From Nanobdellota archaeon (lineage in GTDB: Archaea > Nanobdellota > Nanobdellia > Woesearchaeales > SM23-78), in assembly GCA_018819305.1 (NCBI GenBank), contig JAHJQO010000022.1, forward strand, positions 1 to 33,469: a DNA stretch of 33,469 nt, in the 5' to 3' direction. Positions 1-33,469 of this stretch are shown piece after piece. Positions within the stretch are counted from its first letter, which is position 1. Every line of letters begins with the position of its first letter. A program made the translations under genes and the position numbers. The notes under the pieces are model-generated. The model had not been told where the DNA came from, searched no databases, and worked only from the letters and a program-made list of their open reading frames with translations.

Positions 1-1
1 A

Positions 2-124
2 GCAAACAGCATGATAAAAAGAGGAATGGGAGAAACATTACGCGGTCGTACCGTCGGACAACAAGCCAGACATTTCTACATGAAATGCTTCACACACAAT
101 ATACTAGTGAGGTGCTCACAATGA
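2..124 (+). CDS. DDE transposase, C-terminal fragment (cut by window edge)
   Basis: The window opens inside a reading frame that ends at a TGA at 122-124. The visible 40 residues contain SMIKRGMGETLRGRT followed by HFYMKCFTHNILV. This matches the general pattern of the last helix region of IS4/IS5-like DDE transposases, in which a catalytic Glu lies just before an (S)xIKRxxG...R(S/G)R stretch and the protein ends in a (K/H)xxxHN(I/L) motif. The catalytic residues lie upstream and cannot be checked. No terminal inverted repeat can be recognised, because only one end of the element is visible. Whether the copy is intact is unknown. Confidence 0.55.
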   Translation, partial: ANSMIKRGMGETLRGRTVGQQARHFYMKCFTHNILVRCSQ

Positions 125-154
125 AACTTGCAAACGAGCCTTTCTAACGAAAAG

Positions 155-162
155 TTTATATA
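155..162 (+). promoter_or_regulatory. TATA box TTTATATA
   Basis: A TTTATATA box is centred about 27 bp before the ATG at 186, so transcription should start at or next to the start codon. There is no ribosome binding site in between. This supports a leaderless mRNA and the start chosen for the next gene. Confidence 0.6.
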
Positions 163-185
163 CTAAAAAAAGAAAATCACATAAT

Positions 186-980
186 ATGGAATCTATACAA
201 GAAATAGCAGAAAGATTTAATGCAAAAAATAAAACACTGCCTGATGATATTAAACGAGTGGTAACTAATCTCAACAAGCTTGACCAACAAAAAAAAGTAA
301 TTGAAAAAAACATAGCAAAAGCAAAAACAAACTCTGAAATTATAGATATGTTAACCGCTTTAGAGAGAGAACTAGAAAAAGAAATAAGATATATACACAT
401 AATAAAAAAGAAAGCAAAAGAATTTTATGAAGAAGCTGTCACATTAATCAATCATGAAATAAATTCCAAACAACAAATAAAAGAACTAGAAGAATTAAAT
501 AAAAAATATTTAACAACAGTAGAAGAGATATTTGATACTGCAATATACGGCATGGAAAATCTTGAAAAACTCAATATTGATGAAAGAAAGCACATAGACA
601 AAATCAGAAATGAACTGAATGCAAAAGGATTTGACAAAAAAGTCTTTAAAGAGTTTAAGAAATATAGGAAAGACCTAAAAAAGGAGTTGAGGGTAGAGTC
701 TGTTATATCTAAATTAAAAGGAAAATCAACAATTCTCGAAAGGCTCAGTAATGCTACAGAAAGAATTGAAAAAATGCACTCATCAACAAAGTTCGCAGCA
801 TACATAACTGGAGCGGGCACTATTTACTTAATTAAAGACGGTCGTGATATCATTGAAATAGTTGCAAAAATCTTAGTAATAGGGGTTGGTGTTTGGATGT
901 ACAATAGATCAATGGACAATATCAGAAATGGATGGGGTTTTAACGAATCAATTTTTAAATTGTTTAAAAAACCAAGATAA
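186..980 (+). CDS. Coiled-coil protein with C-terminal membrane segment, unknown function
   Basis: The family is not recognised. The product is 264 residues, rich in Lys and Glu. Residues about 5-200 are predicted by eye to be almost entirely helical and coiled-coil forming (for example 30-70 and 95-165). Near the C-terminus a short hydrophobic stretch (about 203-217) and a longer one (about 222-239) look membrane-associated, followed by a basic tail ending KKPR. The likely arrangement is a cytosolic coiled coil tethered to the membrane by its C-terminus. The start is set by a TATA box at 155-162. It stands alone next to a transposase fragment; the following gene has its own promoter. Confidence 0.7.
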   Translation: MESIQEIAERFNAKNKTLPDDIKRVVTNLNKLDQQKKVIEKNIAKAKTNSEIIDMLTALERELEKEIRYIHIIKKKAKEFYEEAVTLINHEINSKQQIKELEELNKKYLTTVEEIFDTAIYGMENLEKLNIDERKHIDKIRNELNAKGFDKKVFKEFKKYRKDLKKELRVESVISKLKGKSTILERLSNATERIEKMHSSTKFAAYITGAGTIYLIKDGRDIIEIVAKILVIGVGVWMYNRSMDNIRNGWGFNESIFKLFKKPR

Positions 981-986
981 CCAAAC

Positions 987-996
987 TTTTTATAAA
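987..996 (+). promoter_or_regulatory. TATA box TTTTTATAAA
   Basis: This TATA element sits about 27 bp before the ATG at 1019, overlapping the space just after the previous stop codon. It fits a leaderless transcript for the THUMP protein. Confidence 0.55.
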
Positions 997-1018
997 CAAT
1001 CAATATTTCTCTGTTCTT

Positions 1019-2173
1019 ATGAAAGCATTGGCTATTACAGACAAAGGCCTGGAAAAAATCGCTCTGATGGAGCTGGATGAACTCATTAAGATAAAAGGCA
1101 AAGCACAGGAACATGCTGTTTTGTTTGATTTTAAATCTTATGAAGACTTGTTTAAGTTCTGCTATTTTAGCCAGAGCATTGAAAGAGCTATATTGCTGCT
1201 GGATGAATTTGAATTTAAGAATTATAATGATTTGCTAAAAAAATGCAACAATGTAATAACTAAATCTATTCTTAATGAGTGGTTTGACAAGAACATGAGT
1301 TTCAGAGTGAGAAGCCAGAGAATTGGAGAGCATAAATTTGGAAGCCAAACAATTGAAAAAGATTTAGGTGAAAAAATTATTCTCAAGATAGAAAAGGATT
1401 TCAAATACACACCAGTTGTAAGCATGGACTCGCCAGACACAACCATCTACATATATATAGTGAATAACAAGGCATATCTTGGCATTGATTTAATTGGAAG
1501 AGACCTTAGCAAGAGGCAGTACAGAATGTTCACATCTGCAGGAATTATTAATGCAAATATATACTATGCACTTGTCAGGCTGGCAAACTACACCCCTAAA
1601 AAAAGATTAATTGATATTATTTCAAAATCAGGATTAATATCTATTGAAGCAGCACTATATGCATCAAACACAAGTATAAACTTTTTTTCAAAGGAATTTG
1701 CTTTTAAAAAACTCAAACCATTTCAGAACAAGAACTGGGATGTTTTTTTCAAAAAACTTGATTCAAAAAAGAAAACAGACAAACTCAATATCATTGGCCT
1801 GAATCCTTTGCTTAAAAGTGTTGAAGCTTCTAAAAAAAATGCAAAGCTTGCAGGTGTTGACAAAATAATCAGTTTTTCAAAGATGGATGTGGAATGGCTT
1901 GATACTAAGCTTGATAAAAACAGTATAGATATTATTGCTTCAAAAGTACAATGCCCAAGCAAGCACACTGCAGAGTCCACAGTAAGAAAAACTTACAAAG
2001 AACTGTTTTACCAGGCAGAATTCATTATGAAAAAATTAGGAATAATGATTCTTCTTTCAGAAAGCACAGATTTGCTCAAAGAAATGATAACAAAGGATTT
2101 TAAGCTTAAAAAACAAGGCGAGCTTTGGGCTGGCCAGCAGAAATATGAGTTTGTTATTATGAAGAGAAAATAA
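1019..2173 (+). CDS. THUMP-domain protein with degenerate methyltransferase domain
   Basis: The order is that of the Trm14/RlmL-type RNA guanine-N2 methyltransferases: an N-terminal ferredoxin-like plus THUMP region (about 1-160), the joint RDLSKRQYR (161-169, equivalent to the usual LxxRxYR), then a Rossmann-fold domain. The fold is recognisable but the SAM and catalytic motifs are altered. Motif I, usually DPFCGSGT, reads DIISKSGL (199-206). The acidic ribose-binding position after motif II reads GLNP (260-263). The NPPY catalytic motif is absent; after DIIA (304-307) the chain reads SKVQCPS. The THUMP part is expected to bind tRNA. I infer that the protein no longer methylates, or does so in an unusual way. 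The start is leaderless, from the TATA box at 987-996. Confidence 0.75.
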   Translation: MKALAITDKGLEKIALMELDELIKIKGKAQEHAVLFDFKSYEDLFKFCYFSQSIERAILLLDEFEFKNYNDLLKKCNNVITKSILNEWFDKNMSFRVRSQRIGEHKFGSQTIEKDLGEKIILKIEKDFKYTPVVSMDSPDTTIYIYIVNNKAYLGIDLIGRDLSKRQYRMFTSAGIINANIYYALVRLANYTPKKRLIDIISKSGLISIEAALYASNTSINFFSKEFAFKKLKPFQNKNWDVFFKKLDSKKKTDKLNIIGLNPLLKSVEASKKNAKLAGVDKIISFSKMDVEWLDTKLDKNSIDIIASKVQCPSKHTAESTVRKTYKELFYQAEFIMKKLGIMILLSESTDLLKEMITKDFKLKKQGELWAGQQKYEFVIMKRK

Positions 2174-2229
2174 ACCAATAATTTTAAATATCTCAAATAT
2201 CAAAACATTGATTGTTGCGGGGTGGTATC

Positions 2230-2712
2230 ATGTGCGATATGTGTTCTTCACCAGAAAAAGTTTATAAGATCGAAATAGAAGGCACTTTGCTTAATGCATG
2301 TGAAAAATGCGCTGAATATGGCAAGATTGTTGCAAAGATAAAAAAAGATGAACCTCAAATAATTAAGCAAAGAGAAAGCTTTGACTTTGTTGAACATTCA
2401 AGGCCAAATAAAAAAACAACAACAATACAGATGATTGTTCCAAATTATTCTGTTCTTATAAAAGAGGGCAGAGAAAGGCTTGAGCTTAAGCAGGAAGAAG
2501 TTGCAAAAAAAATTGCAGAAAAAGAAAGCATTGTTCACAAGCTTGAATCCGGACGCATGAAACCTAATGTTCCTTTGGCAAGAAAATTTGAGAAATTCCT
2601 CAACATAAAACTTGTTGAAGAAATTGAAGAAGAATCTTTGTCAAACATAGAAACACCAAGCACAACACAAACAGGGAGTTTAACTATTGGTGACATGATA
2701 AAAAGAAGATAA
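2230..2712 (+). CDS. aMBF1-type transcription factor (zinc ribbon plus XRE-like HTH)
   Basis: This is an archaeal multiprotein-bridging-factor-1 homologue of 160 residues. An N-terminal zinc ribbon is formed by C2/C5 and C24/C27. A linker with basic residues follows, then a helix-turn-helix (about 72-125) containing LKQEEVAKKIAEKESIVHKLE, the classic MBF1/Cro-like core. Archaeal MBF1 is known to associate with ribosomes or the transcription machinery. The frame is open upstream to a TTG at 2212, but I take the ATG at 2230 because a strong ribosome binding site (GGGGTGG, about 2219-2225) precedes it, and the first zinc cysteine follows at once. An AT-rich element near 2180 could be the TATA box. 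Confidence 0.9.
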   Translation: MCDMCSSPEKVYKIEIEGTLLNACEKCAEYGKIVAKIKKDEPQIIKQRESFDFVEHSRPNKKTTTIQMIVPNYSVLIKEGRERLELKQEEVAKKIAEKESIVHKLESGRMKPNVPLARKFEKFLNIKLVEEIEEESLSNIETPSTTQTGSLTIGDMIKRR

Positions 2713-2716
2713 TTAT

Positions 2717-3403
2717 TTATTCTGTTATCTGCTCATTTTCAACAGAGTAGTTCAAAAGTTTTTCCAGAAATGACCTAGTCTGATAGCCTGGATAAACATC
2801 ATCATTTATAACAATGGTTGGGGCTTCTTGTATATTCAAGTCATTTCTTATTGCCTCTAATGCAGGGTTATTCAGGTTTTTGTCAAAAGAATAAATCATA
2901 AGCCCAGGATATTTATTATGAAGATAAGAAAGCACGTGTCCCTGGTCTTCGCATTTTGGACAGTCTCCTTTGTTTGAGTAGAAATACAGAATAACATTAT
3001 TTTCCTGATTACACTCTGTATTTAGTTTTTTAATAAACAGCCAGTGCCTAAGTTCAACTAAAGAATAATACTGCTTTAGCCTGACAACATCGTCATTATC
3101 AAATCCTGATTTGCTCTCCATAAAATCCAGCCTTGAACCTAAGGTATAAAGTTCTTCTAAAAGAGGGCCAAAACCAATGCCTCTGCAAGGGTCTGATTCC
3201 ATAATATTATATTGAAGTTCAAGTGCAAGTATATCTGTCCTGAGCGTCTGTCCTAAATTCTGAATGCTGGAAATTTTTGCAGAAGCCACTGAATTTCCAA
3301 CAAGAACACCAGCTGCAAAAATTATTATTGTGAGAGTTAATACAAATAAATACTTATGAACATTTACTATTTTAGGATTACCCGGCTCCATTGATTTTGG
3401 CAT
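2717..3403 (-). CDS. Membrane-anchored thioredoxin-like protein
   Basis: The product is 228 residues. One N-terminal transmembrane segment (about 18-37) acts as an uncleaved anchor. An extracytoplasmic helical region follows (40-130), then a C-terminal thioredoxin-like fold: the strand NVILYFYS, the redox motif GDCPKC (C148, C151), and EAPTIVIN with the likely cis-proline at 195. Two further cysteines (C73, C131) could form a structural disulfide. The likely role is thiol-disulfide exchange or disulfide formation outside the cytoplasmic membrane. The gene lies downstream of the glycosyltransferase genes on the same strand but has its own TATA box, so it is probably expressed separately. Confidence 0.7.
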   Translation of the reverse strand: MPKSMEPGNPKIVNVHKYLFVLTLTIIIFAAGVLVGNSVASAKISSIQNLGQTLRTDILALELQYNIMESDPCRGIGFGPLLEELYTLGSRLDFMESKSGFDNDDVVRLKQYYSLVELRHWLFIKKLNTECNQENNVILYFYSNKGDCPKCEDQGHVLSYLHNKYPGLMIYSFDKNLNNPALEAIRNDLNIQEAPTIVINDDVYPGYQTRSFLEKLLNYSVENEQITE

Positions 3404-3421
3404 TTTTATCAGTTTGTTATT

Positions 3422-3450
3422 GCAAGCAAAAACAGTGCTTGCTATATAAA
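3422..3450 (-). promoter_or_regulatory. TATA box with adjacent 6-bp inverted repeat
   Basis: On the minus strand, TTTATATA (3443-3450) precedes the thioredoxin-like gene. It is directly followed by the inverted repeat GCAAGC (3422-3427) / GCTTGC (3437-3442). The expected transcription start is near 3420, leaving a short leader to the ATG at 3403. A repeat between TATA and start site is a typical place for a repressor to bind. Confidence 0.4.
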
Positions 3451-3495
3451 TATTTCCTATTAATATGCTATATTTTATGTTATAATAATTTTATG

Positions 3496-4755
3496 CTATG
3501 AAAGAGTTTTTTTACTAATTGTTTTCTTAGGCGTCCACTTGACTTCTTTTTTTGCCAAGCTATTAATTAACACTACAAGCCACCAAAATGCAAACAAGAA
3601 TCCATAAGCAATCACATACATAATATATGAAAACACCATTTTATCATGTTCTTTGGAAAGCTTTGCAGCAATTATTATCAATATAACACCTATAATCAAA
3701 GTCACAGCACCCAGTATAAGTACTGTGTTGATATTCAGCATAAATAAGTCAAAACTCAAATCAAACCTGAATATATCAAACTCAACAGCCCTTGCATATA
3801 TATACATATTCCATAAGCTTTCTCCGAATTTATACAGCATATAAAAAAATGAAACTATAAGTATCGCAATAGAGATAAGTGCAAGAGGCATGGTATAAAG
3901 TCCAAGATTGCCTTGTTTTCTTGAAAAAATGTTTTTATAATCTATTGTGTTTTTAAGAAATCCAGAATACCATCTTTTTCTTTGATTATATAGGTCTTTG
4001 AATGTGCTAGGACCTACAGTGTGGACATATGCATTTACTGAATTCTCAATCCAGTAATGATGGGTTTGGATTCTGAGCGCCATCTCAATGTCCTCTGTCA
4101 AATGAGCTTTTTTATAGTAACCATGTTTTTCAAAGAAAACCTTCCTATATATTGAAAAAGGGCCTGGTGTAACATTTATGCTTCCAATCAAAGAATACAT
4201 TTTTCTGAAAAAAATACCTAACGCATATTCTACTCTTTGAATTCTTTGAATCCAGGATTTAGCATTGTATATTTTAAGAGAAGGTGTGACAGCCATTACT
4301 TTTGGATTGTCAAAATAAGGCAGCATTCTCTTTAAAGCCTTAGGGTCAACAAAGGAATCAGCATCTAATGCCCCTACAAATTCAGCTTTGGTTTTTGAAA
4401 GCCCAAGATTAAGAGCTGTATATTTACCGCCATTTTTCTTTCGAAAGACCTTTACTCCTTTGGATTCATATTGCTTTGCTACCTTGTATGTGTTGTCTGT
4501 AGAACCATCATCAACAACAATGATTTCAAGCTTTTTCATTGGATAATCCAATCCTAAAAGTGAATCAATGGTTTTTGCCACTGTTGATTCTTCATTAAAA
4601 CAAGGAACAATAATGCACACCAAAGGATGTTTTTTCGGATGCTCTCCTTTAGTAATATTATTTCTGTGCTCAATCAGAGTTATAATAAAGAAAATTGAAG
4701 TATATAAACTAACAAAAGCAATAATAGATATCAGTATTTCCCCAAACTCCATCAT
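3496..4755 (-). CDS. Membrane GT2 family processive-type glycosyltransferase
   Basis: This is an inverting family 2 glycosyltransferase of the cellulose/hyaluronan/chitin synthase type, 419 residues. It has one N-terminal membrane helix (about 7-28). The GT-A catalytic domain shows CFNEE (52-56), VDDGS (81-85), the metal-binding DADS (131-134), the catalytic-base motif TED near residue 221, and QRKRW (the QxxRW signature of processive enzymes) near 257. Three membrane helices follow at the C-terminus. It transfers a nucleotide-activated sugar on the cytosolic face and may export a polymer or lipid-linked glycan. It abuts the upstream GT-C gene with no gap (its ATG is next to the preceding stop), so the two are almost certainly co-transcribed. 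Acceptor and sugar are unknown. Confidence 0.9.
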   Translation of the reverse strand: MMEFGEILISIIAFVSLYTSIFFIITLIEHRNNITKGEHPKKHPLVCIIVPCFNEESTVAKTIDSLLGLDYPMKKLEIIVVDDGSTDNTYKVAKQYESKGVKVFRKKNGGKYTALNLGLSKTKAEFVGALDADSFVDPKALKRMLPYFDNPKVMAVTPSLKIYNAKSWIQRIQRVEYALGIFFRKMYSLIGSINVTPGPFSIYRKVFFEKHGYYKKAHLTEDIEMALRIQTHHYWIENSVNAYVHTVGPSTFKDLYNQRKRWYSGFLKNTIDYKNIFSRKQGNLGLYTMPLALISIAILIVSFFYMLYKFGESLWNMYIYARAVEFDIFRFDLSFDLFMLNINTVLILGAVTLIIGVILIIIAAKLSKEHDKMVFSYIMYVIAYGFLFAFWWLVVLINSLAKKEVKWTPKKTISKKTLS

Positions 4756-6237
4756 TTATATCTCTCCAACTCTCTTGTACTCCCAAATCTCTATATCATT
4801 CCAATCATATCTCTTTGTAAAACGGTCACTGTGCTTTACAAGGAACCACAATCCTTGTTCTTTTCCTTCCCACAAGTCCTCTTTCATCTCTGGAGTTATT
4901 AAAACATATCTTATGCCATGTTCTTGGATAAGAGGTTCTGCCTCTTTAAGTCTCGCAGCTTCAAATAAAGCAGCAGTAACATTCTGAATTACTAAATAAT
5001 CCTTAGATAAAAATGAATTTTCATCCAGCAGAACTCTTTTGTGAGCATAGAATTCAACTAAAAAGCCATTTGTTTCAGAAGTCAAAACATTATTTTGTTC
5101 CAAACCACTAAGAAAATTCAGGGAATCATGAAAAGTTTTATCTGGCTGGGCAGAGACAAGCTGGCTTATTTGATTTGTAGCTGAAAAAACCAGGCTGCAT
5201 AGAACAAGAAGCACTGTTCCTGTTTTTATCACATCTAAAGCCCACTTTCTTTTGAAAAAATAAGTAATTGTAATCATGCCATAAACGCAAACTGCAAAGC
5301 TTGTGAAAATTCTGGCATTTGAATTAAACAAAGAAAGCACTATGAATACAACAGTTACCAAATGGAAAAGCTTGGTTTCCTTGCTTCGGGACCAAATAAT
5401 CACAAATCCTATTAAAAATAAGAATATCAGAAATATATCAAATCCCATACCTGCTCTTAACACAGACAAAATATCTCTAAATGCAAAAGAATGAAAACCA
5501 AGCAACCTTGGCGTGTAGTTTGAAAAAAAAGAAAGCAACAACACAACCACTGCTGAGCTGATTAAAGAAATTATTAATGTGTAAATATTTCTTTTCAAAG
5601 CTAAAAAAATAAACAATAATACCAGTAAAAATATTATGAACCCAGTTAAACTTGTCAAAACCAATAAAATTGATGATAATATACCAAGCCAATGCCAAAA
5701 CTTTTTTTTGCTTAGCAAAAGCACCATTGACAAAAGACTTAGAAAAATCATAAATCCTGCAACATAAAGACCTGAAAATAATATAAGAAATACAGGAGTA
5801 ACAGCAAGCACTATAAGCGTCACACCAGCTCGCTTCTTATTTATCTTAAGGAGCAAAAGTATTTGGAAAAAAAGCAAAGCAGATAATATTCCTAATAATA
5901 TAGGTAAGAATAATGAAACTAATTGTTCTGAAAATATAATTAATAATAAACCAAGAAAATAATGAAAAGCATTAGGTTCATAAATAGTATCCTGAACAGG
6001 GTCTTTATTGAGAGATAGATCAGAACTAAGAGACTGGGAAATACGCAAATTATAATATGATTCTCCCAAAGGAAATAATGGCTGGTCATTTGTAAGCCTC
6101 AAAACCATAATAGATGACAAAAGCACAACTATTAAGATTATTGCAAACAATAAAATTTCCATCCCATTCTTTTTTGGCTCAGGATTTAATTTTGGACTTT
6201 GCTTTTGCAAAACTTTTTTTCTTTTTATTGCGCTCAT
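4756..6237 (-). CDS. GT-C-like polytopic membrane glycosyltransferase, paralogue 2
   Basis: The product is 493 residues, with a short basic cytosolic N-terminus, about 11-12 hydrophobic segments and a soluble C-terminal domain (about 370-493). After the first membrane helix it carries GESYYNLR (58-65), corresponding to DAYYSLR in the adjacent paralogue and to the first external loop of STT3/PMT-type GT-C enzymes, where an acidic residue binds metal. Here the acid is Glu rather than Asp. The WWDYG motif of true AglB oligosaccharyltransferases is not seen, so I call it a GT-C-like enzyme using a lipid-linked sugar donor, not AglB. Its ATG overlaps the stop of the upstream paralogue by 4 nt, implying translational coupling. 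Confidence 0.75.
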   Translation of the reverse strand: MSAIKRKKVLQKQSPKLNPEPKKNGMEILLFAIILIVVLLSSIMVLRLTNDQPLFPLGESYYNLRISQSLSSDLSLNKDPVQDTIYEPNAFHYFLGLLLIIFSEQLVSLFLPILLGILSALLFFQILLLLKINKKRAGVTLIVLAVTPVFLILFSGLYVAGFMIFLSLLSMVLLLSKKKFWHWLGILSSILLVLTSLTGFIIFLLVLLFIFLALKRNIYTLIISLISSAVVVLLLSFFSNYTPRLLGFHSFAFRDILSVLRAGMGFDIFLIFLFLIGFVIIWSRSKETKLFHLVTVVFIVLSLFNSNARIFTSFAVCVYGMITITYFFKRKWALDVIKTGTVLLVLCSLVFSATNQISQLVSAQPDKTFHDSLNFLSGLEQNNVLTSETNGFLVEFYAHKRVLLDENSFLSKDYLVIQNVTAALFEAARLKEAEPLIQEHGIRYVLITPEMKEDLWEGKEQGLWFLVKHSDRFTKRYDWNDIEIWEYKRVGEI

Positions 6238-7715
6238 TCTATCTTACACCCTTTGAATTCATAAATAACAGCATCTTTATCATAAATAGTTTCAAAACAA
6301 TCTTTATCTGCATAAAACAAACTATCTGTGTGCAATGCATCCATTGTATTTGTGGAAAGGAAAATATAATCAATTTCATATTTATTTATCAGCCTTACGG
6401 CCTCAGATTTCAGTCTTAAAGTGTATAAATGATTAACATCTTCATATCTTTGATTAATATTATCCATAAAAAGAAAATTTGAATCAGCAACATTCTTTTT
6501 CTCAGCAGCATAATTTATCAAAAATCCCTCTTCAACTCTTCCCAGAACAACAGAGTCATCTTTTACATTTGTCTTCAGCCATTCGAGCGCATCTATATCT
6601 TGTGACGGTGGTGTCTTCGGATGCAATGTACTTAAAAAAGGTGTAAGTGCAGTTATTATAAACAAAATAATAATCAGAGCAGTTCCAACTTTTGATAAGT
6701 AGGATATTTTAGCTTTTGACATGCTGATACGAAGCATCTTAATAGCATAAGCAGAAAGAATAATCAGATTCATGCTCAAAAACAATAAACCGATTTTAAA
6801 AGGTATAAGTTTAAACCAAAGCATAATAAATGAAATCAATGCAAAGCTTATGTACAAGCTTGCAGCTTTGTTTCTTGTTTTAAAAAATACATGATAAACT
6901 GCATACACTCCCAGCAAGAGAGGTATTAACCCCACTGCATAAATAACACTAATAAAACTTAATTCTGTAAAATAATTAGATAATAAGTGGGCAGGTATGT
7001 TTTGCCAGATAAAACTTATTCCGTGTGTAAAAAAAGCCTTTCTGTACAATAAAATATAAAACCACAAAGCCAAAAACAAGAGAAACAAAGATACTTCTGC
7101 TTCCTTAACAAGAATTTTATGTTTTTCAAGTGTTATTATTAAAAAATACATTAAAAATGCCAAGAGCAAAATAAATAATGAAGTATGAATCAATAAAAGA
7201 ATAACTGACAGCACTATGCTTAAAGTGGCAAATCCTTTTTCTTCAATTCTCAAAAACGTATAACTTAACAAGAAAATTAAAGGAAGACTTAATGATAAAA
7301 CAGACACCTGGTTAAGGGTTGTGAAAAGTATAGGTACAAATCCTGAAAAAAAAGCTGCAATAAATGAAGCGACTTTATTTTTTGTGATGTGCTTGGATAT
7401 TAAATAAATTACTAGGACTAAAAGTGCAAAGCCAATGCTGGGAAGCAATTTAGCAGCTATGTCTAATGGAAAAACAAAACTAACGCCTGCTAAAGCATAA
7501 TAAAATAAAGGAGGTGTAATAAAGGTTCTTCCTGAATAACTCAAGTCATCTTTAAACAAAGGCACTCCGCTTTGTTTTATATGTTCTGCCTGTCTTAAGG
7601 AATAATAAGCATCATAACTCAGATTCTCTTCCTGGAAAACAAAATACATTCTTGCACCAAAAACAACCAGCACAAGTAATATCACCATCCAGTGTTCTTT
7701 TGTTATTTTTACCAT
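6234..7715 (-). CDS. GT-C-like polytopic membrane glycosyltransferase, paralogue 1
   Basis: It has the same length (493 residues) and plan as its downstream neighbour. A first membrane helix (about 10-27) is followed by the external loop SYDAYYSLRQ (33-42) with the presumed metal ligand D35. GRTFITPPLFYY comes next, a motif common in PMT/ArnT-like enzymes, then about ten more membrane helices and a C-terminal extracytoplasmic domain beginning near DALEWLK. Two diverged tandem copies suggest gene duplication with specialisation, for instance successive sugars or different acceptors. It lies 18 bp downstream of the TrmB-type regulator on the same strand, so the regulator probably controls its own operon. 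No WWDYG motif is present. Confidence 0.78.
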   Translation of the reverse strand: MVKITKEHWMVILLVLVVFGARMYFVFQEENLSYDAYYSLRQAEHIKQSGVPLFKDDLSYSGRTFITPPLFYYALAGVSFVFPLDIAAKLLPSIGFALLVLVIYLISKHITKNKVASFIAAFFSGFVPILFTTLNQVSVLSLSLPLIFLLSYTFLRIEEKGFATLSIVLSVILLLIHTSLFILLLAFLMYFLIITLEKHKILVKEAEVSLFLLFLALWFYILLYRKAFFTHGISFIWQNIPAHLLSNYFTELSFISVIYAVGLIPLLLGVYAVYHVFFKTRNKAASLYISFALISFIMLWFKLIPFKIGLLFLSMNLIILSAYAIKMLRISMSKAKISYLSKVGTALIIILFIITALTPFLSTLHPKTPPSQDIDALEWLKTNVKDDSVVLGRVEEGFLINYAAEKKNVADSNFLFMDNINQRYEDVNHLYTLRLKSEAVRLINKYEIDYIFLSTNTMDALHTDSLFYADKDCFETIYDKDAVIYEFKGCKIE

Positions 7716-7733
7716 TTTACTTTAATTTATTTC

Positions 7734-8453
7734 TTATTTTTTCGCCATTGCCCAAATAAACTCAAAATAACTCTTAAAACTTTGAGCCAGAACAGGTTCT
7801 TTAATTAAAATTGCTTTGGGATTTTCATCCCATGTTATAATTGATACCTTATCAGAATATATGTTGGTTGAAACTGGTGACTTATTTCCTTTTTTAATAA
7901 AACGAATTTCAGCCAAAGGAATTTTCTTCAGATATTCCTCTTTTCTTGCACTTTCATCAAAAAGCATCCTGACTTTAATGTTTTTTTGGATTCTTTGCTT
8001 GTCAAAATGCATAAAAAAATACTTGACAATCTCATCAACATTAACTGCATCACCAAAAACCAATATCTCTTTGCCTTCTGTTATCTGATCATCAAAAACT
8101 GTTTTAATTGCTTGCTTGCCCCTGAAAAACAAGACTTCTTTTTTTTCATCAGACATTTTTCTCAGAAGCTGAAGCTCTGGCAGCAGCTGTGTCATTGTTT
8201 CTTCTTTTTCACGCTGAATCTCCACAAGTCTCTCAGGGTCTGCTGCCTCATAATATCTCCTGTTATTGGTTTTAATATAAGAAACAAGACCTTTTTGTAT
8301 GAGCCGCTCTATTGCATCATAAACACTTCTTCTGTGAATACCTGTATGCCTAGATATGTCTCCTGCTTTGCTTGAGCCTTTTTCCAGCAGTGCAAGGTAT
8401 ATTTTTGCTTCTGCTGTTGTCATGCCTGCTTCTTCCAGCAGTTTTTCATTCAT
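7734..8453 (-). CDS. TrmB-family transcriptional regulator (glycosyltransferase operon)
   Basis: The N-terminal winged helix (about 5-70; GMTTAEAKIYLALLEKG, then RHTGIHRRSVYDAIERL as recognition region) is characteristic of TrmB/sugar-specific regulators. The C-terminal part (about 95-239) resembles the effector domain found in many archaeal TrmB-like proteins (VLFFRGKQAIKTVFDDQI), although sugar specificity cannot be read. Two ATGs are possible, at 8462 and 8453. I choose 8453 because the TATA box at 8477-8484 lies about 27 bp before it (leaderless). It is the first gene of a four-gene minus-strand unit with two GT-C enzymes and a GT2 enzyme, and probably responds to a glycan precursor. Confidence 0.85.
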   Translation of the reverse strand: MNEKLLEEAGMTTAEAKIYLALLEKGSSKAGDISRHTGIHRRSVYDAIERLIQKGLVSYIKTNNRRYYEAADPERLVEIQREKEETMTQLLPELQLLRKMSDEKKEVLFFRGKQAIKTVFDDQITEGKEILVFGDAVNVDEIVKYFFMHFDKQRIQKNIKVRMLFDESARKEEYLKKIPLAEIRFIKKGNKSPVSTNIYSDKVSIITWDENPKAILIKEPVLAQSFKSYFEFIWAMAKK

Positions 8454-8476
8454 AAATCGCATGTAAGTAATAAGAA

Positions 8477-8484
8477 TTTATAAA
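8477..8484 (-). promoter_or_regulatory. TATA box of trmB-glycosyltransferase operon
   Basis: TTTATAAA is centred 27 bp from the ATG at 8453 on the minus strand. It decides in favour of that start over the in-frame ATG at 8462. Confidence 0.55.
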
Positions 8485-8499
8485 GTTTATTAATTTAGG

Positions 8500-8515
8500 G
8501 GTGAAAAACATCACC
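8500..8515. promoter_or_regulatory. Palindromic operator candidate GGTGA-N6-TCACC
   Basis: A perfect 5-bp-arm palindrome lies between the two divergent TATA boxes (8477-8484 minus, 8523-8530 plus). It is upstream of both promoters by 8-16 bp, the region of the BRE/TFB contact. It is a good candidate site for the neighbouring TrmB-type regulator. Binding is inference. Confidence 0.45.
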
Positions 8516-8522
8516 ACAGAAA

Positions 8523-8530
8523 TTTATATA
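8523..8530 (+). promoter_or_regulatory. TATA box TTTATATA
   Basis: It precedes the gene at 8593 by about 65 bp. The predicted start site near 8553 gives a leader of about 40 nt that contains a short direct repeat (AAACATGATAA twice) and a purine-rich ribosome binding site (AGAGGGG) just before the ATG. Confidence 0.5.
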
Positions 8531-8592
8531 CTTGATTTACCTGCCTAAATCCTAAGAAAAACATGATAAAAACATGATAAGAGGGGATAAAA

Positions 8593-9582
8593 ATGAAAAA
8601 ACCAGAATTTTTAGTTTTAAAAAATCCAGGAGAATTTGAAAGATTTGATGCTCAAACAGCCATCAACTATGAAAAAGTAGAAAGAAAAATACTGCCTCTG
8701 CTAGAGAAAATAATCGAGGCTTTTGAAAATACAAACAAAGAAAGAACCAGTTACACAAACAACATCAGGCCTGACAAAGAAGTCATACAAAACTTCCAAT
8801 ATGGTGATGTTAGTGTATCAGTAAAAACCAAGCCCACAACCCTAAAAACCAACTACAAGGCAGTGTTTGAAGAAACAGAGAATTTTTTACAGTTTATACA
8901 AAAAGATTACTTAGCTCAAAGACAAAGAAAAGGAGTTCTCACCATAGAAAATCAAATTTACATAAATCTTAATGATGCTATCCGAAAGATTCAGGAGCTA
9001 AAAACAAAAGCACTTGAAGGAAAACAAGGAATAAGCCAGGAAGTAAAGTTTGAAACATCAGAAGAAATAATCCAAGAAGGACTAGAAAAAGTCATATTTA
9101 ATCTTGGAAAAGATTATTCTACACCAACCCAGGAAAATGCAATAGAATATGCACGGGCAAAGACCCTGAAAAAAGAAATTAGTGATAACTTCTATAATGC
9201 CTTTAAGTCTGAAATAAAGAAAAGAACAGGGCATTCTGAAGATGATACTTTAACAGAAACCAAGCAGGAATTTGTAAGAGCGGGCGATTATTTGTTTCCT
9301 GTTCAAGTCATTCCAAAAGACATTATAAGCTATGCAAAAATAATAGATTCCCTTATCAAACCCTTTAATAAAAAAATAACATCTAACACAGGAGAACTTA
9401 TTAGATTAAAAGAAGGACAAATAGATGAAGATTTAAAAGCATATGAACCAAGAAAAAGAGATGGCACAACACACATTAGACTTGAAGCTTTAATGCAAAA
9501 ACTGTCTGATCTAAAAGAAAAGCACAGCACAAAAGGATGTTCATATAAGATAGAAAGAAGCATAAAGCTTGATTGGAAATAA
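8593..9582 (+). CDS. Hypothetical charged helical protein
   Basis: The family is not recognised. The product is 329 residues, soluble, rich in Lys, Glu and Asn, with no membrane segment or signal peptide. Helical stretches with coiled-coil character occur around 25-50, 95-135 and 275-310. A central segment (about 150-240) holds ARAKTLKKEISDNFYNAFKS. No catalytic motif stands out. The ATG is preceded by AGAGGGG 6-8 nt upstream, an unusually clear ribosome binding site for this genome. It forms a likely two-gene unit with the next ORF, 18 bp downstream, and is divergent from the TrmB-type regulator. Confidence 0.75.
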   Translation: MKKPEFLVLKNPGEFERFDAQTAINYEKVERKILPLLEKIIEAFENTNKERTSYTNNIRPDKEVIQNFQYGDVSVSVKTKPTTLKTNYKAVFEETENFLQFIQKDYLAQRQRKGVLTIENQIYINLNDAIRKIQELKTKALEGKQGISQEVKFETSEEIIQEGLEKVIFNLGKDYSTPTQENAIEYARAKTLKKEISDNFYNAFKSEIKKRTGHSEDDTLTETKQEFVRAGDYLFPVQVIPKDIISYAKIIDSLIKPFNKKITSNTGELIRLKEGQIDEDLKAYEPRKRDGTTHIRLEALMQKLSDLKEKHSTKGCSYKIERSIKLDWK

Positions 9583-9600
9583 ATTAAAAAAATAAGAAAA

Positions 9601-10080
9601 ATGCAAGAAAACAATAATTTAGATAATATTGTTATTGAAAAAGGTAAAATAAAAAAAGCTTGTTTTGAATATAAAAACAAATTCTATGAAGCCATAATTA
9701 CAGCACATAACATAAGTATCACAAAGCCTGAGTCCGGCTATGCAGAATACATATGTGATTTTGACAGAGAAACCAAAGAAATACAATGGTATTATCAGCA
9801 TTGCTGTGGGCTTCAAGGATTTGGTCTGCATTGGAGTGATATGTGCCCTTCCTGTGAAACAAAAGGAGGGACAACAAAAGACCCGACTGAGTCTTGGCTT
9901 GGTTTTGAAAGTAAAAACATTAATTTTCCTGAGCTCATCGATATCTTGAATGAATATTGCACAAAATTAGAAGACACATTAAAAAGCACTCTCTTATCTT
10001 TTCCCAAGGTAATAACTAGGCTGGACCAAATAAAATTAAAACTTCAAACAGATACACAAACAAAATATAGAAGAAGATAA
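9601..10080 (+). CDS. Hypothetical protein with cysteine cluster
   Basis: The family is not recognised; 159 residues. A beta-rich N-terminal half is suggested by KACFEYKNKFYEAIIT. A central cluster of four cysteines (a CC pair, then CPSC about 15 residues later, with a His in between: HCCGLQGFGLHWSDMCPSC) could bind zinc. A helical C-terminal tail ends in a basic KYRRR. It starts 18 bp after the previous gene with no own ribosome binding site or promoter seen, so it probably belongs to the same transcript. The function may be linked to that of the upstream unknown protein. Confidence 0.7.
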   Translation: MQENNNLDNIVIEKGKIKKACFEYKNKFYEAIITAHNISITKPESGYAEYICDFDRETKEIQWYYQHCCGLQGFGLHWSDMCPSCETKGGTTKDPTESWLGFESKNINFPELIDILNEYCTKLEDTLKSTLLSFPKVITRLDQIKLKLQTDTQTKYRRR

Positions 10081-10092
10081 AAATAAATAATT

Positions 10093-10359
10093 TTAATCGT
10101 CGTCAGGTCCATAGCTTGGCACAGCAGACTTGTTAATAATCATGATGTCGCCGATGCTTTTGACCAGCTGGTGAGGCACAATAACTCCTTTTGCACTGCC
10201 AAGCACCTTGTTCAGGAAACTGTTCTTTGTTGCTCTTACTCTCCATCCAAAAACCTTATTCTGAGTCAGAATGGCCTCTTCTACATCACCAAAATAGTCT
10301 CCTGTGTCAGTAAATACTTTCATTTCGTAAGCTTCAGAAATTCTTTTCATTTTAAGCAT
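10093..10359 (-). CDS. PRC-barrel domain protein
   Basis: A small protein of 88 residues that is essentially one PRC-barrel: KRISEAYEMKVFTDTGDYFGDVEEAIL, then GVIVPHQLVKSIGDIMII. The last strand, ending in an acidic DDD tail, is typical of the stand-alone archaeal forms. PRC-barrels occur in RimM and photosynthetic reaction centre subunit H. Archaeal single-domain versions are linked to RNA processing or to cell division (CdpB-like proteins), and the role here cannot be fixed. The ATG at 10359 is preceded by GGTGGT at the right distance, so the later in-frame Met is not the start. A TATA box lies at 10405-10412. Confidence 0.88.
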   Translation of the reverse strand: MLKMKRISEAYEMKVFTDTGDYFGDVEEAILTQNKVFGWRVRATKNSFLNKVLGSAKGVIVPHQLVKSIGDIMIINKSAVPSYGPDDD

Positions 10360-10404
10360 TGAATACCACCTTTAATTCTTATATAGTGGATAAAGATGCA
10401 CAAA

Positions 10405-10412
10405 TATATAAA
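10405..10412 (-). promoter_or_regulatory. TATA box of PRC-barrel gene
   Basis: TTTATATA on the minus strand. The transcription start is expected near 10380, giving a leader of about 20 nt that includes the GGTGGT ribosome binding site. Confidence 0.5.
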
Positions 10413-10500
10413 GGTTTTGGTAAAAAAATGAAAGTGCATTTCATAAACCTAATTAAAAAGCTTTATAATCATACTTTTATTCCAAATATTGGGTGAAAAC

Positions 10501-11448
10501 ATGAAAATACTGGTTACAGGATGCGCCGGCTTCATAGGAAGTCATGTATCTGAAGCTCTCCTTAAAAGAGGAGACTCAATTGTTGGTATTGACAATATCA
10601 ATGACTATTATTCTATTCAGCAGAAAGAAAACAACCTTGAAATCCTGAAAGAGCAAAAAGATTTTGTTTTTCATAAAGAAGACATACGCAACTATTCTGG
10701 CTTAAAAGAAATATTTGAAAAAGAAAAGCCAGACAAAGTCATTCATCTTGCTGCAAGAGCAGGAGTCAGGCCTTCGATAGAGCAGCCCCTGCTTTATGAA
10801 GAAGTGAATGTAAAAGGAACTTTTAATCTTCTGGATCTTGCAAAGGATTATAAAGTAAAGAATTTTGTTTTTGCCAGCAGCAGCAGTGTTTATGGAAATC
10901 AAAAAAAGATTCCTTTTTCAGAGACAGATGATGTTAATAATCCTATAAGTCCTTATGCAGCTACAAAGAAAACAGGGGAATTAATCTGCCATACATATCA
11001 TCATCTTTACAACATTAATGTTACCTGTTTGAGGTTCTTTACAGTATATGGACCCAGGGGAAGACCTGATATGGCTCCTTACATGTTCACAGAGTCAATT
11101 CTAAAAGGCGAGCCCATTACAAGATTTGGTGACGGCACAACAAAAAGAGATTATACTTATGTATCTGATATTGTACAGGGAGTTATTGCTGCAAATGATA
11201 AAGAACTGGAATATGAAATCATAAATTTGGGCAACAACCAGCCAGTCATGCTCAATGATTTTATTCAAGTGATTGAAAATGCAACAGGAAAAAAAGCAGT
11301 CATCAAAGAGATGCCAATGCAGCCTGGAGATGTGGACATAACATATGCAGACATTACAAAAGCCAATAAGCTTCTTGGATACAAGCCAACCACAAGCATT
11401 GAAGCAGGTATGAAGAAATTTGTTGAATGGTACAGAAAAAACTGCTGA
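10501..11448 (+). CDS. NAD-dependent UDP-sugar epimerase (UDP-glucuronate 4-epimerase-like)
   Basis: This is an extended short-chain dehydrogenase of 315 residues. The Rossmann motif GCAGFIG is at 7-13. The catalytic Ser is in FASSSSVYG (124-132), with Tyr152 and Lys156 in SPYAATKK. The ARAGVRPSIEQP segment and the GRPDMAP motif (187-193) are characteristic of UDP-glucuronate/UDP-galacturonate 4-epimerases rather than classic GalE. It would supply a nucleotide sugar for surface glycans, fitting the glycosyltransferase operon upstream. The frame is open to a TTG at 10489, but GGGTGA followed by the ATG at 10501 marks the real start. A TATA box (CTTTATAA) lies near 10461-10468. Confidence 0.9.
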   Translation: MKILVTGCAGFIGSHVSEALLKRGDSIVGIDNINDYYSIQQKENNLEILKEQKDFVFHKEDIRNYSGLKEIFEKEKPDKVIHLAARAGVRPSIEQPLLYEEVNVKGTFNLLDLAKDYKVKNFVFASSSSVYGNQKKIPFSETDDVNNPISPYAATKKTGELICHTYHHLYNINVTCLRFFTVYGPRGRPDMAPYMFTESILKGEPITRFGDGTTKRDYTYVSDIVQGVIAANDKELEYEIINLGNNQPVMLNDFIQVIENATGKKAVIKEMPMQPGDVDITYADITKANKLLGYKPTTSIEAGMKKFVEWYRKNC

Positions 11449-11542
11449 TTTCTGCCTAAAAAAGAAAAATATATAAACTCAGATAGGGTAAGATTTAAAC
11501 ATAATATATTAAAGCAAAAAAAAGAGGTGGAGGTTATCTAAA

Positions 11543-11758
11543 ATGGGAATGGATGCAATTATACTCGCTATTATTATCGGTACTTTAGCAGCTATTGTAT
11601 ACAGTCTAAGGATTCTTGTTATGCTTGAAAGAAGAATAGCAAAAATTGACATAAACCTTGAAAGGATTGTGATGAGTATAGCTACTGAAGAAAAGAAAAT
11701 CGAAGCAGAAGAATTAAAAATTGAAAAGATGCTGAAAGGCATAAAAAAGAAAAAATAA
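11543..11758 (+). CDS. Small single-pass membrane protein with coiled coil
   Basis: 71 residues: one N-terminal membrane helix (about 4-28, MDAIILAIIIGTLAAIVYSLRI), then an amphipathic, charged helix to the Lys-rich end, probably a short cytosolic coiled coil. No family is recognised; similar small proteins are common in DPANN genomes. A strong ribosome binding site (GAGGTGGAGG, 11524-11533) precedes the ATG, with a TATA-like AAATATATAAAC upstream at about 11466-11478. It probably acts as a scaffold or small partner; nothing in the sequence says more. Confidence 0.7.
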   Translation: MGMDAIILAIIIGTLAAIVYSLRILVMLERRIAKIDINLERIVMSIATEEKKIEAEELKIEKMLKGIKKKK

Positions 11759-11812
11759 TTCTTCAAATTATTTTATTTATTAAATTTGCCTTATAACTTT
11801 GTTTGGTTTTAA

Positions 11813-12454
11813 ATGATGATAAAGCACATTTCTCTAGCACATGGTTGGTATTATCATTATAGACTGCACACTGCCAAGATGAAATTACTGCAGGGCAATG
11901 GATTCAGCTCTCTGCATTCTTATCTTGAAAAGGTTTTTGCCAAATGCCCTCAGGAACCATTTGATGTGGGACCAAGAAGCAGCAAATTAAGGTTTGACTT
12001 GGGAATCAAGCCAAGGCAAATAGACAATCATGAAGTTTCTCATCTGGCCAAAGATGGACTTGAATGGAACGGGTATAATACAGCTCATAGCAATGTGCAG
12101 ATGTTCATGCTAAACAATGACAGCAATTCTATTGGAATCGAAGTGCCTATCTGGCTTAAGTCTCATGAAATAGGGAAAAAATATGAAGACTTGTTCAATA
12201 CCAAAGACCCTTTATCAGGGCACATTGATGTTCTTAGATTAGAAGGCAACAAAGTATGGATTTGGGACTTCAAACCCAAAGCTGAAAAAGAAAAATATGC
12301 ATCTACTCAAGTCTTTTTCTATTCTCTTATGCTAAGCAAAAGAACAGGCATACCTTTAAATAAGTTCATGTGCGGATACTTTGACCAAGAAACAAGCTAT
12401 GCATTCAAGCCAGATATGAAGTATTTGAAAGGAAGGCAGATGAAACTTAAATGA
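11813..12454 (+). CDS. PD-(D/E)XK nuclease superfamily protein
   Basis: 213 residues. The nuclease core is SGHIDVLRLEGNKVWIWDFKPK, with D139 in GHID and the D152-x-K154 pair, followed by Q166 and Y170 in STQVFFYSLML. This is the RecB/Cas4-type arrangement, in which the Q-x3-Y motif follows the catalytic lysine. The N-terminal region has little similarity to known domains. The cysteine set that holds an Fe-S cluster in Cas4 and AddB is missing, so it is not a canonical Cas4. It overlaps the downstream methyltransferase by 4 nt (ATGA), implying coupled translation. It probably acts on DNA in repair or defence. Confidence 0.75.
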   Translation: MMIKHISLAHGWYYHYRLHTAKMKLLQGNGFSSLHSYLEKVFAKCPQEPFDVGPRSSKLRFDLGIKPRQIDNHEVSHLAKDGLEWNGYNTAHSNVQMFMLNNDSNSIGIEVPIWLKSHEIGKKYEDLFNTKDPLSGHIDVLRLEGNKVWIWDFKPKAEKEKYASTQVFFYSLMLSKRTGIPLNKFMCGYFDQETSYAFKPDMKYLKGRQMKLK

Positions 12455-13092
12455 CAACTCTAAATGATAAAGAAACCCCTCATGATTACAGAATAAAATT
12501 TGCCAAAGAAGATTTGGATTTATTCAAAAAATATAAAATTAAAAAAATTCTTGAAATTTGTTCAGGAGATGGAAGAAATTTACTTGGTCTTTCTATGCTA
12601 GGATATAAGGTTATTGGTATAGAGAAACCAGGCTTTGTTGATGAAAAATTAACTAAAAGTGCAAATATAACTATAATACAACATTTAATTTATGGACAAG
12701 AATTCCCTTTTAAAGATCAAGAATTTGACTGTATTTATTCATATCAATATTTAAATCATAATTACAAGGAAAAAATTGAAGATGTTTTTAAGGAAATTTA
12801 TAGAGTGCTAAAGAAAGGAGGCTTATTCTCAATTAAAATAACTGATATTGAGCAACTCAATTTAAAACATATTCCTGATGATATTTATGAAGAATGCGAT
12901 CCTGAATTCCCTAAGATAAAATACAAGAAATTAGCCAACCAAACCTTTGCTAAACTCGAAGGTAATGAAAAAGGCATTCCACATTATGGATTTTTTAAAG
13001 CTGAACTAATAAAATCTTTAGAAGAAATAGGGTTTAAACTTATAAACATAAGGAAGATTAGATGGAATCTTGCTGCTAATTTTGAGAAGTAA
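12451..13092 (+). CDS. Class I SAM-dependent methyltransferase (Methyltransf_11 type)
   Basis: 213 residues. SAM-binding motif I is KILEICSGDGRN (32-43), motif II acid is in VIGIEKPG (about 54-61), and the post-motif region EFDCIYSYQYLNHN followed by EIYRVLKKGG is typical of the UbiE/Methyltransf_11 group. There is no (D/N/S)PP(Y/F) motif, so it is unlikely to be a DNA base methyltransferase despite its overlap with a nuclease gene. The gene is visibly more AT-rich than the nuclease gene it overlaps (for example around 12721-12780), which hints at separate origins. The substrate is unknown. Confidence 0.8.
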   Translation: MTTLNDKETPHDYRIKFAKEDLDLFKKYKIKKILEICSGDGRNLLGLSMLGYKVIGIEKPGFVDEKLTKSANITIIQHLIYGQEFPFKDQEFDCIYSYQYLNHNYKEKIEDVFKEIYRVLKKGGLFSIKITDIEQLNLKHIPDDIYEECDPEFPKIKYKKLANQTFAKLEGNEKGIPHYGFFKAELIKSLEEIGFKLINIRKIRWNLAANFEK

Positions 13093-13097
13093 GCGTA

Positions 13098-13499
13098 TTA
13101 CCTTACCAACTCCTCAAAACTCAAACCCTTCTTCTTTGCAATATCAAGGGTCACAACATAGCTTTTATCTGTTTTCTTTAAGTCAGTCAATCTTAAGAAG
13201 TACCATTCCTCACCATCAAATTTAATTGCAACAAAAGCTCTTGCACCAAAACTGTTCGCAAACAAATCCAGCTGAGTAATCTCATCCTTGGTCAGGTATT
13301 TGGACTTGTCATGAGAAGATTTGCATTCAAATGCAAAAAACTTCCTGCCATTGCCTGCAACAACATCAGGGCTAGGATGCTGGGCAGAACCACTGCCAGC
13401 TGCTCGCATAGCACCAAAACCATTTGCCCAGAATAAATGAATTAAATCTCGCTCTGCTTTGCTGCCTTTATTTTTCCTGCCTGCATAACTCACTCCCAT
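13098..13499 (-). CDS. hjc: Holliday junction resolvase Hjc
   Basis: The archaeal Hjc resolvase, 133 residues, the family's usual size. It shows GSKAERDL (12-19) with catalytic E16, the RAAGSGSAQ loop (32-40), D45 in SPDVV, and the E58-x-K60 pair in AFECKSS. This is a PD-(D/E)XK nuclease that, as a dimer, cuts four-way DNA junctions during recombination and fork restart. The C-terminus resembles other euryarchaeal and DPANN Hjc proteins. An AT-rich TATA-like element lies near 13520-13528 on the minus strand. It converges with the methyltransferase gene, with only 5 bp between the stops. Confidence 0.92.
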   Translation of the reverse strand: MGVSYAGRKNKGSKAERDLIHLFWANGFGAMRAAGSGSAQHPSPDVVAGNGRKFFAFECKSSHDKSKYLTKDEITQLDLFANSFGARAFVAIKFDGEEWYFLRLTDLKKTDKSYVVTLDIAKKKGLSFEELVR

Positions 13500-13543
13500 A
13501 ATAAGAACTAATGTGTTGTATTATTTAATTGTTTTTATTAGAA

Positions 13544-14113
13544 TTAATTTATCTTAGCTATTTTCATTATGATTTTAGCGACCTTTCTAGGAGATTGCTC
13601 TTTTGTATAAATGTGGTGATGTGCATGCCTTTTAAAACCAGGCAGTCTATCAAAATAATCCTTTATTGCTTTTTCTCTGATTTTTTCATCATTCCATCCT
13701 TGCCAAAAATTTTTTCTTTTTCTTTGAAGTTCACGCTCAACTAAAATTCTTGTATTCTTATCATCTTCCTCGTAAGGCAGTATAAGAAATATTTTAGAAT
13801 GTGATTTTACAAGATGTGCATTTTTTTCTGATATTGGGAATTCTGATGATATTGTCCCTCCGCCAAGATCAAGTATAATTTTTTTTCCATTCAACCTGCG
13901 AAGAAGTTTTTTTAGAAATAAATGCAAACGATGCATGTATACATCCCAACCGTATTTTTCGGCAAAAGACAAAAGTCCACCATCAGATTTTAACTCTTCA
14001 TTCATTAATACATCAAGATCAATGAATTCATAACCAGTTATATAAGCTAATTCCTTTCCAATTGTTGTTTTTCCTACTGCTCGCGGTCCAACCAAAGTAA
14101 TAATGTCTTCCAT
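13544..14113 (-). CDS. Shikimate-kinase-like P-loop kinase
   Basis: 189 residues. The P-loop is GPRAVGKTT (9-17), followed by GKELAYITGYEFIDLDVLM with the DxD metal/shikimate site, then IILDLGGGT (the GGG shikimate-binding loop), and near the end RLPGFKRHAHHHIYT in the place of the family's RxxxYxEvA lid/anchor segment. The fold is therefore AroK-like, but the C-terminal half is longer and unusually rich in Lys, Trp and His. No other shikimate-pathway gene is visible here, and many DPANN genomes lack the pathway, so the substrate may differ. A TATA-like ACTTAAAC (about 14133-14140) suggests leaderless transcription. Confidence 0.75.
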   Translation of the reverse strand: MEDIITLVGPRAVGKTTIGKELAYITGYEFIDLDVLMNEELKSDGGLLSFAEKYGWDVYMHRLHLFLKKLLRRLNGKKIILDLGGGTISSEFPISEKNAHLVKSHSKIFLILPYEEDDKNTRILVERELQRKRKNFWQGWNDEKIREKAIKDYFDRLPGFKRHAHHHIYTKEQSPRKVAKIIMKIAKIN

Positions 14114-14170
14114 AATAATAACACTGCGAAAAAAGTTTAAGTATTTTTCTATTTGTGCCTATTAATGAGA

Positions 14171-15754
14171 TTAAGAAACATAGCAATCATTGCAAAGATT
14201 CTCTAATGAATATCCTGTGGCTCTGCTTAAATCCTCTGGAATTGCATAATTTAAAGAACCCACACCATTTAAGCCAAGTTCGTTTTCAAGTTGCTCTATT
14301 TTTTTATTTTGTGCAAACAACTCTTTAGTTGTATGAAAATTAATAGCATGATGACAAGGATTTCTTATAGATGGAAAAGTTATGAATATGTGAATCTCTT
14401 TTGCACCCACATCTCTCAAATATTTAACATCATTCATGATTGTTGTTCCTCTCACAATAGAATCATCAACTAAAATCACAATTTTATCTTTAACATCTTC
14501 CTCAAAAATATAATGCTCTTCAATAGTCTGAAGATCCCTGTGTTTTTGAGTTGGCTGCATAAAAATTCTTGGTGCAGAAGGATTTTTTTCTATTGCTGCA
14601 TCATATACAAATCCATATTTCGAACACTCTGCTACAAGGTATTGTGCTGCTGATTCAGCTGTCCTTGGAACAGGACAGATTATAACATTTGAACCATTAT
14701 CAATTAATCTTTTGTAAATCTCAGGTTTTTCATTTTGAAACCTTTTCCACATCGAATTTAGAATATCTTTTCTTATAGCTTTTACTCTCTTATTATTTAA
14801 GAAAGAAGAAGCTCTTGAAAAATAAGCTCCTTCAAAAGGACAGAATTTTAAATTTGATTTCTCTATTTGCTCTCTAAAAAACTCAAAATCCTTGCTTATG
14901 AAAATCATTTCTCCTGGCTTGACTTCGTCATAAGCATTTTTTCCAGAAACATATTTATCTTCCAAAGTTCCTTTAAACAGCATTTTCTCCAGAGCTACTG
15001 TTTCTGAAGCAAAAGCATAATCTATGATTTCACCTTTTTCATCTTTATTCACTCCAAAGAACAAAGGTCTTCTTCCATTAGGGTCTCTAAATGCAATTAA
15101 ACCAACATTACTCATTGTTGTCAGAACATTATATGTTCCTTTTACCCTGTCAAAGACTTTTTTTACACTTTTTGCAACACGCTCAGCAGGTTGCATCATG
15201 TCTGAACATGAAAAAAATTCTTCATTAAAAACTTTGAGAATAGCTTCTAAATCATTGTTAGTTGCCTGTCGCAAGCCTTTTGCTTCAAAATAATCCATTA
15301 TCTCACGAAAATTATGAACATCACCATTATGCACCATTGCAACCTTATGATAAGGAGCAACTATGGGTTGAATACTTCCTTTAACCATATCATTAATTTC
15401 TTGTTGAGTCATGTCTGCCTGATTCTTCAAAGTGTATCCTGCTGTCGGATACCTAACTTGGCCTATTGCCATAAATCCAATTAATTTATCCAGCTCTGCC
15501 ATGTTTTCTTTGAAAATGTCAGCTATTTTACCTAATCCTTTAACAATTTCCAAAGGATCAAAATCATCAAGTGTATGTCCTACTGCAAGAGGTCTCAAAC
15601 GCCGATAGTCTCTACGAGAAAGCCCTAACTTTTTTATAGCTGCAATGCCTGCAGAATAATCACCTCTATTCTGCATCTGATTCAAAGCTGCAGCTACAAT
15701 AGCACCAATATCATCTCTATTATCTTTCGAACTTATTCCAAAAATACCGCACAT
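14171..15754 (-). CDS. PurF-like glutamine amidophosphoribosyltransferase
   Basis: 527 residues. N-terminal Ntn glutaminase domain: the nucleophile Cys2 directly after Met (MCGIFGI), QNRGDYSAGI in place of the usual QHRGQ(E/D)SAGI, VHNGDVHNF, and NNDLEAI. C-terminal phosphoribosyltransferase domain: VPRTAESAAQY, then IVILVDDSIVRGTT, the PRPP loop. This matches amidophosphoribosyltransferase, the first step of purine synthesis (PRPP plus glutamine to phosphoribosylamine). Two signature segments are changed (QNRGD; SAPRIFM instead of the usual GRTFI), and no other purine gene is near. The tail NLCNDCYVS carries a cysteine pair, a possible Fe-S or metal site. The TATA box at 15774-15785 fixes the start. 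Confidence 0.82.
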   Translation of the reverse strand: MCGIFGISSKDNRDDIGAIVAAALNQMQNRGDYSAGIAAIKKLGLSRRDYRRLRPLAVGHTLDDFDPLEIVKGLGKIADIFKENMAELDKLIGFMAIGQVRYPTAGYTLKNQADMTQQEINDMVKGSIQPIVAPYHKVAMVHNGDVHNFREIMDYFEAKGLRQATNNDLEAILKVFNEEFFSCSDMMQPAERVAKSVKKVFDRVKGTYNVLTTMSNVGLIAFRDPNGRRPLFFGVNKDEKGEIIDYAFASETVALEKMLFKGTLEDKYVSGKNAYDEVKPGEMIFISKDFEFFREQIEKSNLKFCPFEGAYFSRASSFLNNKRVKAIRKDILNSMWKRFQNEKPEIYKRLIDNGSNVIICPVPRTAESAAQYLVAECSKYGFVYDAAIEKNPSAPRIFMQPTQKHRDLQTIEEHYIFEEDVKDKIVILVDDSIVRGTTIMNDVKYLRDVGAKEIHIFITFPSIRNPCHHAINFHTTKELFAQNKKIEQLENELGLNGVGSLNYAIPEDLSRATGYSLENLCNDCYVS

Positions 15755-15773
15755 AACTTGACGTCAGATAGAG

Positions 15774-15785
15774 CTTTTTATAAAG
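15774..15785 (-). promoter_or_regulatory. TATA box of purF-like gene inside a palindrome
   Basis: CTTTATAAAAAG on the minus strand is centred 26 bp from the ATG at 15754, implying a leaderless mRNA. It lies in a near-perfect palindrome (AGCTTTTTATAAAGCT, 15772-15787). Confidence 0.5.
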
Positions 15786-15812
15786 CTTAGTTTTCCCAAC
15801 CCAGTCATAACT

Positions 15813-16542
15813 TTATCTTATTAAAAGCAACATACCGCTTAGTAGAAGTATTCCGGCAACAATTCTTCTGTAGAGTTCTTGGTTTAATTTCAAATAAATC
15901 CTTGAACCAATAATTGTGGCTATAATAACAACAGGAATCATAAACAAACTTATTTTCAATATTTCAGTGTTAAACACATTTGTAAAATAAAACAGCGCAT
16001 TTCTCCATATTCCCACAGGTATAAAAATTGCTATCAGAGTGCTTCTAAGAATTTGCTTGTCTTTAATCTGATTACTAAAGAAAATAGTTAATATTGAGCC
16101 ATCAATAGACAACAATCCTCCTGTAATACCTCCTAAAAACCCAAAAATGATTCCAAATGCAGATTTTAGTTTTCTGAAGGAAATATGATTTTCAAAAAAC
16201 ATTCTTAATGAGAAAATAATTATCAGAATGGCAAAAATTATTTTCAGAAGATTGCCTTCTACTGAAGCCAAAAGCAATACACCTATGATTGTGCCCAAAA
16301 AAAGTTCCTGCTAAAACATAAAATAAACCTTTCCAATATATTTTCTTTTTTATTGAAGGAAAAAGAAGCAAACCACTAACTAAGCTAAGTATGGATATTA
16401 CAGGAACCACTAATCTTATATCAAAAAAAAGAACTAATAAAGGCACTGAAAAGATACCTGATGCAAAACCTGTCAGGGCTTTGATAAAATACCCTATCAA
16501 TATTATAACAGCAAAAATCAGTATGATCTCTGTTGTAGTCAT
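15813..16542 (-). pseudogene. TauE/SafE-type permease, interrupted by a frameshift in a 7-T run
   Basis: Two overlapping frames together encode one TauE/SafE (sulfite/sulfonate exporter-like) membrane protein. The first part (from ATG at 16542) reads through LTGFASGIFSVPLLVLFF and reaches LAGTFFG, then runs out of frame. The rest (ending at 15813) begins GTIIGVLLLASVEG and includes FLGGITGGLLSIDGSILTIFF. Removing one base from the T7 run (plus-strand A's at 16297-16303) joins them as AGTFLGTIIGVLLL, giving 242 residues with about 8 membrane helices and no other defect. It overlaps the RNase Z stop by 4 nt, so it belongs to that transcript. It could be a sequencing error, recent inactivation or a slippage-controlled gene. 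Confidence 0.75.
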
Positions 16543-17441
16543 AATTTCACTTTCATAAAGTCATGCGCTGTCCTGCTGTTTTGAAAGAATGTCTTAATCT
16601 CTTCTTTGAGTTCTTTGTCAGTCTTGTATCTCTGGGAGAAATGAGTGATTATAAGTTCTTTGACATTTGCTCTGGTTGCAATTAATCCTGCATCTTTGGT
16701 TGTCATATGCTTGTATTCTGCTCCTTTTTCTTCTAAATCAGATGTATAAGCTGATTCAGCAATCAAAAGGTCTGCGTCTTTTGCCAAGTTATATGCATTA
16801 GTACAAGGCTGAGTATCTAGAACAACAGATAATTTCTTGCCTGTTTGAATATGAGAAACATCATCTGGATTAATTGTTTTGCCTTTGAAAGTAATGCTTT
16901 GCCCTCTTTGCAGTTTGCCTACTTGAGGCCCTTCTTTAAGACCAATTTTTTTTACTTTAGCCATATTTATTTTTCTTTTGTCTTTATCAATTATACTGTA
17001 GCCTAAGCAGGGCATTCTGTGATCTAAAGAAGCACATTCAATATAATAATCATTGTTTTCAAATATTTTTTCAACACCTTTTGGATTGAGCTCATTTATT
17101 TCAATCTCAATCCTGTTATTTTCAAAGCTAACTGCTTTTAACAGGTGGAATATTCTTTCTTTAGTTTCCTTAGGACCATAAATTGTGACTTTCTGAGGGT
17201 TTTCATTATTACTAATTGTTTGAAGCAATCCTATCAAGCCACCAACATGATCTCCGTGCCAGTGTGAAATCAGTATTTTCCGAACTTTATTTCTGTTGAT
17301 GCCTGCAATATTCATCTGCCTTTGTGTGCCTTCACCACAGTCTATGAGAATGCCTTCTCCTTTGTATTCTACATAAATGGATTGTACATTTCTCTCTTTT
17401 GTTGGCACCATACAACTCGTACCTAACATTATAATTTCCAT
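16539..17441 (-). CDS. rnz: Ribonuclease Z (tRNA 3'-end endonuclease)
   Basis: A metallo-beta-lactamase-fold tRNase Z of 300 residues, the usual length of the short form. MLGTSCMVPTKERNV at the N-terminus and the zinc motif H60-W-H62-G-D64-H65 are present, followed by GGLIGLLQT. The later ligands are in ASLDHRMPCLGYSI and LIAESAYTSD, and the final ligand in ELIITHFSQRY. It trims 3' trailers from pre-tRNAs. The frame is open to a GTG at 17474, but the family starts at the ATG 17441 (MEIIMLGTS), and AT-rich TATA-like sequence lies about 26-36 bp before it. It shares an upstream region with the divergent EndA gene, another tRNA-processing nuclease. Confidence 0.93.
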   Translation of the reverse strand: MEIIMLGTSCMVPTKERNVQSIYVEYKGEGILIDCGEGTQRQMNIAGINRNKVRKILISHWHGDHVGGLIGLLQTISNNENPQKVTIYGPKETKERIFHLLKAVSFENNRIEIEINELNPKGVEKIFENNDYYIECASLDHRMPCLGYSIIDKDKRKINMAKVKKIGLKEGPQVGKLQRGQSITFKGKTINPDDVSHIQTGKKLSVVLDTQPCTNAYNLAKDADLLIAESAYTSDLEEKGAEYKHMTTKDAGLIATRANVKELIITHFSQRYKTDKELKEEIKTFFQNSRTAHDFMKVKL

Positions 17442-17559
17442 GATTCGATGTGATTGTGTTTTGCTTTTTAACACTTTTTAAATAAAAATTATTTTCTATA
17501 TTGAAAGAATATCTGATTTACAAAGATTTTTAAAGCAAACACGACTGCTTAGGAACAAC

Positions 17560-18480
17560 ATGGTAGAGAAAAAAATCATAACAGAAGAACCTTCTGAGCC
17601 ATCAAAAACAAAGTTTTTGAGTGCCAAAGGTAAACCTTTGAGCATTTCTTCAAAGAAAAAAACAGCAAAAAAAGCAGAGACTAAGAAGAAAACAAAAGCC
17701 AAAGCTTTTGAATCAACAAAGGCAAAGCCTTTGAGTGCCAAAGATGAATCTTTGAGCACTTCAACAGAATTGAAGAAAACTGTAAAGAAAAAAGCTGCAA
17801 AAAAGAAAGAAGCTGAACCTAAAACAGAGGATAAAGCAGAAGAAAAAGTAGAGGATAATACTGAACTTAAAACTAATTCTGAATCACCAAAGACAAACTC
17901 TTTGGATGCCAAAGATAAATCTTTGAGCACTGACGATAAAAAACAAAAATCAAAAGAAATAATCAAATCACTCTTTGCCAGAGAAAGAGTTCTGACAGAA
18001 GCCACAGATGAAGCTCGTAATTTATTCAACAAAAGTGCTTATGGAAAAATAATAGAAGAAGGCAAAGTGCAGTTATCATTGCCCGAAGCACTTTATCTCT
18101 TGGAAAAAGGCAAACTCCAAATATCTGATGGGAAAAAAAAATCAATGAGCGCAGAGGATTTTATTAAAAAAGCAAGAAAAGCAGAACCAAACTTCTGGAT
18201 AAGATACTGTGTTTTTAAGGACATGCGAAACAGAGGATACATAATCAAGACAGCTCTGAAGTTTGGAGCAGATTTCAGGGTTTATGACCGTGGAATAAAG
18301 CCAGGAGAAGACCATGCAAGATGGATAATTTTTCCAGTACATGAAGGAGAAACCCTTACCTGGTATGAATTTGCAGCCAAGAACAGAGTTGCTCACAGCA
18401 CTAAAAAAAGACTAATGATGGGAATAGTAGATGACGAAGGAGATGTCACATACTATGAAATCAAATGGATGAGACCCTGA
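17560..18480 (+). CDS. endA: tRNA-splicing endonuclease EndA with long lysine-rich N-terminal extension
   Basis: 306 residues. The last ~180 form a complete alpha-type archaeal splicing endonuclease: an N-terminal domain (LSLPEALYLLEKGKLQI) and the catalytic domain with the triad Y242 (VYDRG), H252 (GEDHARW) and K282/K283 (AHSTKKRLM). It cuts introns at bulge-helix-bulge sites in pre-tRNA. Residues 1 to about 130 are extra, a low-complexity Lys/Ala/Glu linker containing three related peptides (LSAKGKPLSI, LSAKDESLST, LDAKDKSLST). At DNA level this linker is built of hairpins (see repeat entries). It is divergent from rnz, so two tRNA-processing nucleases share one intergenic region. A TATA-like TTTTTAAAG lies near 17526-17534. 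Confidence 0.92.
   Translation: MVEKKIITEEPSEPSKTKFLSAKGKPLSISSKKKTAKKAETKKKTKAKAFESTKAKPLSAKDESLSTSTELKKTVKKKAAKKKEAEPKTEDKAEEKVEDNTELKTNSESPKTNSLDAKDKSLSTDDKKQKSKEIIKSLFARERVLTEATDEARNLFNKSAYGKIIEEGKVQLSLPEALYLLEKGKLQISDGKKKSMSAEDFIKKARKAEPNFWIRYCVFKDMRNRGYIIKTALKFGADFRVYDRGIKPGEDHARWIIFPVHEGETLTWYEFAAKNRVAHSTKKRLMMGIVDDEGDVTYYEIKWMRP
17603..17646. repeat. Double-hairpin unit 1 inside endA
   Basis: Hairpin A is CAAAAAC-AAA-GTTTTTG (17603-17619). It is followed by AGTGC and hairpin B, CAAAGGT-AA-ACCTTTG (17625-17640), then AGCATT. Both stems are perfect 7-bp stems, and AGTGC can also pair with GCATT (one G-U pair), closing hairpin B. Translated in frame as part of the EndA linker. Confidence 0.7.
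17693..17760. repeat. Double-hairpin unit 2 inside endA (with an extra hairpin)
   Basis: An extra hairpin, CAAAAGC-CAAA-GCTTTTG (17693-17710), precedes hairpin A, CAAAGGC-AAA-GCCTTTG (17717-17733). Then come AGTGC, hairpin B, CAAAGAT-GA-ATCTTTG (17739-17754), and AGCACT. All stems are perfect. The outer AGTGC/GCACT arms pair around hairpin B with one bulged A. Confidence 0.7.
17887..17931. repeat. Double-hairpin unit 3 inside endA
   Basis: Hairpin A is CCAAAGA-CAAAC-TCTTTGG (17887-17905). ATGC follows, then hairpin B, CAAAGAT-AA-ATCTTTG (17910-17925), and AGCACT. From 17901 to 17931 it is 28/31 identical to unit 2 (17730-17760) and in the same reading frame. Confidence 0.7.
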
Positions 18481-18502
18481 TTCTGTAAGTCAATAATATA
18501 AA

Positions 18503-18510
18503 TTTATATA
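18503..18510 (+). promoter_or_regulatory. TATA box TTTATATA
   Basis: It lies 67 bp before the ATG at 18577, after the endA stop. The expected transcript start near 18535 would leave a leader of about 40 nt with no clear ribosome binding site. A second, weaker AT element nearer the ATG cannot be excluded. Confidence 0.4.
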
Positions 18511-18576
18511 AACCTAGTTTCAATACTAAATTCAATACGAAAATTATTCACTCATAAAAGATAATTTATAGATAAA

Positions 18577-19545
18577 ATGGTTAACCGAGACGAAATCCTC
18601 AGAGTCGTGCAGGCAAAAGGCCCAATCATCCCTAATGAGCTAAAAAAAGAAATAAAAGCAGGAGATACAATCATTCTCGGAGCCATTCTTTCAGAATTCA
18701 AAGCCTATGGAAAAATCAATATAACTCACACTAAAGTGGGCAGCAGCCCTGCATATTATACTCCAGGAACAGAAGCCAGACTTGAAAGACTGATTAAGTA
18801 TCTGAATGAAAAAGAAAGAAGAACAGCAGAGTTCTTGCGGCAAAAAAAGATTCTCAAAGATTCAGAGCAAAGTCCTCTTGTAAGAGTCAGTTTAAGGAAT
18901 ATCAGGGATTTTGCAAAGCCATTAGAAGTAAATGTAAAAGGTCAGAAAGAAATTTACTGGAAATGGTATATGCTTTCAACTAAAGAAGCACAAGAGATGA
19001 TATTAAAACAAGTTAAGCCAGAAAAAATACCTGAAGAAAAACCAATATCGGTACAAAAATCTGTGCCTGAACCTATTCTGAAAGTAACTCCAAAGCAAGA
19101 AGTTAAAATAGAGCCAAAAAAACCAGAAATCATACCTGTACCTAAGCCTGAAATAAAACCAGAAGTTAAAAAAGAAGTAAAGCAAGAAATACAACAAGAA
19201 CTAGGCATTCTATTTGAAGAATTGGAAAGAGAAAAAGACCCATTCTTTAAAAAAGTCTGGGGTTATTGCAAAAGCAATGATATACAGATAATTGAATATA
19301 AAATCATAAGGAAAAAATCAGATATTGAACTAACTCTTACAGTACCCTCAAGAATCGGAAACCAGGAATACTATTGCAAAGCAAAAAAGAAAAAGAAAAT
19401 CAATGACGGAGACCTAAGCAGTGCTTATGTTCATGGACAGGCCAATAAACTGCCAGTTATATACATAACAACAGGTGACATGACTAAAAAAGCAAAAGAA
19501 ATGCTGGTAAAAGATTTCAAAGGAATGACTATTAAAAAGATATAA
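18577..19545 (+). CDS. Winged-helix protein with Pro/Lys linker and possible nuclease-like C-terminal domain
   Basis: 322 residues in three parts. The N-terminal winged-helix region (about 1-135) begins EILRVVQAKGPIIPNELKKEI, a typical DNA-binding wHTH start. A linker (about 145-205) is made of alternating Lys, Pro, Glu and Val. The C-terminal domain (about 210-322) contains SDIELTLTV, EYYCKAK and LSSAYVHGQANKLPVIYITTGDMTKKAKEML. That strand/helix order recalls Mrr/Hjc-like PD-(D/E)XK domains. However, the expected catalytic (D/E)xK reads YCK, so if the fold is right it may be inactive. I do not recognise a named family with certainty. It follows endA with its own TATA box. Confidence 0.65.
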   Translation: MVNRDEILRVVQAKGPIIPNELKKEIKAGDTIILGAILSEFKAYGKINITHTKVGSSPAYYTPGTEARLERLIKYLNEKERRTAEFLRQKKILKDSEQSPLVRVSLRNIRDFAKPLEVNVKGQKEIYWKWYMLSTKEAQEMILKQVKPEKIPEEKPISVQKSVPEPILKVTPKQEVKIEPKKPEIIPVPKPEIKPEVKKEVKQEIQQELGILFEELEREKDPFFKKVWGYCKSNDIQIIEYKIIRKKSDIELTLTVPSRIGNQEYYCKAKKKKKINDGDLSSAYVHGQANKLPVIYITTGDMTKKAKEMLVKDFKGMTIKKI

Positions 19546-19570
19546 AAAAAAATTCTAAAAGCTAGAAGAT

Positions 19571-19732
19571 TTATTCTTCAGCATCGTCTTCTGCAAATTT
19601 CTTTACTGCTTCGAAGTTCTCAACCAAAAGCTTAGCCTTATTTTTTCCAAACCTGAATGGAAATCTGTCTTCTGGGTCTCTCTTCAAAACAATCATTTTA
19701 TTGCCTTTAAATTCATCAAATTCTACTACCAC
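19571..19732 (-). CDS. Small 53-residue protein, GTG start
   Basis: A short minus-strand frame fills the space between two plus-strand genes. It starts at a GTG (19730-19732) preceded by GGTGAT at proper spacing on the minus strand, and a TATA-like AGTATAAATAA lies further upstream near 19752-19762. The peptide begins VVVEFDEFKGNKMIVLKRD, continues PEDRFPFRFGKNKAKLL and ends in an acidic AEDDAEE tail. Its composition is protein-like (beta strands, then one helix), not random. The combination of ribosome binding site, promoter and fit to the gap supports a real gene; the function is unknown. Confidence 0.65.
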   Translation of the reverse strand: MVVEFDEFKGNKMIVLKRDPEDRFPFRFGKNKAKLLVENFEAVKKFAEDDAEE

Positions 19733-19856
19733 TGAAATCACCTTTATATTTTATTTATACTGTGTTTACAAAGAAAAATTCAGCTTTCATTTAAAAAGTT
19801 TGGGGTTAATTAAACGAAAATATTATTAACAAAGGAGCAAAGCACAATATAATAAC

Positions 19857-20396
19857 ATGGTTTTGGCCTTATCCCATTGGAAAGAATTATATGAACAGCA
19901 CAAACACGAAGCATTATGCATAGATATTGAAGCAACTTATTGGGATGGTCCTATTTCTGTGATTGGCGTGTATAAGCCTCAGGATGGTGAAATTGATTAT
20001 ACTGCTTTTGTAAAGGGGAAAAATCTGACAACAGAGAACTTAAAGCAGGCATTTGCAAAGTGCAAGCTTCTGATTACCTTCAATGGCATTAAGTATGATG
20101 TGCCTGAGATAAGAAAACAGTTTCCAGGAGTTATTCCAGAGAATATTCCTGTTGTTGACCTTTATCTGATTGCCAGAAGAATTAATTTTGACGGAGGGCT
20201 CAAAACCCTTGAAAGAACATTCAATATCTTTAGAAAAGACGAAGTTGATAACAAGCGCAAGATATCTACAAAGATGTGGAAGAAGTATGAAGAAAAAGGC
20301 AATGAAGCAGCACTTAATACCTTGATTGAATATAACCGGCAGGATGCAATTAATCTTTATCCATTGGCTGAGAAGATTATGGGGATGATTGATTAA
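19857..20396 (+). CDS. RNase H-like (YprB/DEDD) exonuclease
   Basis: 179 residues of ribonuclease H fold with the DEDDy exonuclease motifs: D23-x-E25 in ALCIDIEAT, FNGIKYDVP with D81, and Y159-x3-D163 in YNRQDAINLYPLA. This matches the archaeal and bacterial YprB-type 'RNase H-like' family, thought to be 3'-5' exonucleases on RNA or DNA. No other domain is fused, whereas YprB proteins often carry TPR repeats. It is a single gene. The AT-rich stretch AAAATATTATT near 19817-19828 is the best TATA candidate. Confidence 0.85.
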   Translation: MVLALSHWKELYEQHKHEALCIDIEATYWDGPISVIGVYKPQDGEIDYTAFVKGKNLTTENLKQAFAKCKLLITFNGIKYDVPEIRKQFPGVIPENIPVVDLYLIARRINFDGGLKTLERTFNIFRKDEVDNKRKISTKMWKKYEEKGNEAALNTLIEYNRQDAINLYPLAEKIMGMID

Positions 20397-20418
20397 TAAC
20401 TATTTATTAAACCCACTT

Positions 20419-21573
20419 TCATAAGAAAGATATTCTTCCTTTAACTTCAAAAAGAGATTGCATTGGATTTTCAATAGAATAAACTTTGCTTTGATTACGT
20501 TTAGAATCATAATTTGAAATTAGAATGCCCAAATCTCTACCAGAAACCACAGAATCAAGAGAACCAAGACGACATAGTGATTTTTTCTCAAAATCCTCTT
20601 CGCTACTTGGAGTAAGATACTGTTGATTATGATAATCTCTTACATCAAAGACTTCCCCATTATGAGAAAACAATTTCCTGGTGGTAGGAATTCTAATGGA
20701 TGATTTAATCTCTCCGCTTTGAATATCCCGTTCAGTTATTCTTTCATGCGGCCAGTTCCCATGATGAACAAATACGCTTTCTTTTCCAAAACAGTAATCG
20801 GCCTGACGGAATCCAGAACCGTCAAAAGGGGTTAATTTGTATATTAGTGTATCTCCTGTCATTAAATCAATCAAATCCCCTGCATTCGCAGCAAAAAGAT
20901 ATTTAGAGCCTGTTTCAAGGATGTTCTGAAAATTCTGTTTGATAGGCACATAACCTAGTTTGGTGTCAAAAGCAACAAATGAAGTCACCCACTCACCTTT
21001 AACCAAGGCCCCGCTGTCTGTTTCATAAAGTCCTGCGCTACTTCCATCATAAACTCGTCCTTGATATAAAGCCATAGCATCTATGCTGCGGAACCCTTGT
21101 ACTGCTAAATGCAAACTAAAAAAAGTGGGATGGAGATCAGAAAACCTGTTATTTGTTTTTTCTAACAATCTCTTTAAGCCATGATTATCAGTTTTTTTCA
21201 CGGCTTTTTCAAGCTCATCTATGTTACTGTAGTGTTCTTCACGAATTTGTTTTGAACCGAATAAGTCCCACAATCTGTATTTTTCGTCAACAGCAAACCT
21301 ATCTACAGAAATAGTCTCTTTGGTTTTAAGATTAATTTTCTTTATAGTTCCTGTATTAAGACCAAGATAAACATGTTCATTGGATATAATAAATGATGTG
21401 GGCCTTTCAAACATTTTTATATCGATGTTCTCTTCAATTTGGACTTCACTCGCATGCCAATAATAACCTGAAAAATTGAATGCTGGATTATCAAGAGGCA
21501 AGAAGTATAATCTCCGTACAGGAGTTGAAGTTGGAACTTCGGAATCCGCAATTAAAAAAGGAATCATATTCAT
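20419..21573 (-). CDS. Beta-propeller-like hypothetical protein
   Basis: 384 residues without signal peptide or membrane segments. Repeated strand patterns of the form hydrophobic-x-Tyr-x-Gly...Thr-Gly recur: NEHVYLGLNTGTIKKINLKT, LYQGRVYDGSSAGLYETDSG, KYLFAANAGDLIDLMTGDTL, HNGEVFDVRDY. These suggest a beta-propeller of several blades, interrupted by a helical insertion (about 115-150). No catalytic residues can be assigned; such proteins usually bind partners. Minus-strand TTTATAAATAAC near 21593-21604 lies about 25 bp before the ATG, suggesting a leaderless transcript. Archaeal genomes of this kind often carry several such orphan propellers; orthology is not claimed. Confidence 0.7.
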   Translation of the reverse strand: MNMIPFLIADSEVPTSTPVRRLYFLPLDNPAFNFSGYYWHASEVQIEENIDIKMFERPTSFIISNEHVYLGLNTGTIKKINLKTKETISVDRFAVDEKYRLWDLFGSKQIREEHYSNIDELEKAVKKTDNHGLKRLLEKTNNRFSDLHPTFFSLHLAVQGFRSIDAMALYQGRVYDGSSAGLYETDSGALVKGEWVTSFVAFDTKLGYVPIKQNFQNILETGSKYLFAANAGDLIDLMTGDTLIYKLTPFDGSGFRQADYCFGKESVFVHHGNWPHERITERDIQSGEIKSSIRIPTTRKLFSHNGEVFDVRDYHNQQYLTPSSEEDFEKKSLCRLGSLDSVVSGRDLGILISNYDSKRNQSKVYSIENPMQSLFEVKGRISFL

Positions 21574-21712
21574 GATACCCTTTAGAAATAGTTATTTATT
21601 TATAAATATAATGGATATTTGTTTATAAAAATAATTCTTATTTAATTCTTATATTAAGCTAAAATTAAACTCAACCACAAGAAATATTAATCAGTAACTT
21701 ATTCTTATCAAA

Positions 21713-22744
21713 ATGGGTCTCGCAATAACAGACATCTTAACACCTGAAAAGCTTAGTTTAGAGGATCTTAGAAATAAGACTCTTGCTGTAGACACATATA
21801 ACCTATTATATCAGTTTCTTAGCAGCATCAGGCAGAGAGACGGCTCTTATCTGACAGACAGCAAAGGCAGGGTTACAAGCCACCTCACGGGCCTGTTTAA
21901 CAGGATTACTAAGCTCTTGACATATAATATCAAGTTTATTTTTTGTTTTGACGGTCAGGTACCTGAGCTCAAGGCAAAAGAGCGGGAGAGAAGAAAAGGA
22001 ATTAAAATTGAAGCTCAGAAAAAATTTGATGAGGCTGCTAAAGAAGAAGATGTTGATGCAATGAAAAAATATGCAGCCAGAACAACAAGATTAACTTCTG
22101 AGATGATTGAAGATGCAAAAGAATTAATTTCTGCATTAGGACAGTGCATTGTTATGGCTCCAAGTGAAGGAGAAGCCCAAGCTTCTCATATTGCCAAGAA
22201 AGGTGATGCTGATTTTGTTCTTAGCCAAGATGCAGATTGTTTCATGTTTCAGGCACCCAAACTTATCAAGAATCTCACACTCAGTGGCAAGAGAAAAAAA
22301 CCAGGTGCTTATGCGTATGACGAAGTCCAGCCAGAAGTCATTTCTCTGAGTTCTGTTCTAAAGGAGCTTGATATTAATCAGGACCAGCTCATTGTGCTGG
22401 GTATTCTTGTAGGCACTGATTATAATATTGGCGGCATCAAGGGTATTGGCCCTAAAAAAGCATTGACACTTATCAAAAAATATGGTAATGATTTTGATGA
22501 GGTATTCAAAGAAGCCAAATGGGATGAGTTTTTTGATTTTGATTGGAAACAGGTTTTTGATTTAATCCAAAACATGGACGTCAGTGATGATTATAAACTT
22601 GAATGGCATGAAATTGACAAAGACAAACTAATTAAGATCTTAGTTGAAGAGCATGATTTCAGCAGGGAAAGAGTTGAAAAAGCTATTGAAAGGCTTGAAA
22701 AGAGTTCCAATAGGGAGCAGAAAGGTTTGGGAGATTTTTTCTAG
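21713..22744 (+). CDS. fen: Flap endonuclease 1
   Basis: A complete FEN1 of 343 residues. The N-terminal XPG domain includes D27 in LAVDTYNLLYQF and FCFDGQVPELK. The XPG-I domain has the acidic cluster APSEGEAQAS and SQDADCFMF. The helix-hairpin-helix region is GTDYNIGGIKGIGPKKAL. The C-terminus is QKGLGDFF (336-343), a textbook PCNA-interacting motif. It removes 5' flaps during Okazaki fragment maturation and base excision repair, recruited by PCNA. An AAATATTA element about 27 bp before the ATG is the likely TATA box, so the mRNA would be leaderless. Confidence 0.97.
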   Translation: MGLAITDILTPEKLSLEDLRNKTLAVDTYNLLYQFLSSIRQRDGSYLTDSKGRVTSHLTGLFNRITKLLTYNIKFIFCFDGQVPELKAKERERRKGIKIEAQKKFDEAAKEEDVDAMKKYAARTTRLTSEMIEDAKELISALGQCIVMAPSEGEAQASHIAKKGDADFVLSQDADCFMFQAPKLIKNLTLSGKRKKPGAYAYDEVQPEVISLSSVLKELDINQDQLIVLGILVGTDYNIGGIKGIGPKKALTLIKKYGNDFDEVFKEAKWDEFFDFDWKQVFDLIQNMDVSDDYKLEWHEIDKDKLIKILVEEHDFSRERVEKAIERLEKSSNREQKGLGDFF

Positions 22745-22795
22745 AATTTTTTTAAAAGAAACATTTTAATAAAATAAACATAATTATTGATAATC

Positions 22796-23923
22796 ATGTC
22801 AAAAAAGAGGTTGTTTATTGCAGTTTCCACGATGGTAGGCTGTGTTATAGGCGCAGGCATACTTGGAATTCCCTATGTTATTGCAAAAGCAGGCTTTCTC
22901 ACGGGCTTAATCAACATAGTTGGCATTGGACTTATCATAATGCTTCTCCACCTTTATCTTGGAGAAGTAATATTAAGAACCAAAGGAAAGCATCAGCTCA
23001 CAGGTTATGCAGAAAAATACACAGGAAAGATTGGAAAGTATTTCATGTTCATCAGCATGATTCTTTTAATTTACGGTGCTTTAATTGCTTATACTTTAGG
23101 AGGCGGCGAAGCTCTTGCAAGTATATTAGGATGGGATGTTCTTCTCTGCAGCATTATCTTTTTTGGTATTTTATCTTGGCTAATTTATATTGGGTTGAAT
23201 GCTATTGAAAAATCAGAAGCATTTGTCATGCCTGTTATCATAATAATTGTATTATTAATCTTTTTTCTTGCGCTGCCAAGAATTAATTTGATTAATCTTA
23301 GCGGGCTTAGTTTTTCTAAACTGCTTCTGCCATATGGAGTGGTATTATTCTCCTTTTTAGGCAGTGCTGCTATTCCTGAAATGAAAGAAGAACTTGAAAA
23401 AAACAAAAAACAACTAAAAAAAGCAATAATAATAGGATGCACCATCCCTATCATTATCTATATTCTTTTTGCATTTGGAATAGTGGGTGTTCTGGGATCA
23501 GAAACACATGAAATAGGTGCTCTTGGCTTGGCAAGCATACTTGGAGAAAAAATGGTGTTTATAGGCGCCATATTTGCATTACTCACATTAGCAACATCTT
23601 TCTTAGCATTAGGACTTGCATTAAAAGAATTGTTTTGGTATGATTATAAATTAAGAAAAAATACATCTTGGTTACTTGCATGTTTTGTGCCATTCATATT
23701 ATTCTTGCTCATAAAAGTGTTCCATATTGCGAGTTTTGTAACAATTCTTAATATAACTGGAATTGTATCAGGTACAATCATAGGAATATTGACGGTTTTC
23801 ATGGTATTCAATGCAAAGAAAAAAGGCAACAGAAAACCAGAATACACAATTTACATAAATAAATTCATTGGCGTGCTGTTAATTTTATTTTATCTTATCG
23901 GCGCGATTAATCTTTTAATCTGA
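22796..23923 (+). CDS. Amino-acid permease (aromatic/branched HAAAP-like, APC superfamily)
   Basis: 375 residues with about 11 membrane helices. The first helix reads STMVGCVIGAGILGIPYVIAKAG, the glycine-rich substrate and sodium/proton binding helix of the SLC38/TyrP/Mtr group, where GxGILGIPY is diagnostic. The later segment LFSFLGSAAIPEMKEEL is also typical of this family (FxFGxxxxPEM). It probably imports amino acids, expected for an organism with limited biosynthesis. The frame is open to an ATT-type codon slightly upstream, but the ATG at 22796 (MSKKRLF) is the natural start. It is followed after 31 bp by a broken EamA transporter gene. Confidence 0.85.
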   Translation: MSKKRLFIAVSTMVGCVIGAGILGIPYVIAKAGFLTGLINIVGIGLIIMLLHLYLGEVILRTKGKHQLTGYAEKYTGKIGKYFMFISMILLIYGALIAYTLGGGEALASILGWDVLLCSIIFFGILSWLIYIGLNAIEKSEAFVMPVIIIIVLLIFFLALPRINLINLSGLSFSKLLLPYGVVLFSFLGSAAIPEMKEELEKNKKQLKKAIIIGCTIPIIIYILFAFGIVGVLGSETHEIGALGLASILGEKMVFIGAIFALLTLATSFLALGLALKELFWYDYKLRKNTSWLLACFVPFILFLLIKVFHIASFVTILNITGIVSGTIIGILTVFMVFNAKKKGNRKPEYTIYINKFIGVLLILFYLIGAINLLI

Positions 23924-23954
23924 AAACAAAGAGAATAAAAAAAAGAGGTAAAGC

Positions 23955-24570
23955 ATGGCTTCAACATGGGTTATATTTGTTTTATTAGCAGCAGTTATTG
24001 CCAGTGCTGCAAGTATTGTACAGAAAAAAACCTTGCTTAGACAGCATGCTATGGAGTTCTCAACAATCCTGGCAATATTTGCGATGATAATCACAGTCCC
24101 TTTTTTCTTTATAGCTGATTTAAGCTTATTAACACCAATGGCAATATATCTTATTTATGGAGTCTCGTTTTGCGCATGTATTGCATACCTACTTGTTGCA
24201 AAAGCTCTGAGACATTCAGCTATTTCAGTTATCAGCCCGTTTTTGGTTTTTGGTCCTGTTTTCACAGGAATTCTAGCTGTCATATTCATTGGAGAAAGAA
24301 TAACATTGTTTCAAAGGAATAGGAAAAGGAATAAAAAACAATTGGAAATGGGTTTTTGTGGTTGCTGTATTAACTATAGGCTACAGACTGGCTCAGCAGT
24401 ATGCTATTTCTCTGCCAGGAGTGCTTATCACTCTTGTAATCCCAATAAAAAGGCTCTCAGCACTGTTCACAACAGTAATAGGTGGAGAACTGTTTCATGA
24501 AGAAAACATTTTACGAAAAAGCATTGCGTGCGCTGTAATGATTATTGGAGCTGTGCTAATAGTCCTCTAA
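23955..24570 (+). pseudogene. EamA/DMT-family transporter remnant with frameshift and internal deletion
   Basis: It starts well, with a ribosome binding site (GAGGTAA) and MASTWVIFVLLAAVIASAASIVQKK, and the first EamA half ends normally at VIFIGERITLF. The frame is then lost between about 24305 and 24330; the next frame reads IGKGIKNNWKWVFVVAVLTIGY and runs to FTTVIGGELFHEENILRKSIACA, the normal end of the second EamA half. Joined with a 1-nt correction it would be 204 residues, against about 280-300 usual for two EamA repeats, and the missing part is the start of repeat 2. A GGAATA direct repeat at the junction may mark the deletion. It is probably a non-functional remnant. Confidence 0.75.
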
Positions 24571-24618
24571 GTCAAAAGGATATAAAAATTTAAAAAGCAA
24601 AGAAGGTTTTGAAATAAA

Positions 24619-25623
24619 ATGATCTGTATAAAAGTGCCTGTAAAAGAAGCACAAAACATAAAAAAAGAATTATTAGAAAACGATCTGATAGATAAAGACT
24701 ACTTTCTAAAAAAAGACAAAGATTTTGTTTATTTTCCTGTTAAAAAAAGTTTTCCAAGCAAACATGATTTTGTTAGAAAGATACTGAAAAAGAAAAAAGA
24801 AAGAGCGGGATTAAAGACAACCCTTACAAAAAAACTCAAAAAAGAGGATTTAGAATTCCTGCGCAGGTCAATGGATGTAATAGGTGATATTGCAATTCTT
24901 GAGATACCTAGAGAACTTGAAAAAAAGAAAAAACTCATTGCACAAGAAGTTCTCAACGCAAACAAGTACATAAAAACTGTTCTAAAAAAAGGAAAGCACG
25001 AAGGCGTATTCAGAACTCAAAAGCTGGAACATCTTGCAGGAGAAAAAACAAAAGAAGCAATATATAAAGAAAACAATGTTCAGCTTAAGCTTGATGTTGA
25101 AAAAGTTTATTTCTCTCCAAGGCTAAGCAATGACAGAAAAAGAATAGCAAAGCTAATTAATAAAGGAGAAGAAATCCTTGTTATGTTCAGCGGCTGTGCC
25201 CCTTATGTATGTGTGATTGCAAAAAACACAAATGCAAAAAATGTGTGTGGAGTTGAGATTAATCCAACAGCTCATAATTATGCTCTTCAAAATGTCTTGT
25301 TAAACAAACTTAACAACACAGGTGTTTTCTTAGGTGATGTTAAAAGTGTTGTTCCTAAACTCGCCAAGAAATATGACCGAATATTGATGCCTTTGCCAAA
25401 AAACGCAACAGAATTTCTGGATGTTGCACTGAATGCAAGCAAAAAAGGAACCATCATTCATCTTTATGACTTTAAAAGAGAAGATGAATTAAAAGAAAGC
25501 ATTGAACAGATAAAGCAGGCATGTGCAAAGGCAAAAAAGAAATGTAAAATTCTTGATACTGTGAGATGCGGTCAGCACGCGCCAAGAACATTCAGGTATT
25601 GTATTGAATTTCAGATTTTATGA
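24619..25623 (+). CDS. trm5: tRNA (guanine37-N1)-methyltransferase Trm5
   Basis: 334 residues, class I SAM methyltransferase of the Trm5 type. The N-terminal part (about 1-100) precedes RRSMDVIGDIAILEIP, the D2-domain motif shared by all Trm5 proteins. KYFSPRLSNDRKRI follows (here written VYFSPRLSNDRKRIAKLI), then the SAM motif VMFSGCAPYVCVIAK, GVEINPTAH, and MPLPKNATEFLD in the place of the NLP catalytic motif. It makes m1G37, which prevents +1 frameshifting. The N-terminal region suggests the Trm5b form. The AT-rich GGATATAAAAATTTAAAA near 24579-24596 is the promoter. It is separate from the decayed transporter upstream. Confidence 0.92.
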   Translation: MICIKVPVKEAQNIKKELLENDLIDKDYFLKKDKDFVYFPVKKSFPSKHDFVRKILKKKKERAGLKTTLTKKLKKEDLEFLRRSMDVIGDIAILEIPRELEKKKKLIAQEVLNANKYIKTVLKKGKHEGVFRTQKLEHLAGEKTKEAIYKENNVQLKLDVEKVYFSPRLSNDRKRIAKLINKGEEILVMFSGCAPYVCVIAKNTNAKNVCGVEINPTAHNYALQNVLLNKLNNTGVFLGDVKSVVPKLAKKYDRILMPLPKNATEFLDVALNASKKGTIIHLYDFKREDELKESIEQIKQACAKAKKKCKILDTVRCGQHAPRTFRYCIEFQIL

Positions 25624-25630
25624 TAACACT

Positions 25631-26161
25631 TTAAGATAATTTCTTTTTATAGAAATCTGCAATTGCTAAAAAGCCTTTTGTACTGCAATCTTCTTCTTTA
25701 AAACCAAGTATTTTTGCATATTTAAAAATATCTTCTTCATTAGTTGCCTCTATTTCAAGAAACTCAGGTATAAAATCATAAGCATCCAGATATTTATCAA
25801 ATTCAATCTTAACAGTTCCTAATTTATAGCTGATTCTTCTTTTTTTGAATTCCAGCCATTGAGGAAAACCTAATTTCTCCAAAATAGTTTTTGTTGTTTC
25901 AAAGCTTGAGACTTCTACTTCGTGTTCCTTGCGTATTTTTACTTTTTCATCACTTATACGTTCTTTAAAGTTTAATATGATTTTTTCCCCTTCTGTTCTC
26001 AACCTAAGAAGACCTTTACTTTTTCTAATGGACATATCTGGAAAATCAAAATACGATGCGCTTAATTCCCCATCAAAAACCTTTTCTGCACCTAATTCAA
26101 TTAGCTTTTTTTTTACTTCAGCTCTATTAACATCTAGAATTTTAACTTCGATTTCTTCCAT
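25631..26161 (-). CDS. CYTH-domain protein (class IV adenylate cyclase/thiamine-triphosphatase-like)
   Basis: A CYTH phosphohydrolase-fold protein of 176 residues. It shows the signature ExExK (EEIEVKIL) at the N-terminus, then SIRKSKGLLRLRTEGEKIILNFKE, EHEVEV, and KKRRISYKLGTVKIEFDKYLDAYDFIPEFLEIEA, all strands of the triphosphate tunnel with alternating basic and acidic residues. Archaeal CyaB-like members bind triphosphates; activity may be cyclase, triphosphatase or neither. The frame is open to ATGs at 26194 and 26176, but I choose 26161, since the family starts with this motif and the upstream ATG lies inside the structured element at 26182-26256. No clear ribosome binding site is seen. 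Confidence 0.85.
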   Translation of the reverse strand: MEEIEVKILDVNRAEVKKKLIELGAEKVFDGELSASYFDFPDMSIRKSKGLLRLRTEGEKIILNFKERISDEKVKIRKEHEVEVSSFETTKTILEKLGFPQWLEFKKRRISYKLGTVKIEFDKYLDAYDFIPEFLEIEATNEEDIFKYAKILGFKEEDCSTKGFLAIADFYKKKLS

Positions 26162-26181
26162 CTTAACATGCAGCATAATTA

Positions 26182-26256
26182 TTGGTGCGCTCATTAGTTA
26201 CTTCCGTCTATCATAGCTTTCGCTCCATGGGTGTTCACGAAATCATTGCGCACCAA
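26182..26256 (-). ncRNA. Candidate structured RNA closed by a 9-bp stem (about 75 nt)
   Basis: On the minus strand the segment begins TTGGTGCGC (26256-26248) and ends GCGCACCAA (26190-26182), a perfect 9-bp pairing. Inside it CAU-GG-AGC-GAAA-GCU-AUG can form a hairpin with a GNRA tetraloop. It is about 48% G+C in a strongly AT-rich genome. A TATA box (26277-26284) lies about 25 bp upstream of its 5' end, so transcription should start at the stem. It could be an independent RNA or a 5' leader element of the CYTH gene. It does not fold as a tRNA and matches no family I recognise. Confidence 0.4.
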
Positions 26257-26276
26257 GGAAGAATAAGTTCATGTTG

Positions 26277-26284
26277 TTTATAAA
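26277..26284 (-). promoter_or_regulatory. TATA box upstream of the structured element / CYTH gene
   Basis: TTTATAAA on the minus strand, in the gap between the PAN stop and the structured element. Predicted transcription start about 26254-26257. Confidence 0.5.
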
Positions 26285-26325
26285 GTTTTATAAGAAAATT
26301 ACATAATAAAATTGCAGAAAAAAGT

Positions 26326-27462
26326 TCACCCAAACATTGCTGAAAACCCATCTTCAGAAACTTCTTCTTTGTTAACTTTATCAATTGCACATAAGAAATC
26401 ATGATGAACAACTTTTGTTCTCTTGCTTCTGATTGCAAAATAGCCTGCTTCAGTACAGACTGCTTTGACTTCTGCTCCTGAGAATCCTTTCATTTTTTTG
26501 AGAAGAGCATCTTTCTTGATTTTCCTATCCAGAGTCATATTCTTGGAATGAATCTTGAATATTTCTTTTAATCCTTGCTCATTGGGAACAGGAACTTCTA
26601 TTAATCTGTCAAGCCTGCCAGGCCTGATAACAGCAGGATCAAGAATATCCATTCTGTTTGTGCATCCAATGATTTTCACATTAGACAGTGGCTTAAACCC
26701 ATCTATTTCAGCTAAAAACTGCATAAAGGTTCTTTGCACTTCTCTTTCTCCGCTAGTTCCCACATCAACTCTTCTGGCTGCCAGGGCATCAATTTCATCA
26801 ATAAATACAATGCTGGGTGCTTTTTGCCTTGCCAGTTCAAATATTTCTTTGACAAGCTTGGCTCCTTCGCCAATAAACTTCTGAACAAGTTCAGAACCAA
26901 CAATTTCAATGAATGTGCTTTTCGTGGAACTGGCCACTGCTTTTGCAAGCAGGGTTTTGCCAGTCCCAGGAGGACCATGAAGCAGAATTCCTTTAGGAGG
27001 CTGAATGCCAACTTTTTCAAAAAGCTCAGGACTTTTCAAAGGAAGCTCGATAACTTCTTTTATTTCCCTCATTTGCTCTTCCAACCCGCCAATCTCAGAC
27101 CACTTGAGATTTGGTTTTTCAATTATTACAAATCTTTCAACATTAAAATGCTTTGAAGAAACAATTTTTTTAACAACAGTAAGGTTTCTTTGTTCCACTA
27201 AAACACTTTCACCTGGAATCAAAGAAGTTATATTTCCTGACATCTGAACCATGAATTTATTTCCATTAGGCAAAGAAATAAGTGCACCACCATCCATAAC
27301 ATCAAGGACCTCTGCCAGCATCAAAGCAGGACTTCTGTAACGCTCAACCTCTTCTCTTAACTGAGAAAGAGTCTCTTTTAAAAGCCTGTTTTCTTCTTCA
27401 GTTTCATTAGAAGAACTTGTATAAGAAAAAAAAGAACGCTTCAACTCGTTTCGACTCACCAT
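26326..27462 (-). CDS. pan: Proteasome-activating nucleotidase (PAN)
   Basis: A AAA+ unfoldase of 378 residues that forms a hexamer and feeds proteins to the 20S proteasome. Order: an N-terminal coiled coil (about 18-43), an OB domain (about 48-100), the AAA domain with Walker A GPPGTGKT (163-170), Walker B VFIDEID (219-225), the pore loop KFIGEG (195-200, Tyr usual in the aromatic position), and arginine fingers in PAVIRPGRLDR (276-286). The C-terminus is AMFG, not the usual HbYX ending (for example LYR): hydrophobic-Phe-X instead of hydrophobic-Tyr-X. The N-terminal part is slightly shorter than in euryarchaeal PAN. A TATA box 27 bp upstream indicates a leaderless mRNA. Confidence 0.95.
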   Translation of the reverse strand: MVSRNELKRSFFSYTSSSNETEEENRLLKETLSQLREEVERYRSPALMLAEVLDVMDGGALISLPNGNKFMVQMSGNITSLIPGESVLVEQRNLTVVKKIVSSKHFNVERFVIIEKPNLKWSEIGGLEEQMREIKEVIELPLKSPELFEKVGIQPPKGILLHGPPGTGKTLLAKAVASSTKSTFIEIVGSELVQKFIGEGAKLVKEIFELARQKAPSIVFIDEIDALAARRVDVGTSGEREVQRTFMQFLAEIDGFKPLSNVKIIGCTNRMDILDPAVIRPGRLDRLIEVPVPNEQGLKEIFKIHSKNMTLDRKIKKDALLKKMKGFSGAEVKAVCTEAGYFAIRSKRTKVVHHDFLCAIDKVNKEEVSEDGFSAMFG

Positions 27463-27484
27463 GATAAATTCGAAATCAAGTTTT

Positions 27485-27494
27485 GTTTATAAAC
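27485..27494 (-). promoter_or_regulatory. TATA box of pan (GTTTATAAAC)
   Basis: A perfect palindromic TATA element centred about 27 bp from the PAN start on the minus strand. Being symmetric, it could in principle also direct a plus-strand transcript. Confidence 0.55.
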
Positions 27495-27510
27495 CTTACT
27501 ATTGAAAATC

Positions 27511-27537
27511 TCGACGACAAAAATGAAATTTCGACGA
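27511..27537. promoter_or_regulatory. Direct repeat TCGACGA, 20-bp period, between divergent promoters
   Basis: TCGACGA occurs at 27511-27517 and again at 27531-27537, exactly 20 bp apart (two helical turns, same DNA face). It sits between the pan TATA and the TATA of the divergent MgtC/DUF4010 gene. CG-containing 7-mers are rare in this AT-rich DNA. A cooperative regulator site is likely; the regulator is unknown. Confidence 0.45.
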
Positions 27538-27574
27538 GAGAAAAAAATTAAAATTAAATAAAAAATTGAAAAAA

Positions 27575-27585
27575 TTTTTATATAA
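27575..27585 (+). promoter_or_regulatory. TATA box TTTTTATATAA
   Basis: Centred about 25 bp before the ATG at 27606, so the MgtC/DUF4010 mRNA should be leaderless. Confidence 0.55.
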
Positions 27586-27605
27586 CTTAAAACATATGAT
27601 AAGAA

Positions 27606-28868
27606 ATGTTGGAACTTACACTAAATATATTTATTAACTTTCTTGTCGCCATAGTTCTTGGAGTTTTAGTAGGGTTAGAAAGGGAATTTTCATCATCCAA
27701 ATCAAAAAAAGAAGGTTTTGCAGGAATACGTACTTTCACAATCGTTGCGATACTAGGTGCATTGATTGGATTTTTAACATTAACATATTCTTTTTGGATA
27801 TTGATTGCTGGTCTTGTATGTTTTGCTATTTTCACAATTGTATTTTATCTGGCTGAAACCAAAGCCACAAAAAACGTTGGTGCAACAACAGAACTGGCTG
27901 CTTTTGCTGTTTTTATTATTGGAGTTCTTGCCATGATAGATCAAGTCAGACTTGCTATAATAAGTGGAATTATCTTAACTTTGTTTCTTTCGCTAAAAGA
28001 TCCTTTGCATCATCTTGCCAAAAAAATTAACAAAGAAGATATTTATTCAACATTAAAATTTGCAATCATTGCTTTTGTTATTCTTCCTTTTCTTCCAAAT
28101 CAAGCATTTGGACCTTTTGATGTTTTTAATCCGTACAAAATATGGCTTGTTGTTGTATTAATTTCAGGCATTAGTTTTGTCGGGTACATTGCTATGAAAG
28201 CAGTAGGAGCAAAAAAGGGAATGGGACTCACAGGATTTCTTGGAGGTTTTGTTTCAAGCACAGCTGTAAGTATGAGTATGTCACAAAATTCCAAAACAAT
28301 ACCTAAAATTGTCAATCCTTTTGTTTTTGCAATGGTTATTGCATCTTCCACTATGTTTTTTAGGGTGCTCGTAGTGGTCGGGATTTTAAATAAGACACTG
28401 CTTCCTAAACTTTTGATTCCATTAATTACCATGGGTGCAGTCGGAGTCATAGCAGCTATTATCGTATGGACAAAAAAAGAAAAAACACCCACTGACACAA
28501 AGAAAGTTAATATAAACAGCCCTTTTACTTTAAAACCTGCTTTGAAATTTGCAATCTTCTTTGTAATTATTCTATTTATCTCAAAAATAGGCTTTATGTA
28601 TTTAGGCTCCAAAGGTATGTATTTAACTGCACTTTTATCTGGATTAGCTGATGTTGACGCCCTTACTGTCAGTGTTGCCCAGCTTACAGGCGGAGGCGGT
28701 CTGGCAGTAAATGTTGGAGTAATTGCCATTGTCATAGCCACAATTACAAATACAGTAGTTAAAGCAGGGATAGCTAATATTTTCGGAGGAAAAGAGTTTA
28801 GAAAAAAAATTAACTTTATTTTTGGTGCAATTATTCTGGCTGGCCTAATTTCACTATTCTTTATCTAA
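27606..28868 (+). CDS. MgtC/SapB-DUF4010 membrane protein
   Basis: 420 residues with about 12 membrane helices. The N-terminal MgtC-like domain has ALGVLVGLERE-type sequence (VLGVLVGLEREF) and AGIRTFTIVAILGALIGFL. The DUF4010 half shows GLTGFLGGFVSSTAVSMSMS and the characteristic LSGLADVDALTVSVAQL followed by GGG. Such fused proteins are widespread inner-membrane proteins of unsettled function, linked to Mg2+ homeostasis or to transport of metals or anions. It is divergent from pan, with a possible shared regulator site between the two promoters. Confidence 0.88.
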   Translation: MLELTLNIFINFLVAIVLGVLVGLEREFSSSKSKKEGFAGIRTFTIVAILGALIGFLTLTYSFWILIAGLVCFAIFTIVFYLAETKATKNVGATTELAAFAVFIIGVLAMIDQVRLAIISGIILTLFLSLKDPLHHLAKKINKEDIYSTLKFAIIAFVILPFLPNQAFGPFDVFNPYKIWLVVVLISGISFVGYIAMKAVGAKKGMGLTGFLGGFVSSTAVSMSMSQNSKTIPKIVNPFVFAMVIASSTMFFRVLVVVGILNKTLLPKLLIPLITMGAVGVIAAIIVWTKKEKTPTDTKKVNINSPFTLKPALKFAIFFVIILFISKIGFMYLGSKGMYLTALLSGLADVDALTVSVAQLTGGGGLAVNVGVIAIVIATITNTVVKAGIANIFGGKEFRKKINFIFGAIILAGLISLFFI

Positions 28869-28907
28869 AACACATGAATATAATTAATATATGAAATATA
28901 CAGAACT

Positions 28908-30659
28908 TTATACAATGAGCTTTCCTTTTTTCATTGCCCAGAATTTCTTATTACCTTTTACTCCATAAATGTCAAGTTTTTGTTCTTTGGCATTGATAAC
29001 AATGTCATAATGATACAAACCCGAGCGGTCTTCTTCAAAACCAGAGCCAAGAGCAATGTGAATCATGCCTGCAATCTTCTCATTGATGATTAAATAATTG
29101 CAAAGTTTGGCTTTTGGATTGGTATTAATTGCGAATTCACCAATTTTATTGAAGTTATCTTTTTTTAATTTAATAATATCTTTAGGCAATGACTTGTTTT
29201 TTTCCTGCATCTTTAAAATCTTCATTGACTCTTTCTTTTTTTCATTAATTTTGTCAACAACTTTTTTTGGACCTTTAACAATCTTGTAACCTTGTTCATT
29301 GCATTTTATAACCAAAGGATTTTTTGAGCTCAGAGCATAGCTTTTGTCAATACTTATAACAACATCACCATAAAACATTCCTTTAATATATTCTGGTGTA
29401 ACAAACATTTCTCCGCCAGGAATATTGCCAAAAGTTCCTGCTTTAATTCCTTTTTTCAATGACAAAGGATCTAGCTTTTCCCTTACATCAACATCAGAAT
29501 TCATAGCAATTCTTCTTTTTCCTTTTTTTCCAATCAGATGAACTTCAAAATTACTTTTGCTTGATTCAACAATAAACTTATCAGACATGTTAGCTATTTT
29601 AGCCAGAGCATCGTTTTTTCTTTTCATCTCAAACCAGTCAATATGACAGGTGTCAATGAATATATTAATAGGAACTGTGTCTGTAAAAGCCACCCTTCCA
29701 ACTGGCGCTCTGCTGTCAATTTTTGTCTGAGGCGCCCATGGAAGCTGAAAAACAATGCCTCCTGCAGACGACCATCTTGATTTTTTATTTGGAGTTGGAT
29801 AGCCAATTGATTCTCCAAACACATGCTTGCCTGGCTCGCCCTCACCTTTAGCAAAAAAAGTAACATTAGCCGGTTCAAATCTTTCAAGTTTTAACAATTT
29901 TGATAATATTTTGTATTTCTTAAACCATGGTTCATCAATGTTTTTTTCAAGTTCACACCCAAGAATTGTAGAAGCAAGCTCGCTTGTTCTTTCAGAATCT
30001 TCAAGCTGGGTTTTACGGCTTGAATAAGTGCTCATTGATTTCTCATTTGCATGGCAAGAAACAAACATTGTCCTTGCAATTGCATAAGAATCAAAATAAT
30101 CCTCTAAAGGATATTGCATATCGCTGGCTTTCATAATTAAATCAAAGCCCATGCCGACTTTTTCATCTTTTTTCAGATTATAAACCTGGTCCCAGATAAT
30201 CTCTCCTGTTTCCAAAAGCTTATCCCATTTGTATTTCTTAAACCATTGCGGCTTAAAATCCATTCTAAAGCCCTGGTTTGTAAAGAATTCATTATTATTA
30301 GCATGAACAAACACTTCAGGTCTTTTGAAAAGCTTTCTGAACTTTCCTTTGGCCTTCTTGTCAACAGACTTGATAAAATCATCAAGAGCCTTTGTATAGT
30401 TGTTCTTTACTCCTTTTTCAAGGTCATCAAAAACATTCCATATATCAACTAATGCATTGAGTGCCTTCGAAGTCTTTTGAATAACTCGTACACCCATGTC
30501 GCATCCAAGATTATGAGCAGCCCTGCTAAGAGGAGCAATTGAAAAAAAAGCTTTTTCATTATTTGTATCAAGAACAACAAAAATGTTTTTCTTTTTGAAT
30601 TTCTTCAAGTGCTTCTCATAATACTTGACAGCACTGTCAAAAGCCTTAAGGTCATACTT
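28908..30659 (-). CDS. Peptidase family M29-like aminopeptidase with N-terminal extension
   Basis: 583 residues. The C-terminal half has the M29 (thermophilic aminopeptidase, AmpS/AmpT) pattern: GNIPGGEMFVTPE with a metal-binding Glu, GEFAINTNPKAKL with a second Glu, INEKIAGMIHIALGSGF with a His, and LYHYDIV with the His-x-Asp pair. The catalytic Tyr expected seven residues after the first His is Phe (GSGF). M29 enzymes are dinuclear-metal exopeptidases of about 410 residues; this protein carries about 170 more, mostly N-terminal. It is a divergent member; activity is uncertain. The frame is open to a TTG at 30677, but ATG 30659 has an AT-rich TATA-like CTTTATTAA 25-30 bp upstream. Confidence 0.75.
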   Translation of the reverse strand, partial: KYDLKAFDSAVKYYEKHLKKFKKKNIFVVLDTNNEKAFFSIAPLSRAAHNLGCDMGVRVIQKTSKALNALVDIWNVFDDLEKGVKNNYTKALDDFIKSVDKKAKGKFRKLFKRPEVFVHANNNEFFTNQGFRMDFKPQWFKKYKWDKLLETGEIIWDQVYNLKKDEKVGMGFDLIMKASDMQYPLEDYFDSYAIARTMFVSCHANEKSMSTYSSRKTQLEDSERTSELASTILGCELEKNIDEPWFKKYKILSKLLKLERFEPANVTFFAKGEGEPGKHVFGESIGYPTPNKKSRWSSAGGIVFQLPWAPQTKIDSRAPVGRVAFTDTVPINIFIDTCHIDWFEMKRKNDALAKIANMSDKFIVESSKSNFEVHLIGKKGKRRIAMNSDVDVREKLDPLSLKKGIKAGTFGNIPGGEMFVTPEYIKGMFYGDVVISIDKSYALSSKNPLVIKCNEQGYKIVKGPKKVVDKINEKKKESMKILKMQEKNKSLPKDIIKLKKDNFNKIGEFAINTNPKAKLCNYLIINEKIAGMIHIALGSGFEEDRSGLYHYDIVINAKEQKLDIYGVKGNKKFWAMKKGKLIV

Positions 30660-30716
30660 CATAACAAGAAAATACAAGAAAGAGATTAATAAAGGTTGTG
30701 GTTTTCAATAAAAAAA

Positions 30717-31418
30717 TTATAATTTATTCCACAGAACATCAAAATCTTTTTTATATCCCTCAAAAATTTCTTTGTTTTCTATCTTTATCAGAAATGGCTT
30801 GTCTTTTAATACTTGAATAACAACTTTATTTTCAAAAATAAAGGTAGTTGCATAGTTCTCTGCATGTTTTGGCAGATACTTAAAAATAGTACCCTTAAAC
30901 TTGACCAAGTGTGTTTTTTTCATAGATAAATTGGCAATGACTCTTGGTATTCCGTGTTTCTCCATATCTTTTACAATGTGCCCTGCACTCCATTTCAAAT
31001 GTTCAAATATCAAACCAGTAGCATTTAAGACTCTCAAATCCTTTGCTTTCCTTATTTCATCAAAAACAACTTTCATACCTTCTAATCCTTCATATATCTC
31101 CACATTCTTAAAAGAAGAAGAAAGAGGCCTGATTTTATTTATTTCAGAAACAAGTTCGTCAGCCAGTTCTGCTTTTTCTTTTATTGAAACTTTAAGAGCT
31201 TCAGGCTTTGATATCAGATAAAACCTTTTTCCTTGCTTTTTCACATAAGAAACAAGGCCTTTTTCAACCAGCTGTTGAAGAACATTGTATGTTACTGTCC
31301 TATTTGAAGATGTTTGTTTTGCTAAGTTATTCGCTGTAGTTTCACCTAGTTTAACAAGAGCAAGATAAATATGAGATTCTTTTTCTGATAATCCCAGTCT
31401 CTGGAGTTTTTCAAGCAT
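30717..31418 (-). CDS. TrmB-family transcriptional regulator, second copy
   Basis: 233 residues. N-terminal winged helix (LGLSEKESHIYLALVKLGETTANNLAKQTSSNRTVTYNVLQQL), a short coiled coil (about 78-95), then the effector-like region (VEIYEGLEGMKVVFDEI), the same plan as the regulator at 7734-8453 but only distantly similar. It lies 57 bp upstream of the M29-like gene on the same strand and may control it, or the divergent gene at 31520. A minus-strand TATA-like TTTAAATAAAA at about 31439-31449 is about 27 bp before the start, indicating a leaderless transcript. Confidence 0.85.
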   Translation of the reverse strand: MLEKLQRLGLSEKESHIYLALVKLGETTANNLAKQTSSNRTVTYNVLQQLVEKGLVSYVKKQGKRFYLISKPEALKVSIKEKAELADELVSEINKIRPLSSSFKNVEIYEGLEGMKVVFDEIRKAKDLRVLNATGLIFEHLKWSAGHIVKDMEKHGIPRVIANLSMKKTHLVKFKGTIFKYLPKHAENYATTFIFENKVVIQVLKDKPFLIKIENKEIFEGYKKDFDVLWNKL

Positions 31419-31460
31419 AAGCCTTTGTAAGTTAGTTTTATTTAAATAGTTGTCGTAAAA

Positions 31461-31510
31461 TGTGACAGCTTAGATTTATATATGGGGGTAGAATTACATT
31501 TAATGTCACA
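31461..31510. promoter_or_regulatory. TGTGAC...GTCACA inverted repeat flanking a TATA box
   Basis: TGTGAC (31461-31466) and GTCACA (31505-31510) flank the plus-strand TATA box TTTATATA (31475-31482). The right arm falls at the expected transcription start of the gene at 31520. The arms are 38 bp apart. Binding by the adjacent TrmB-type regulator would block the promoter; this is inference. Confidence 0.35.
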
Positions 31511-31519
31511 GGTAGAAAA

Positions 31520-31978
31520 ATGATAGAAGAAAAAATCAATGAAACAAAAGAAAATAAAGAAATCACAAGAAGGGATTTTTTAGATTTGGGAATGGAACTA
31601 TTCGGAGGAGTAATCATGGCAGGCGCCATAATTTATTTTCTTGAGAAAGAAGAAAAAGATGAGCGAGAATTAGAAAAGGAAAATCTTATTTTAAAAGGAT
31701 ATAGTCAAGAAGTTGCAGAAGAAATAGCAAGAGGAAAACGATTTTATTTAAACATACAAACAAAAGAAGATTATCATCGAATACGTGGAGAAGCTCCAAA
31801 AACTACTTATGAAAAATGGTTAGAAAACTATGATGAAAATATGAGAATTTCACTGAGACAAGGTTTATTTCAAGATAAATTTGGAAAATATTATTTCAGA
31901 GAGTTAACAAAACCAGAATACATAGAAAGCAGAGATAAGTATCGTAACAAACATAAATTAACAAAAGGGAAAAAATAA
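31520..31978 (+). CDS. Membrane-anchored protein with twin-arginine-like N-terminus
   Basis: 152 residues. The N-terminus has ITRRDFLDLGMELFGG (about 15-30), close to the Tat motif (S/T)RRxFL, followed by a hydrophobic stretch to about 41 (VIMAGAIIYFL) and then a Glu/Lys-rich domain. This could be a Tat-exported, uncleaved membrane protein, or simply a cytosol-facing anchored one. Nothing is recognised in the C-terminal part (about 45-152), which is charged and helical and ends KGKK. AGGT in CACAGGTAGAAAA before the ATG can act as a ribosome binding site; the TATA box is at 31475-31482. It is divergent from the TrmB-type gene. Confidence 0.65.
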   Translation: MIEEKINETKENKEITRRDFLDLGMELFGGVIMAGAIIYFLEKEEKDERELEKENLILKGYSQEVAEEIARGKRFYLNIQTKEDYHRIRGEAPKTTYEKWLENYDENMRISLRQGLFQDKFGKYYFRELTKPEYIESRDKYRNKHKLTKGKK

Positions 31979-31982
31979 AAAA

Positions 31983-33020
31983 TCATCTCAATTTCAAACA
32001 AATCAAATCCTTTGTACTCTTTGTAAGAATTTCTTTTTTATCTCCAAGGTAAACATCATCCTCTATTCTGATGCCAATTCCAAGCTTTGGATTATAATAT
32101 CCTGGTTCTATTGTGAAAACACTGTGTTTCAGAAGCGTGTCTTTGGCTTTGCCTATGCTTGGCTTTTCATGAATTCTGACACCAATGCCATGTCCTAAGC
32201 CATGAACAAAGTATTTTGCATCTTTGCCAAAGAGTTTAAGAGAATAATTATACAGTGTTTCTGTTTTCATTCCAATTTTTGCTTTTTCAATGCATTTCTT
32301 CTGTATATCAAGCACTTTGCCATAAATCTCAATTTCTTTTTTGCTTGGAGTTCCAAGATATATGGTTCTAGTCATATCAGAAAGATATCCCTTATATTTT
32401 ATTCCAAAGTCCATTACTAAAAAACCTTTTTTCAGCCTGGAATTCATTTCATGATGCGCAACAACTCCATTTTCTGCATTTGCAACAATGGGCTCAAAAG
32501 ACATTTCTGCATTCTGCTTCAAAGCTTCCATCTTCATGAACTTAACAATGTCTGCTTCGGTTTTAAACTTTTTAGAATTAAGATTAGAAATGATTTTTTT
32601 AAAAATTACATCCCCTATTTGGCAGGCTTTTCTAAACTTTGCTAGCTCTTCCTTAGTCTTAGTCTGCCTTAAATCCTCTAAAAAACCTGACACATCTCTC
32701 ACTTTGAAGTGTCTTGACAAGAATTTCTTTTGTTTCAAAAGAATTTCCTGAGAATCATAGCCAATTTTCTTAATTTTGTGCTTCTTGAGAAATGCTTTGA
32801 AATCTTTTTTGAAATTTTTCCATCTCACAGCCTGAAATCCTTTGAATTTGGGCTTGTAAAGCAGAGAAACAAGCAAATAATTGCCTTTTTTTGTTAAAAC
32901 CATGATTCCATACTCAAAATCACTCTGCACAAAATACGTGAAATTAGGTGTTTTTGCAAACAAAACAATAGCATCAAGCTTATTTTCCTGAAGATATTTT
33001 TTTACTTGAGAGAGCTTCAT
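31983..33020 (-). CDS. Xaa-Pro dipeptidase/aminopeptidase (M24 family)
   Basis: 345 residues. An N-terminal creatinase-like domain (about 1-125) precedes the pita-bread catalytic domain. The five metal ligands are visible: two Asp in MDFGIKYKGYLSDMTRTIYLG, His in HGLGHGIGV, Glu in FTIEPGYY and Glu in RIEDDVYL. It releases N-terminal residues before proline or splits Xaa-Pro dipeptides, as last step of peptide recycling. The frame is open to 33086, but the ATG at 33020 (MKLSQVKKYLQ) matches the usual family start and lies 27 bp from the TATA box TTTATATA (33044-33051). Confidence 0.92.
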   Translation of the reverse strand: MKLSQVKKYLQENKLDAIVLFAKTPNFTYFVQSDFEYGIMVLTKKGNYLLVSLLYKPKFKGFQAVRWKNFKKDFKAFLKKHKIKKIGYDSQEILLKQKKFLSRHFKVRDVSGFLEDLRQTKTKEELAKFRKACQIGDVIFKKIISNLNSKKFKTEADIVKFMKMEALKQNAEMSFEPIVANAENGVVAHHEMNSRLKKGFLVMDFGIKYKGYLSDMTRTIYLGTPSKKEIEIYGKVLDIQKKCIEKAKIGMKTETLYNYSLKLFGKDAKYFVHGLGHGIGVRIHEKPSIGKAKDTLLKHSVFTIEPGYYNPKLGIGIRIEDDVYLGDKKEILTKSTKDLICLKLR

Positions 33021-33043
33021 GAAAACAAGGAGGTTATCAATAG

Positions 33044-33051
33044 TATATAAA
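33044..33051 (-). promoter_or_regulatory. TATA box of the M24 peptidase gene
   Basis: TTTATATA on the minus strand, 27 bp from the ATG at 33020. It decides against the longer frame beginning at 33086. A second TATA (TTTTTATATT, 33067-33076, plus strand) nearby serves the divergent small gene at 33098. Confidence 0.6.
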
Positions 33052-33097
33052 TTTATTCTCGAAAGATTTTTATATTCTTTTTTCAAATAAAAACATT

Positions 33098-33310
33098 ATG
33101 TTCACAAAAATAAAAAAAATGAAGTTAGTACACCAAAGCATGTTTGCTGTGGTAATTGCTTTTGCAGTGATTGCTTTTTGGAGAGGAATATGGGGCTTAA
33201 TGGATTTGTATTTAATCCCTAACAATCCTTCACTTAGCTATTTATTATCAATAATAATTGGCCTAGTCATCCTAATAGGTACGCATTACACTGTCAAAGA
33301 ACTCATATAA
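33098..33310 (+). CDS. Small two-helix membrane protein
   Basis: 70 residues: a basic start (MFTKIKKMKL), two membrane helices (about 13-36 with FWRGIWGLMDLYL between them and 48-62), and a short charged end. The motif AFWRGIWGLMDLYLxPNNPxLSY is distinctive, and the gene looks real, with a TATA box at 33067-33076 about 26 bp before the ATG (leaderless). I believe similar small proteins occur in other DPANN genomes, but have no named family to offer. Function unknown. Confidence 0.75.
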   Translation: MFTKIKKMKLVHQSMFAVVIAFAVIAFWRGIWGLMDLYLIPNNPSLSYLLSIIIGLVILIGTHYTVKELI

Positions 33311-33359
33311 TCTGCACTGGACACCTTACCGGCTCCATCCAAAAAATAAATAAATGCTG

Positions 33360-33376
33360 TTTTTCTAAAAGAAAAA
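33360..33376. repeat. Hairpin TTTTTCT-AAA-AGAAAAA
   Basis: A perfect 7-bp stem with a 3-nt loop directly before the ATG at 33378. The architecture (7-bp stem, short A-rich loop) is the same as in the endA hairpins, but the AT-only stem could arise by chance in this DNA. Confidence 0.35.
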
Positions 33377-33377
33377 T

Positions 33378-33469
33378 ATGGGCAAGCCAAATATTCGGCT
33401 CAATCCCACAATAGAATCGATAAGAAACATAATACTGCTAGAAAAAGCAACAAAATTGCTTCTTTCTTG
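33378..33469 (+). CDS. Partial ORF at right edge
   Basis: An ATG frame runs off the window. The 30 visible residues begin MGKPNIRLNPTIESIRNIIL. This is a faint resemblance to the start of archaeal ribosomal protein L18e (a basic N-terminus followed by NPxLxxLI), but too short and weak to name. An AT-rich stretch near 33343-33355 could be its promoter. Confidence 0.35.
   Translation, partial: MGKPNIRLNPTIESIRNIILLEKATKLLLS

Follow-up and report, generated by a model that had tools for sequence, protein, structure and literature searches.

To our knowledge, Rickettsia and Wolbachia are the main groups in which palindromes that code for protein in frame have been described, and we know of no established mode of movement for them. 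Rickettsia palindromic elements (RPE) are 100-150 bp in length, are found both in and out of genes, and are inserted in frame (PMC10969869, PMC3767692).

The stretch of DNA analysed here (the window) was one contig of 33,469 nucleotides from a Woesearchaeota MAG (source genome G000, 1.53 Mb in 57 contigs). The closest relatives with a name are likewise Woesearchaeota MAGs, SM23-78 being one of them. Short palindromic units were identified in the endA gene of the contig. These units are most probably copies of a mobile DNA element, small and non-autonomous, which has spread through the genomes of a Woesearchaeota genus and looks like a previously undescribed archaeal counterpart of RPE. The element is a chain of two to six short perfect hairpins of the form CAAAnnn-loop-nnnTTTG, joined by near-fixed linkers (AATCAA or AACCAT, AGTGC, AGCA(C/T)T). 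Copies in coding sequence measure about 45-90 bp, and those at start codons about 55-150 bp. A literature search, which left most subscription journals outside its reach, returned no paper that treats elements of this kind in Woesearchaeota or other DPANN.

Repeat units of the endA gene

The endA gene (17560-18480, plus strand) encodes a tRNA-splicing endonuclease of 306 aa, with the Pfam domains tRNA_int_endo_N at residues 137-201 and tRNA_int_endo at residues 212-298. The conserved domains (17968-18453, plus strand, from Pfam and ortholog comparison) are the part in common with the orthologs that carry no units. All units lie within residues 1-125, a Lys/Glu-rich N-terminal extension outside both domains. 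A metallo-beta-lactamase-like gene resembling RNase Z (16539-17474, minus strand) is divergent from endA, so the two tRNA-processing genes may share the intergenic region.

Three units were distinguished, all on the plus strand. Unit 1 (17582-17658) is composed of hairpin 0 (17582-17596), hairpin A (17602-17620), a GTGC linker, hairpin B (17625-17640), AGCATT and hairpin C (17645-17658); its core peptide is SKTKFLSAKGKPLSIS, and it was matched by the covariance model at 17582-17648 with 77.7 bits. Unit 2 (17693-17775) contains hairpin 0 (17693-17710), AATCAA, hairpin A (17717-17733), AGTGC, hairpin B (17739-17754), AGCACT and hairpin C (17759-17775), with the core peptide STKAKPLSAKDESLSTS and a match of 91.2 bits at 17693-17762. 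Unit 3 (17887-17931) has hairpin A (17887-17905), ATGC, hairpin B (17910-17925) and AGCACT, with no clear flanking hairpins; its core peptide is SPKTNSLDAKDKSLST and its match (17871-17933) scored 60.3 bits.

Seven perfect hairpins had been reported in the endA linker by the first-pass annotation, and all of them were found, each with a stem of at least 7 bp (17602-17620 with 8 bp, 17625-17640, 17693-17710, 17717-17733, 17739-17754, 17887-17905 and 17910-17925). Three extra 6-bp hairpins (17582-17596, 17645-17658 and 17759-17775) were added, which makes units 1 and 2 four-hairpin units and extends the repeat feature from 17582 to about 17933. Six of the seven do form three A-linker-B units as described, with the linkers AGTGC, AGTGC and ATGC followed by AGCATT, AGCACT and AGCACT. 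The proposed AGTGC/GCACT pairing held in part: it is perfect in unit 2 only, whereas unit 1 has a single G-U in AGTGC/GCATT and the pairing of unit 3 is limited to TGC/GCA. The statements on copy-specific serine codon choice were correct, and the matched stem changes do alter amino acids, with residues varying along with the paired changes (KGKPL, KDESL, KRKLL). The EndA units could not be given exact insertion boundaries, since the ortholog extensions are low-complexity and give no alignment.

The number of stems in the linker was never equalled by chance. Synonymous-codon shuffles that kept the same protein and the same codon set (2000 trials) gave 0-4 stems and codon-order shuffles gave 0-2, against 7 observed; in the remainder of the 33-kb window, 20 perfect stems of at least 7 bp were counted. 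The RNA folding z-scores of the three units were -4.0, -4.8 and -5.1. An mRNA structure specific to endA, which had been offered as an alternative, is not supported, because the unit occurs in unrelated genes and is absent from endA of the examined genus relatives.

Dispersal among genomes and protein tails

The core pattern CAAA-N5-13-TTTGAGTGCCAAA-N5-13-TTTG occurred 14 times in G000 and 8 more times in three of six same-genus genomes, and the reversed pattern, used as the control, had 0 matches in both searches. The genomes compared were metagenome assemblies. With the covariance model (R2) at E<=0.1, the matches in the seven genus genomes were 61, 66, 61, 31, 13, 3 and 0 (61 in the source genome), counts inflated by some weak matches that are both strands of one place. 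At the order level, 103 of 241 genomes matched the model at E<=0.01, and in a phylum-wide sample 58 of 279 did so at E<=0.001, with 54 of these from the genus or order and four from the same class. Scores drop to 28-52 bits outside the genus, where the hairpin chains keep AGTGCC and GAGCA linkers; these chains are treated as having a looser relationship to the genus element. In other families of the order, GTGC/GCAC linkers were observed in chains of three to six hairpins (L101 in G187, L089 in G171 and L103 in G103), and the chain at L089 is in frame within a charged protein tail. A distinct chain type, TCAACAAAATCTTTGATTTTGTGTCYCAAAAGCTTTGCTTTTGTGA, recurred near gene ends (L197, L198 and L290), and may be another subfamily or a terminator.

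A viral origin was rejected, as the core pattern had no match in viral contigs, and a known RNA family was rejected too, as Rfam at gathering score gave no match in the 63.9 kb searched (the window and the element loci). The same core sequence is present in the unrelated genes of EndA, aIF2-gamma and FKBP, and several copies are intergenic or downstream of genes. The unit is present elsewhere in the genome and in the genus, and is present or absent as a block, in line with the mobile repeat that the first-pass annotation had suggested.

A total of 15 coding copies were found in ten genes, all read in one frame and all in charged, low-complexity tails outside Pfam domains. The hosts are EndA (3), aIF2-gamma, the FKBP C-tail, GrpE (2, in tandem, 87 bp apart), a Lys-rich protein (2), an AAA_22 ATPase, the S3 C-tail (2) and the S6e C-tail, and in G002 prefoldin alpha and FtsY; they were identified by Pfam, except the Lys-rich protein, which had no Pfam match, and FtsY, which was named from sequence. 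The copies read as a peptide of the form (S/T)KxKxLSAKxxxLS, for which a predicted example in EndA or aIF2-gamma is AKPLSAKDESLS. One minus-strand frame is also open in the coding copies, yet all of them use the same frame. Orthologs without the unit exist within the genus for EndA, GrpE, aIF2-gamma, S6e, prefoldin, S3 and FKBP. The boundaries of coding copies are not exact because the sites lie in charged, low-complexity tails, and the target duplications described below apply to the start-codon copies, the flanks of coding copies being low-complexity. It is unlikely that the unit is spliced as an archaeal intron, given that all coding copies are in frame. A weaker hairpin pair was observed in frame at L204 (contig C46 of G000, 1742-1810), inside a protein rather than in a tail; by its sequence the host looks like an Elp3-type protein.

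Copies at start codons

A second form of the element was identified at start codons, where it is flanked by direct repeats, mostly of 4-7 bp, which include the start codon. The old Shine-Dalgarno sequence and start are kept on the left, the direct repeat with the start codon stands on both sides, and at the right end a new Shine-Dalgarno sequence lies in the loop of the last hairpin, with a new TTG or ATG in the 3' arm. The element brings its own Shine-Dalgarno sequence and start, and the old start is left behind as a short leader ORF. The FKBP gene of G002, in which the element is present, reads AAAA[TGCT]TACAAC...GGAGGTGTCATTT[TGCT]AAAGAAG, and that of G000 (...TTTAAAATGTTAAAAAAGGG) represents the empty site.

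This plan was observed in EF-1beta (direct repeat TGGCAA), an AAA_22 gene (TGGTTAC), a nucleotidyl transferase (TGAAGG), S3 and NDK of G003 (TGATTG), DnaK (ATGGCA), FttA, Spt4, NAC (a short direct repeat) and a TPP enzyme (an imperfect direct repeat). A site before S4 has a direct repeat and no long Shine-Dalgarno hairpin (S4 was named by eye, on a fragment with no Pfam match), and S2 has no repeat beyond TG. The hosts EF-1beta, NDK, DnaK, FttA, Spt4, NAC and S2 were assigned by Pfam. When direct repeats anywhere up to 260 nt upstream were scanned, element-bearing starts were no different from control starts, and therefore a position-restricted permutation was used. For 14 sites, a list partly gathered by eye, the flanking repeats had a summed length of 70; over 100000 permutations the mean was 39.7 and the maximum 63, and 0 of them reached the observed sum. 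With the wide scan null and the restricted test positive, the direct-repeat effect is therefore positional.

Almost identical elements of 109 bp were observed before S3 and NDK of G003 (L074 and L068), on different contigs, with starts that share ATGATTGA. In S3 of G006 the element is diverged, and its linker pair GTGC/GCAC is changed to GTTC/GAAC. Tandem start-codon elements were present at L291 and L052 of G002. In each pair a long unit precedes a shorter one without the middle hairpins, and the same start-codon repeat bounds both, a layout that suggests duplication of units and loss of internal hairpins.

At 9 of 15 sites, the leader ORF that begins at the old start has its end no more than 8 nt from the new start, and at L052 and L055 the leader reads the element in the frame of the coding copies. 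A leader ORF that ends near the next start is an arrangement which permits termination-reinitiation in archaea (PMC6728339). Alternatively, the hairpin chain could be a regulatory RNA, acting on translation and chaperone genes as a translational regulator in the 5'-UTR or leader ORF, and the coding copies would be leaders fused into N-terminal extensions. The Shine-Dalgarno sequence in the hairpin loop with the start in the 3' arm, and the frequent ending of leader ORFs at the new start, which resembles termination-reinitiation (PMC6728339), are consistent with such a role, as are the hosts, mostly genes for translation, folding and transcription, and the conservation of one 5' copy between G002 and G003 and of orthologous 5' copies (L047/L050; S3 in G003 and G006). 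However, the presence of the element varies between orthologs (S3, FKBP), coding copies are found in C-terminal tails too (S3, S6e, FKBP), several copies lie between or downstream of genes, and hairpin A has no G-U pairs. Regulation could account for a possible use of some copies and not for their dispersal, and it is unlikely to be what the element is.

Stem upkeep, proposed mobility and known systems

Stem complementarity is kept while the stem sequence changes. Across 21 copies, taken from four species, each of the inner four pairs of the A and B stems had 9-10 double changes, and no pair was broken. The covariation score of the whole structure in the 21 copies was 0.247 against 0.118 +/- 0.011 in shuffles, and 0 of 500 shuffles reached it; the mobile in-frame palindromic repeat of the first-pass annotation, like RPE or double-hairpin elements, is thus supported by the codon-shuffle, dispersal and covariation tests together. 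Stem variants of hairpin A include GGC, AAC, AGC, ATC, GAC, GTC and ATT. Among the best 47 distinct matches, 324 of 328 pairs of hairpin A are Watson-Crick, with 0 G-U, 3 A-C and 1 other, in an alignment fitted to the covariance model, which favours pairing and still permits G-U. The weaker matches have 1 G-U against 611 Watson-Crick pairs in hairpin A, and G-U is commoner in hairpin B and hairpin 0. Matched changes were also seen in hairpin 0 of otherwise similar copies (CAGAAAC/GTTTCTG, CAGAAGA/TCTTCTG and CAGAATC/GATTCTG). That hairpin A lacks G-U suggests upkeep of a perfect palindrome at the level of DNA, and not by selection on each host mRNA.

Mutation bias would be another way to such stems: template switching in replication would perfect small inverted repeats with no selection, and chains would grow and move by slippage. 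The 47 copies free of G-U in hairpin A, the matched changes of hairpin 0 and the tandem long-plus-short units of L052 and L291 all fit with it. Slippage alone, however, cannot carry near-identical units with the same linkers to unlinked genes, so this explanation is very improbable, while a template-switching bias is compatible with the mobile-element reading as its maintenance step. A Ser/Lys/Pro linker motif duplicated for a function in the protein, with palindromes as a by-product, would agree with the one frame and similar peptide of all coding copies, and can be dismissed as hardly credible, since non-coding copies contradict it, the stems are lost on synonymous shuffling of the identical peptide, and the residues differ where stem pairs co-change.

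For the mobile element, movement would be by target-duplicating insertion, driven by some activity, and insertions would persist where they are harmless. One kind of tolerated site would be the disordered charged tail, where the element is in frame and read as a hydrophilic Ser/Lys/Pro peptide, and the other would be the gene start, where translation is rebuilt. Perfect palindromy would be kept at the DNA level, either needed for mobility or restored by hairpin-templated repair. It is conceivable, with the balance falling slightly against it, that this is a new class of archaeal mobile element, which inserts at and duplicates start codons, rebuilds translation through its own Shine-Dalgarno hairpin and start, and turns the old start into a coupled leader ORF, with related copies that colonised tails in frame and stems that some mechanism keeps perfect at the DNA level.

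No candidate mobiliser among transposases, integrases or relaxases could be linked to the element. Y1 transposases (Y1_Tnp) were present in two of the seven genus genomes and none was found in the element-rich G006; their loci had no element-like ends. The distribution of reverse transcriptases does not track the element either. Because of these distributions both families were set aside as mobiliser, and the partner search, which covered the Y1 and RT families, found no parent transposon. The sole Y1 transposase match of G000 (L317, contig C57) has an in-frame TGA.

With its dozens of copies, its start-codon mode, its target duplications and the sites that are empty in sister species, an archaeal counterpart would offer a comparative system for insertion, tolerance and stem upkeep. 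If the reading is true, small hairpin elements reshaped the tails and leaders of core genes (S3, aIF2-gamma, EF-1beta, DnaK, FKBP, EndA) in a DPANN lineage, and they also affect how gene starts are predicted in these genomes.

Prokaryotic MITEs and the RU repeats of enterobacteria resemble the element in being small and non-autonomous, with ORF fusions possible (PMC10969869, PMC2759123). As in MITEs, the direct repeats at start-codon copies look like target duplications (0 of 100000 permutations), whereas no terminal inverted repeats spanning the element were seen when the archaeal copies were read. REP/REPIN of bacteria are likewise dispersed, hairpin-forming and non-autonomous, with compensatory stem changes (PMC3116915), but REPINs are extragenic and RAYT-linked, while coding and start-codon copies are common here and the element-rich G006 yielded no Y1 transposase.

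The mitochondrial hairpin elements of fungi, sponges and algae are also small, AT-rich hairpins, paired or clustered, scattered, and sometimes within genes without frameshift (PMC2800124). Hairpins A and B, adjacent and joined by AGTGC, recall double-hairpin elements, but the archaeal element has two to six hairpins in an ordered architecture and resides in a cellular archaeal genome. In the sponge elements it is the loops that vary and the stems that are conserved, whereas here the linkers are fixed and the variation lies in the inner stem bases.

With the palindromic elements of Rickettsia and Wolbachia the element has in common short palindromic repeats, both coding and non-coding, in frame in many unrelated genes, with a conserved peptide (PMC10969869, PMC3767692). 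It differs in its host, a Woesearchaeota archaeon, in having several short hairpins in a chain, where the stems vary and the linkers are fixed, in its copies at start codons, which have direct repeats and a ribosome-binding site of their own, and in a peptide confined to charged tails. Compared by description, and without being classed as an RPE, the archaeal element looks like a system that works in the same way.
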